The translations under genes were made by a program, and so were the position numbers. A stretch of DNA of 64,000 nucleotides from contig NC_045138.2 of NCBI RefSeq assembly GCF_008831285.2, positions 40,973,115-41,037,114 on the forward strand. Direction: 5' to 3'. A model generated the notes under the pieces. It saw only the letters and a program-made list of their open reading frames with translations, ran no database searches and was not told the DNA's origin. The stretch is from Nymphaea colorata (lineage: Eukaryota > Streptophyta > Magnoliopsida > Nymphaeales > Nymphaeaceae). This document shows, piece after piece, positions 1 to 64,000 of the stretch. How positions within the stretch are numbered: the first letter of the stretch is position 1; each line of letters begins with the position of its first letter.

Positions 1-2535
1 CTCCTCAAGCTCAGCTCTTGTCTTCAGGAAAACAAGGGGACCATCAGTTCGCATATGCTTCAATAACACAACTCAGAAATGAAAATGTGACGCATAAATG
101 GACCAACCTTTGAATCCATACTACGTGAACTAAACTGCCCAGAAGACATACTTAACCCGGCCTCCAATGCTGCACGGAGATCTCTTTCTGCTTGCAGCTG
201 CTCTTGCAATCTTGAAACCTATGAGAATGAGCAAACAATATCAAACAAAAGTTACAGAAGTATTGAAAAAGAATGCCCGAAAACAAAATACTAGACAGAA
301 ATAAATGGTCAGAAATACAATATCTAACAATCAGACACATGAAAGCAAGAATTCTAGGTTCTGAATTGCAAGGACACATAAATCTCACCAGGCCACCATT
401 TCATTCAACCATTAACCTTGGCGATACTCATTAATTAGCTAAATAGAGAATTGCAATAGTAAATATCCAGTTAATTGAGCAGGAATAGTAAAGCCAAATG
501 GTTAGCGAAGAAGCAAATGAGCTTTTCCAAAGGAAACTGCCCCTTTTTCTAGCGACAAAAGCAAATACAGCTTTCATCATAAAAATGTGTATTTGTTGCC
601 CATGTTGGCCGGTAGTGATCCTTGTTAGCTGATGCTTCACATCCTAAAGAAGAAAAAGGAAAAGAAAAAGAAGAAAACAAAGGACTCCCAAAATATCAGC
701 TCATACCACGTTCAAAATTGGCAGAATCAACCTGACACTGCTGATTCAACTTATTTCAGTCTATTATTTGGTAAAACAATATTAAATTAGTACTTTATTT
801 TTTTACTAGGCTGACTTAATATGGGACAATCAGTTCCCTCCAATTCCCTATGTTTTTTGTAAAGTGGTTCAACTCCATTACCAGTAACTGCAATAAGAAT
901 TTTCCAAATCCATTTTTTGCTAAATATGGCATAAGTCTCAAAATGCTATTTTCAAAAATAGCCCTAAAGAGACAGGGTTTTTGCAAACTCATAAGTCATT
1001 TAACATTATTAGACGAGATCAATAAGGAATATCCATGACATCAAAGTAAATAAAACCAAGTCTGGCAAGCAAGATGCTGAAAAACCAGGTGATACAAAGC
1101 CATACATCTTGTTCAAGAGCTAAACGACGTTCATGCAAAGCCAGCTTTCTTCTTTCCAAACTTGCTTGTAGTATCGCGTTCCCCTTAGCCTACATAACGG
1201 GAAAATAGAATCATTGAAGCCATTATTGTATTTTAAACACATCACTATGTCAATAGATAGAAAAGGCTGAACGTGAAAAATACCTCCTTTGCAATCCTGT
1301 TACGCAGTTCATTCTTTGTACTCTCAAGCCTCCGAATTACAAGCCTGAAAAGTAAAAAAAAAAAAGTCGAAAAGGATCTGAAGTTAGAGAGAAAAGACTG
1401 AGGGATGGGAGTGGGAATAAGAAGATAAAAAATAATAATAACCAAAACATCTTCTGGATTGATTTTCCATGTTGAACATCTGGCAATTTTAAAAATTGAC
1501 TGTAGCATCTTTAAACTTCCAAATGGTACAAGATTTTTTTTTTTTTTTGGAAAAACAAGAAACATATATATGTACAGATAAAATACTATATATATAGAGA
1601 GAGAGAGAGACAGAGACAGAGAGAGAGAGAGAGAGAAAGAGAGAGCATACTCCTCATCACTAGGTGAATCGATGGATTCCATGGAGAGATTTTTCCTTGC
1701 CTGCAAAAGAAGTAGAAGGATAGTAAAAAATCAAAAATTTTATTTCCCTTCATTTAAAGGGGGAAAAACACGTCTGTCCACCTAAGGAAGATTAAGGTTA
1801 AGTGTAAAAAAAAAAATGGTTCTTGAGAGTCAAACAAAAGTTAATAACAAGCATCCAGAATTTAAATCCTTGAGTATGATCTTTGTCAAAGTTAGATTTC
1901 AAATTAGACATCACAGATTACAATAAAGGATAAAAGATGTCAGATTTCTTACTCCACTACGGCCCCAGAAGTTTGACCGCTTAGTGCTGGACAGAGTTCC
2001 ATTTGTTTTGTTAATTAACTTCTCTGTGCAAGGCTCATGCCCAGGGCAGGGCACAACCCTTCTACTTACAGAAGAAGAAACATCTCCAGTTGATACATAT
2101 GGTTCAGCATTAGGTACCACTAAAGGACTTTCCTTGTCAGTCTGGAAAAATTCCTTGCTTTTGCTTTGAGGACCCTGGAGCTTATTATCACCACCAAACT
2201 CTCTTGGTGTTAATTTGTTCACTTCGGAAGTGTGAGTGTCTTTAAGAAATTCAACATCAGAATCAGCACCTTCAAAAACCTGCATTGTAACATAAGGAAA
2301 ATTACTCAAGATCTCAATTGAAATCATAGAGTAATAGAAATCTATAGAAGAACGGTCTAGAGCCATTTACATCAACTAATGAGAATCATTGAAAAATGAA
2401 TAAGTATTGTTAAGAGGAAATAGCGTCATTTTCAATTGTGCCAATCTTGAATATGCAATTGCTGATGTGTAACCTCCAGAACATACACAAGCGCACAGAG
2501 GTGGAATCCCATCCTGTGCCCCTTCTCCCAAACAG

Positions 2536-2594
<59 letters not shown>

Positions 2595-5500
2595 TAAACT
2601 AAGTCTCAACCTTATAATCATATAGATCACTAGCATCATTCCCACTGCTTCCACTCAGCTTGCCACTATCCATTCGTTCTGCATGCTGTGCTCCATCATC
2701 ATCTTCATGATGCAAATCATGGTACACATCGTCATGTACCTTCACATGTTCATCATTTACTGAATCATCACTACCACTGTCTTCCATTTGATAGTTCACC
2801 GAAGGGAAGACATTTAGGTGCTCCTCCTATAAAAATGAAACAAGGACATTACCACCAAGAACAAGAAATGACAGACATCTTAAAAAACTAATTGCACTCG
2901 GTCAATCTAAAGGAGTATCTACAAAAACCTAAAATTTTGAAGAAAAGAAGTGTATTTACATATTTGATTTTTTAAGATAACTATGAAGTTCAAGGTATTT
3001 TTAAAGTAAAGCCACAAGTGGTCAGACCATGATAATCTGAGGAAGGCAAGCCAAAAGATAATTTTGCTTTCCAATAAATAATCACAAACAAGCTGAACTT
3101 TATCTTTTGTCATAGACTCTAGGAAAATAAAAAAAATACATGAAAGCTGAAACTACCTTCTATAATCAAATACGTGCTACTAAACCTTATGAGCATGTTT
3201 GACTGCCCAGATAAATTATGTGGGACATCCAGTATGTTTGGGCCATGCAACACTCATTCAAACACAAATAAATAAATCCTGGGCAGGTTTTCTATGTTCA
3301 TGGCATATACATAAGGTTTTTTTTTTTTGGATTTTTTGGATTCCGGTACCTCTGAAAATCATGAACGCACCCACAAAAAGAAAAATAGCAATCAGACATA
3401 CTCTATGGGGCATGTAAACTAGGCCTGCTTATTCTACCAAAGGAACAAAAAGAGACTGTCTTAAAAGCTTCAAGTTGCACATCCAAAAAGGCATGTAGTT
3501 ACTGAATCGTGAAAGCAACAACAAAAAGGTAAAATGACATTTAGAACACAAGCAATGCATTAAAAAGGAAAAGTTTGAACACAAGATGATCAGGTTATTT
3601 ACATCGAAGACATTCTCATACTCTTCCAGGAGGGTTCTGATAATTCCCTGGGCATTATTGGCTGCATTTGCAGCTGCAAGGAACTGAGCAGAACAATCTC
3701 CACTCATATCAAGATCATCCTCAAGCTCACATTCACCCGCTAGAAGTGGGCGCAGAAGCAGTGGAGCCATACATGCAGCAACAGCAGATGCCGTCATTCT
3801 GTTCTCAGCAGTGTTATGAGCAACAGAGCGCATCATTTTCAGAACCCTATCATGAGCACATATTATAGATTAGAACACTTAATACATTTCACGACAGAGA
3901 AAGGAAGAAGAATAAAGTTTCATTGCCATTATCTTCATAGAGCATCAACAAGTTTCCAGTGAAACAATAAGGAGTAACTCAGATGTTTTAAACTTTTAAC
4001 TAATAAGAAGCTAGAAGTTACCATTAACTCAGGAAGTGAATTTGAAGTTGGTTTTAAAACTAAATCCCAGAAAGAGATAAGCACGACCTTGATTATGCCA
4101 TTATAGTGATTAAAGATGAAAATTGCACCAAACCAATAGAATTAACATGTCTTATGATCTGCTTTATCCAACATGAAAAATGAAATAACCAAATGTATGG
4201 TCTCACTACATCAGATCTTCTTGCACTACTACTGGCATCCGAAACAAAGTAATGCTCACAACCCCAGCAAAACACCAAGCATCATAAACACTTAACTGCT
4301 TTCATGTTAAAAGCTCCAAAGTATAAGGGCGAAACATGTTTTAAAATTTAATACTGTCAAGGAAAAAACCCTTACTATGTCTAGTTTCTGAAAATCAAAA
4401 TTCAATTCAATCAAACAAGACCAAAAATCTCACATTCAATGAAATTTATTTATGTTAGCTGCCTCCTGCTAACGTAACTGATTACAGACAAAGGAACATC
4501 CTGCCCAAACCCTAACTCATGCACACCAGTCCCTAATCCCCGATTAGGGTCTTCCCTTCCCAAAAGGTAAAACGCTGAATATTTGTGATGTTTCTCCACC
4601 AAGGTCCTTCGACCTTATTTACAAGCACCACTGGATAAATCCTCAAGGGGATCCGATCCAATTCTATATCTGGTGCCTAACAATTTATTTGCTCACATGC
4701 AAGGATTTTTCATAAATTAAATATTCTACTACTCATGCTCAACTCACGATATACTCAATGAAGCAACAAGAAATAATGCAGCTATAGAAAGGAAAAAGTG
4801 GATCATGAAAGATAATATGATAGAGTAATTGATAGAATAATAAAACATGTACGACTTCATTAGAAAACAAGCAAGAAAGATCAAACCAAAATTACTAGAG
4901 AAGAATCCATCACATATAAACGCAAGCTAACCACTAAAACATACAAAAATTGACATTTGTGAAGTGAGATATCCATATAGATGATACCTCTGTAGAAGCC
5001 GTCGATTTGGTTCTGGGAAAGTCTCAGATATTGCAGCACGCATTGCTGCAACACGAGCTTCCTTCTGATCGATTCCTTCAAAATGATTATAGAAAAAAAA
5101 ATGCAAAAGTGAAAAAGAGTTAACAATTCCAAAAAGCAACAAAGAGATCATTTTGGAACATACATACACAATCAGACACACAGATGTCCACATGGGCACA
5201 TGTCTCTGAAATATATATAGGGAAAGTAGACCTTGACTTCCACCCTATTTTGTTAAAAACATGCCTAGGCCGCCTATACTTACCCCTATGCACTCACCGA
5301 CCTACCAAAAGACTTTTCTGTATTTACATCAACAAGAATTCTGTAGGCCTCACACTTTTCTGTTGCTTGCTTTGAAAGATATTTCTTTTCAATTTTGGTC
5401 TTAAAATCTCCGATTTTCCACAAAAAAGATGTGCCTTTTGTTTTGTGGTGACTAGCAGAATCTTGCACATTACGCCCCATAATATTCCTACATTTGTTGA

Positions 5501-8500
5501 ACATCTCAAATGATGGGCCTGAGGTTGACACTAAAAAAAAGTGGTGTTGAAAGACACTTGTATGCTTTCTCCCTTCTTGTTGTTGTTCATGCATTCTTGC
5601 TTAAAAGCTCATTGCAGCAGGACCCCACCATGGTCAAGTACTTTAATTTGATCTCATGGCCATACATACCATTTTCCGTGATAAAGGCAAGTGGTTCCTT
5701 ATGAAAAATATTTGCATTATTGGAGAAATTAATTCCTCGTTGTTGCAAGATCTTTTCTCATTACCAATGTATGATTGCATGATCAACCACATTATTGGAT
5801 TTTTCTCATTTTGCAAAAGTTATACTGTCCTAGGAAAAGTTCAATATGTGTTTTTCCATGTCAAGCCATATTTCTCCTTAATGGCTTCCATTATCTTATT
5901 ACTGTCATAGCCTTCAAACGCTCTTATAAAGTTGTATTGCACAAATGCTATGAGTGTTGTGCTTGCTAATTGATCATTTCCATTTTGTCTCCCCATCAGT
6001 CGGCTCTTCACCAAGTCTGGGCTTGATTTTGCACAAAAACATAAATAGTCATCATATGTGAACAAATACTTCGTTTTTGTTTTTGACAGCTTGTCCATGA
6101 TTATGCAATTGGTCACCTTATTATTCTTTTACATTAGAAAACACTAGGATCAATATTTTACCCATTAGTATTTGTTCAATTAATTCATAAATGAGAACTT
6201 TCTAAAGAAATTCAATCCAAGCAAGAAATAACAATGGTACCAAATAAAAACTATTTAAAAACAGCATTTGCTTAGGAAATTTTAAATTGACATAGCCCAC
6301 CAGAAAGACCATTTCTCACACAAAAGCTTTTTATGGTACATTTTGAAACTTGTTAGCTTGGATGTAGTACACAAATGACAGATCAGTTGTAAAAATACTC
6401 AGTTAGCAGGTTCACTCATCTCAAATATATCATGTGTGGGCGCACTCACAAAGGAAAAGTTGGTACATGAACTAAATTTCACAAGATTACAGATAATCTT
6501 TTGTTGTGAAAAAGGAGTATGCCTGCAAACTTTACAAGTTCACAATGATGTATTTTAGAACTTCTTAAATCCAGAAAAACTATCTATCAGTGCTATCAAC
6601 ACATTTCAAGCTTTAAAAGTCAAACAGTATGTAAAGAAAAATTTTAACTTCCAAGTTGTTAGAAATTAGCTACAGAAAAGGGTAGCTTAAAGCTTAGCAG
6701 TCAATGATGCATGAAAGAGCTAACCTAGGTGAACCTGACAAATGGACATATCTGACATCTAACCAGTAACCAATGCTAAATGAAGGCTAGGCACTAGGCC
6801 TGTGATTGATGGGGATAAAGAAAAGTGGTACTGAATATTAGCAAGCATCTTATGCTTCCACAGTTTGGTCTCTTTACATATTTATTAAAAATCAACAGAT
6901 TTATTTGGATGTATGGCTTTTTCATAAGCACTCAATCAAGAACCGGAATGCACCAGAATCTGAAGGTGGCTACAGAAATAAAAACAACAACGTGAAGTGC
7001 ATGACTAAACTTAGTGATAATATATGAGAAATTAAATTGCTCGAGCATTTCAACTTAAAAATCAAAATTTACAGATGCAACTGTTAAGATTTCCTATGCT
7101 TCCAAATCCATTGAGAAACCAAATACCATGCACAAAAAAAAAACATCTATGCACATAAAGGCAAAAAACAATGGTCATTTTGAGATATAAAGGCACTATA
7201 ATAACAGTTTTAAACTTTTAACGATAAAAAGCATAAATAGAAGGTGAAAATATAATTTAAAATTCATCTACTGCAGAAAAGAGAAGAACACTGCATAAAC
7301 AGGGCATACTGTATGCTTCTAACAGTGAAGTGCAGCACGATGCAGGAACCGGAGAGGAAGGCAGCTCCCGCAGCACAAGCTTCGATAACACACAGTTCAG
7401 CAAATGTGTAAGGATATGAAACTAATGAATAGAGATGTTAACTGTTAAGTACAAAGCATACAGCTCAAAAAAATTGACACATTGTAAGTACCTTAACACA
7501 GTCACCCACAACATGGGCATCCTCTTCAGGAGAAAATTCCGTTTTCCCTGTAAAAACATCGAATTGGTGTTTGATTTTCAACAAATACAATACAATATTA
7601 ACACTTGAGAGAAACAAAGAGAACAGGAGCATGTCAGATACAGTAACAAAGAGAAACTACATCCTGGACAATACAAGGTAACTTAAAAGACAAACCCTGT
7701 TCATATTCCTGAACCCTGCGTTCAACTTCCTCAACATCAGCAGCTTGACGCAAAATTCCTTCAATTTTTGATCCTACAACCAAGGACCATTGAGAAACAA
7801 ATAAATTGATCAGATATACACCTACATGTGAGTGCACATAGACACATACAGCAACTCATGATGACATTAAATTATTAACTGTAGATGGACAAGCACAAAA
7901 AAAGACCTTGCAAGTTTCAAGCAGAAGCATCACAAACCCAGAATGATAAACTGGCTTAACAAAATTTGAAGTTCCCAACATAGAATAATTTACCAAACTG
8001 CTCAAGGAAACACAACGCTTTTTCCAGAAAAGATGGACTCCCATCAATGTCTTCAAGTGCGAGCAAAATTGGTCGTCCGACAACCAAAGACTTGACAGGG
8101 TGCTTATCTTTCCCTGCAAAAATACAAGAAGCACTGAGCAAAAGGACGTGTAAAAAAGTCCACCTAAGCAAGACATCTTCACCAACAATGGCCACTGCAT
8201 ATGGTTCCTCACTTCTATGTCAAAGAGAAGGAATATCATAAGCTCTTGTACAACCACTTACATTCTTGGAAAGACCCTTCAAAAGTATCTGACACATCAT
8301 TTCTGAAAATTCCATTGTGTCCCATCACAAGAGATGCATCAGGTGCTTCTGCCAAGGCATGCTCAAGTGCTGCTTTCCATTCAAATAAATCCTCTGATGA
8401 CTCCGCCTATAAGTGAAAAGTAAACAATAATGACAATAGCAACAATGATGATAATGTAAAAGAGCCGAACAACAGCAATGCACATCAAAGCACATTATGC

Positions 8501-11500
8501 CTTCCATCTACCAATAAAAGGCAAAATATGGATTGCATAAAGAGGTACCTTAAGCGTGAAAGCTCGTCCATCACGTCCATCAGGGAATAAGACAGTTAAG
8601 AGCTTCTTATCTTCCCTGACTACCACACTGTAATATGGTGCTAGATGATCAGCCAACATATAGAAACAAGGAGATACATTCATTGCCTGAAGTCAAAAAG
8701 AAAAGAATACCTTCCAGAATTGTTTAAGTCAATCCCACCAAGAGTAAGGTTCACCTCACCTCCTCGATGAGGAAGTGCATTCTGAAATTTAGCATGCACA
8801 TTCAGTTAAACACATGAACATCAAAAGCCTCAACAGTCAACCAAACACTATTTAGGTCTGCTGCTCAAGCATTACTAAGAAATGGAATTATTAATATTGG
8901 TCTATCAAAAGTAAAGAAGGGAACTCAGAGAGAAAAATCATTCCTTAAAAAATGATGCTTATATGTGGCCATGCCATAGTGATAGTTAACTGAAGTAACT
9001 TATTTATTGACTACATGCATAAAAAACAACTGCAACATAATTGCCCCCAATACCATTCCAAAACTATCTTCTAAAAGTAGATGCTTTCCATTCCTTGATT
9101 GGACGTATAACTGTTGTTTAGTAAACAGAAAATAGACTAGTTCTACTTCTTATACAGTCCCAACGTTCACATTATAAAATGCAATACAACTTGTTACAGG
9201 ATATACAGTTCAAGACAAGAAATAAACATTTCAGCAAAAGGTTGCATGGAGGGTTTAATGGGGAAAAAAAGTGCTTTTTTTTTTAATCTTGTTTGGTTCA
9301 TCTTCAGTTGGGAGAGCTTAAACTGATTGGAAATTCTCATACAAATGCAAAATTTGAACAAATAAAGCAAAACAATAAAGGGTAAGAAATAAAATGCAGA
9401 AAGATTACATAAAAATTTCTGTACAGATAGACGAAAGAAGCATTTTTAACATACCACAGAAATTAACATTTACAGTTATAGTGTGTCTCCAATTCATGTA
9501 CAAACAAGCATCCTTAAAAACTATTTCTCACATTCTAAACCAACTGGTCCAATCACAAGTAAGAACCTTTTAGCCTAAGTTATTACCAAACAATGCAGCA
9601 AATGCGTTAAACGTAAAGCTACTGCTTACAGGATCATTTTTGAAGAACACCAATGACGTTCGTGTAAGTATGAACCACCGTCTCTTCCATGACTTCCAAC
9701 CAATTCCTATAAAAAACAAAACCAAGTGAACTCAAGTTTCTAATTTCATGTAGCACAGCATCAATTTCATGTAGCATAGCATCTTGCTAGCCACACACAT
9801 ATCAAATTAAAGCTTCAAATGGGACAATGGAAAAAAAAAATAATATAACTGCAGAAAAAGATGAAGCTATCTAAAAATTTAAAGTATAAAAGGAAAGAAT
9901 TTAATTCAAGTAAAACAAGTTAAAAGTTATGAAAAATTACATAACGAGCAACAATTATCCATCCTTGTATTTTTTTAATAGAAACAAAATTCAAAACAGT
10001 AGCAGGACAATTGAAAGCAAGTGCACAGGCAGAAACATATGCCAGAATGAGATATTTCAAGGAATTTCAAGCCTCTTAGAGTCATGGTTGCATAGATGGA
10101 AGAATGAATCATATCAAAGAGAATTTTTCACCTTTGTCTTTTCCTACAGTAGACCAGACGCAGATTCGTAATGGTAGAGGACTTGGGTATGAGCCATAAC
10201 ACCCAGAATACAATGGTCCCATTGGGCACTAACCATTTTGAACCTTCCCTAGACCCTGGATATAACCAATTATGCATTAGAAGTAGGGTTGCAACTCTCC
10301 AGTTATGATTTGGCGGTTTCCATTTTGCAGTTGTATCTAATGTAATCTGAATCCAATTTCAATGTATTAGCTAATCCAAAGCCAAACTATTTGCATCCTT
10401 GGTTGCAAGCACCAAAATTATCCTTGTTTGCAAGCACCAAAATCAGCTAAGAAGAAATTAGAAAATGTTGATGGCCTCTATAGCTTCCCTTTTACCTTCA
10501 GTTTCTCAGGCATAATACCAACTTATCCGTTCCTTTTAGTATTATTGGAACAAAATTACAACTCAAGAATGCAAGCCACACAAATTAAGGTGTAGCACAC
10601 ATATGTATACCTTCATCTCACATAAAATTTAACAATCGCCAAGACTAGTCATGATCTATTCAATAGCTGAAAAGCATGCATTGTTTTAGCTTCGCATTTT
10701 TTCATAAGCCATCCCTAATATAAAAATAGAAATTCCAATATTATAAAGTGCATATTGACTATAAAAATAATAAAAGCTTTTCTTGGCGTTTCAAGGTAAA
10801 GATCCATAAAGGCAGGGAATTTAGCTGCAATGGTCAGCTTGTGATAAGTTCAGGAAGTTTGCCATGAATTCATTGTTGAAGCCAAAGACATGTCACAAGC
10901 ATTCAATCTTCTAAACAGTCCAGGCGAAATGGTACATCCAAGAAATGAGGCACAGCGGATACAAATAAACCAGCAATAAAGCCAATGCACTAGAAGTGTT
11001 TGGGCAATTTAATATAAAAAGTGTTTGTTGGCCAACCACACAAGTAGAAAGTGAGCCCAATTCACAACCAAATAAACAATGAAATTCGTAACCAATGTCA
11101 TGCTGAAAAGAAGGCAGACCATATTTGCATGTCTATATGATTATCTTAAGATGGAATCAGCAAAATCTTGCTTACCCTTTGAGGAAATGAAAAGAGGACC
11201 ACTCTTGAAAACCTGCATAGATGGAAAAATAACCTCGGTAAGAAATGCCATTAGGACCTCCACTTGTGTCAAAAAGAAAGCAGAAGGATTTCAGGGAAAG
11301 ATTTCTGAAGTAATGATAGATAAGAAAACATCTTGTGACATGTTTAATGGACAATGGAAACAAAATAGAACAAAAAAAAGCTAAAGGAGCATGAATTATA
11401 TGCAAATGAAAGTAAAGAAGGATACAGGAAAACAAGTTATATTAGATCCAAATGTACCGGCAACTAGGTTTCAACTCATAAGCAAGTTGTGGAATAACAG

Positions 11501-13542
11501 GAAGCAAAACTTGTATATTTAGTTCATGGAGGAAAAATAGAAAGAAAGTGAAACGAGTCATTTCCTTCATGTGTACAAGAATAAACATGAGACACGACAA
11601 GGCTTCAAGTATAGAGGTAGTAACGCATCTGTGGTACCATAAAGCTTGGAACATGTAAAGAAACAATATTTAAATTCCTTCATGCTATGAAGATCAGCCA
11701 CAAGGTTTTCTCTTGGATCCTACACATATGAAAAGGTTCATCAGGCAGCTTCATATGAAGTGAAGCAAATATTTCCGTATTTCAAGTGCAGATCCCAGTT
11801 TTTATTAACTTTTTGCTTCTGATTCACTTTTTCTATCTTATTCTAATACAGTTCTCTATTTTCTTCCAACCCAATTGCAATTTCGTATATCCTACAAATT
11901 TAAAAATACTCTGCTTGTTGTGTCATTTCTCACCCCATCCACCAACTTAATTACTTTTGTCTAAATCATAGAAAGATTTTGATAATAAGATCATGGTGCA
12001 AAACACTTTGTAGTATGATTACCATGAACATGCCTCGTATAAAAAAAGGCAAGTATTGGCAACAATTTGACAAGTACTTCTTCCCAATTCAAGTAACCAA
12101 GGCAAAATGAAGGGAGCTGAATACAAGTAGTTGATTTGACCCTAGGTTTCAAAGTCACTTATTCACATTACCAAGTTCAAAGCCTTGTTCAAGCTCAGGT
12201 CATTCATAATACTGAACTAGAGAAGAGCTCGAGAAAATCAAATTAGCTTCAAGACAGATCAGTCTGAAAGCCCGACCGTCTAAATATGGAGCATCTCTAA
12301 ACATGTATGATCATTATAGATAAAGACATTTCACAAGCCTCTTTGAGTCTAGTTGAGCTCTGTACAGACGTTCAAGCTTGACTCATCTACATAACAAGCC
12401 CAGGCTTTTAATGAATCGTGGGCCATGTACTCAAACCTATATGTGTGCAGGCCAAGGTGAAAATAATTTCAACCAAGCACGAGCCCAATTCAAATTAGCT
12501 TGGCTCGTTCTTTGCCCCAACAATAGAAGCACCAAAATTTCAAGCTTGAGAACTTATTATAAATGTTAGAAGAACCGTTCTCCGAATATTGACAAACAAT
12601 GAGCACATGTCAGAAAGTGTATGTCGATCTTTTGTGTACGTCTCCTAAATGTTAACAAAAAAGTGTTGTCTGGGAGAAATGTTACTCCAATCTCGTTGAT
12701 GACTTGCATGACACGGACCATATGTTCCGAAAACTAGGTAAAAGCTGAGGGCACGTTTGCAACCGAAGCACAATTATCCCAGTGAAGGCAAACTGCAACG
12801 ACGACCCTTTTTAACAATCTAGAGGTTTATGAGGCCAAGACAATGTCAATGTGAGTGTTGAGAACTTTATGGTTTCTTTTTGTGAAAATCATCAATAAGC
12901 AAACACCCTCCTCCCCCACAAATCGCACGCACATAAAACGCAGGTTGCAATTTCCGAGCTACATGGAGCTGAGTAATTACAGTAAAACGCAATCAACACA
13001 TTAAGCAAAGGCATGGTTTTGCAGGCTATAGACACATAAAAACATATGTATTCGTCAATCCAAGTTGGATGCCGAAAGAGGTTGTCACTTCAAACAAAAT
13101 CAAAGGAGTATCAAATAAATTCTCAATCACTCTTGCGCATTAAGACGATAACAATTTCTATGCATCCTCGCACCACCTCATCACAGTTTCCCAACCACTG
13201 ACTGGAAAAAAAAACAAATCAACTAAGGACCTGCCTTACTGAAAGACTGAAAGAAGGAAAGTGTCCCAGAATCTACTGACAGCACTTCAAACCAGGCACA
13301 TTCTTCTCTCAAATAACCAATAAGATGCAAAGAACAATAACACCAAGAGAAAAGAACAAAACCGGGAACGTTCAAGAATCCAACGAACACCAGCCAAACC
13401 AGAAAATAAACGTTATCGGTATCAACCGAAACAACCCCAGAGAGAAAAACAATAATCATAACAGAACCCAGGATCCCCGCCGTACCGTGTTCGTCCCTCT
13501 ACCTCTCGGGCGCTCCAGTGCCGTCAAGGGAGCAGACGCCAT
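1..13542 (-). CDS. PHGAP: PH-domain Rho/ROP GTPase-activating protein (REN1/PHGAP type), 5' part, 19 exons
   Basis: Stimulates GTP hydrolysis by plant ROP GTPases, so it limits active ROP domains at the plasma membrane; this role is known for the REN1/PHGAP family. Exons, all with GT...AG introns and consistent frame: 13486-13542, 11176-11212, 9630-9706, 8711-8781, 8549-8627, 8262-8406, 7994-8113, 7696-7773, 7492-7547, 7310-7379, 4988-5075, 3603-3846, 2611-2826, 1953-2279, 1651-1700, 1284-1344, 1106-1189, 108-218 and 1-21. They give 664 residues and continue off the left edge. Residues 20-130 are a PH domain (GPLFISSKG, WKSWKRRWFIL, ALEHAL). Residues 157-345 are the RhoGAP domain; the GILRQ arginine (about residue 204) is the expected arginine finger, and RRLLQR and NRMTASAVAACMAPLL follow. 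An acidic His/Asp-rich stretch (about 375-446) and charged coiled-coil-like exons follow. The start MASAPLTALERP is in GC-rich context and runs in frame into exon 2. Confidence 0.93.
1597..1645. repeat. GA/CT microsatellite beside exon 15 of the RhoGAP gene
   Basis: An interrupted (GA)n tract of about 49 bp. On the mRNA strand it is a CU-rich run beginning about 5 nt after the exon 15 donor (1650/1649). Confidence 0.9.
2535..2590. repeat. Compound (CA)n(GA)n microsatellite beside exon 13 of the RhoGAP gene
   Basis: About 30 bp of CA followed by 26 bp of GA on the plus strand. In the transcript this is a CU tract followed by a GU tract, starting 20 nt downstream of the exon 13 donor at 2610. 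Confidence 0.9.
5250..6116 (-). other. Possible decayed coding insertion inside RhoGAP intron 10
   Basis: The 2.2-kb intron between exons 7310-7379 and 4988-5075 holds two minus-strand open stretches (5286-5594, 5841-6116) with protein-like composition, for example FKTKIEKKYLSK, CEAYRILVD and SNKIMEAIKEKYG. They are in different frames and separated by stops. This would fit a degraded retroelement gag-like region, but I do not recognise a diagnostic motif. Their orientation matches that of the host gene. Confidence 0.3.
12130..12560. repeat. Repeat-like sequence in RhoGAP intron 1
   Basis: Contains many AAGCTTG, GAGCTC, CAAGCTC and GGCTCG words, like the region at 59262-59760. It is probably an older, diverged insertion of the same general kind. 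No ends were identified. Confidence 0.3.
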
Positions 13543-13880
13543 TTCCTCCGAGACATGCGTCGCTCTAGTCAACCCTACCTCCCCGGCCTCCGCGCGATCG
13601 TCCGCGCCATAAATCGGAACCATGGACTGCCGATCTTCCCGGCAACCAACTCAGCCGCATTCCGGCCGCAGACTCCCCGCCGGCGGGACTCCGACCGGAT
13701 CCGCCCCTTCTAGGGTTCGCCAAAAAACTCCGCAGCAGCCGAAAAAGAAGAACAATCGAGAAAACAGAGAGGAAGAGGAGGATGAAGAAGACGCCAAACT
13801 GATCAGAGCGAGAAAGCGAGAGGGAGAGAGAGAGGAGAGAGAGAGGAGAGAGAGATTCCACTTCTCTTATTAATAAAGCC
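13543..13880 (-). promoter_or_regulatory. Probable 5' UTR and core promoter of the PH-RhoGAP gene
   Basis: Upstream of the start codon the minus strand is GC-rich to about 13740, then has a purine/pyrimidine-rich stretch (GA repeats on the plus strand, 13815-13856). An AT-rich TTTATTAATAA segment at about 13866-13876 could serve as a TATA-like element. A GAACCCTA sequence near 13710 is one base off a telo-box. The start site is inferred only from these marks. Confidence 0.35.
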
Positions 13881-15242
13881 AACCCTTTTTTCAAATGGAC
13901 GATCAGAAGAACATGATTTCTTTCAATTTCTTCTTTTTTCCTTGCGCTCTTCCTTTTTTTTTATTTAATTAATTTCTCTCCCCTTCGCCCGCGCTCTGCT
14001 TTCGGGGACCATTGAGGTCAAAGCCAGAGTCTCTCCCTTTTACTTAATTCAGTTAAGCCACTCTGATTAAGCTTAACCACCTTCTGGTTTTATCCAACTA
14101 CCCCCTTTTTATCGTAATTGCTGAAACCCTCCTTCCCCTCCTGATTGCATAATTTCTTTTGACCTTTTCAGGTTTGTCTCCACATAAAGGCCAGTTGGGC
14201 ACTGGGCCTGTTCATGGTGGGTTGAAAATAATTGCCACTGGTGGTTTTTTTTTTTCCTTTATTTTATTTTTAAGGGGAAAAAAGTCTAGTGATTTTTTTA
14301 ACTTTTCCTCTGTTTTATAATGGTACATAAGTTGGCTCCACCAGTGTTGGTTTCTGTCACTTGGAGCTCCCATTATCAGCTTGAAATTTTTTAATATCTG
14401 AATTTATCTTTATTTTTGGCATTTAAGTGCGCCTCCCCAAGTAGGTTCAAGTGTTTGTATGTTTATTTATTGTTTGATTTTCTGTTGTTCCTGTATTTAA
14501 TTTTGTACATGAAAACAAGAAGCCTTTGGTTCCAGTCTCTCTTCTTTTTCTCTCCTTTTTGTAAGGTGGCATTTTCTTGGCATTCATATTTATTATGTAA
14601 CTGGACCACAGAGACAGCTCTCTTTGTTTTTACGAGCACATGTTCAGCTCCCCTTTGTTACAACTTTTTCCTTTTCACTCACTCTTTTGGCCAGGCAGTT
14701 TTGTTTGTAGTCCCCTCACCAATATGATTCTATTCAATTCTGAAAATATGTCCCACTTGGAATTCAATTCCTTTTTTTTCCCCCAACCAAGAAAACCATC
14801 AAGTTTTTCGGATGCAAGGCTTCCTAATTCAAGAGATGCTTGCTCGGTTCTCATGGCGTGTTTGATGACCTTGAATTTTCCTTACTTTGACCACTTACGA
14901 TCAAACGCGAGAGAAAGTTATCCGTGGATGACTTCATTTTATAAGCTCGGGTTCTATTCTTCTGCTTTTTCTAGTCCGACCTATTCGAGATGATGCCGGA
15001 CAAGCCGAACTCCCTGCCCTTCCTACTTCCACACCCTAGGGCCGTGATGATGTCTACATGCAGGGGCATTGCACTTTACAACTCGATGTCGTGTCTTATC
15101 CCGTAAGGCATATGAGAGCAATGGCTATGAGAATTGAATTGATGATTCGCAAGCTTGCCCAACACAATCAGCTATACTATATATTTACCTCAAAGCGTCA
15201 AACCTATAGGGGTTGTGAGTGTCAAGAACATGCCCCATAACA

Positions 15243-15341
15243 GGTTCATCAGGCACTGGAACTAGTGTTTTATGAATCTGCTCCAAATTTTAAAACAGAT
15301 TCACGAAGCACTCAAAAAGTGTTTCTGCTACCAAACAACCT
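15243..15341. mobile_element. MITE-like fragment with internal inverted repeat
   Basis: The segment TGAATCTGCTCCAAATTTT is followed by AAAACAGATTCA, an imperfect hairpin. The same block (GTTTTATGAATCTGC, CAGATTCA, AGTGTTTCTG) recurs at 28209-28377, so this is a dispersed element. Confidence 0.45.
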
Positions 15342-18233
15342 TCTAAACTAGACTTTTTTTGAGGCCTTGTTCTTGTGTAATAAACTTTTCTGATCTGTCA
15401 TTACTTGTGTTCAAACAGTTCAAGTTTCTTGTCCACTGTAATTTCTTGTCTTAGTTAACAATATTTAACTTGGTTGAATCAACACTCAACAGCAGGAAAG
15501 CTTGCATTAGGTGCAACTGCTCACTTTGAGTGCACATATGGGCACTCAAAAGTGTGCTCGGCCGTCCTGATTTGGCTCACAAGTTATCCCCAATGTGAGT
15601 TGAGTGAATGAGTCTCGTTAGGGCAAAGCATATCCCCAAAGGTGCTCCTATGACCATGATTTTTTTAGTCATTATGGGTCCAATACTATGTTAAGGCATT
15701 GTTTGATAGTGACATTTATTTATACTATTCTTACCACATTTCACCAAACTTTGACCCAGCATCATAACACAGTGCAAACTTGCATTGCAAGTAGCTGATT
15801 CGGCACATTACAATAATGTGTCTCAAAATTGCCAACCCCCAAAAACTGGACCAGCCTAGGTCCAGGGTCCGAAGGCACCCCCCGATTCAAGGTGCCCGGA
15901 TGCTCAATAGCTTCGCGACTCGCGAATCACGAGTCGGCATGACTCGGATCGCGATTTCAAGTTTGAAAGTCATCGAACGAGTCGAATCGGTCCCAGGACA
16001 CTGTGAAACTGTTTCGAGCACGAATCGGGTTTAGGCTGGACCGGATCCGGGACAAAGTCTAGATTGAAATACGGCCAAACCCGATGGCCGAGGGACTGGT
16101 GCGTGCTTTGATGAGGTTAGTGATTGGGTGTGCGTTGGTGACAAGAATGCCTTGTGATATGGGATTCTTATTGTTAAGTGTCCTAGTGAATCTTCATTTT
16201 TATTTTTATATGGTTCCATTAGTGTTGCCTCGGTTTTCGGCATTGGCAGTGGAAGACTAAATCATGTACAAATCGTTGGGCAACGCGATATTGGAGTTCT
16301 AACCTCAGATGAGAACTTAATGACAAATTGGATCTAGTCTTACATTATAAAAGACCCGAACCCGTTTCATATGATGCACTGAGTGGAACTTATTTATTGC
16401 GTTCTAGGCCTCCTTTATGCACAATTCTGAACCGGCCTTAGGATCCAAATTGTTGTAAAATGGTTCTGGATCTGACCGACGTACAAGGTGTGAGAGCAGA
16501 TCCGGCCATCCCCCAAATCACCTTTTAAATGGATCTGGCATCTCCTCCCCACCCTTCTCAAACCGTTCCCAGTGCAAGTGATGGAGCCCAAAGAAGAAAA
16601 AAGTATGTTGTCTGGGCTCAGATCTCTTTGAAAGTGTGATTTGGAAGAACAGATTATGCTCCGGATTTTCAAATTTTGGTAGCTGTTTGGCAGCGTGGCT
16701 GACTAGTGAGTGGGCCACAAGGTTATCAGTAATGACTAGTTAACTGCGAGTTGACTTGGTTAAGAGTTAGGAGCCATGGGTCCATTGGGTCCCGTTATCG
16801 TTGAACCTTCCTCAGACGCGGCGAACTTTGACTCTCTCATGAGGTCCACAATGCGACTCCAAACTGAGCCGCTCAAACGAGGCTGATTCTGCTTTTTGAA
16901 TTTTCCAATCATCCAAAAAAGTCTGATTTATAAATAGCATCAACTTTGAATCAGAACATGGAAGTCATATCTATTTTTCACATTTTTTACTCATTTTAAT
17001 AAACAAGACAATTGGGCAGGAGAATAGCACCGAGTCAACGATATATTGTGTCTATCAGGCATCAATGTAGGCCTAAAAATATCGGAGCAAGGTGTTTGGC
17101 TTTGATTTGGATGGTAGAATGAAATACTTTTCGCACCCACTTAAATTGGACAAACTTATATCAAATCATGCCAACTGGGTACTACACAAGGACTTGCAGA
17201 CAAACAACATCCACGGGTTTCGAACTAAGAATGCGTGACATCATATTTGAAAATATAGAGATCAAAATATAATGAAATTTCGCCTTGTTTTCAAAGGGCA
17301 GTAGTTAGTAAGGTTGTTTGAATGATAGGGGCGGATTATTGGGGCAACTTAATCTTCACCAAAGGGAAAGTTGGTCTACATTTCCATGGTTGAGAATAAA
17401 CCAGAATTGTTGGTGTTAGTTAGACCAATTCGATCATGTTGTGAAGAAAGTCCCCCAAGTGGGTTCGGTAACAGTCTAGCCATGTTGGACCACCATGGAC
17501 CATGAAGACAAATGCGGTTGGCTTTGAAAGTTTTGGAGGCTGAAATAGATTAGTCGCCATAGGCTAGGAGCTAGTTAATTTCACTTCCAATTTGTTGGTC
17601 ACTAGAGCACAGCGGCACCATGAGCTGAACCCCGTCTTTTCGAGCTCGGCTCATTCGTGTAAGCGAGCGAGCCTAGGGGTCAACCTGGGTGCAGTTATTG
17701 TTCAAAGAGTGCACATGAACCCAAGTAAGCTAAAGCAGAACAATGCTTCAGCTTCTTGATTTTACATGATAATAAATCAACAGACCGCTTTGAATTTATA
17801 CAAGCAATCAAACAGGCCCTAAATGGCCGAACAGGAGACGCGGACAGGTCGGGTGAGGTCACAGGGGCGGCATATTCTGTCGTCGGTCCTTTCACTGGAA
17901 GCATATAAAAGAGGAGAGGAAGAGGATGTTGTGATGGGGAAGTAAGTCTTTGTTGTTTCCTTGTCAAAGTTTTTTCGAATTTATAATGCGGCCTTTAAAT
18001 TGCACGGTAGAAAGGCTTTTGGCTCCATTGATGAAATCCATATATTCACTGATGTGCTAACGAAATACCTTCTGAAAATACCTTCTGAAGGCAACGTTGC
18101 GGTACAGTGGGCGCGCTACTCGAGAGCACGTGATCTCCCGAACATTGCTGTTTAAGTACAGGGCAGGAAAATGTACTTTTCAAATATTTAATAAATAAAA
18201 GAACGGATAACGTGTATATTCAAATTGAAAAAA

Positions 18234-18260
18234 TAAATAAATAAATAAATAAATAAATAA
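18234..18260. repeat. (AAAT)n microsatellite
   Basis: About seven consecutive AAAT/TAAA units. Confidence 0.9.
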
Positions 18261-21200
18261 GAGATGATGATCTAACGGTTGTTGATGTTGTACCTGTTTT
18301 AACAATTTTAATCTTTTTTTTTTGTTAATAATGTAAGGTGAGAAATAAAAACTATATTATCATTCAAATCATATTGAAATATGAAGCTAATAGGCATGTG
18401 TGTTGTTTCCATATTGATGAAAAAATCCTATTTTCACATTAATATTTCATGAAAAAAAAATCATTTACATATTGATGTCTCTGGTATCTTTCCCTTTTCT
18501 ATGAAAATATATATATATAAATGTCGACTTTCATTATTGTTATTAATCGATTGACATACATTTCTGCAAACAATTGTACAATGTACCAAACTCTGGACTT
18601 AATTCTTACAGGTGGGGCATAAAATTTAGCAGATCTTCAAATTTCAAACTTAGTTATCAAAAATTCGAACGAAACTTTTTTCTCTCCCTAAGCTCTATTT
18701 TTTATTGGTCTTATATGCATTTATGTGTTCGGCCAGTTCATTTTGACAATTATTTGATACGGTTTTTAGATTCAAACCAGTGTAAACGAATAAAAAAGAG
18801 AAGATAATTTAGCTACTATTTTTTTATTGGCATTTCATTTTTAGCCTCACTTTCGAGGTCAAAAGGGTTGGTAAACAAAATTCGTGGAAAAAGTATGCTT
18901 ACTTTTCGGCGTGAAAGGAAACCGTAGGAGAGTGTTTGCTCCACTCGCGAAAAGAAAAGTCTTCATGACAAAATATGTTCAACAAGTGAGACAATGATTT
19001 CCCACGCAAAAGTTTTCCGCTCTTTCATGCATGATTGAAGGAAGCACCTATGCCGGTTTGGTAGCTTAACAATTTTGATCTAAATTTCAATGGATACTTC
19101 ATTTTTATTGATTTATAATTTGATAGATGATCATAGGATAAAATTCCAATATTAGTTCAATTTTTTTTGAAAGGTCATTTAGTAACTTTTCCCCCCCCCC
19201 CCCTTCAAACAATAACACAGCTAGTAAGGTAAATCCGAGGCGCATCAATTATTGGTGAAAAAAAAATTATAAATTCCACATATACTAGTCCGTGCAAAAC
19301 AAATATGTGAAAAAGAGATTGAAAATTAACTTGCTCTAGAAAAGGGAGACAACACTCTTTACTCATATCCCCACATAAATTGCATGTGACAAACTTAAGC
19401 GACAACAATGGAGAGAATGAGGTGATGGTCGGAGCTCATAGAGGTTTTACTTTGGAAGCATAGACCCATTAAATTGTTTGGTCCTTCCAAGGCTATCTCG
19501 CATTAAAAAAAAAAAAAACAGTTAGCTCATACTCGGCTGGTGCACATTTTATGTGTCAATAAGGTGGAACAAATGTGCTAGTTTAACTACATTGGGTTTC
19601 CTAACAAAAACCTAATAACTGCATAAAACAAATACATTTTTTTTAATATACATTTTATATTAAATCATGAGTTTACCATGATCTTATAGTGATGTATGTA
19701 AGAATTTTGGATAGTGGAGAGGACATGCTTATTCTAACCCACATGTTGCTCTTCCACTGTTCTTGCATGTGTGCATGCGCGCACGTGAATTTTTTTTTTT
19801 TTATCTTTTTTCGACTCATGGGTAGTTTACATTTTTGCTTTTTTTTTTTTTTTGGGTTTAAGATGCAGAGGGCTTTTGAAGGTAACCATGGTTAATGGGG
19901 GATAATAAAACCTAGTTCTTGCTTCCACACAAACTCCGCATTCAAGCAAACTTTTGTCAATTTAAATTGCTAGCGGACACATCTAAGCCAGTAAGAGGAC
20001 AAATTTAAACGCAAAATAAGAAAAACAAAAGCAATTGCCAAACACATCAAGGCAAAGAAGTAAGGGCAAATCCCACTGAACAAAGATACCCTTCGAGGAT
20101 GTGACTTTTAGAATATTGACAAAATATAAGCGGCTGAAAGTGATTTTATTACTGATCAAAGTCATTGTTTTTCTTGACATTCTCCTACTCTTCGATGTTC
20201 TTCATCTGCTTAACGCATTCCCAATGAAATTGTTCTATCCCTTCATAAACAATTACTATCCAAATCCTACTGTGAGATTCACTGAAAACAACTTAAATGC
20301 CAGAAAAAGCCTCACAGAATCATAAACAACACATATTCCCAAATAAAAAATAATTTTTTTTATTTTATTATATATATTTATGTATATCTAGTGAATTTTC
20401 TGAGGCGTTAGGTATGTTACTGTTGGAAACTGAGAAAGAGGATAAAGAATTCTGGAACGAGGAAAAATGATGCAGTTTGTTGAAAGTAGGTGGGAATTAA
20501 ATAGGGTGGCGTGGGAGGGAAAAGTTAATGCGGAAATTAATGTCCAAAACAAACATCTCGACTTGAAAGTTGCGAATGCTCCCCTTCAACAGCAATCTCG
20601 TGACAAAAAAATCCGTTTTCATCCGCCCACGGCTTCACATGGGCAATGATTTGACGGGTTCCCGTGTTTGGAAGGAATCTACGTGTCCCCTGCCCCTCTC
20701 CACTCCTTCCTAGTTCCTTCCCGGCTACGGTTTCTGAAACTCTTCTTTGACTCTCAGGTAACGTTTGATGTACAGTACAGTGCAGTAAAGTTTCAACGTT
20801 TGATGCAGAGTACAGTAAAATTTCAAGAAAAAAATATGGTGAAAGAAAATTGAACTTAGAGAGGTCTGACTTTTTGGTGGGAATTCTTTTTTGAATCCAA
20901 TGAAAAGCACAAAGTAAAATTTCCTACGTTTGGCAAAGCAATAGAAAACTGTGTAGGATCGGGGTAAAATTCTCATTATGCATAGTTTTTTTCCTATGCA
21001 TCAAAAGGGGCCTCACATACGAGAGAAATCAGTTCTACTATTATACCCACTAGCAAAAGTTTTCCTTTAATTTTAAGGTCCTCCAGTTAAAGCTAAGAAT
21101 CTAACCTCAAGTATTTCTTTACTGTTCTCGGTTTTTTTGCCGTGGATTAACAGGCAAGTGAAAGTTCGATCATCAGTTCAATATGAACACTGCTCATTTT

Positions 21201-22746
21201 GACTTTAAACTGTTGATGTACAACACTTTAATTGATGGGTGTCATGGACGGAGGGAATGAGATGCCCACTTGGGCCACGGCTCGGGTGAGCGCACCCATC
21301 GCTCATCTTGGCCCTACCCATCGTTTCTCGTCATTCGACCCACAAATCGTTTGGCCCGTTCCTTAAAAAAAATTTGGCTCCGCCCCTGAGTGTCATGCTC
21401 TTCATTAGATTTGAAACCGTTTTAGATTTGGATGATAAAAAAAATGAGAGAAACTTCGGCCTCTTGAGAATATTTTTCCAATATTGTGGGTTGAAAATGA
21501 CCATTTTCCCATTAAACAAAAACCTTCCTCAATGGAACTTGCCAAGCCTTCTTCACATGAAGTTTCAACAAACAAACCAAATGAGTAATGATAGAGGTTT
21601 GATCCGAGGAAATTGGAAAAATGAGGCCCATATCTGAGATTATACGTAAATGGTGTAGCGATAAAAGAAAAATGCGCTTTTACTAATCATTTAGCGACCA
21701 AAGCTCGAAAACTGTTCAGCGAAATTATGGGACGGATGCCTTATAATATTATTAAAGCAATACTTTTAAGGTTTAATAAAACAATATTATTAGCAACATT
21801 TCTAGGCAAGAATTTCTTCTATTATTTTTTATTTAACCGATGCTTTCCAAGTACGCTATCGATGGCAGTGCATAATCTGTATCCCTCAATATAAAAATAA
21901 GTCCGTACAAACATGTAATGTGGGATCCCATTGACTCCCCGCCTGAAAAAACTGTCACAGATCAGTAAAATAATTGCAAAAATGTCGTTTAAAGTCGAAT
22001 TTGGAACTTAATTGTGAACAAGGAACTAGAATTTCCGTAATTTTATGGCACGGGCTTCTCGTTTCTTGAAACTGCTAAATAAAGGTTCATCCAATCATCG
22101 TATGCAGCCATAGCTTAAAAACTTGTTTATGAAAGCCTCCTCCAAAGAAAATGAAAGGCACCTACACTTTCCTTTTCTAAGGGTTCTGGAATGCATTGCG
22201 GCTTCAATAGTGGTATGCCTTTGCTTCGGCAAACTTCCTTACTTTTTTGTAGTTTAATGAGTAGTGCCTACGAGAATCGAAACAGACATACTCTAATAAC
22301 GTAGCTGCATACAGGCAGTCGGCAAATTTTTTGTTTATTTTACATATTTTTACATAGATTTCTTACAATTTTTTATTTATTTATATATGTCGTGTTCCTT
22401 CAAAAATGAAAATTTTTATAACAATGCCCCATAATAAAAATTTTTAACTCTGCTACTAATAAGCACCATTTGAAGTGTATGAACCGTTTAATTATTTAAT
22501 TTAAAATGGTAAAATTAGTCTTAGATTACTCTCACAAAGCTATCAAACACAATCGATGCTGCATATGAGCCCTTCTAATTATTTAATTTTAAAAATTATA
22601 TTTAATAAATAATATAAATTATAAAGCATACTTAGCGTACAGGCAAGCTGCCGCATGAGACGTGTATTGTCATACGAGCTGATTTGACAACACTAGCGAC
22701 GATGAAGTCAAAGATCTTCTTTTACCATTTTAAAACATCTTTACTT

Positions 22747-22963
22747 GGGCGCGTTTGATTTTTCGATCTCAAAAATGTGATTGTCGAAATCCATAGTTTA
22801 TATCAAATCACGAGATTTCAGTTTCTCGATTTTAAATCCACACTTCAATGTAAAAAGTGTGGATTTAAAATTAAATAAAAGGTCAGATTTGAGAATCACG
22901 TATCTCAAATTCATGGCGATCTGATATCTCAGGAATCTAAAGTCCGCCGTAATCAAACGCAAC
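22747..22963. mobile_element. MITE-like element with GCGTTTGATT termini
   Basis: The left end GGGCGCGTTTGATT is mirrored by AATCAAACGCAAC at the right end. The 217-bp interior has no coding capacity and contains further inverted words (TCTCGATTTTAAATCCACAC and AGTGTGGATTTAAA). Non-autonomous DNA transposon by structure; no clear target-site duplication. Confidence 0.55.
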
Positions 22964-24000
22964 TGGATGAAAAAACAAAAAGAGGGGAAAAGATAGGGAT
23001 GAACGTGTACATTGAAAAATAAAGCTGCAATAAATGGGAGGGTAAGAGTATTGACTTGACTGGCAGAGTGGTGTGGGGGATAACCAAAACCAGGTCGCGT
23101 CGGGGAAGGAGTTGGCGTCTTCTCATACATATTTTATAGAGCCACTCGAATGGTCCGGGTTGGACATTCCTACTACCACACCCGATGAGACATGCGACCA
23201 AAATATATATATATATACATATAACGTAAAAACTGCTGCATTTGAGCAGCAGCTACTTATGCCAAAAATTTTTGTGATAGGGGCGAATTAAAGTTTTTAA
23301 AATTTTTACTAATTAAAATATTATTTTTTAAAATGTTTATATAAAACAAAAAAAAATTCTAAAATTTACATGTATATATAATTATTGGTTTTTAATCTAA
23401 TTTTACAATTTCCTGAGCCACCATCAAATGCTTTCAAAAGTTTGGCAGAAGCAATGAAAATACAAAACTTCGACGTCTATGTTAGGATTTATAAGTAAAA
23501 AGTTATTAGTCTTAAACTTCTATATGCGTTGGTCAGCAACTCAAAAGTATGCTAAATTTCTCGATGAAAGCTGAAACTTACAGTTAGCATTTACTAACAC
23601 CACTGCTTGTATGGTCAACTTGGTTTAAGGCTATTATCAGGTCGTCTCCACAGACATAATATTATTATAATTATGAACTTTCGTTTGATCTTTATGAACA
23701 ATATCGACCTTGAGTAAATAAATATGGGAGGACAAGTTCACCTTAATATAAAAAACGTTACATTCAGGTTCTTAACTTCACCTCTTGAAATTCAATCAAT
23801 GTCACCAGTTGTCTGCGTCGTTCAATCGAAAGTAAAAGCGACAAATTTTGACTATATTTGATATAGCAAGAACTTTGGAGGTATAACTATATAAAAATGG
23901 GATGCTACCTGTTTCCGAGTGGAGAGCAAAACGCCCATCAGCTAACCATTACACATTTTCCCTCTGCTCTTGGGATCCAAAACCGCCACTTGCAATAAAA

Positions 24001-24095
24001 GGGAGTAACACTCATATGAATCGAACTGATGACCAACCATACACCACTCCGCTAATTAGACCAACTACTCAACTCCTGTCGGAGCAGCCCAATAT
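24001..24095 (-). mobile_element. SINE-like, tRNA-derived fragment
   Basis: The reverse strand reads GGTCATCAGTTCGATTCAT, a good match to a pol III B box (GTTCGATTC). Related sequences occur on the same strand at 29190-29220 and 61641-61668. Element ends are not defined. Confidence 0.4.
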
Positions 24096-24749
24096 CTAGA
24101 TAGCAAGGAGGTTTGTCTTAGGATGCAAATGGGTTGGATATGTTTGATTACCAATTGGATTTGGAGGACATCTAATTGGATGAATATGCAGTATAACTGC
24201 ATTTGTATTCAAATTTGATATTTAACTTAGATTTAAAAGAGATGTGACCACACAAATATTGGATTTAATGCTAGTCGGGTTCAACTTTAGATATAGACTA
24301 GAGTTTGAATTGAATTTGAATACAAACTTGATTACAGCCCCACACCTCCGAACCCAGTCCAAGAAGTCTCGATCTCGTGCTCTCTGGGTTTGAATGAATC
24401 AAACAGAGTGAAGAACTGGAACACGCCTTCATTAAATGCTTGGATTTAATTTAGAATTGATCTTTTTAGCTTTTACATGTTAAAATTGAGAAATTGGTCG
24501 TGGAAAATAGTTTTTTTTAAATTATTTTTTAATCAATTTTTGAAAACAATAGGACCGAAACCCATTGTTTTTGAATCATCTGGAGAGCATGCCAGATTAT
24601 TCACTCGTTTTTACAAAACATAGTTTTGGCATTGAAATGAGCTTAATGAATTATTTTGACGTAAAATATATATATATTTTTTCATTGTTTAGCGTCATGC
24701 AGCCTGATGTATTAAAACTTATCAGTCTCGTTATGTGATGAATAAATAA

Positions 24750-24757
24750 TATAAAAG
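24750..24757 (+). promoter_or_regulatory. TATA box of the ARM-repeat gene
   Basis: TATAAAAG lies 203 bases before the ATG at 24960. The expected start site is about 24780, giving a 5' UTR of roughly 180 nt. Confidence 0.55.
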
Positions 24758-24959
24758 CCGGCTTCGTACCATCAAATCGAGTGATTCATAATGTCTAAAT
24801 CAACAGTAATCGATTCTGTACGCTGGAATTAGCTGACTTGTTTAACGAAAAAGCCTCAAAATGTCTTTCGTGTTGGTGTTTTAATTAAGTTATTAACAAT
24901 TATTTTATAGAAATAGGACAGCAATTCTGAACTCTAGAATTGGACGGTCCGGACCTGCT

Positions 24960-25910
24960 ATGGGAACCAGGCGCCGGACGGTGAGGTCTCTGGTGGCGAA
25001 GCTGACGAGGGCCGCCACTCCTGACCGCGAGCAGGCGGAGGCTGTCGCGGAGCTTCGTCTCCTCTCGAAGGTCGACGGTGGCAGCGGCGGAGGTAACGCC
25101 GACGGAGACGACTACCGCCTCGCCATCGCCGAAGAGGGAGCGATCCCTTTCCTCGTCGGCGCCCTCCGGAGCGAAGACGCTACCCTTCAGGAGAACGCCA
25201 TCACCACGCTCCTCAACCTCTCCACCCTCGCCCCTAATCGCGAGCTTATCATGTCTGCCCGCGGCCTCTCTGACGCCATCCTACACGTTCTCCGCTTTGG
25301 CGCCACCTCCTCGGCCGTCCGCAACGCTGCTGCCACCGTCTACAGCCTCCTGATCGACGAACCCTTCCGCCCGATACTCGGCAGCAAGCCGGAAATTGTT
25401 TCCGCCGTCGTCGACCTCCTTCGCTCGCCAGACGCCGGCCCAATGACCACCAAGGACGCCCTCAGGGCTCTCTTCGTCATGGCCCTCTACCCTCTCAACC
25501 GCCCCAAATTGGTAGACTCCGGCGTTGTTCCCGCGCTCTTCTCCCTCCTAATTTCTTCGCCGATTGCCGGAATCGTTGACGACGCAACCGCCGTGGCAGC
25601 GCAGGTGGCTGGGTGCACCGAAAGCCTCGACGCGTTCAGGGCGGTCTCTGGGATCAGGGTTCTGGTCGCCTTGCTGGAGAGCGGGTCCGGCAGGGCGAAG
25701 GAAAACGCTGCGTCTGCTCTACTCAACTTGGCCCGTTGCGGCGGAGATGAAGCTGTGCGGGAGATCCTAACCGTCGACTCCGTCGTTGCCGCAGCCACCG
25801 ATCTCGTTGATGTTGGGAGCGAGAGGGCCAGGAGCAAGGCGAGCGCGTTACTCTCCATCTTGGGCGTCCAGGATATCCTTCATCCCCTCTCTGACGGGTC
25901 GAACTATTGA
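24960..25910 (+). CDS. Intronless ARM-repeat protein of the plant U-box/ARM type, lacking the U-box
   Basis: A 316-residue single-exon protein made almost wholly of armadillo helical repeats, a protein-binding scaffold. Repeat signatures recur: NAITTLLNLSTLAPNRELI (about 79-97), VRNAAATVYSLL (about 119-130), TKDALRALFVMALYPLNRPK (about 164-183), and KENAASALLNLARCGG (about 247-262). These match the C-terminal ARM array of plant PUB E3 ligases, but there is no U-box N-terminal to it. The protein starts with a short basic segment (MGTRRRTVRSLVAKLTR), so ligase activity is not expected. The start is the first ATG after a TATA box at 24750, and stops precede it in frame. The coding region is very GC-rich against an AT-rich background. 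The exact subfamily cannot be fixed by eye. Confidence 0.9.
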   Translation: MGTRRRTVRSLVAKLTRAATPDREQAEAVAELRLLSKVDGGSGGGNADGDDYRLAIAEEGAIPFLVGALRSEDATLQENAITTLLNLSTLAPNRELIMSARGLSDAILHVLRFGATSSAVRNAAATVYSLLIDEPFRPILGSKPEIVSAVVDLLRSPDAGPMTTKDALRALFVMALYPLNRPKLVDSGVVPALFSLLISSPIAGIVDDATAVAAQVAGCTESLDAFRAVSGIRVLVALLESGSGRAKENAASALLNLARCGGDEAVREILTVDSVVAAATDLVDVGSERARSKASALLSILGVQDILHPLSDGSNY

Positions 25911-28208
25911 TGATTCTTTGTTGGTATACTTAATTTGGACGAATTATGAATCTTCTTGTCCAGTTTTCGCGTCTTGTATATAATATATGTACACTCACTC
26001 AGGCTCACACATTTGATAATTGTTATTGTATAATTTTCTTTCTGAAGAAATGAAAACGATTTGGTTCATATAGTTTCCCTGAATTCTTGTAGATTTCTGC
26101 GTATACTTGTTCCTCTTATTTTTCCGAAATCCTTGGACGGTTAGTTCTAGTTCTTGACATTGGATTGAAATTAGTTCCTTTATTCGTTCTTTCAGCGAAA
26201 TCCTTGTATTTATCATTCTAACTTTCCTAATTTCATGGCACATGATTATCGGAAGCTTTTTAAAGCGTCACAATATTCTGATCGTTGTTCTATGCGCTTC
26301 TTTCATGCTTCCGGATGTTTAGGTTGCTCTCTCTTTTCAGGAAATCAAACTTTCAATAACCATGTCTCCATTCCTAACCAATTACATGTTTGCAAACTGT
26401 AGTGGTAGATGCTGAAGCTCCATTTCTTGGAATATTTTACTGCATACTTCTATGATGTGTCGTTAATTTTCATTTGACGAACGCCGAAGATGCAGTTGGG
26501 TAAAACAGAAGCTTATTCAGATGTGTTGATGTTTATAGCAATAGATTCAATTCCTGTTTTCATTTGCTTTCTCTGTGGCAACGTTTCATGCTGAAGTTTA
26601 CTGAGGGATTTCTTAGTCGCTCCAAATTTTCTGTCCTTTCTCGCACCAACTTCATACTGTTGGATTTGATTGCTCCTAATGATAGTCTACCTCATTGAAC
26701 GATTGTGCAGCTTCTTTTGTTCCTTTTTGATAAATAGAGAACAGGGTGCTCTCCTCTGTGAATTTTGCTCTTCGCAGCGACCAAATCGTTCACTATCTTC
26801 CTAACTAAGCCCCTTCCCCATCATTTTGGCAGCCAGTCGCCACAGTAAGAAACATTGTTTACCCAAAGGCCTTATAAGGTTTGATAAGCCTATCATCAAC
26901 AAAGAGACAGAAATGCATGAGCCGCAAGTCGGTTTGATAAGCCTGGTCTTGGTACCTCAGCATGACAGTCAGGATCTTAGCAGTAGCTGATGATGTTTGT
27001 AAGCATTGCTTGCTCCTGCCATCAACCTAATCACCTGTGAAATTTGCTGTACGAGGTTGTGGTTTGATCTTTCATGGTTCCCCTCGCTCTGTTTCATGCT
27101 TTCACTATCTTCTCTTCTGTGCTCTGTGCTGCTTGGCATGCAGAAAAATGCCACAATCAGGCAACTGAATGATTCCTATACTGTTTATGACACTAAGAAT
27201 CATCCCTACCCAGGTTGGTTTCTTTTGTAAGAAACGGAAAAAGCGATTCCTGATACTGAAAAAGTGATTGTGCTAAATGCTGTGTTCAGGAACGTGGGCG
27301 TCCTGTGCAGTGGGGCAGTAAATAGCAAACACGGAACGCTGCGTTTGCGTGGAAATTCCATACTCCAGATTATGCAGATTGAATTTCAATTTTCCACTAA
27401 CATGGCAGAACTCAAAGAACAGATATCTTCCTTTGTGAAAGGGGGATGGATGCCCATTGTGCTGCATACAAACAAACACAAACAGCCTCAGTCTCTGGCC
27501 AGTAGCTCATTCCAAGAACTACAAGCAAACATCTGCTAAGTGTCACATGAGGCCCCTGCAAACATATGATCTATAAGTGTCACCTCCACACTTGATGAAC
27601 GATAGGTTCCGAACCAGTTGGATCCGGGACAACTGATCACATTAAGAGTCTGGTTGGAATAAGATCTGATATGATAAAAAAAAAACAAAAACGAACGGCC
27701 CTCAAACAGGATATTCTTTATTTGCAACTGAAGTGAACGGTTTGGTTTAAAACGGCCAACTTTTAGGTTTCACAGACACAGGTGCACCGTGCACCTCCAT
27801 GAAACTGCAGCGATGGCATCGCACGCACCATCCACCTAGCCAGTCGCTGGACTTAGTTGTGTTCAACTTAAAGGAGGTCAAGGGTTCGATACTCAAAGTG
27901 TGTTTTTATTGAACATAATGTGGTAATGTCCTAGCTTACAAACCGGGGGAAATCAGTATGAAACTTATAATTGCACAGCCTAAATCATTCACCTTAATGT
28001 CCTCTCAAAGTTCTGGTCTATGTTAAACCAAACGGGACTGATTATCTCAAAGTCCTCCCCTGGTTTGTCCTCGGCTCAATCAGACGTGATGCCTGTGGCC
28101 AACAACAGAAGCATCAGCTAAAGGAACTGCAAAATGATCACAAGAATTCAAACTAAGGTTGAACAGGGGTTGAGCTCGAGCCACCTAAGTACATTTCTGG
28201 TCCTCTTA

Positions 28209-28377
28209 GTGTCGTTTGACATTAGAAATACTTTATGAGTGTTTCATGAATCTGCTTCAAATTTATGATAGATTCATATGATACTTGAACAAGTGTAACA
28301 AGCGTTTTATGAATTTACCCTAAATTTGGGGCAGATTCAAAGAACATCTACTTGCTGTTCCTAATGCCAAATGACCC
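28209..28377. mobile_element. MITE-like element with about 18-bp imperfect terminal inverted repeats
   Basis: The left end GTCGTTTGACATTAGAAA matches the reverse complement of the right end, GTCATTTGGCATTAGGAA, at 15 of 18 positions. The interior carries the tandem and inverted ATGAATCTGCTTCAAATT / GATTCAT words shared with 15243-15341. Confidence 0.6.
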
Positions 28378-29189
28378 CCTTTGGAATCAAATTTGTTCCA
28401 ACCAGAAATCTTAAAGACTTGAAATTCAGCCCATCGAAATAGCACTCCCATGGTAAAACAATTCGATGGATGATTTAGCATCCAAAGGGATCATTCTTGC
28501 CACTAGCAGACTGTAAAATATCCAAATGTGCATGCATGCGCGCGTGCGTGTGTGTGCATGCACGTCATCAAGTTGAATGGCACAAGCTCACGAAACTAAT
28601 TGCACCATTATTGTACATGTGTACATTCAAGCTACCTTACATCCAAATTGAGCCAATTTAGATGTCAACAAGAAAAGCAAGACCAATGGCATCAACCTAT
28701 TCTAGAGCTTTTCATATCCAAGTTGCATGTCTTCACAATTCAGAATAAGGCTTCTTTCGACGAATGTGATGTTGGTACCCCAACTTCTTAGTTCCTTAAA
28801 ATTTGGCATTGCTCGAAGAGTAAAAAAGTTCAATAGATGTCCTTAAAAAAGGCTACATCTGGTAGTTGAAACTCAAATCAAACTGGAACAACAGAAAGGG
28901 AGTAACATTTCATGCATAAGAATGCATTGGAAATGGTTTTGTACATTTAAATATATGAAAAATGGCATCCCGTGCAAGCGCGCACACACATACCATCTTG
29001 GTTGTGTACTTCCTACTTAGTAAACCATATATGAGACTACAGTACCCACCAAAACAGTATCTATGATCATTATAATGGTTTCCGGATGAACAAGTAGCCA
29101 TTCGGGGAATGGCCTAATGGGTTCCTCTTCCCCTTGTTTCTAGGGTCTGAATCTAAGTCAAAGATTGAACAATGCGCGGTCAACTTGGG

Positions 29190-29220
29190 TAACACCTATA
29201 GGAATCGAACTGAGAATGTA
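29190..29220 (-). mobile_element. SINE-like, tRNA-derived fragment
   Basis: The reverse strand has CTCAGTTCGATTCCTATAG, a pol III B-box-like sequence, followed by GGTGTTAC as in the copy at 24001-24095. Confidence 0.35.
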
Positions 29221-30117
29221 CTTTCCAAACATACCTAGTCCCATCAACAACATTATGTTCCTTGAAAAGGTTTCAAAAGCTTCTTTGTTTGAAAATATCA
29301 TGGAAGTGAAGTCACCGTAAGATCAAAAAGGTGCAGTCGACGACTTTGTACACCTAAACTTTCTACATTACAAGGTTCGTTTGGTGGCGGGAGTTCACCT
29401 TCAATTTGGAAAATGTTTAGAATTAAAGTCCAACGCCCAAAAACAGGAGTTCTTTAACGGAAATAGCTTGCTACTTCATATGAGAAAGTTTCGTTCAAAA
29501 TAATCAAAACTAAATTTATATTTAAGGAACGCATATAAATGAGCCCTACCCAAACTTAATATTCTCGCTTTTCATTCATAACTTTTTTTGAAAAATTCCA
29601 TTTTTGTAATTGTAAAAAAGAAACCATTTTTGCACATCTTTTGATAACGGCCATACGTAGCTTGACTAAAATTTATAATATAATATAATTTAGTACTAGA
29701 AGAAAATTGCTGCTAAATCCTTTTTGCTTCTCAAGGATGCGAGCATTTCAGTTCAACCCCTTATCTGGGAGTGTTCATGAAAATTGAGGGCATTCTAAAT
29801 TTATAAGGAAAAAAAACCTCAAAATGAAAATTTCCTTTTTTTCTTTAGGAATCCGCATGCTACCAAGTGGCCCGAATCCATTGCATTTAAGAAATCGCAT
29901 GTGCAGCTTGAAATGGAAGTGGCAACTTTTCATCTTCCAGCAGAACTCTGTACAGGTGAATTTATTGCATCATCACGCACATTATTTGATTTAATTGCTC
30001 TCATAAACTAAGTAGTTATTGAAACCTAAACACATATTATATTCCTCATCAACCAAATTAATCTTTTCCTTTTTCTCTTCCATGCCTATGACGACTAGAT
30101 GGTAAGTGCAACCAACA

Positions 30118-32985
30118 TCAAGGGAAAGTGGATGGAGTAGGCCTTGTTGTTAAGGAAGGCCTCATTTTCACAATTTGGTGATCACCAACCCCCATCTTCC
30201 TCGCTGTTAAACTTGCATCTAGGAATCGCTTCACAGCATCTTCTGCGTACTGCTTCCCTTGCCTCACCGTCATCTTCTCCCCTATCTTGTCCGGGAACCC
30301 GACCAGCTCGTGGTCGCCGACCAGGACGGCGGCCAGCTGAATGAGCTCATCCTGAAACTGGCTCAAGTTCGCTTCCTCATTTGCATCAGTCATCCTCATT
30401 CTCTTTGGAGTAGGAAGTTGCTCTGTGTACCAAGATAAGAAGCTCAGGGGTTCAGTGAGATGATATGTTTTAGATTCCCAAACTTAAGTTATGGAAGACA
30501 AGTTTTCAGCAGTAAAACTTATCTCTATTCTGAAAGTGAAAGTTGGGCCTCTTAGATACAAACCAAACTTTTGTGGTGTTCCAAAACTAGCAGCAAATAG
30601 ATACAACGACAAGTTGAAGCATGATGGGGATCACTAATTGCAGGTTTCATGAGGTTAAATTGGAGTTTAATTAGCAGGATTACTGCTAATACTGACCTGG
30701 GCAATCAGTTCTTGGAGTTGTTCTTGCCTGCAGGATCTTCTCGAAGGTTCCAGCCCAGGCGGCCCTCTTCGTAAGATAATTAGAGTTCAGATTGAAGAGC
30801 TTCTTCACAGTGGCCGAAACCGATGAATGCTCAAATTCTGAAGATGGGAACGGCCCGTCCGGTCTATGCACAACTTCATTTCCAAAAACACAACAAGTGT
30901 TAGCTCAAACTGTATTAATCTATAACAAGGCAGTCGAATTAGCAACATTAGATCAGTCCCAAGAAGTTCCAATCTTTGTAAACGATTTGTTCGGTGAATC
31001 AGCTTTTCAATGGATGAAACCAAATGCACGTCAAGGGTTTTCTAGTGATTTAAAGATCAACGGCCGAAAAATTCATAAAAGATATATGCTTAAAAAAATA
31101 TACGTTGTCATGTTACTTAAGTTGGTAGAGGTGCTAATCATGTTAGATTTATAATCACAAAGCACGCACTAAATTACCTGCTTTCAAAATGTGAGATCTC
31201 AGTATCACAAAAGATACAAAGCCTCAAATAATGCAAACATCAAAACTGTTTGACAAAACAACACTAGGAAACAAAACTACAGACAGAAATTAGACAAGAA
31301 ACATCATTTTCTTTGTATGTTTTCAAATGGTCGCCTAGCATCTCCTCACATACGTGTGTGAGTGTGAGATGAATGGTTAATTAAAAAAAATATTTCTTTC
31401 TTTTTTTTTATTATTGGTCCTCATTTCACACAGTTGACAACTTGACCTCATTTATAGTTCTCTCGTTTATTCATAATTTCGTATTCACCGTCCACGCCAT
31501 CGGCCTCCCTTACCAACCCCGATAATAATACTAATAATAATAATAATAAATGGACAAAAATGAACAGCGCAACATTTTCAGGTAAGCCGAAAACAGTGGG
31601 GACTGAGCGTGACGAAAGTTTCAACGAGAGAGTCTACGTTCTCCCGAAATTCTCATCTTACACCGTCCTGTATCGACTCGGCACCGGAAAAAAAAATCTC
31701 CGACGTCTCCGATCGACCAAAGTTAAAATTCAGTTGCCCAGTGATATTAATATCGGACAACGATCAGTCGATATCCTAAAAAAATGATAGTAAAACCCCA
31801 TCTAGGAATCGGGCTCTGAAGAAGAAAAGTAGAAAAGAGAATGGAGGAAGGCGTACCGGTTGCTTTCTCGATCCAAGGGGAGATGGCGATGGTGGGGACT
31901 CGGACCCCAAGGCGGTCGAACTTGAAGAAGAAGGGTTCGGGACCGACGATGCCGTCGGGGCTGGGTACGTCGCGTACCGGGGTGGGTACGTGGTCGTAGA
32001 AGCCGCCGTGCTCGTCGTAGGTGATGAGGAGCAGCGTCTCGTTCCACTGCGGGCTGGACCGGAGCGCCTCGTACACCTCCTTCACCAGCAACTGCCCCTG
32101 GTACACGTCGTGCGACGGGTGGTCGTCGTTCGCCGGAAGAGCCTTCGAGTCCATGTACCGCTGCTCCACCACCACGTAATTGGGCAGCCGCCCCGCCCTC
32201 GCGTCCGCCTTGAACCGCAGGTCGTACGGCCGGAACTTGGTCGCGAACCTCAGCTTCCTCAGGCTCTTGTAGAACATTGTCGCTGGAATGTTCTGGTAGT
32301 ATATCCCGAACGACAGCCCCTCCTCGTCCAGGCAGTCGAAGATGGTCCGCTGCGGGTACCCCTCGATCAGCAGCGCCGGAATGTTGCTCGTCGCTCCGTG
32401 CGACGTCGCCGAGTGCACGTACAGCCGGTTCGGCTGCGTCGACGCCGGGACGGAGGCGAACCACCGGTCGAACACGGCGAACTCAGAAACGAGCGCCTGG
32501 TAGACGGGCACCGACTCGGGCTCGAAGCCGTTCATCACCTCTGTCGGCATCGCGGTGGAGTTGGTCATGGAATAGGCCTGCTGGACGAAGCCGTTCATGG
32601 GTGCCGGGAAGGCGGATACATCCTCAGAACCAAAAATCTGCTCGCGTATTGCCTGGAACGAGTGGCCCGGGTCGGCGTCGACGTACTGGGACGTGTTGTT
32701 GAAGAAGAAGCGAGGGGAGCTCGGGTCCGTGGCCTTCAGGCGGTTCGACTCAGCGCCGGTGACGCCGTCGATCTCCGGGTTGATGCGCTTCATCCAACCC
32801 AACATGTGGTCGAAGGACCGGTTCTCCATCACCAGCACGACCACCGTCTTTATCGGCCCCGGGATCGATCCGGTGCGACAAGGGACCGGGTGGAGGACCG
32901 CCAGGGCGATGAGCAGCAGCAGAGTCGCCGGATTCCGGCGAATGGTAGTCATTTTCCGGCGGCCCGTCGTGGTGATCATTGCCAT
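30118..32985 (-). CDS. NPC: Non-specific phospholipase C (NPC1/2/6 group)
   Basis: Hydrolyses phospholipids to diacylglycerol and a phospho-head group; family function in phosphate-starvation lipid remodelling and seed oil metabolism. Three exons, 31857-32985, 30697-30873 and 30118-30422, joined by GT...AG introns, give 536 residues, the usual length. Residues 20-36 form a hydrophobic signal peptide-like core. The phosphoesterase motif ENRSFDH is at 54-60, followed by [38 protein letters not shown] and the metal-binding [16 protein letters not shown]. Exon 2 carries [18 protein letters not shown] and WAGTFEKIL. Exon 3 carries the C-terminal [14 protein letters not shown] and [11 protein letters not shown]. 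The ATG at 32985 is the first in frame; in-frame ATGs at 32979 and 32952 would still leave the hydrophobic core. Exon 1 is GC-rich. Residues match NPC2/NPC6 more than NPC3/4, but this is by eye. Confidence 0.95.
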
Positions 32986-33033
32986 ATCTGCCTTCCCTCT
33001 CAGAGTGAGTGTGATTGAAGAGCGACCGCAACA

Positions 33034-33062
33034 TCGGATCTGATAGGGAGGATTTATTAGAA
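33034..33062 (-). promoter_or_regulatory. Possible core promoter and upstream ATG of the phospholipase gene
   Basis: The minus strand has CTAATAAATCC at about 33051-33062, a weak TATA-like element. An out-of-frame ATG (followed by TTGCGG) lies at about 33034. It would only be in the mRNA if transcription starts upstream of it. Confidence 0.3.
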
Positions 33063-33390
33063 TGCGATCGAAACGTGCCGCCTTCCAATTCGCCGTAGAT
33101 TTTGTTTACGATACGCCCCGATTATCGTTCCAATTTCAGTAAGAGGCAAACAAATAAAGTCTCTGTAAAACTAAATTTTTATTCGGAGATGCGTCGCCGC
33201 CGAGTCATCGAACTTTTATTGCTATTTATTGGCCAGACGTGTCAGACGAAATCCATTTTCTTCTCCTACGGGCGGAGGTTTTAATATATGATCTACTTTT
33301 CAGTTATTCAAAAAATTAAGATATATGTCTGATTAAAATACTTTTTCAAATGAAAGATAGAGAGAGAAGGAAACAAACGAGTTTCCTTAA

Positions 33391-33469
33391 GGGGCATTTG
33401 ATTATGTCTGATTTAGCTTGACCTTAGGTTTTTTATGGTATAGGATTTAAATCCATGATTAAATGCCCT
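33391..33469. mobile_element. Short MITE-like element, 79 bp
   Basis: The left end GGGGCATTTGATTATG and the reverse complement of the right end, AGGGCATTTAATCATG, agree at 13 of 16 positions. The 79-bp element has no coding capacity. Confidence 0.55.
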
Positions 33470-34259
33470 GATTCTAGCTTGAAAGAATGAGGATCCCAAG
33501 TATCAAGTCCACAATGTTTTTGTTCTCGCAACTAAACTGTTAGATTTACAAGTTTAAAAAAAGTCATGAGCCTAATATTAGCTCAACGTCCAAAACGTGA
33601 GAAACATTTCATCCTACCAGACAGAATGAGAGTCCAAACACCTCTTCACCTTGCTTCGAAGTCCTCAATGTACAATAACTAATATGGTCCGGGACTATAC
33701 TCAGTGCTAGCCCAGCCAGCTACGCCGCACCCCACAAAAACCCCTCAAAATAGCAACTTTTGAAACAAATAATTTACAAATTTTTTAAAAATAAGCATGG
33801 TTTTAGTTATATAACCAAGAGTTGCGTGTGCTTTCTGTAACATCTTGAATTTGAATTATTTATTCCTACTTTGCTGGTCCCTCTCTGTGTGCCCACAACT
33901 GATAAAAAGATTGTTGTCCACTGTGTTGCCTTTACACTGTCAATGCCTTTATTTTCATCCCCATTTCCTAAAAATTCGACGTATATATATAAAGTTTTTC
34001 TCACATGACAGCAGATCATGCATTGCCCATGTCAAGACGAGCATGTGATCTTCAGCTCCCGCCTGACAGACCAAAAATTATTCAGTAGCATTCACACTTA
34101 CGATAATATTACCTTTCTTTTCAATTTCCGGAATTTACAAAACAATTTCAGATATTTTAAGAATTCGCCCTGTATAGTTAAATGAAGGTGTAAGGTGGGC
34201 GAGATCGTTTTAGATTATGAAATTAATGGCTTCGGATTTAGCTTCGATGTGTTCTTTAT

Positions 34260-34484
34260 GGTGTGTTTAATAGCCTGGGATATGAGATTCAATGCGGATT
34301 TAATATTCCTTTTATGCTAGATCCACAACATATTTTTACTGAGCAATAAAATCCTTAATTTAGGACACGAAAACATCATCAGATTTGATGTCAGATGGAA
34401 GAGGTCCGACCTTAAATCATGGATTTGAGATTTCCAGTAATCTCAAATCATCTCGGATCTCAAATCCAAGCTACCAAATGCTCC
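34260..34484. mobile_element. MITE-like element with extended inverted termini
   Basis: GGTGTGTTTAATAGCCTGGG at the left and, on the reverse strand of the right end, GGAGCATTTGGTAGCTTGGA. Both are followed inward by a GAGAT word. The arms match at about 20 of 28 positions. Confidence 0.45.
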
Positions 34485-35123
34485 GTTAAAACGTATTTGA
34501 ACATGGGCCTTAAGGGGTTTCGCATAACTAGTAGGATTAGCTGGTCATTCGCCAATGTCAATTCTTTGTACAAGCCAACACAACCATATATTTTAAAGCA
34601 AACAAAAAAAGAAAAGAAGAGTGTTGATAATGAAGTCTTCTTTTAGTTACTTGGGATTAAAAAGAAAGACACATACACAAAAGATTTTACAGTGATTTAG
34701 AAAGGGCCAAGGCCAAGAGTCATCCTCAGAGACACTAAACTTCCATTATGCCAAATAAAACAAAAAACAAAAGATGCTGAGTCACTTTAAGATAAGGGTC
34801 TAACCGAACGCCAAGTAATGGAAAATGATAATAATGCTTCTAACTACAAACACACGAAACTTATTAAATTAAGATCAAGTGCTACACTAGCCTAGGCTTT
34901 TTCTCAAAAACCATGGAAGCTTCTAGGTTTTGGGGCGGTGGATCGAGCTTCTGTTATGATAACTGGCAATTGAGGTTTGAATGTTGTAGAAATATTTGTC
35001 TTATAACCTCAAGAAATTTTGCGTTTTTTTCTTGGAGGGTGTGTGATTTATGAGACATTATTCACCTCGGGAAGTCAGGCTTGTCATCAGTTTCAATAGA
35101 TTCAATGGCCCCTTAAATAATAA

Positions 35124-35393
35124 GGGTGTGTTTGACAGCAGCAGCGGCTGATTTAGGATTTTTTATTATACAGGACCCACAGTGTAAATAAAAACACAGG
35201 ACGATGCCATTACCGGAAGAAGAGGATTTAAGATCCTCATTTTGTAGCTAAATAAAACCTCATATTTGACTATTTGAGGTCGGATAAGAACAGGGTCTGA
35301 CATAAAATACATAGATAAGATGTTCCTAATGATATCAAATCACCTGATATCTGTCAAATGCCAAATCTCTTTTACCAGTATCAAACGCTCTCG
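35124..35393. mobile_element. MITE-like element with GTGTGTTTGA / AGCGTTTGA termini
   Basis: The left end reads GGGTGTGTTTGACAGCAG. The right end on the reverse strand reads CGAGAGCGTTTGATACTGG. The interior has paired GATATC-type words. It fits the same terminal consensus as the elements at 22747 and 58975. Confidence 0.4.
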
Positions 35394-37515
35394 GTCTCTG
35401 CGTTGGTACTCGACACTTTTTTAGTAATAGTTTTAAGTGAAACGAAATCCAGCCCCAATACGCGGCAGAAGTAAAGACACTAGAACCTTCCAGCAGAAAA
35501 ATCCGGTCTAGGATTGGCGTCTATTGCCTTTTTTTTCAAAAGAGCACAGTAGACCCAATTGCCCATCAAAATTTCATTTTTAAAATCAATATATATATAT
35601 ATCCCCTTTCCTAAAATAGTATAGCTAGTGTGCGACCCGAGTAATAAGATTTTATGTTACATTCAAAATCGTAGTTGTTTTTGCTCCTTGTTTTTAAAAA
35701 CTGAAATTGGTCCTAACTAGCACGGGATACTACACTTAGAATGTTCAGATTGGGTAGTCATTGGATCTCAAGTTGAGTATCAAACTAGGATTTGATTCAG
35801 TTATGAAACCATACAACGAGTCTGAGTCTGATTAATAATTGGGTACAGATATCCTAATCAGATCAAAAGTAAATGAATTTGAAATAGAATTGATAGACTA
35901 GCATATATATTGGGAATGGCTGAATGATAACTCTGGCAATCAAGAGTCACCCAGCTCACTCATTAGAACCATTCGATCCGAGAGAGAAACAAGAAGAAAA
36001 AAGTGTGAACAGTACTAGTGAAGAAAATGCCTATCCCATTTTTCATTGTTTATTTCTCAACCATCTATCACGATGGACCGGAGGACCTTATGAGTAAGCT
36101 GGGTGATTCTGGAATCTGAATAGTCGAAGTCACCATTCAGTTTTCTGGTTCAGTTTCATTCCAGAGTGAAATGATGTTATTTTTGTCAATTGGTGCAACT
36201 AGTAATATGCATCTTCAGTAACACTAAACAGGTTTTCTTTACTTTTCATACACGGTAAAACGTTAATGGCAAAACCCATAAGAGAAAAAACCCTTGTGAG
36301 GACATCATGGAAAAGCTTAGGCTGTAAAATGTCATTGGGTCTTGATCCAAGGTCTTTATTTTAACACCTTTGCTTTCAATATGTGCATGGTGTGGGTAAG
36401 TATCAATTATATAACACAAACTAATTGACACATTTAACTCTCATAAACCAGATATATTTTCGACTTATTTCCCGATGAATGTTGTCCTTGTGAATGGTAG
36501 GAAAACAAAGTCTTTTGATAATATTGTTAGGAAAATGTATAAGTCTTAGTACCGTTCATTAAAAAAAGCCTTTGATTAATGTAACTCTAGCTTATCACTA
36601 CCATGGGATAAAAGAGAGTAAAATACCCTTAATATAAACACATTTTATGTTGCTTAGTTTACATCAGCTTCTATCCACGTTACCAAATCGTATTATTAAC
36701 TCATGTTTAACTAATATATATATTTGAACTTTTTATATGCTTTAATAATCAAACTGGTTAAGACTGAGCGACAAAATGACTTTTCAATCAATATCAAAAT
36801 TACTTAGGTGAAGATACAACAAACTCTATTTCCTTTTTCCCGTAGAAACAAATGAAAGAGAAGGCAACCTTCGCCCCTACATAAGTTTTGAAAATGTACC
36901 TTCTTCTAGTATTTGCTTTGAACGAAGAAACAATAAAATCTAATATAATTTGTCATAAGAGCAAATAAAAATGGTGAGATTTCCTTATTCTTCTGCATAA
37001 ATCAAGTGGGTATCACATAAAATAATGAATACGACTTTTAAAGTTAATTATAAATCAAAACTAAGCTTTTGACAAGGGCTAAATATCAGTGCTTACAAGG
37101 AGAGACCTGGTTGACTATTTAAGCCTAGGGTTTTAAAGACACGAGTCTCTCGTTGTTCGAGTACAAGGGCAAAACAAACAAAAACTTATATATATATATA
37201 TATTCTGACACATGGTAGAATATGCTTGAAGAAGAACAAGAACATTGTTAAGCAAGAAAAATCTTCAAGAGGTCAAAGCTCCTCTCGCATTTCCTCAGTT
37301 CCTTGTGTCGAAAGTTTTTTCGGGATCAATGTGGAGAGGAAGACATCAACTAAGCGACTAAGTAATCAAATTCCAGGCGTTGGCATCGAAGACTGGTATA
37401 AAGGTTGCTTGTAATGGCTGCAAATCCTTCAATATTCCCTTATTCTCCATGTCTAGCTTCTTGTAGCACCCTTCCCCCACTTCATGCAATAAAGGAATCA
37501 ACAGCCAACACCGTG

Positions 37516-37523
37516 TATATAAA
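37516..37523 (+). promoter_or_regulatory. TATA box of small-protein gene copy 1
   Basis: TATATAAA lies 49 bases before the ATG at 37565, which predicts a short 5' UTR of about 20 nt. The surrounding CAGCCAACACCG and GCAGCGATCGATCA words are kept in copy 2. Confidence 0.7.
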
Positions 37524-37564
37524 GTTGCAGCGATCGATCACACATTCACACGCACGCTTTAACA

Positions 37565-37596
37565 ATGGATCAATCCTCGAACCAGGCAGACAATGG

Positions 37597-37648
<52 letters not shown>

Positions 37649-38275
37649 TGTGCGTGTATATGTGTGCAGCCAAATTACATTTGTGTTAGCCCTCGTCGAC
37701 CTTTCAACGTTGCTTCTTCCTTATTCCTCCTGCTTAGTGACTTTGTCTTCCACAGGAGCCAATTCAAGAGGAGACTCGGGAAGAGGCTTGCCTCCATCGG
37801 ATCAGAAGGCGAAAACCAGTAAGAACTAAGGATTTTGATAAGCCTTTGATCTGTGCCAGCAGTGTGCCAACTACGCACGCTAGAATTCTGTTTTCATATT
37901 TCAGCAGCCTCAACAGAACCCCTCTCACCCTCTTTTGTTCTTTTGCTTCTTCCTTGTTTCTACCTTGCCTTCCGTAGGTGACATTAATTCAGGAGGAGAC
38001 TCCAGCCAGGTGCGGGATGAAAGAGCAAAAACCAGTAAGAATCAGGGCTGTCGACAAGCCTTTGATAAAGATTCTAAAGCCTGTTTTCATACGATCATCA
38101 GCCCCAATAAGGAGGCAGATTCTACTTTCTGCTCATTTGTCTCATGCTACTACTCTCTATTAGACCATATCCTACATGCATGAATTGATAAAATGGTAGA
38201 TCAAATTTTTGCTACTGCATGAATCTAAGCCTCCGTTATGTGCATGCAGTGTCAATAGAAATAGTCGGTGCCTGA
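37565..38275 (+). CDS. Unrecognised small hydrophilic protein, tandem copy 1 (58 aa, 4 exons)
   Basis: Exons 37565-37595, 37756-37818, 37978-38034 and 38250-38275, all bounded by AG and GT, join into a 58-residue protein. It begins MDQSSNQADNG, continues through the repeat-like blocks SRGDSGRGLPPSDQKAKT and INSGGDSSQVRDERAKT, and ends MSIEIVGA. I know no family with this sequence. It is rich in Ser, Gly, Asp, Gln and Lys, and has no cysteine, signal peptide or membrane segment. Exons 2 and 3 have the same phase (1-1) and similar sequence, so they derive from one exon. The start is in good context (AACAATGG) 49 bases after a TATA box. The second copy (38780-39510) keeps the whole gene structure. 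Expression is not shown by the sequence. Confidence 0.65.
37601..37645. repeat. (CT)22 microsatellite in intron 1 of small-protein copy 1
   Basis: About 45 bp of CT begins 6 nt into the intron, directly after the exon 1 donor. Copy 2 has a shorter CT tract followed by GT repeats at the same place. Confidence 0.95.
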
Positions 38276-38728
38276 ACCTTCTTTCTTTTGGTGATGTAAG
38301 AACAATGAGTTCAGATATTCTTTTGTCTAGATTGCCTAAATAAACAACAAAATCAGAAACAGTAGCAACGGCAGAACTTTCTATTTTTTGTGAAGAAATA
38401 AACGAGAACAGAGGTTAAATAAAATGAGAAATGGGCTAACTCCAATTCTGGTTGATGCTTCTAGATTCAGTACTGTAAGATCTCTTAAAAAAAAACTTAG
38501 AAATTAAAATTGACAACCGACTTTTCACCGATCGGCCTGGCCAGCAACGCTAAACAAATAACAGGAACAAGGCAAGGTAATTAAATTCCATGCGTAGGCA
38601 CCTAAGACTGGTATAAAGGTTGCTTGCAATGGCTGCAAATCCTTCAATATTCCCTTACTCTCCATGTCAAAATTTATGTAGCACCCTTCCCCCACTTCAT
38701 GCAATGAAGGAATCTACAGCCAACACCG

Positions 38729-38737
38729 TATATATAT
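38729..38737 (+). promoter_or_regulatory. TATA box of small-protein gene copy 2
   Basis: A TATATATA run 51 bases before the ATG at 38780, aligned with the TATA box of copy 1. Confidence 0.7.
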
Positions 38738-38779
38738 AGTAGCAGCGATCGATCATACATTCCCACGTACGCATCAACA

Positions 38780-39510
38780 ATGGATCGATCCTTGAACCAG
38801 TCAGATATTGGTGCTCTCCTTCTCTCTCTCTCTTTCGTTTGTGTGTGTATGTGTGTGTAGCCAAATTACATACTCCTTGCGTTTGTGAGACACCTTCTAA
38901 ATGCCCTCATTGATCTTTCTCTTTTGCTTCTTCCTTATTTCTGCTTACTGACTGTCTTCCACAGGTGCCAATTCAGGAGGAGACTCCAAAAAAGGCTCGC
39001 CTCCGTCAGTGGTATCAGAGACTCCATCGGATCAGAAGGCAAAAACCAGTAAGAACTAAGGATTTTGATAAGCCCTTGATCTCTCCCGATAGTGTGCCAA
39101 CTACGCACTCTGACAGAATCTGTTTTCATATTTCAGCAGCCTCAACAAAAGCCCCTCTCACCCTTTTTTTTTATCCTGATCTTTCTTCTTTACTTCTTCC
39201 TTGTTCCTGCCTTGTCTTCCATAGGTGACAACCCAGGAGGAGACTCCAGCAAGGCGCCGGTTGAAAGAGCGAAAACCAGTAAGAATTTAGGCTGTCGATA
39301 AGCCTTTGATCTAAAGCCTGTTTTCATATATCATCAGCCCCAAAAAGGAGGCAGATTCTCCTCTCTGCTCTTTCGTCTCATGCTAGTACTATGTTAAGAC
39401 AATATCCTACAAGCATGAATTGATAAAATGGTAGATCAAACTTTTGCTAGTGCATGAATCTAAGCCTCCACTACGTGCATCCAGTGTTGATAGAAATAGA
39501 CGGTGCCTGA
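38780..39510 (+). CDS. Unrecognised small hydrophilic protein, tandem copy 2 (64 aa, 4 exons)
   Basis: Exons 38780-38810, 38965-39048, 39225-39278 and 39485-39510 give 64 residues: MDRSLNQSDIG, then SGGDSKKGSPPS, SDQKAKT, PGGDSSKAPVERAKT and finally MLIEIDGA. Every donor, acceptor, phase and the stop codon align with copy 1. Exon 2 is 21 nt longer (seven extra residues, VVSETPS region) and exon 3 is 3 nt shorter; exons 1 and 4 are identical in length. Length changes only in multiples of three, next to freely varying introns, suggest that both copies code for protein. Function unknown. The product carries more lysine and proline than copy 1. Confidence 0.65.
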
Positions 39511-39769
39511 ACCTTTTTTTTTTTTTGCTACTGAAGAATAATGCGTTCCAGATTTTTTTTGTAGATTGCTTAAATAAACAACAAAATCAGAAACGGTGGC
39601 AATAGCAGAACTTTTCTCTTTTTTGTGAAGAAATAAACAAGAACAGAGGTTAAAATGAAATGAGAAATGGGACAACTCCAATACTGCTTGGGTGCTTCTA
39701 GATTCAGTACTGCATGATTTCTTAAAAAAAAAAGGATTATTTTTCATTTCTGGATGCATAGAATCCCTT

Positions 39770-41640
39770 TGGCTCTTACTCTAAAAGGTGACCATGAGTT
39801 TGTATTAGAAAAAACCAGTTCCAACCTTAAGCGGAAAACTCATTGAAGATGAAAAAGAAACTCATGAAAAGTACTTGAAGAACGACTTAATGTTTTATGA
39901 CTCTCATAATGGTTTATATGGATAATAATGTATTTCGGGTATTTAATGAAGACGAGACTACTGAAGCAACGTAAGAGGCCTCTTCAAAATATCGCACTAC
40001 ATCTTAGACTCGTATCTAACTATCAATAGAACACTATAATTCATAACAAATGGAGGAGACTGATAATGTAATGGAAGGCTGTGCATATGAAGAAACTTGA
40101 TTTAGCAGAACACTAATTTAGATGGGGAAAAATTCCTCTTGTGATGTTTTGAAAATTGAGTCGTATAGACTCGATGTTGGTAGCATAAGTGTCTTTTTGA
40201 GTGATGTTCTCTCCGTTTCTTCAATGAGAAAGAACTTGATCTCTGTTCTTCCCTTGGTTGGTAAAAGCTTTGAATCACTCTGTTTTAAATATATGAAAGA
40301 AAAGGGAAAATTCTCTAAGTGGATATTGGAAAAAGAGCATAAAGTATTCAAGCTATATGAGAGAAGTAATAATACCCTGATTTGGTCGTATAAATTGACT
40401 GTGCCTCAATTATGGACGTTAATTACATGCATAAGACACCTACACATTTATAAACATAAAGAGAATGAAGAATATGAAACTTTAATGCAACTCACCCTGA
40501 AGAATGTGAGTCTTATTTTATGGAAAGATGGCAAGGAACCCATCAAATGTGATTCATGCCACTGATTTGTTAGAAATCATTCACACAAATATTTATGGGT
40601 TGTTAGAAGTCCAAAGTCATGGTGGCATATTGTAGTCTAGAACTTTTGTTGATCAATTATCAATGTTTTGCTATTTTGTTTGATCCAACATAAACTTAAG
40701 GCTTCTTTAAGGTTAATTAAAGAATAGAAAAATAAACTTGAAAGACAACTTGGACAACATGTTAAAACAGTGGATTGGATCAAGGATATAAATGTAGCTC
40801 GATGAATTCTCTACATTATGTTGTGAACACTGGACCCTCTTAAACATGGTGAGATCCAGTATTAATAGAACTATCCAAATTCTTTTGGGAAGAAGTTGTA
40901 CATATGTACAATGGATGTATGGTTTGAATGGATTGCCCTACAAAATAGTCCAAACTATTCTTTAACCCATCTAAAGATCTGTAGTCCATCTAAAGATCTT
41001 AGATCCAAAACTTATTGGATAATAAATATGGGAGATATCCTCATTAGCAATTCAATGAAAGATTGAGACCGCCCCTTCCCCACCACGAGGTCCAGGGCTA
41101 CTTAAGGATCTGATGTCTAAAAGAATCTAAAGGCTACATATTATATCTTCAAGCTAAGAAACTTATTGAGAGCACAGATATAGTTCCTAAAAGGGAAAAA
41201 AAAAACTTAACAGTGAATCAACAGATTCAATTGAAGATCATTTGACTTACTAGATGACCTTTATGACCATGATGAACACTTAGTTAATCAACTGAGTATA
41301 CATAGTAGTTTGGCAATGAAAACTGGTGATGATCTTTCCATAACTGGATAAACTCTAAACGGTCAAAAAAGGTCAAAAGTCTCTATAATATTTAAAAGAT
41401 TAGCATATGCATTCAATGGAGGGGACGAGTCACTTTGTTGGCCTTAAAAAAATGAACGATTTGACATGTATTGAAATCATTAACTCAAATAATAAATGTG
41501 ATGAATGAAGAGGTAGAGTCAATAGAAAGAACTTGGGAATTGTCTGAAAGAAAGAAAACCTACTGGTTGTAAGCAGGTAAAGAAGAAATTTCAAGTAAGA
41601 TGGTTCCATGAACACACACAAAAAAAAAAAAGTGAGACTA
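39770..41640 (+). mobile_element. Decayed Ty1/copia retrotransposon
   Basis: The clearest part is an open frame at 40122-40565 with the gag-pre-integrase pattern (LSDVLSVSSMRKNLISVLPL, GKFSKWILEKEHKVFKL, then LTLKNVSLILW and KCDSCH). Downstream, with stops and frameshifts, come integrase-like pieces: LLEIIHTNIYG near 40568-40600, TFVDQL near 40640, and residues resembling the RTIQILLGRS and LNGLPYKIVQ segments at 40865-40960. No intact gag, reverse transcriptase or LTR pair was found. The element cannot be functional. It sits directly after the duplicated small-protein genes. Confidence 0.7.
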
Positions 41641-41968
41641 GTGGCGAAGAGTTGAGCTCAGAAAATGAAATATATTATTCATAAATTTATTGGTGGTAAA
41701 TATATATTCTTGGAACACCATTCCGGGAACAACCATTTCCGTGACGCCTGTTCCTGGTGCACTCTCAGCGTTCCAGCGAAGACAATCGAACGTGCAGTAG
41801 CGTCTGTAGGATACTTTTAGCCCAATTCCCTGTGATGGTCAGGTTCTAATCCGGTTTTTTTCCCTTCTCCTTCAATTGAAAATCTCTGAGATCGAACGGA
41901 CGCATACTCAAGTTTATATGAAAGTTTTTAAAGTATAGTTTTTTTATTCTCGCATTGGCAATTCATAG

Positions 41969-42988
41969 TGAAAAGGAATGGGGACAAGACAAATGATGAA
42001 CTGATGAAGGAGATAGAGAATATGGTGCTGTTCAAGGAACTGATCTCAAAACCCGTCGACTTTGTTGATTTCTACGATGGCCTCTCCCGCATCTTCGAGT
42101 AAAACTCTCGTCTCATGTTCTTTTGCATTTGTAGATGCCTTAGATGATGCCCATGACCAACTTTCTTAACGCAAAGTTGAACATGAATATTGTGCTTTTC
42201 TTTCTTGGGCCTTTCTACAAATTTAATTTAATATATGACCAACTTTTGATCATTTCTCAAATGGAGAACGGCAGAACTGCAGCTACTAGGCCTATCTGTT
42301 TATATCGTTCCTGGTCCTGCTTTACTTTGATTATTATGTGAATAAAAAGATCAACAATAGGTTTTTGTTAAAAGTTACCATTTTCCTTCCGCAAGTCCAT
42401 TACGTGAAACTTTGCAATCTCCGGCCGCCCGATTTGATGATACTTTTCCTTGAGAAAATGTTTTTCCTTCTTTTGTTTAGAAAGCCCAAAGCCATACCGA
42501 GAGCTGGTCGAAATTAAATCGTTGCATAACATGTTTTAAGAAGAATTGTAACCGTTCACTCCCGTTCAATGTCACTAGAAAACTGAGTGTCAAAAGAGGT
42601 GGCTCACACATCAGTTTGCCGGAGAAGGAATGGATCAAGAAAAAGTTTGAGGTCTCAAGATTGAACTCTTTCTTCTAGACTTAAACTTTCCAACACAGTG
42701 CAACCAAATGAAAAATAAAGGAATTTTTTGATTTTATTGCAGGACTGTGCAGGGGACAGGCACTACCTGAGCAAAGAAGAGTTTAGGAAATTCCTCGAGG
42801 AGATATTGAAAAGCGGCGTAGGATTAAGGAATTACGAGATGGCCATGTATCTAGCAGCAGTTCCCGTTCTTTCTGTCATCATCAAGCCCTTCATTCCCGG
42901 CACCATCTCTGAGATCCCTAATAGTTTCTTCATTCCTGTGGTAACTTCAGCTACTGCATTCATTTTAGCGCACATGAGGAAAATATAG
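41969..42988 (+). CDS. Unrecognised small protein with hydrophobic C-terminus, 3 exons visible
   Basis: Exons 41969-42098, 42481-42506 and 42753-42988 join in frame with GT...AG introns. The product has at least 129 residues: KRNGDKTNDELMKEIENM, FKELISKPVDFVDFYDGLSR, the microexon-encoded KPKAIPRA, then GDRHYLSKEEFRKFLEEI and a hydrophobic tail (PVLSVIIKPFIPGTI, FFIPVVTSATAFILAH) ending HMRKI. The GDRHYLSKEEF block resembles the second half of an EF-hand, but no full calcium loop is visible. The tail could form one or two membrane segments. Exon 3 must use the acceptor after CTGTGCAG; the acceptor 11 bases upstream would break the frame. The start is unsettled: exon 1 begins with TG after an AG, so an upstream exon ending in A would create a split ATG, or an upstream coding exon is missed. 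I do not recognise the family. Confidence 0.7.
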
Positions 42989-43320
42989 CGCAGTTCCACA
43001 AGGACCACAACTATCCGTGTTTCCCAGGAAATTTATGACATCCTCATTGCTGGGATCATCTCTATCGCTAATATGATTTATATTCTTAGCGGATTATTTG
43101 GGATAGAGTGCTTATGTGTATGACTATATGAGGACATTCAAATCCAACAAAATGAATAAACATATTTCGGCAAGAGACATTACTGGCGTAGATGTAAAAG
43201 TAAAAGCACGCATCTTTGGCGAGTAAACAAAAAGACTTAAACGTCCTCGGTTGACAAGAGGAGGGAGCAAAGGTAATAGGCTATATTTTGAATGAGCTTG
43301 AATAAAATAGTGCTTGAACA

Positions 43321-43322
<2 letters not shown>

Positions 43323-43363
<41 letters not shown>
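43323..43363. repeat. (AT)n microsatellite
   Basis: 41 bp of uninterrupted AT. Confidence 0.95.
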
Positions 43364-43369
<6 letters not shown>

Positions 43370-43575
43370 GAATTGTAACTCTGGCTATCCAGAATTACCG
43401 AACCATATAACTAAAGTCGTCTATATGGATAATTGAAAAAAACACATACAGAAAAATATGAAAATTAATACTAAATAACAAAAATGCCCATCTTTTTTTT
43501 TCCCTAACCGTCCATGGATTGAACAACCCTGGTACGTGACTCTAAAAAGTTCTAAAAAGTTAAGAGTGACCATTC

Positions 43576-43601
43576 ATATATATATATATATATATATATA
43601 T

Positions 43602-43635
<34 letters not shown>
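43576..43635. repeat. Compound (AT)n(GA)n microsatellite
   Basis: About 27 bp of AT followed by 32 bp of GA. Confidence 0.95.
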
Positions 43636-43637
<2 letters not shown>

Positions 43638-44009
43638 CTGGGTACCAAAGTAACCAAAGTTGAAAGACCCAGAAAATTTTTCAATAAAATGTCGATGCTC
43701 ATTAGCACATGAAAAAGTTCTCAGCCTCAATGTTTCTCTGGATGCCCCTCGAGTTGACACAAATAAACTGCCAAAAATCTACAAATTGTTGGAATTCGTC
43801 AATTATAAGACTCAAATAGATAGAAATTTGGGATCTGGTTTTCCATTTAAGGCACAACATACACAACGCAATAAGCAATCTCAGAAACTCCATTTTGCGT
43901 TAATGATGATGGAAGCATTAAAAGGTGACTGTCACGGACCTAGAAACCTTCAAAGGGGTAGGTCATTCGCACTTCATGTCTACATAGGTTGCATAATACC
44001 CCCCTAACA

Positions 44010-44715
44010 TACCTTCCCCAGCATACATAAGCCAATTCCAAAACCAGGACCTCCAAAAGAAGGACACAAAGTATTTGCAGCTCGAGAGTGAGATGCAACA
44101 ACATATGAGTTATGCCTAGAGAAGCCAAGAAGCACGGTGCACCAGTTTCTAGATGAGGTTGACTCTGGATTTAACCACCAAACCTGCTCATCCTTTCAGC
44201 ACCACCCTCATCGAACATTGTGTCTGATATAGATCCACATTATATTTCGACAAACACCATGTCTCCCTTATACACCAAAAAAAAAGCAAGAGCTTCATAA
44301 GGATGTCAAAAGTACTTGACCAATAAAAAAGGAAATCACCCACAAATCTATGGTGGAAGGCATAGTTAGGTCACATGTTGTTTACGTAGATATCATATAG
44401 CACCTTTTCATAAACCTTGCTCAGCATAAACCAATTCTGAGACCAGGAATGACCTCAGACAGTGGGTACAAGATTCCGTAGCTCAACAGAAAAGAAGCAA
44501 TAACTTATTCCTATAGAGGCCCTGATACATGGTCCAGCTACACTGCCGTGACTTCGTAGTGAAACTTGAACCAATGCAGCAACCAGTTTCTAGGTAAGAT
44601 TGACTCTCGATTTGACTTAAACAGCACACCTGCTCCCTATTTCAACATCAGCCTCAAAGAGTATTGTGTCTAGCAGGTATATCCACATCTTGTATGTATC
44701 TCCACAACCACCAAA
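44010..44715. repeat. Diverged direct repeat, two units of about 280 bp
   Basis: Unit 1 (about 44010-44290) and unit 2 (about 44425-44715) share in order: CAGCATA...CCAATTC...ACCAGGA, ACCAGTTTCTAG, GATTGACTCT/GGTTGACTCT, CCTGCTC, TATTGTGTCT/CATTGTGTCT and ATCCACAT. This may be an old tandem duplication or paired pieces of one dispersed repeat. Confidence 0.5.
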
Positions 44716-45122
44716 CATACCATAAGCTAACAGCAGGAGATATAGCTTAGCTAACAATTCGATAAGGAAATCAAGGATCGATCTCTTGAAGAACAAAGAA
44801 CCATTTACCATCTGCAAGCAAAATTTTCGCAGCAAAGACTGAATGTAAGGAAGGAATGCAATTCATTTGCAAGACATCATTCTATGTCACTATGAAATGA
44901 ACAATGTCTTCACAATATTCATATTCTCAACTATATTTTGCTCACATGGGAAGAACTGGAAAGTTGCCAGAATACCATCTTCCCAATCCAACAGCATGTC
45001 AATGTTGTCCACAGAAAAAAATGTCAAAAATAGATAACAAAAGGGGTCATTAATTTCATTGCTCCATTAAGCAACCATGGCAATTACCCGAAATTAGTAC
45101 CTTCATGATTGCAATAAATCTA

Positions 45123-48100
45123 TCAGGGACTGCATAGATTCTTGAGATCTTCATCTTTTGCAAACCAATCAGGTATCAACTTAGCAGCATGAGGGTAGAG
45201 GTCTTTGTACGAGTTCCTAATTGTGCCTTCTGCAACCCCAGTAGCTAGTGATATATCTAAATTCAATGAATGCAGACAATAAGATTAGCTTGAATGGAAA
45301 GAAAAAGGGTAAAAGTACAAAATTTCAAGCTGTTAAAACCTCTCAGAGGTTTCTTGTCATCTGATAGCTGTGATATCATGTAAATGACAGCTGCTGCAAT
45401 TGATATGGGACTCCTCCTGCAAATGGATACAGTTCAGAATATCGAATGTTGTAAGGTAATGGCAGAATAGATAACAGTAAGAAGAGAACTCCACAGGGTT
45501 AATAATACCCAGAACTTTAAAATGGAGACCTAGCAGCAACCCCACCAAAGCACACATGGTCAAGATGCAGCAACAAGAACAGAGACAAGGTATATTGACC
45601 CTTCAATTGATTTATCCATCCAGTCACATCTGACTGGAAAACATACCTATAAGTAGATTTCATCATTTCAGACATTCTCAAACCAATCAATAGCCCAAGG
45701 ATGTGCCTCAAGCAGGCATAGTGGCCTGATTTTTCCTGTGTTATAGTATAACATAATTTGTCATTACTGACAACACTTCTCCTGATAAAAAAAAAACCAA
45801 CAAAAAGAAGGCTTGTTGCGACTTCCCAACAAATTCATGGGTAAGAAAGTCTTATTCATTTTTTCTACAATTGATGATTCATATGAATATGAATTCTAAA
45901 ACCAAGATAATCATTGCAAGTGTCTTGTAAGCTGATAATAATAATCGAACGTGTATTGTAAGCTGATAAATCAAAATACCAATGTTCCATACATAAATTC
46001 AGCCTCATAAGAGTGCATCAAGTGAGACCATCCGGTGATAGATTACCTGATATCAAGCTCCTCAGATCGTGCAACAGCTTCAGTAGCAGCTTTGACTGCC
46101 TGATTGTTCATGCCAAGATGAGAGCAGAACCGCCTCTATGATTACAAATTTTTTCCAAATTAGAAGAGTGTTCCCAAGGTTACAAAAGGGACAAGGAAAT
46201 TTTTCTATTTTTCAGAGGAAAGCATGTACGCCTGCAACAAGAAGACTTACCAGAAAATCCCCCGCATGTATTGTTCCCATCTCCATAGATTTTCCTAATT
46301 CCTCCTCGAGAAGTTTCACAATGAACTCCTTAGCACGGCCAATTTCTTTCTTCGAAGCACCATTAGCAACAGAACATATTTCTGCAAATTGATAATCACA
46401 AGATTTATGAAATAAGATTTTGTAAAACTCCTCTCTCTATCTCTCTCTCTCTGAAGAAACAGTTAACCCAAAAATATTTGTTGGATGAAATCCTCAACCC
46501 TACCTTTTACAGTCCTTGGCTTATCTTCTTGCCGGCAGGCAATATACAGGCAAGCAGCCAAAATAGCATCCTGGTTCCTTCCTCTAATAGATTTTGAATC
46601 TTCCACCTTTTTGTAGATCTCATTGGCTCGATCCTTCAAAAAAAATTTAAAACTCTATAAGTATATACATGGTAATCTTTGATCAGTGAACCGGGCCATA
46701 GTACCACCTAAAGTTCCACAAGATGATTTAAGTGTGCCTTGGAACTATAAGTGAAAAAATGTGAGAATGTAATGAAAGTCATTGTTTAATGCTTTTTACT
46801 GACCACAATTTAATGCTTTAGCTGTTTCTGAGAAAGAGTATGGGAGTTAAAAATGTAAATGGAGTAGATACTGTTCATTTTCAACCACTTCTTGAAAAAG
46901 ATGTTGTTGATAATCATAATCCACCCTCCTCTCTCCACTCTCATCTCTATTCTCTACCCAATATCATTCTTATCTTCAGTTTAACTGCAACTCTCAAGCA
47001 GAACCTTGATAACATTACCTGGAAGTTTGCCCTCATCATTCTTGAGTCATGACAAACATCCGTTACCAAATGAGTATAAACAGCAGACTGCGATTCATTC
47101 TTACAATATTTACTAGAACATAGAAACAAAGAAAAGACCTCATGCATAGAGTCATATACATACATATAAACATATACCAACAGGAAAATTATAACAAAGT
47201 CAACAGATTGTTTCATAATTCGAGCATAATTTACCGTAACTTGACCATAGCAAAAGAGAATATGTCACCCTACAGGCATATTTTCTCTCAATGAAGAAGA
47301 TCGTAAATTTGAAGAATGCACCACACTGCAGAGGGAAAGTAGTAAATACCTTGATGGTTGCAACAAGACCAAGCCTGAAAAGACAAAATAAAACTTTCAT
47401 TAGGAATTACATCATTTTAGAGAAACTACAGACTAAAATGATGAGGGAAAAATGCCCAAGCAATAGCCAAAAGCACCCCTGTATAACATAATGAACAGTA
47501 AAGACACAAAGTAGCATGTTTCACTCAATGCCTAGTCCTTTTTCACAATAGACTTGTGCCCCCATTGTTTTAGCAAAGGAAAATGCCCAAGCAACAGCCA
47601 TAACATGTCAATGTCATAAGAGTAGATGATGAACCAAATAACATGGTTAACATGAATAGATTTACCAAAGGCCAATGGAAGAGCCAGGCAAGCTTGGCAT
47701 TTACCTAGGACAGAAAATATTTCAAGAAGAATATTCACATGGAAAAGACGATCATAAGAATTGGATTTGGGATGAACACTGCCTCAGTGAATTGGTCCAA
47801 AGTGGGCAGCCCACATATTGGACCCAGGAAGTCTACCGATCGCTTGCAGGTCAGGGTGGCAGATGCCTGCTAGAATGTATTCTGTCCCTCTCTAAAACAT
47901 GATACCAAATAGAGGAATTCATATTGGAACAAGGTCTAAAACACAATTTAGCATTGAACCTAAATGGTTTGGGCAATGAGTGACAGTAGAAATAGGGTGC
48001 CAGTTAAATGGCCAGTGTCAAACTTAACTTTTGCCTAAGGACAGGAAGTGGGATATTTGAGAAATAATTCGGATGACACCCATTTCCTCGAGAACGTAGC

Positions 48101-49299
48101 GGAAAGAGCCTTATTGATTGTAAGATAGAATAACGCCCTTAGGTATTTGCTCTTCAACTTATACATCTCATGTGTATGTCAACACAACTTAACAGGTTTT
48201 TCCAACTTTAACAGCGTGCTGGTTTCTTGGTTCTATAAAATGAACCTAGATATTCAACTATTTGGTGTCTTACTCTTCTATTCACAGCCTAAAGAAGCAA
48301 ATTCTCGTTATCTTCGATCTATCAAACCCTTTCAATTATGTGGTTCCATTTGGTTCTCCCAATTTGCCTCACGCGAAAATCAAATCCAGATAACTTCTCT
48401 CCAACCAAGCAAATAACCATGTAGAAAGAAACCCTCGAAATAATGGGGCTAATGAAAAAACAAAAGGATATTCGGATGAGAGAAGAAGCCTGCAGTACGT
48501 GTCAATAATAAACAGCAGCTAGCCCATATCTACGCCTACTAGAAAAGCAAGAGTCACATATGTGAAGCCAAAAAAGAAGAAATGTCCAAGAAACAGAAAA
48601 TGAAGATTCACAGAATTAGGAAATCTTCAGTCTCAAGGATTGCTGTTTCCTTATGTGCTCAACAGGGACAAATTCAATGTCGAAACGTATAAAACACCTC
48701 CACTTTTTACTCAAATCTTTGATCCAATCCCTTGATTTCATGTTCATCAACAATTCCAACACCAAAACCACAAAATTGCAAACTGCAAGAAGAAGCATAT
48801 GCCCGAATCGATTCACCAAGTACACGATGAAAAGCAACACCAGAAGCATAACTCAAAGAGGAATTCAAACAAAGAAGAGAGAAAAAGGAATCACGAAATT
48901 CAGAAAAAGAGCAAACGACGGAGGAAAACAGGAAGAGGCGGGGAACCTGTCGGACATGGTGGCGATGGTGCGGAAGGCAACGATGAGGGATCTGTCGGGA
49001 TTGGAGCCGCGGTTCTGCCACCGGCCGAGGGAGGAGGACAAGAAATCGGACTGGACGCCGTTGGGCTTGGAGATGACGGTGGATAGGCCGCCGTCCGTGA
49101 GGAGAGGGTTGGTGGGGCCGCCGACACGGACGGGGTCGTTGTCGCCGGACTCGTTAGCGAAGGTTCGCCACTCCGACGTCTCGTCGATGCAGTGCGCCTC
49201 CAGCACGAGGCCGCATTCCGAGCACACCGTATCTCCCGCCGAATGGTCGAACACCACCTCCGTATGCTTCTTGCAGTCCCGGCAGTACGGCTCCGCCAT
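45123..49299 (-). CDS. TFIIB: General transcription factor TFIIB, 7 exons, complete
   Basis: Recruits RNA polymerase II to promoters by bridging TBP-DNA and polymerase, and helps set the start site; acts in the nucleus. Exons 48947-49299, 47350-47374, 46504-46633, 46251-46381, 46047-46135, 45340-45416 and 45123-45256 join in frame into 312 residues, the usual plant TFIIB length. The N-terminal zinc ribbon has C6-x2-C9 and C26-x2-C29. The B-reader region SEWRTFAN follows at about 43-50. Two cyclin-like repeats follow, with [20 protein letters not shown] and [19 protein letters not shown] in the first, and [20 protein letters not shown] and [20 protein letters not shown] in the second. The protein ends [10 protein letters not shown]. 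Exon 2 is only 25 nt. The start is the only ATG that provides the zinc ribbon. Exon 1 is GC-rich and followed by a 1.57-kb intron. Confidence 0.97.
47449..47600. repeat. Short direct repeats in TFIIB intron 1
   Basis: AAATGCCCAAGCAATAGCCA (about 47450) and AAATGCCCAAGCAACAGCCA (about 47581) lie 131 bases apart. They could flank an insertion or mark a local duplication. Confidence 0.4.
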
Positions 49300-49451
49300 C
49301 CTCCTCCCTCCCTCTCCTTGTCCCTCTGTCTGCTGCGCTGCTGCTTCTACGTGGGTGTGATCGACGACGATGGTGGCGGTGAGAAGAGCGAGAGAGGGTG
49401 ACCGGTGACAAGAAATAGGGAAAGCGTGGGGATCCTACTGCCTCCCCTCCG

Positions 49452-49461
49452 TTATATATAT
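49452..49461 (-). promoter_or_regulatory. TATA box of the TFIIB gene
   Basis: The minus strand has TATATATAA about 153 bases upstream of the ATG, predicting a 5' UTR of about 120-130 nt. Confidence 0.55.
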
Positions 49462-51095
49462 TCCTCTACCACCACAGCCAACCGTCCTCCAGACAAACGG
49501 GTCCGTTCGGATCAGATAAAATTAGATCCGGATAATGTAGGAAGGCTCCGAATCACAAGCAGGAGGCCGGCAGCCTTGCAGAGTCAACGCCTTTCGGATC
49601 TGATCCAATGTTTCGATTAAAGTCCGATCTTATTGCTCGGATTCAAGGAACAAAAAAGAAAAGCATTTAGAAATTTTAAAATCAAAATGTTTATTCTTTT
49701 AGAAATTGGAACTATTAAACAAGCATTGTTTTAGAATTAGTAAACAAAAACATACATGAAATTTTGATTTCATTCCAGTTTAAGAAACAATTATGATTCT
49801 GAAATTTTCATTCTTGAATCAAAATTTCAAACCTTATTACATAATCTCGAGAGTGGATATAAGAAATGACATCAATCATATTGAGATCAAATTTAATAAA
49901 AATTTGACTGGATTCGGGTTCAGACTTTGATAGATAACTTTAAATAAATATTCTCTAGCAATATGGTTTGAATGCAGTTAAAAGTCGTACTTAGGTTCAA
50001 ATTCAGATGTTAATTTAAATCAAATTTGGATATAATTTAGATTATGAATTGAGAATTCATATTCAGATATAGTATAAGATTTTTTTTCATCCAAATTCTA
50101 ATATGAATTCAAATCTGAAGGTATAGATATATGAAAAATGGATATGATAAAGTAAACCTTATATTTGAATCGGATCTATTGACATCCCTAATTCCAACAT
50201 GAAGAATAATTATAAGAAGAACTTTGTGAATATAGTTTTTATGATTGTAAATAATTCTCCGATAATAAATTTCTCTTTGTTATTTGAATCGGTGGTATTC
50301 TTCTCTCTCTCACAAATGACTGCCCTTGTCGTTTTTAATAAGAACATTTATAATTCCTCGCTTGATTGAAAAAAAAAGGGTATATTTTCACTGGTAGGAT
50401 GAGGTTAGGTGGACGCTTAGTTCATTCACAAAACTGAGGAATGATCTATAACATATTTATAGTTAAAAAAGAAATAAAAATAAAGCTGCCAATTTGATAT
50501 TTTATCTTTTCTGTATGCCATTTTTTTATCAGGAAAGATTTTTCCTAAAAATGACATTTTCAATTCATCTTTCTTCCACCGCTTCTTTTTTCAGCTTGTA
50601 TTTATTTAGATTATAAAAATCCTTTTTCATTTTCCCAATTTCTATTTATTCTAAAAATTCCAAAGAATAGCTTGAATTATAGCAAAGAAAAATATTAAAG
50701 GGTAAGTAGGGAAATAAGATGCTTATAATTAATATCCACATAAAATCAGTGCCATAAAAATCAGGCACCCAAAAAAATGCGCGACGTGTTATACAGTTTT
50801 ATTTATTATTTTAATTATTTTAATATTTTGGGATTTTTATTTTCGTTATTTTTTATAAAAAATTTAATATAACACTATCTTTTCCAATTTAATTAGCAGT
50901 TTGGTGCACTGGATTCAATTTCTAATGTCTTACAATTGTACATTTCCAAAACATATTCAAGTGAAATTTTCTTGAAAATATTGCACCAAATGAAAGGGTC
51001 TTGACGGAAAGGAAGAACATATTATTCTTAAAACATGCGTTTTTAGAGTACATATTCTAAATATCATGCTCTTGTTAACTGCACACTCAGTACTG

Positions 51096-51259
51096 CAATA
51101 TTTCTTTGTTTTTATATTGGCATCTTCAATGATTTGCTTATTTATATACATTGGTGGTTTTAAGAACAGATTTTTGACAATATTTCTTTATTTTTATATT
51201 AGCATTTTTAATGATTTGCTTATTTATATATCTTGGTGGTTTTATGGACAGATTTTCAA
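51096..51259. repeat. 82-bp tandem repeat, two units
   Basis: CAATATTTCTTTGTTTTTAT begins unit 1, and CAATATTTCTTTATTTTTAT begins unit 2 at 51178. Both contain ATGATTTGCTTATTTATATA and TTGGTGGTTTTA. A diverged partial third unit may follow to about 51320. Confidence 0.8.
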
Positions 51260-54200
51260 TGCAAGAACTTTCTAAAGCTCTGCTACTGTGTTTATTGTTT
51301 ACTTTTAGATTAGCATCTCTCAAAATTTTCCCTTTTCAAGCTACCAAACAACTTACAATTTTTTCAGTGACCCTGTTATGAGTGTTTAAGTCGACGGGGT
51401 CTCCTCCTCTGCCAACTTTTTTTCAAAAAAATAAAAATGTTAAACCCTTTTAATTTAAGGTGGGATGAGCAGTAGGCCAATAAACAGTAAAAAATAAAAT
51501 GTAAAAATTTAATTTTTGAGCCAATTTTGCTAATAATTTTAAAAAATCATGCTTTGGTATGAACTACAAGTTCCAAACTCTAAAGGGATCAAATATAGTC
51601 ATTAAAAAAAAAAAGGTTGTCTCCAAGGAGAGAAAGTTAGGTGTGCCGGGCGCACTGTGTGTGCAGTAAAGGAGGGAAGGATATTTTGGTAATTTATTTA
51701 AAAAGTTCTTCATAGTTTTTTTGTTTAAAATTTTGTTTTGTTTTCCATTTTGTCTTTACAAAAAGTTTTTTTCTAATGTATTTTAGTTATTAACCATACT
51801 GGTCAGGGGTGGGCATCGGCCTGACAAGAACCGGACTCGGACCAGGTTTTTCGAGCTTAAACCTGGGCCCGTACGGAGCCCCCACTGGCAGCCCAGCCCA
51901 GCGCCCACTCTTAATATTGGCGCACAAAAAATCATGTACCAGTATGGTGTATATAACCAGGTTCGGTCTCCAAAAGCATAGTGTAGCTGGTTGAGTTGAC
52001 GAGTGTACATCATCGTGAGCATTGTTCTCATGGGTCTTATTAAATGGGGCGCGACACCAAGCTGAAGGTGTCTGTCCTTAACTCATATCTTGATGCCATA
52101 GATCACATACTGAACCTCATCTGTCCGATCTTTTATCTGAAGTTTGTTTCATTTCACTTTCTCACATGTTGAAAATGAAACAAGTGAACAAATTGTCTTA
52201 TCCTACAAATCCTAAGCCCCATTGCTTTTGTATAGTCAAGCTCCACCTTCCTCACCAAACTTTGACTGAGAACACCAACTTTGACCTCTCATGAGATTAT
52301 TTACTAGAATGATTTGAATGGAAAATAGAGAAGAATATTTTTTTTAGGAATGGTCAACCTGATGTCAAATCTATTGTAGAATAGTCGTTTGCCTTTTAAA
52401 TACTCCTTCCAATGCCAACCTCATGGAACAGTAGGGTTATTGCATTGCCTGAATGAGAGCCGAAGCTCTTCCTTTTCTCCTTGCCTCCAAGATCGAGAGC
52501 TGCGTTGGTACAGGGCGGTGAGATCGCCATGAAATAGAAGTATTCCTGGTTGATGGCATATTTGGATTTGTTGTTGGAGGGATGTCTATGATAGTTTTCT
52601 ATCCGTTTGTTAATCTTTGCAAAATGGTTCAAAGAAATTAAATGAAAGCATCTGCTTACCATGGATTTTAGATCCGCGGGCTACTTTAAACCTACATAGT
52701 TCTCGCAAATTTTGAGTTTCATAGTAGTAAATTTACATCTTCGATTGATCTCAAACAAGGGATCGAGCAGATTTATGAACTTTAAGAGGGAAATGTTACA
52801 AACTTTCATACAAAGGATTTCAAATCCCTGCTAGAAATCAAGGGAATTGAAATCTCGGGACTAAGCAGCTAAGATCATCTTAAATCACCAGGAATCTTAA
52901 ATATGTGACCGTCAAATCTTATTCATAGTAAGGGCCATGTCATGAGCGCAGAGTTAATTTGCTTTGAAAGCTTGTAAGTATTTCATGCAAACCAATTTCT
53001 GTCACATTTAGAATGTCTCTGAATCTTGGTGGAAATGTTCAATCTAACATCTCCCATATTTTAAAAGAGTTCGAACACAAAAAATAAGCGCAAGTCGAAG
53101 AACAGAACAAGCATACATCTAGTTCATAACCTTCCAATGAAAACTGAAGCGGATCAAAGGTCCGCGCCCCTTCCTTGGTATGTTGATAATAGTTATTCGA
53201 AGGAGGAGTTGAAATCCTTCTGCTATTTTGAGTTCTTAAGAGTAAAACGGGCGTAGCGCCCACTTGAAATGAACCGCCCTTGAGCCTGGTGAGCCCAAGG
53301 TGGGGACCTCGTTCGGATAACCGCCCGAATAGACCTGAGTGGCCAAGCAATTTGCTTAGGATTTAGGGTCCTAGGTTGCCCCCAAGGGCCTTGGAAATGA
53401 GATCCACTATAAGTTTGGTTTCATTCAACTCGGCGAACCCTACAACTAGCTCAGGACGACCTTAAGACTTATCCGTTTCAAGCACGCACTCAGACCATAT
53501 TGCTCCTTCCACTCCTCCCACTGCAACCTGCTTGAGTGATGCCTTAACCTCCTTGGGGTCTTCTGGTGTAATTTGAAGAGACTGAGCCCACATATCTGAG
53601 GCTCGGCGCATCAAATCACAACGGCTTGATGCAATGCATGGATATGATTAAACACACTGCGTCGATGCATTGCTCTTAAAGCCATCCAAGAATTTTCAAA
53701 GGAGTTCGCTAGTTTTAAGTTGTATTTTTTACGTTCATCATTTTCATTTTGAACTTCTCATATTCACATGCTTTGTGTTTTGAACACATACATTCGTTTG
53801 TCCAACAATGCCACGATGTACTTTCACTTTCATTTATACACTTCCAAGTGTATCCTTTCACTTTCAACTATACAATAATACATTGAATTTTCCCCGCAGC
53901 CTTTGCACCGGAACAATACATCGACTTTTTTCAGAAAACTATACTTTCACTTTCAACCATCACATAATACAAAGACGACGGGTTTTCCATGATTAACTAC
54001 AAGAGTTTCCTTATAAAATCTGGCGATAAAAATTAGAGATGTCAATTGTTGAGACCAATTGCTTCAGAAAAGTCGGATGTGAAAAAAAATTCAACATCTC
54101 ATAAAGAAATAAGATGGGATTCAGATCTATGAAATGGAATCTAATCACATTCAGATCCACATTCAGTTCTTAAATATACGCGTGATTTGATTTAGATTTG

Positions 54201-55144
54201 AGGTCTGATTTTAGTTTTAAAAAAATGTCTTCTATATGTCTAATATCCATACATTTTGAGAAGTTAATTTTTAATTAACATAACATACTGTAATTTGGGT
54301 TCTGATCTACATTTAAGAGTCAAATTTGGATTCAAATGTCAATTCAAAAGTCAGATTTGAATATGATTTAGACTGTGAATTTGAGAATTGTATTTGGATA
54401 TAATGTAAACTTTTATTGTTCCTATTCGAATCAAATATTTGAATATCTGCTAAACCAGATCTGCCTAAAGGTAAACCCGATTCACATCCCTTCCAATGAC
54501 AATCCAAACCAAATGCAATGTTCATGCCGAAAGACCAGCAACATGATGCAGAAACTGTCTTAAATTAATTTTAATATTTTTATTGGTTTTAATTTTTCTG
54601 ATCAGATTGTTGTTAATATCAAGACCAGAAAACCCTTTTTATTTATTAAAAGTTTAAAAACTTCATGTCCTTTTACCTAAAAAAAAAAGTTTGAACCAAT
54701 TTGCAGCTCGAACCCAAGGTGTTCTTCTATGAATCCATGGCTTGCAGATCTAAAAGCGCATATAAAACAATCTCTCTCTCTGTTCCATAAATTTATGCAA
54801 ATTGAAATTTATTCATAAAGTTGATAAAATGGGGGGTGAAAGCAAGAAGAAAAAGAAAAGAATCAAGCAGTTCTTTATAAACTTCACCGACGGACTTGAA
54901 TTCACTTTGTGGCTGATCCAGATCCAACAGTTATTTAGGTAAACAACCCACAATAAAAGTAGTAGTTATGAACACTGCAGCCTATTTCCAAACCAAATCT
55001 TTTAAAAAATTTGATCCGCCAACAATTATTGCCCCATGTTCAACCCAATTAGGTTGGATTTGGTACTTCCCTCATGAATGAGCATAACTCCGACCCATTA
55101 ACATCTCTACCTCCAACAATGGAATTTGCACAAGTTGGGTCAAG

Positions 55145-55185
55145 TGGTACCGATGCCAATGCAATGGATATGGGTTCGATGTCAG
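55145..55185 (+). other. Pol III promoter-like box pair (SINE-like)
   Basis: GGTCAAGTGGTACC resembles a tRNA A box and GGGTTCGATGTC, 35 bases on, a B box. No folded tRNA cloverleaf can be drawn, so a tRNA-derived SINE is more likely than a tRNA gene. Confidence 0.35.
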
Positions 55186-56279
55186 ACCAACCAGAACCAG
55201 TTCGTTTGAGATCTGTAAAACGGTTTTTTTTTTAATATATATATATAAATTTTTATGGTTTGGTTCTGAAGAAATTGAACAGAAGATCCAGATCTTGTCA
55301 CTTAAACCAACCAGCTGCACGAAACACTTCTCGGATGCTTAGCCTTTATATATAAGTTCACTTAATTACATTTATATTCTCTCCACATATTCCAAGAGCT
55401 TCAGAAAAGTAATGTAAATGATCTTCAGTTTGGCCGTCCAAAAATGGGCCTCTCCTTGGCTGTCTAACATAGTAGGTTTTACATTTTGGATCTAACCATT
55501 TAGATAATCTTTTAATGTAAAACAAAAATGTACAGTAACAATTGAATTAAAGCTTTCAAATGTATCAGTTCGGATTTTATGACTCGAAAAGCCAAAGACA
55601 ACTAATGTTCAACCCTCACAATATTAGTTGCACATATTGAATGTTGGTGCTTTTTCTTAAGCTTACAGTTTTGAATTGGCCGATGTTCATTAAAAGGCCA
55701 ATCTATGGCATATATATATATATATATAGACACACACACACACAAAATGGAGACTTTGGGCTTACAGAGTCATCCAACCATTTGATTACGACCCTCATAT
55801 TCATTATTATTGACAGTTAACAAAAAAACAATGAGAAAAAGTAATAGACATTTTGGTTATTTGATATTAGTTCACATATTTTTTTTTCTTAATCATCTAT
55901 CTGTTTCAAAACTCTTGTTAGATGATTGGGTGACTCTACATAACCAAAGTCATCATTCAATTCTGATATATTCCTCTTACATAATGATTAACTTATTATA
56001 TGTTTACCATCAACTTATTCTTGATATCATATTTGTTAGATTAGCTTGCCAAAAAAAAAAAAAAACACTTAATCGTTGCATTTAAGCTGTCTAATTTTGT
56101 CCCTGACTTAGTGGTCTGGGACCTATCAATTACTAAGCTATTTGTTAATTATTCTCAAATTGAAATTGGTGCTTGATTACTACTTTTGGCTTATGGAGGA
56201 AATTGTCCTGCAGGAGATTCCCTCTAGTTTTAACTACCCTTTTGCTTTCTCTCTTCTTCCATCACCTTGGGTTCATAAA

Positions 56280-56401
56280 ACAAGTAAATTTTAAGCACAA
56301 AAGCCATCGGTAATTCACTTTTGGAAGCTCACAGTAAAAAACAAGCAAATGTTAAGTTCAAAAGCCATCGAGAATTCACTTTTGGAAGTTCACAGTCAAG
56401 T
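56280..56401. repeat. 61-bp tandem repeat, two units
   Basis: ACAAGTAAATTTTAAGCAC and ACAAGCAAATGTTAAGTTC begin the units at 56280 and 56341. Both continue with AAAAGCCATCG and AATTCACTTTTGGAAG. Confidence 0.85.
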
Positions 56402-58030
56402 TCAAAGTTAAAGTACCGAAGCTTTCCTCCCTCAGTATTTACACCATGCACGGTTCTATAATGCAGAAGAGCATATGCCCAAACCCCATCAAATAATTCT
56501 CTCTATTTTGAAAGCTTCTGCAACATGCTTTTGCGTACTTCTCAAGTATCACGGCGACTCTTAGGCTTTACTCGTCCCCAAGCAATTGGTACAGTAGATG
56601 GACGTCACGGGGCCATGCATCTTCTGAACATATATGTTTCAATAATGAACACAGATGAAGTGAGAATATATGTGAACAGAAGCATCTGAGAGGGTGACAT
56701 GAGCAACTGGGCAGTGTCCGAACAAGAATGGAGGACGCAGAGAAGCGGACAGTGAAGAAGAAACGAAATCAAAAGGTTGTCATGTCTTGGAGGCACATGA
56801 CATGGTAGTCTGCCTGTTGCCCCACTTGGCTCAGGTGCTTTCATCTTGATCTGCTCAGCTTCACGTTCCATGATGAACTCCCCAATGGACTTAGATCCCC
56901 AAAGTGTTCGTATTTCTGCAGTCCCTGATTCTATCTAGATCTGCCGACGTATCCCTACGAATTAAGATATACATATGCGGATACGCATGCCGAGCCCACC
57001 TTCTCGAGGGGGGCAGCTGACCACAGGAGCCATGGCACCCCAGGATTTTGAAAAAGAATGAAGTACATGACATAGTTCTTAAAATTGGTATAGTACATGT
57101 TGAATGTATATGGATTGAAATAATGTATGGGCTACTGTCTATTCTCTACTGCATAAAATCTGATAGATGTGAGCTTAAGAATGGTAGATGAAAACAAGAT
57201 GCAGACATTTGAATTTGTAGTACACTCGAGCTGCCCATGCCTTGTTTTCATCTCCCAGCCTTGAAATGAGGAGTAATTCATGTGTTCTTCGTTAAGTTCA
57301 AATTCTTGCACCTTTTTTTCATATTTCTCACTGTTGATGAGAAATATGAAAAAAGATGTGTGTGAGGAGCTCACGTCCTTTCCTGATATATATATAGTTC
57401 CATTTTAGTTGTTACTTTATCCATTCGATATACTAAAGTTTAATTTCTAAAATAGAAAGGATTAACTGATAATCATCAAATTCTAATATATATTTAGAAG
57501 CATAACATACAGATTGAGAAAGAATGAAGTGCCTCTCTCTCTCTCTCTCTTGCTCGCTCGCTCTCTCTTTTATATATTATTCGTATAGGCAAACAGTGTT
57601 TTCTTAGAGAAACTTTGAAATTAAGTTACTTGAGGCCCACCAGATTAAGTAGCAAAATTTAATTAAATTTTAGCGAACCTTCCAAGCACCTCAACTTAAC
57701 CTTCTTCGTCTTTTTCCGTTGCAAGATTAGAGAGAGAGTGAGTTTAAAAAGATCTCGCAGGCCATTTTGATATTTTCCTTGCTTGAGACACAAAAGTATT
57801 GTTACCGCTGTCCTTTTCATGATGGTTTAGTAAGATCACGAAGAAGGAACCTTTTTGTATGATGAGATATCGCCATTGTTTTGTTGCAGACATCGAATAG
57901 GGATCCAGTAGCATGCAGCTATGCTTCTCATCATCATCATCATAAGAAGACCAAGTTATGAATTTTAATTTTGACCAAAAAGCTATATCTTCAATTTCAC
58001 TTATCTATCAATCTTAATTAAATCAATTGT

Positions 58031-58096
58031 TAAGATGATTCTTGATGATCTTAGCACACACATTAAGTTGATTCTTGATGACCTTAGCACACACAC
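58031..58096. repeat. 33-bp tandem repeat, two units
   Basis: TAAGATGATTCTTGATGATC and TAAGTTGATTCTTGATGACC, each followed by TTAGCACACACA. Confidence 0.85.
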
Positions 58097-58190
58097 ACAT
58101 ATATAGAATTTCTGGACTCTTTCATCTCACAACATGCCGCCCTATGCATTACATTGAGCTGCATGCATCAGGCTTCATGTTGTAAGAGGC

Positions 58191-58318
<128 letters not shown>

Positions 58319-58768
58319 TTGGATTCATACCTGCGTAAATGCTGTGTTCAATTTGAATTTTGGTTGCCGGTGGGAATGCGATCACATTTTGTTACTGAGC
58401 CCAATAACCAATGGCATTTGGATTCAGATTTATATCGCAAGTATTGTCAGATTCATTGACACTACTAATTTACTAGCAAAACTAGAATGAGGGCGCTGGG
58501 GAAGTCAAGTAAAGAACCTTCATTACATTATAATATATATTTTTTCATTTAAGACATTTAAACATGTTAAGTAACTACTACGTAAAGCATTATGCTAATG
58601 TACGATTATAAACCATGAAATAATGCTTAGTTTCGCATGCCATGTTCCTTTTGCATATCAAGACACTAAAAGCCGTACTTTTCTCAATATCGAATCTTGG
58701 AAAAGAGCACAACGTGTGAAGGTTTTCCTGAATTTGGTTAAGATAAACTATTCATTACCTTCATATCA

Positions 58769-58770
58769 AC

Positions 58771-58796
<26 letters not shown>
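58769..58796. repeat. (AT)n microsatellite
   Basis: 28 bp of uninterrupted AT. Confidence 0.9.
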
Positions 58797-58801
<5 letters not shown>

Positions 58802-58974
58802 CTTGACGGGATTTCCAATGCATACGACTTGCATCATATCTTGGTACAGGTGAGTAAACAAATTTAGATAATTGGTACATGGATCTTGTCTTTTTTGGCT
58901 GTACGAAATCCAAATTACAATTTTGTTGTCTATATCCGTTTCGCTGATGCAAGTCTAACCGTTTACACCTGTAG

Positions 58975-59237
58975 AGCGCGTTTGATTGGGGTGAGTGATT
59001 CAAGAGTACATTTTGGGGCATTTCATTTCAAAATGTATACTTCATGAAATATGCTTCTGATTCCACGAATTAAAATTGAGTCTCTGTGTTTTAAGACAAA
59101 CTTGTGCCTAATGTCCCAAGTTTACGCATAGAACTATCACGTTACTACACCTCCGATTGGAGTAAGGGTCATAGACGCATCTCATATTTGAGATAGGGTG
59201 TCCCGGACGCCCTTATTCCAGGCATCAAACTCGCCCT
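58975..59237. mobile_element. MITE-like element, 263 bp, with TAG target duplication
   Basis: The left end AGCGCGTTTGAT and the reverse complement of the right end, AGGGCGAGTTTGAT, form imperfect terminal inverted repeats. The trinucleotide TAG flanks both sides (58972-58974 and 59238-59240), as expected for a Tourist/PIF-Harbinger-type insertion. No coding capacity. Confidence 0.6.
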
Positions 59238-59261
59238 TAGCACTACGTTAGGTCTCGCACA

Positions 59262-59765
59262 CGAGCCGAGTCGAGCTGGAGCTGGCCCGAGCTTGGCCAG
59301 CTCCAGCTCGACTCGGCTCAAAAAATTCGAGCTCGAGTTTGGCTCGAACTCGAGTCAAGCTCCTTGTAGCAAGTTCGAGCTTGACTCGGCTACACAAAAT
59401 CGAGTTTGAACTCGACTCGTTTAACCCATTTAACTCGTTTAGGCATCAATTGGTTTAAAGTTAACTCGTGTAAGTATTAACTTGTTTAACTCGTGTAAGT
59501 GTTAACTCATGTAACTAGTTTAACTTGTGTAACTTGTGAAAATTTGTTTTTATTTTAAAAGTGAAAACCGGTGAACCAGTTTTGTCAATATTATATAGAG
59601 TACTGGTTTGCGATTTGCGTCAAGTATAAACGAGTCGAGTTTCTGAAACTCGAACTGGAAACATTTATCGTTTCGAGTATCTTTTGAAGTTTGAACACGG
59701 CTCGTTTATAAACTAATCGAGCATGAGCCCGAGTTGTCTCCGCTAGTTGTGCAGCCTTACTAGCC
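59262..59765. mobile_element. GAGCTCG-rich repeat element beginning with a perfect hairpin
   Basis: About 500 bp built of CGAGCTCGA, GACTCG and AACTCGTTTAA words. It starts with a perfect 25-bp inverted repeat (59263-59287 and 59295-59319, 7-base loop) and ends near CGAGTTGTCTCCGCTAG. The base use differs sharply from its neighbours. Probably a non-autonomous transposon of a type widespread in plants; ends are not proven. Confidence 0.5.
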
Positions 59766-59789
59766 ATGGAACTATGTGGCTACTGAGAC

Positions 59790-60037
59790 AAATGTAGGAT
59801 AAGTTTCTAACTGGGTTGTTTTGGCTTGTGCTCTATAACCTCACGAGGGCACAGTATTGGCTTGTATTTTGTATTTTTCTATGATAGTGAAAACTGCTCT
59901 GTGTGGCGGTCGTGAACGTAAGTGAATGTTGTCTCTGAACCACATAAATATTTGTGTATTCTTTCTCTCTTTCTTTTCTTCTCATTTTTATTCTCTTGAC
60001 GCATTAAGAGAGTGTGAGGGAGCCTAGTTCCTAACAA
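59790..60037 (+). mobile_element. LTR remnant, 3' part
   Basis: The stretch reads like the R/U5 part of a plant copia LTR: TTGTATTTTTCTATGATAGT, then GAACCACATAAATATTTGTG, a CTTTCTCTCTTTC run, and a CTAACAACA end. No primer-binding site, internal domain or second LTR was found, so it is a solo or truncated LTR. Confidence 0.45.
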
Positions 60038-60184
60038 CATTGTCCCTTATCAGGTGATGTGGGTCCTATCTGAGCCAGACCCGTTCCGTCTTTGTTAGCC
60101 CTTAGGGTTGATGATGGCCCCAATAAATCATGAGTTAAGAGACCTGTTCCAGTTTTTCTGGTTAAGCAATCTGTTTGATATGAA

Positions 60185-60246
<62 letters not shown>
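60185..60246. repeat. Compound (CT)n(TA)n microsatellite
   Basis: About 27 bp of CT followed by 35 bp of TA. Confidence 0.95.
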
Positions 60247-60248
<2 letters not shown>

Positions 60249-61049
60249 TGATGGGTAGCATGACAGGTTGGGCTAATATGGATGGGTCATATTTTCTCTC
60301 TCTAAAATTTAATGTGAGGCAACTGAGCAAAATTAACAGTAGGAGGGAGAAGAAGCTATTATTATGCTTTGGAAATTAAGAATGTGAAGGGAAACAATAA
60401 GTGGATCATCTAACCTGCTTCAACTTATGACTACCAAATAAAACCAGTAGAAGTTCCAACCAGATATAAATGGCAGATCAATGGGGCAAACCCATTCAGT
60501 GGTCTGGTCCTTATAAAAGCGTTCCAGTTGTTGAAGAAAGAAAACAATGGCACGCCCTATAGCTTTAAACCAGATATCTTTACATTACTATATCTAGAAA
60601 AAGTAAAAGCTGGATCAGAAGAATTTTGGGATTTTACTCTCTTGGCAGACTTCAAATCAACTGCATCTAAAAGTTTCACGTTTCGAGCCTGTTTTCGATT
60701 CAACAGGCATTTTAAAATTTAAAGTTTCATGGAATATCAAATTGTGACAGGTCTGCTTACCAGGAAAAAGTTCTTCAAAATTCTTCGAACTCAGTGTTCA
60801 ATCCTGGCCTGGGGTTCCTTTAGCTTGAAGGTGTCGAGTCCTTCTTCAGCAGGCATACGGAACACTGTACAGAGTGTCAAGGCTATAGAACAAAACTGAA
60901 TCATGGTCTGCTCTGATCCATTATCAATGTGCTTTGCAGATAAGCCTGCAGGCTATTGAACAAAGTTGAACCTTGGCCTGTTTTGGTTCCCGCTTACGTT
61001 CTACATCGATCTACAAAGTTTTGTCATTCAAACCAGCCAACTGGTTTGA

Positions 61050-61074
61050 TCTCTCTCTCTCTCTCTCTCTCTCT
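61050..61074. repeat. (CT)n microsatellite
   Basis: 25 bp of uninterrupted CT. Confidence 0.9.
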
Positions 61075-61640
61075 AGACCTCTCTTGAAAACAAATGGTTA
61101 AACACATCATACGAATGCATTCTACTTAATCATTTTTTTGTTGTAATTCATCATTTTTCACCGGAATGCATTCTACTAAGTACATGGTTTCTTTAGTAAA
61201 ACATACATAGTTGATCGAGTGGGAGTTCGTGACGATCTCATATTGTCAATTTGATTCTCGTAAGCACTATGCTCTTAAACCATTTGGGTGGAGTTAGCAA
61301 CAAAACTGGCGATGCACATCATTCCTTTATAAATTTGTAAAGTTTTGAACTTTAAAGACACACCCATGTAACATATTATAGAAAAAGATTGCAAAAACTA
61401 TATGATTATGTATCCATCATTTTACAATCGTAGAGTCTCTAAAATGAAACTGATATAATATGATGATAAGACGTCTAGATATACATAAGGCTTGCAAGGT
61501 TAGGTGTAAAATCTATTGACTTGGGGTGATCGGAAGCCACCCAAAGAAGGATTGAAGCTCTTACCCTAGGATCCAGAGCTTTTTTTAGACCTGGGTGGAT
61601 CTTATGATATGTTCATCAATGAAGTGTCACAATGTCACCA

Positions 61641-61668
61641 TTCGCTCATAAGAATTGATCTGATGACC
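61641..61668 (-). mobile_element. SINE-like, tRNA-derived fragment
   Basis: The reverse strand reads GGTCATCAGATCAATTCTTA, matching the copy at 24001-24035 at about 19 of 22 positions. The B box is damaged. Confidence 0.35.
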
Positions 61669-63075
61669 GAGTTCTCACCGGCCTACCAGTACGCCCACCT
61701 ATGGTATGCCTCTTGAGGCCTCAAATTGATTGATTGACTTGTGTGTGTCTATATATTAAGCAAATGGGATCTCTAAATTGTGTAAACTATTTGATAGTGT
61801 AGTTTTTTGATATTATGTACAAAGAAAATGTATAACCAAGGCATTTCCAACCCAAAAGAAAAACCTTTTTCTATTTACTATTGTTTTCTAAATACTTGCT
61901 TTTTGTTTGCTAAAAAGCATCTAGCCAACTTCTTTATTCTGCGTTTTCATATATATACAACGCTATTCAAAAGGGCAAGTAAATTTATTTGTAATAGAAA
62001 ATGCTAGGCATAAGATATTATTAATCCCCATCAATGAAAACGAATGGATGGCAGCCAAATGGATGTTAAAAATTAAGAAAAACAATACGAACATGACTAT
62101 ATATGCCGTTTCAGAGAGCGTCCCCTTCGCCCTTCAACTCATTCACACTCCAAAAGTCGACCGATGCGCCGTAAAATTTCAAAGGCCCTCTGACCCAAGT
62201 TGAAAGAAACTTTAACTCGTCACCTAACCCTTGTTGTGGGGGCAACTCCATCTCTCCCACACCTATTTTTAGCTGTTTCCTGCACAACAGGTGTTGCACA
62301 TGAATCCACTACTCACCAAAAGAAGTGACGTTCTTTTCCCACTTTAATGCCACTTTAATTTTAAAGGACTTTGCTGATTATAAAAATTTTGGTCTTAATG
62401 TAATTAGCAAAAGATGGTGTCGCCCAATTTCCCTGTATATCTAAATACAAACATGCCGTGCACCATTTCTTCTCCTTCTTTTGAGTTTCCTGAAGATTCA
62501 AAAGGTCCTCTTTTAGAAAAGCTAATATGGCTCTTAAAATCATGTTATAATGATGAAATTGGCAAAAGATGAAAGGTGCATCTCCCATTGGAATCCCAAT
62601 TATGTTCCTTGTATCATAAAAGAGTAGGTCATACGGTTTTTCTCGGCAAGTTGAAGCACAATAGAAAGCTTCGACTCTCATTTGGGCGGTGGAATAACAC
62701 TCTCACTCGCCTGAAAATTGTGAAAAGATGGTTTTTTCAAATTTCTCTCTGTTTTTAGGTATTGATATTTTATGCACCATGTGTTTCCTTCTTGTTTATG
62801 AAAATATGAAGGTGATGAGGATTGGAGGGTGCTAAAAGGGTGTTTGGAGATTGCATGCATGGGAAGTGTGTTGCCTGCCAGGACAAGACATGGGTACCCA
62901 ATAAGGGTAATCCTCTTTACCCAAGGAAGGCCAAAGTGCTTTCAGTTTGAGTCAAGTTAGCAGTAACCCTAGGGCTTGTAGGGCCTTGTCTAGATTGGCT
63001 CACTTGATTTGATCCCTTTGTTGCCTAATACTTAGGCCAGCAGTCACTGGGGTTTTGCAGCATCACTACAACCTA

Positions 63076-63102
63076 GGCCCACATTGAGACTTAAAAACCC
63101 TA
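63076..63102 (+). promoter_or_regulatory. Site II-like (GGCCCA) and telo-box (AAACCCTA) pair upstream of the cyclin gene
   Basis: GGCCCA at 63076-63081 is TGGGCC on the other strand, a site II core. AAACCCTA at 63095-63102 is a telo-box. This pairing is known from promoters of plant proliferation and translation genes. It lies about 500 bases before the cyclin ATG. Confidence 0.45.
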
Positions 63103-63406
63103 GCACCCACTGCACCCAGTCAAGATCCAATCAGAGAAGCCCTTTCTGCTAAAAACCCAACATAAGTTGCAGAATTTACAGCAAAAATGAGAAGGAACAG
63201 GAGAAGCTGAAACAAGGGCATGATGGTCATTTCGGTTTTGGGGACATGTTGGTCTTTTGTGGATTTTGTAAGGGCGGAGAATTCAAGCACAATCGGTATA
63301 ATAATATTGTTAATAACAATTGTGAAATGAATAAGAAAACTTAAGAAATCCAGTCCCCCATCGCCTCCCCTTGCCCTAAATACCCCTTTCCATCCAGGGG
63401 GCAGCA

Positions 63407-63434
63407 TTCCTCTCCTCTCCTCTCCTCTCCTCTA
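63407..63434 (+). repeat. (TCTCC)5 run, probably in the cyclin 5' UTR
   Basis: Five TCTCC units about 165 bases upstream of the ATG at 63598. Pyrimidine-rich tracts are common in plant leaders. Confidence 0.75.
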
Positions 63435-63597
63435 CAGTGAGAGACCGCCATTAAAGCAGCGAGAAATCTCAATGGTGGGACAAGGAATATAGCGAAAACC
63501 CGCCTTCTCCAAACCTCAAAAAGGAGAGGAGGAGACCATCCTCGCCCACCACTAGAACCCACAGGGAAAGGAAGGGAAGAAAGGGGAAGATAAAGAA

Positions 63598-64000
63598 ATG
63601 AGTCTGCTGTGTGGAGAAGACTGTAACAGTTTTGTGGATGAAGGGGAGGGGGAGGTTCTGACCCCAGTGGGCATCTCCACGGAGAGCATGGCCCCTGTGG
63701 TAACGATGGCAGATGAGAGTCTGATAGCTTTTCTAATGGAGAAGGAATGCCAGTTCTCTCCCAGGGAGGACTATCTGGCCAGGCTCCACTCTGGAGGTCT
63801 TAATGTCTCTGCGAGAAATGACTCGGTTGAATGGATCTGCAAGGTGTCCTACATTGATTTTATTCATTGATTTGCCTCATTTTCTGGCGTGATTTTTATG
63901 GGTTTTACTGATTGTTGACGGGTTCCTTTCTTCTTCTTCATCTCATTGTTTGTGCAGGTTGTTGCTCACTATCATTTTGCACCACTGACTGCGTGCCTGT
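63598..64000 (+). CDS. CYCD: D-type cyclin, N-terminal part (exon 1 and start of exon 2)
   Basis: Partner of CDKA that phosphorylates the retinoblastoma-related protein to permit G1/S entry. Exon 1 (63598-63843) encodes 82 residues and exon 2 (63958 to the edge) starts VVAHYHFAPLTACL; the intron has GT...AG ends and phase 0. Diagnostic features: an LxCxE RBR-binding motif at residues 3-7 (LLCGE), the ESLIAFLMEKE segment (about 40-50), the DYLARL stretch, and SVEWICK leading into the cyclin box, where the family has a W-[IL]-x-K-V junction at this exon border. The start ATG follows a purine-rich leader, and it places LxCxE next to the N-terminus as in known CYCDs. The rest of the cyclin box lies beyond the right edge, so the subclass (D2/D4 or D3) is undecided. 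Confidence 0.88.

Follow-up and report, generated by a model that had tools for sequence, protein, structure and literature searches.

The window analysed here is a stretch of 64,000 nucleotides of the forward strand of the Nymphaea colorata genome (RefSeq assembly GCF_008831285.2, contig NC_045138.2, positions 40,973,115 to 41,037,114), which corresponds to C1:40973115-41037114 in the genome that we have searched (407.8 Mb in 783 contigs). It contains a tandem pair of compact units, whose features are listed below in window positions:

37362..38495 (+): tandem unit 1, with promoter, four exons and 3' UTR; direct repeat with 38577-39732
37483..37523 (+): copy 1 proximal promoter, with CATGCA (RY) at 37483, CCAACAC at 37505, CACCGT at 37509 and TATATAAA at 37516
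37565..37595 (+): copy 1 exon 1, 31 nt, with the start codon and the weak donor GTGCGC
37601..37645 (+): CT microsatellite in copy 1 intron 1, 22.5 copies, shorter in copy 2
37756..37818 (+): copy 1 exon 2 (cassette A), 63 nt
37978..38034 (+): copy 1 exon 3 (cassette B, homologous to cassette A together with the flanking intron), 57 nt
38250..38275 (+): copy 1 exon 4 with the stop codon, 26 nt
38339..38344 (+): AATAAA of copy 1, 64 nt past the stop
38577..39732 (+): tandem unit 2, direct repeat with unit 1
38698..38738 (+): copy 2 proximal promoter, with RY at 38698, CCAACAC at 38720, CACCGT at 38724 and TATATATATA at 38729
38780..38810 (+): copy 2 exon 1, 31 nt, with the weak donor GTGCTC
38965..39048 (+): copy 2 exon 2, 84 nt, in frame and 21 nt longer than in copy 1
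39225..39278 (+): copy 2 exon 3, 54 nt, one codon less than in copy 1
39485..39510 (+): copy 2 exon 4 with the stop codon, 26 nt
39573 (+): AATAAA of copy 2, 63 nt past the stop

The first-pass annotation had described this region as two direct copies spanning 37365..39735, and indeed the two units align end to end, with an offset of 1215-1247 nt and an identity of about 87% at aligned sites. The two four-exon models that it had drawn (37565-38275 and 38780-39510) turned out to be exact in their coordinates. The frame is open in both copies with its stop in place, all 12 splice dinucleotides are intact, the six introns are GT-AG and in phase 1 according to the exon lengths, and each of the four internal exons is a multiple of three nucleotides long. 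In both copies the first donor is weak, and it adjoins the CT microsatellite. The start codon of the model stands in the context ACAATGG, and the TATA box that had been placed about 50 bases before an ATG in good context was found at about that distance in both copies; in copy 2 it reads TATATA from 38729.

The predicted products have 58 aa (copy 1) and 64 aa (copy 2), and they share the blocks SDQKAKT, GGDSS and ERAKT and the ending M(S/L)IEI(V/D)GA, in agreement with the blocks first noticed. Both fall on the disordered side of a charge-hydropathy comparison, and no signal peptide was recognised by eye. The description of the protein as unrecognised has also stood: the two products matched none of the Pfam families at E values up to 10, and thus neither belongs to LEA_5 (PF00477) by that search; the 64-aa product had no relative in PDB or IMG/VR, and an alignment of three products had none in the GTDB contigs. 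The whole window gave no match in Rfam at gathering scores and nothing in a tRNA search. A protein search of the genome with the 64-aa product recovered only two exons of copy 2, and this search must be regarded as insensitive because it missed copy 1 and the third copy described below.

To weigh the four-exon model against chance, we have enumerated in copy 1 every four-exon model of 120-260 coding nt within fixed exon and intron limits. There are 64,480 possible models, of which 2,018 (3.1%) are still valid at the aligned places in copy 2. Using a simple splice score made for this analysis, 11 of the 64,480 models, the proposed one included, reach at least the score of the proposed one, and among those 11 the proposed model is the only one conserved in copy 2. 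As a control, the divergence places of the tandem pair were transferred with random letters to 102 stretches of the window (51 places, both strands). A model of equal score was found in 7 of the 102 stretches, and in none of them was such a model also conserved. With new random substitutions placed on copy 1 itself, an equally good model was retained in two of 20 draws.

The indels point in the same direction. Those in exons are multiples of three in 3 of 3 cases, compared with 2 of 15 cases in introns and the 3' flank (Fisher p = 0.012), one of the three exonic indels being deduced from the cassette alignment; with only the two exonic indels between copies 1 and 2 the same test gives p = 0.044. 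An open frame in both copies was a criterion in selecting the model, which favours this outcome. Extra conservation near the splice sites was not found, with 86 of 99 positions identical there versus 497 of 571 in the rest of the gene. The four-exon model moderately beats chance, and its advantage over the controls in splice quality, conservation and exonic indels argues that it is probably real as a splicing unit. A chance gene model laid across a non-genic tandem repeat would draw on the large number of possible models in one copy, the 3.1% that survive in the other and the weak donor of intron 1, but the absence of a conserved equal-score model in the control stretches and the agreement of TATA, start context and AATAAA with the model positions make this explanation very improbable.

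The divergence between the copies tells less in favour of a protein. They differ at 23 of 174 CDS sites (13.2%), at 64 of 496 intron sites (12.9%), at 32 of 218 sites of the 3' flank and at 22 of 203 upstream sites (10.8%). The dN/dS between copies 1 and 2 is 0.54, with a bootstrap interval of 0.22-1.71; it is 0.50 between copies 2 and 3 and 2.6, on 9 differences, between copies 1 and 3, and none of the Fisher tests on these comparisons in the three copies was significant. The first-pass annotation had named a dN/dS near 1 as part of what would speak against its proposal, and the interval for the tandem pair does span 1. Thus, its claim of an intact gene has held for the splice model and the in-frame indels but not for selection, since the CDS diverges like the introns. 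Codon scores, trained on three genes of the window, are negative in the three frames, the proposed frame being the least negative in both copies. The protein evolution is neutral-looking and gives no clear sign that the protein is preserved; on so small a number of sites, mild constraint may still have gone unseen.

These rates bear on two other explanations. The units might be copies of a non-coding RNA gene that is transcribed and spliced and was duplicated along with its promoter, and in which the open frame is incidental or recently lost. We consider this rather unlikely, although it would account for coding sites that change at the pace of introns beside a retained promoter, retained splice sites and retained poly(A)-like signals, for an upstream region of 203 nt that is 10.8% diverged versus 13.2% in the CDS, and for a codon usage unlike that of coding sequence; it does not sit well with exonic indels that are all in frame, with a frame that is open in copies 1 and 2 and, in the third copy, throughout exons 2-4, or with the empty Rfam search. 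Alternatively, the copies could now be functionless, either as neutral duplicates or remains of a small gene that used to work, or as exons belonging to a larger gene model. The neutral-looking rates throughout, the condition of the third copy (truncated, promoterless and interrupted in intron 2 by a fragment resembling a copia LTR) and the presence of only three loci among the best candidates scored in the genome would fit such a decay. However, copies 1 and 2 are free of frame or splice lesions at 13% divergence, and a random redraw on copy 1 seldom retained so good a model (2 of 20). This explanation appears still less probable than a non-coding RNA gene.

Both copies have the same arrangement of motifs in the proximal promoter, where CATGCA, CCAACAC and CACCGT all lie at most about 35 nt above TATATA. 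CNAACAC is a napin-type element. In 213,068 control strand-bases there are 281 TATA clusters, and counting motifs within 60 nt above them gave RY in 12, CNAACAC in 4 and CACCGT in 1; the combination of RY and CNAACAC, present in both tandem copies, occurred in 0 of the 281. According to PMC2770497, the seed storage promoters of Brassicaceae and Fabaceae carry one RY motif just above TATA; the paper also names CACCGT as an E-box in the phaseolin promoter. The likeness of the tandem pair to seed storage protein promoters consists of RY, CNAACAC and CACCGT directly above TATA; it is a likeness of motifs alone. The promoter thus appears to be of a seed-storage-like type, with RY close above TATA in both copies, and the seed-promoter reading is a prediction and no proof, because the motifs were picked after the sequence was seen.

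The genome gave 23 cupin matches and one LEA_5 match; as a positive control we have inspected 10 stretches from the surroundings of the former and one from those of the latter, with gene identities and starts assigned by eye from open frames. In two of four vicilin-like genes (L052, L057) a TATA near the start is preceded by RY at a distance of 49 or 67 nt, and the other two (L053, L056) are without this layout. It is not found at the start of any of five germin-like genes (L054, L058-L061), one of which (L060) shows RY with TATA some 2.4 kb upstream of the start, nor at the start of one other cupin (L055). In the LEA_5 gene (L028) an RY is present at 2001, but the 70 nt below it contain no TATAWA. 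Eleven Cupin_1 matches lie on one strand within 50 kb at C1:25480943-25530209; two of them are probably parts of one gene, and two are germin-like by eye (L058, L059).

Two further observations concern the promoter region of the tandem pair. A second TATAAA is found at 37397 of the window. A second ATG-led frame, beginning MAANPSIFPYSPC and located at 37414-37521, overlies the promoter in both copies, with about 36 codons in common; by eye, the frame of copy 2 stops at the TATA box and that of copy 1 continues to 37686.

The history of the family can be read at several levels. Exons 2 and 3, with their flanking introns, are copies of each other, as seen in blastn pieces of 42-140 nt at 68-84% identity and in the cassette alignment; the cassette exons are alike at 67-76% and the flanking introns at 58-82%, so the exons are no closer than the introns. 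This relationship, newly recognised here, shows that both exons derive from one duplicated intron-exon-intron cassette, and because exons and flanking introns are mutually similar, the cassette duplication of the ancestral unit came first. The entire unit, promoter and 3' UTR included, was then duplicated to give the tandem pair. The copies are not retroposed, because promoter and introns are common to both. Outside the two units, blastn found no further copy in the window (best E 0.21). We have also considered and rejected an origin of the units as a transposon, as there is no inverted repeat of at least 40 nt in 35000-43000.

DNA searches of the genome gave at least three loci among the best candidates scored, low-complexity matches apart, and the promoter alone as query gave two, that is, no promoter homologue beyond the tandem copies. 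A third, promoterless and partial copy, newly recognised here, lies at C5:3636907-3638092 (L008 4408-5598), where three pieces are 91-98% identical to copy 1. It starts within exon 1, lacks the promoter and the ATG, and reaches the 3' UTR; exons 2-4 are open, and GT or AG is present at 6 of 6 retained splice sites. This locus is a DNA-level copy, from part of exon 1 through the 3' UTR, placed on another contig without promoter and start codon. Its intron 2 holds a fragment of about 370 bp (L008 4787-5159) that is copia-LTR-like, because its first letters are TG and it contains TATCA with TGGTATCAGAGC after it, which we take to be the marks of a copia LTR with a primer-binding-site motif. At sites aligned in the three copies, unique changes in copies 3 and 1, respectively, number 6 and 3 of 143 in exons, 16 and 12 of 507 in introns (with the last nucleotides of exon 1) and 4 and 1 of 81 in the 3' UTR.

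Additional matches on C4, C11 and C13 were rejected as copies and set aside as simple-repeat matches, because nothing was covered in them but the intron 1 CT tract (238-300 of the query) and, in copy 2, the CT/GT-rich beginning of intron 1 (1457-1498); a blastn masked for low complexity found no match in those stretches (L009-L011). The 5' flank of the third copy (L008 4262-4409) matches C1:15433733-15433879 (L020 2734-2882) at 85%, and the match stops at the left junction. A segment of about 200 bp at L008 3828-4033, matched whole or partly at more than 30 other places of the genome, is perhaps a small non-autonomous element.

Among known systems, the tandem pair belongs with the orphan small-protein genes of plants, an already known kind, which are likewise short, few in copies, tandemly duplicated, weakly constrained and without a family match in the searched libraries; it differs from them in having four very short exons for its 58-64 codons and in its exon-cassette duplication. 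Our literature search found no publication on orphan or lineage-specific genes of Nymphaea. Prosystemin of the Solanaceae is hydrophilic, lacks a signal peptide and is encoded by a gene lengthened by duplicated exons. The tandem pair resembles it in these three traits, a likeness of architecture only, but its product is far shorter and has no known processed peptide. The Em-type LEA_5 (PF00477) seed proteins are also small, hydrophilic and disordered, and seed expression is proposed for the tandem pair too; however, the tandem genes have four exons and the LEA_5 match of the genome is a separate locus on C8.

We think it fairly likely that the tandem pair is transcribed and spliced. That it is a young orphan small-protein gene is our tentative reading of the locus, slightly short of an even chance, and we are just as hesitant about its translation into a retained protein; expression in the seed is possible but more doubtful. 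If so, the TATA promoter with RY, CNAACAC and CACCGT would drive expression in the maturing seed through B3-type regulators, presumably ABI3/FUS3. Removal of three short introns would leave an mRNA of about 0.3 kb, and its translation would yield a hydrophilic, disordered, cytosolic protein of 58 or 64 aa, most likely a minor, weakly constrained seed protein of the dehydration or storage type. The complete scenario, i.e., a recent seed protein of the water-lily lineage, made by exon-cassette duplication under a seed-maturation promoter and barely constrained in sequence, is rather improbable.

Were that scenario true, a single family of three loci would display cassette duplication, tandem duplication and promoterless dispersal together. 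If expressed, the genes would offer a compact example of how a gene is born and grows in what is probably an early-branching flowering plant, with three nested duplication steps (cassette, tandem pair, promoterless copy) to date and compare, and they would show how genes whose exons are all under 85 nt can escape annotation. If silent, they would show how misleading a convincing splice model alone can be.

Other features of the window lie outside the units. Beside the tandem pair, positions 40122-40562 (+) give a weak Pol_BBD match, below the curated cut-off, in what is a probable retrotransposon remnant. An exon of a phosphoesterase-family gene (PF04185, 336.7 bits), probably a non-specific phospholipase C, is located at 31750-33105 (-). 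An Armadillo-repeat protein of the plant U-box type (PF00514, PF25598) is encoded at 24897-25907 (+), and an exon with a TFIIB-type zinc ribbon (PF08271) at 48868-49434 (-).
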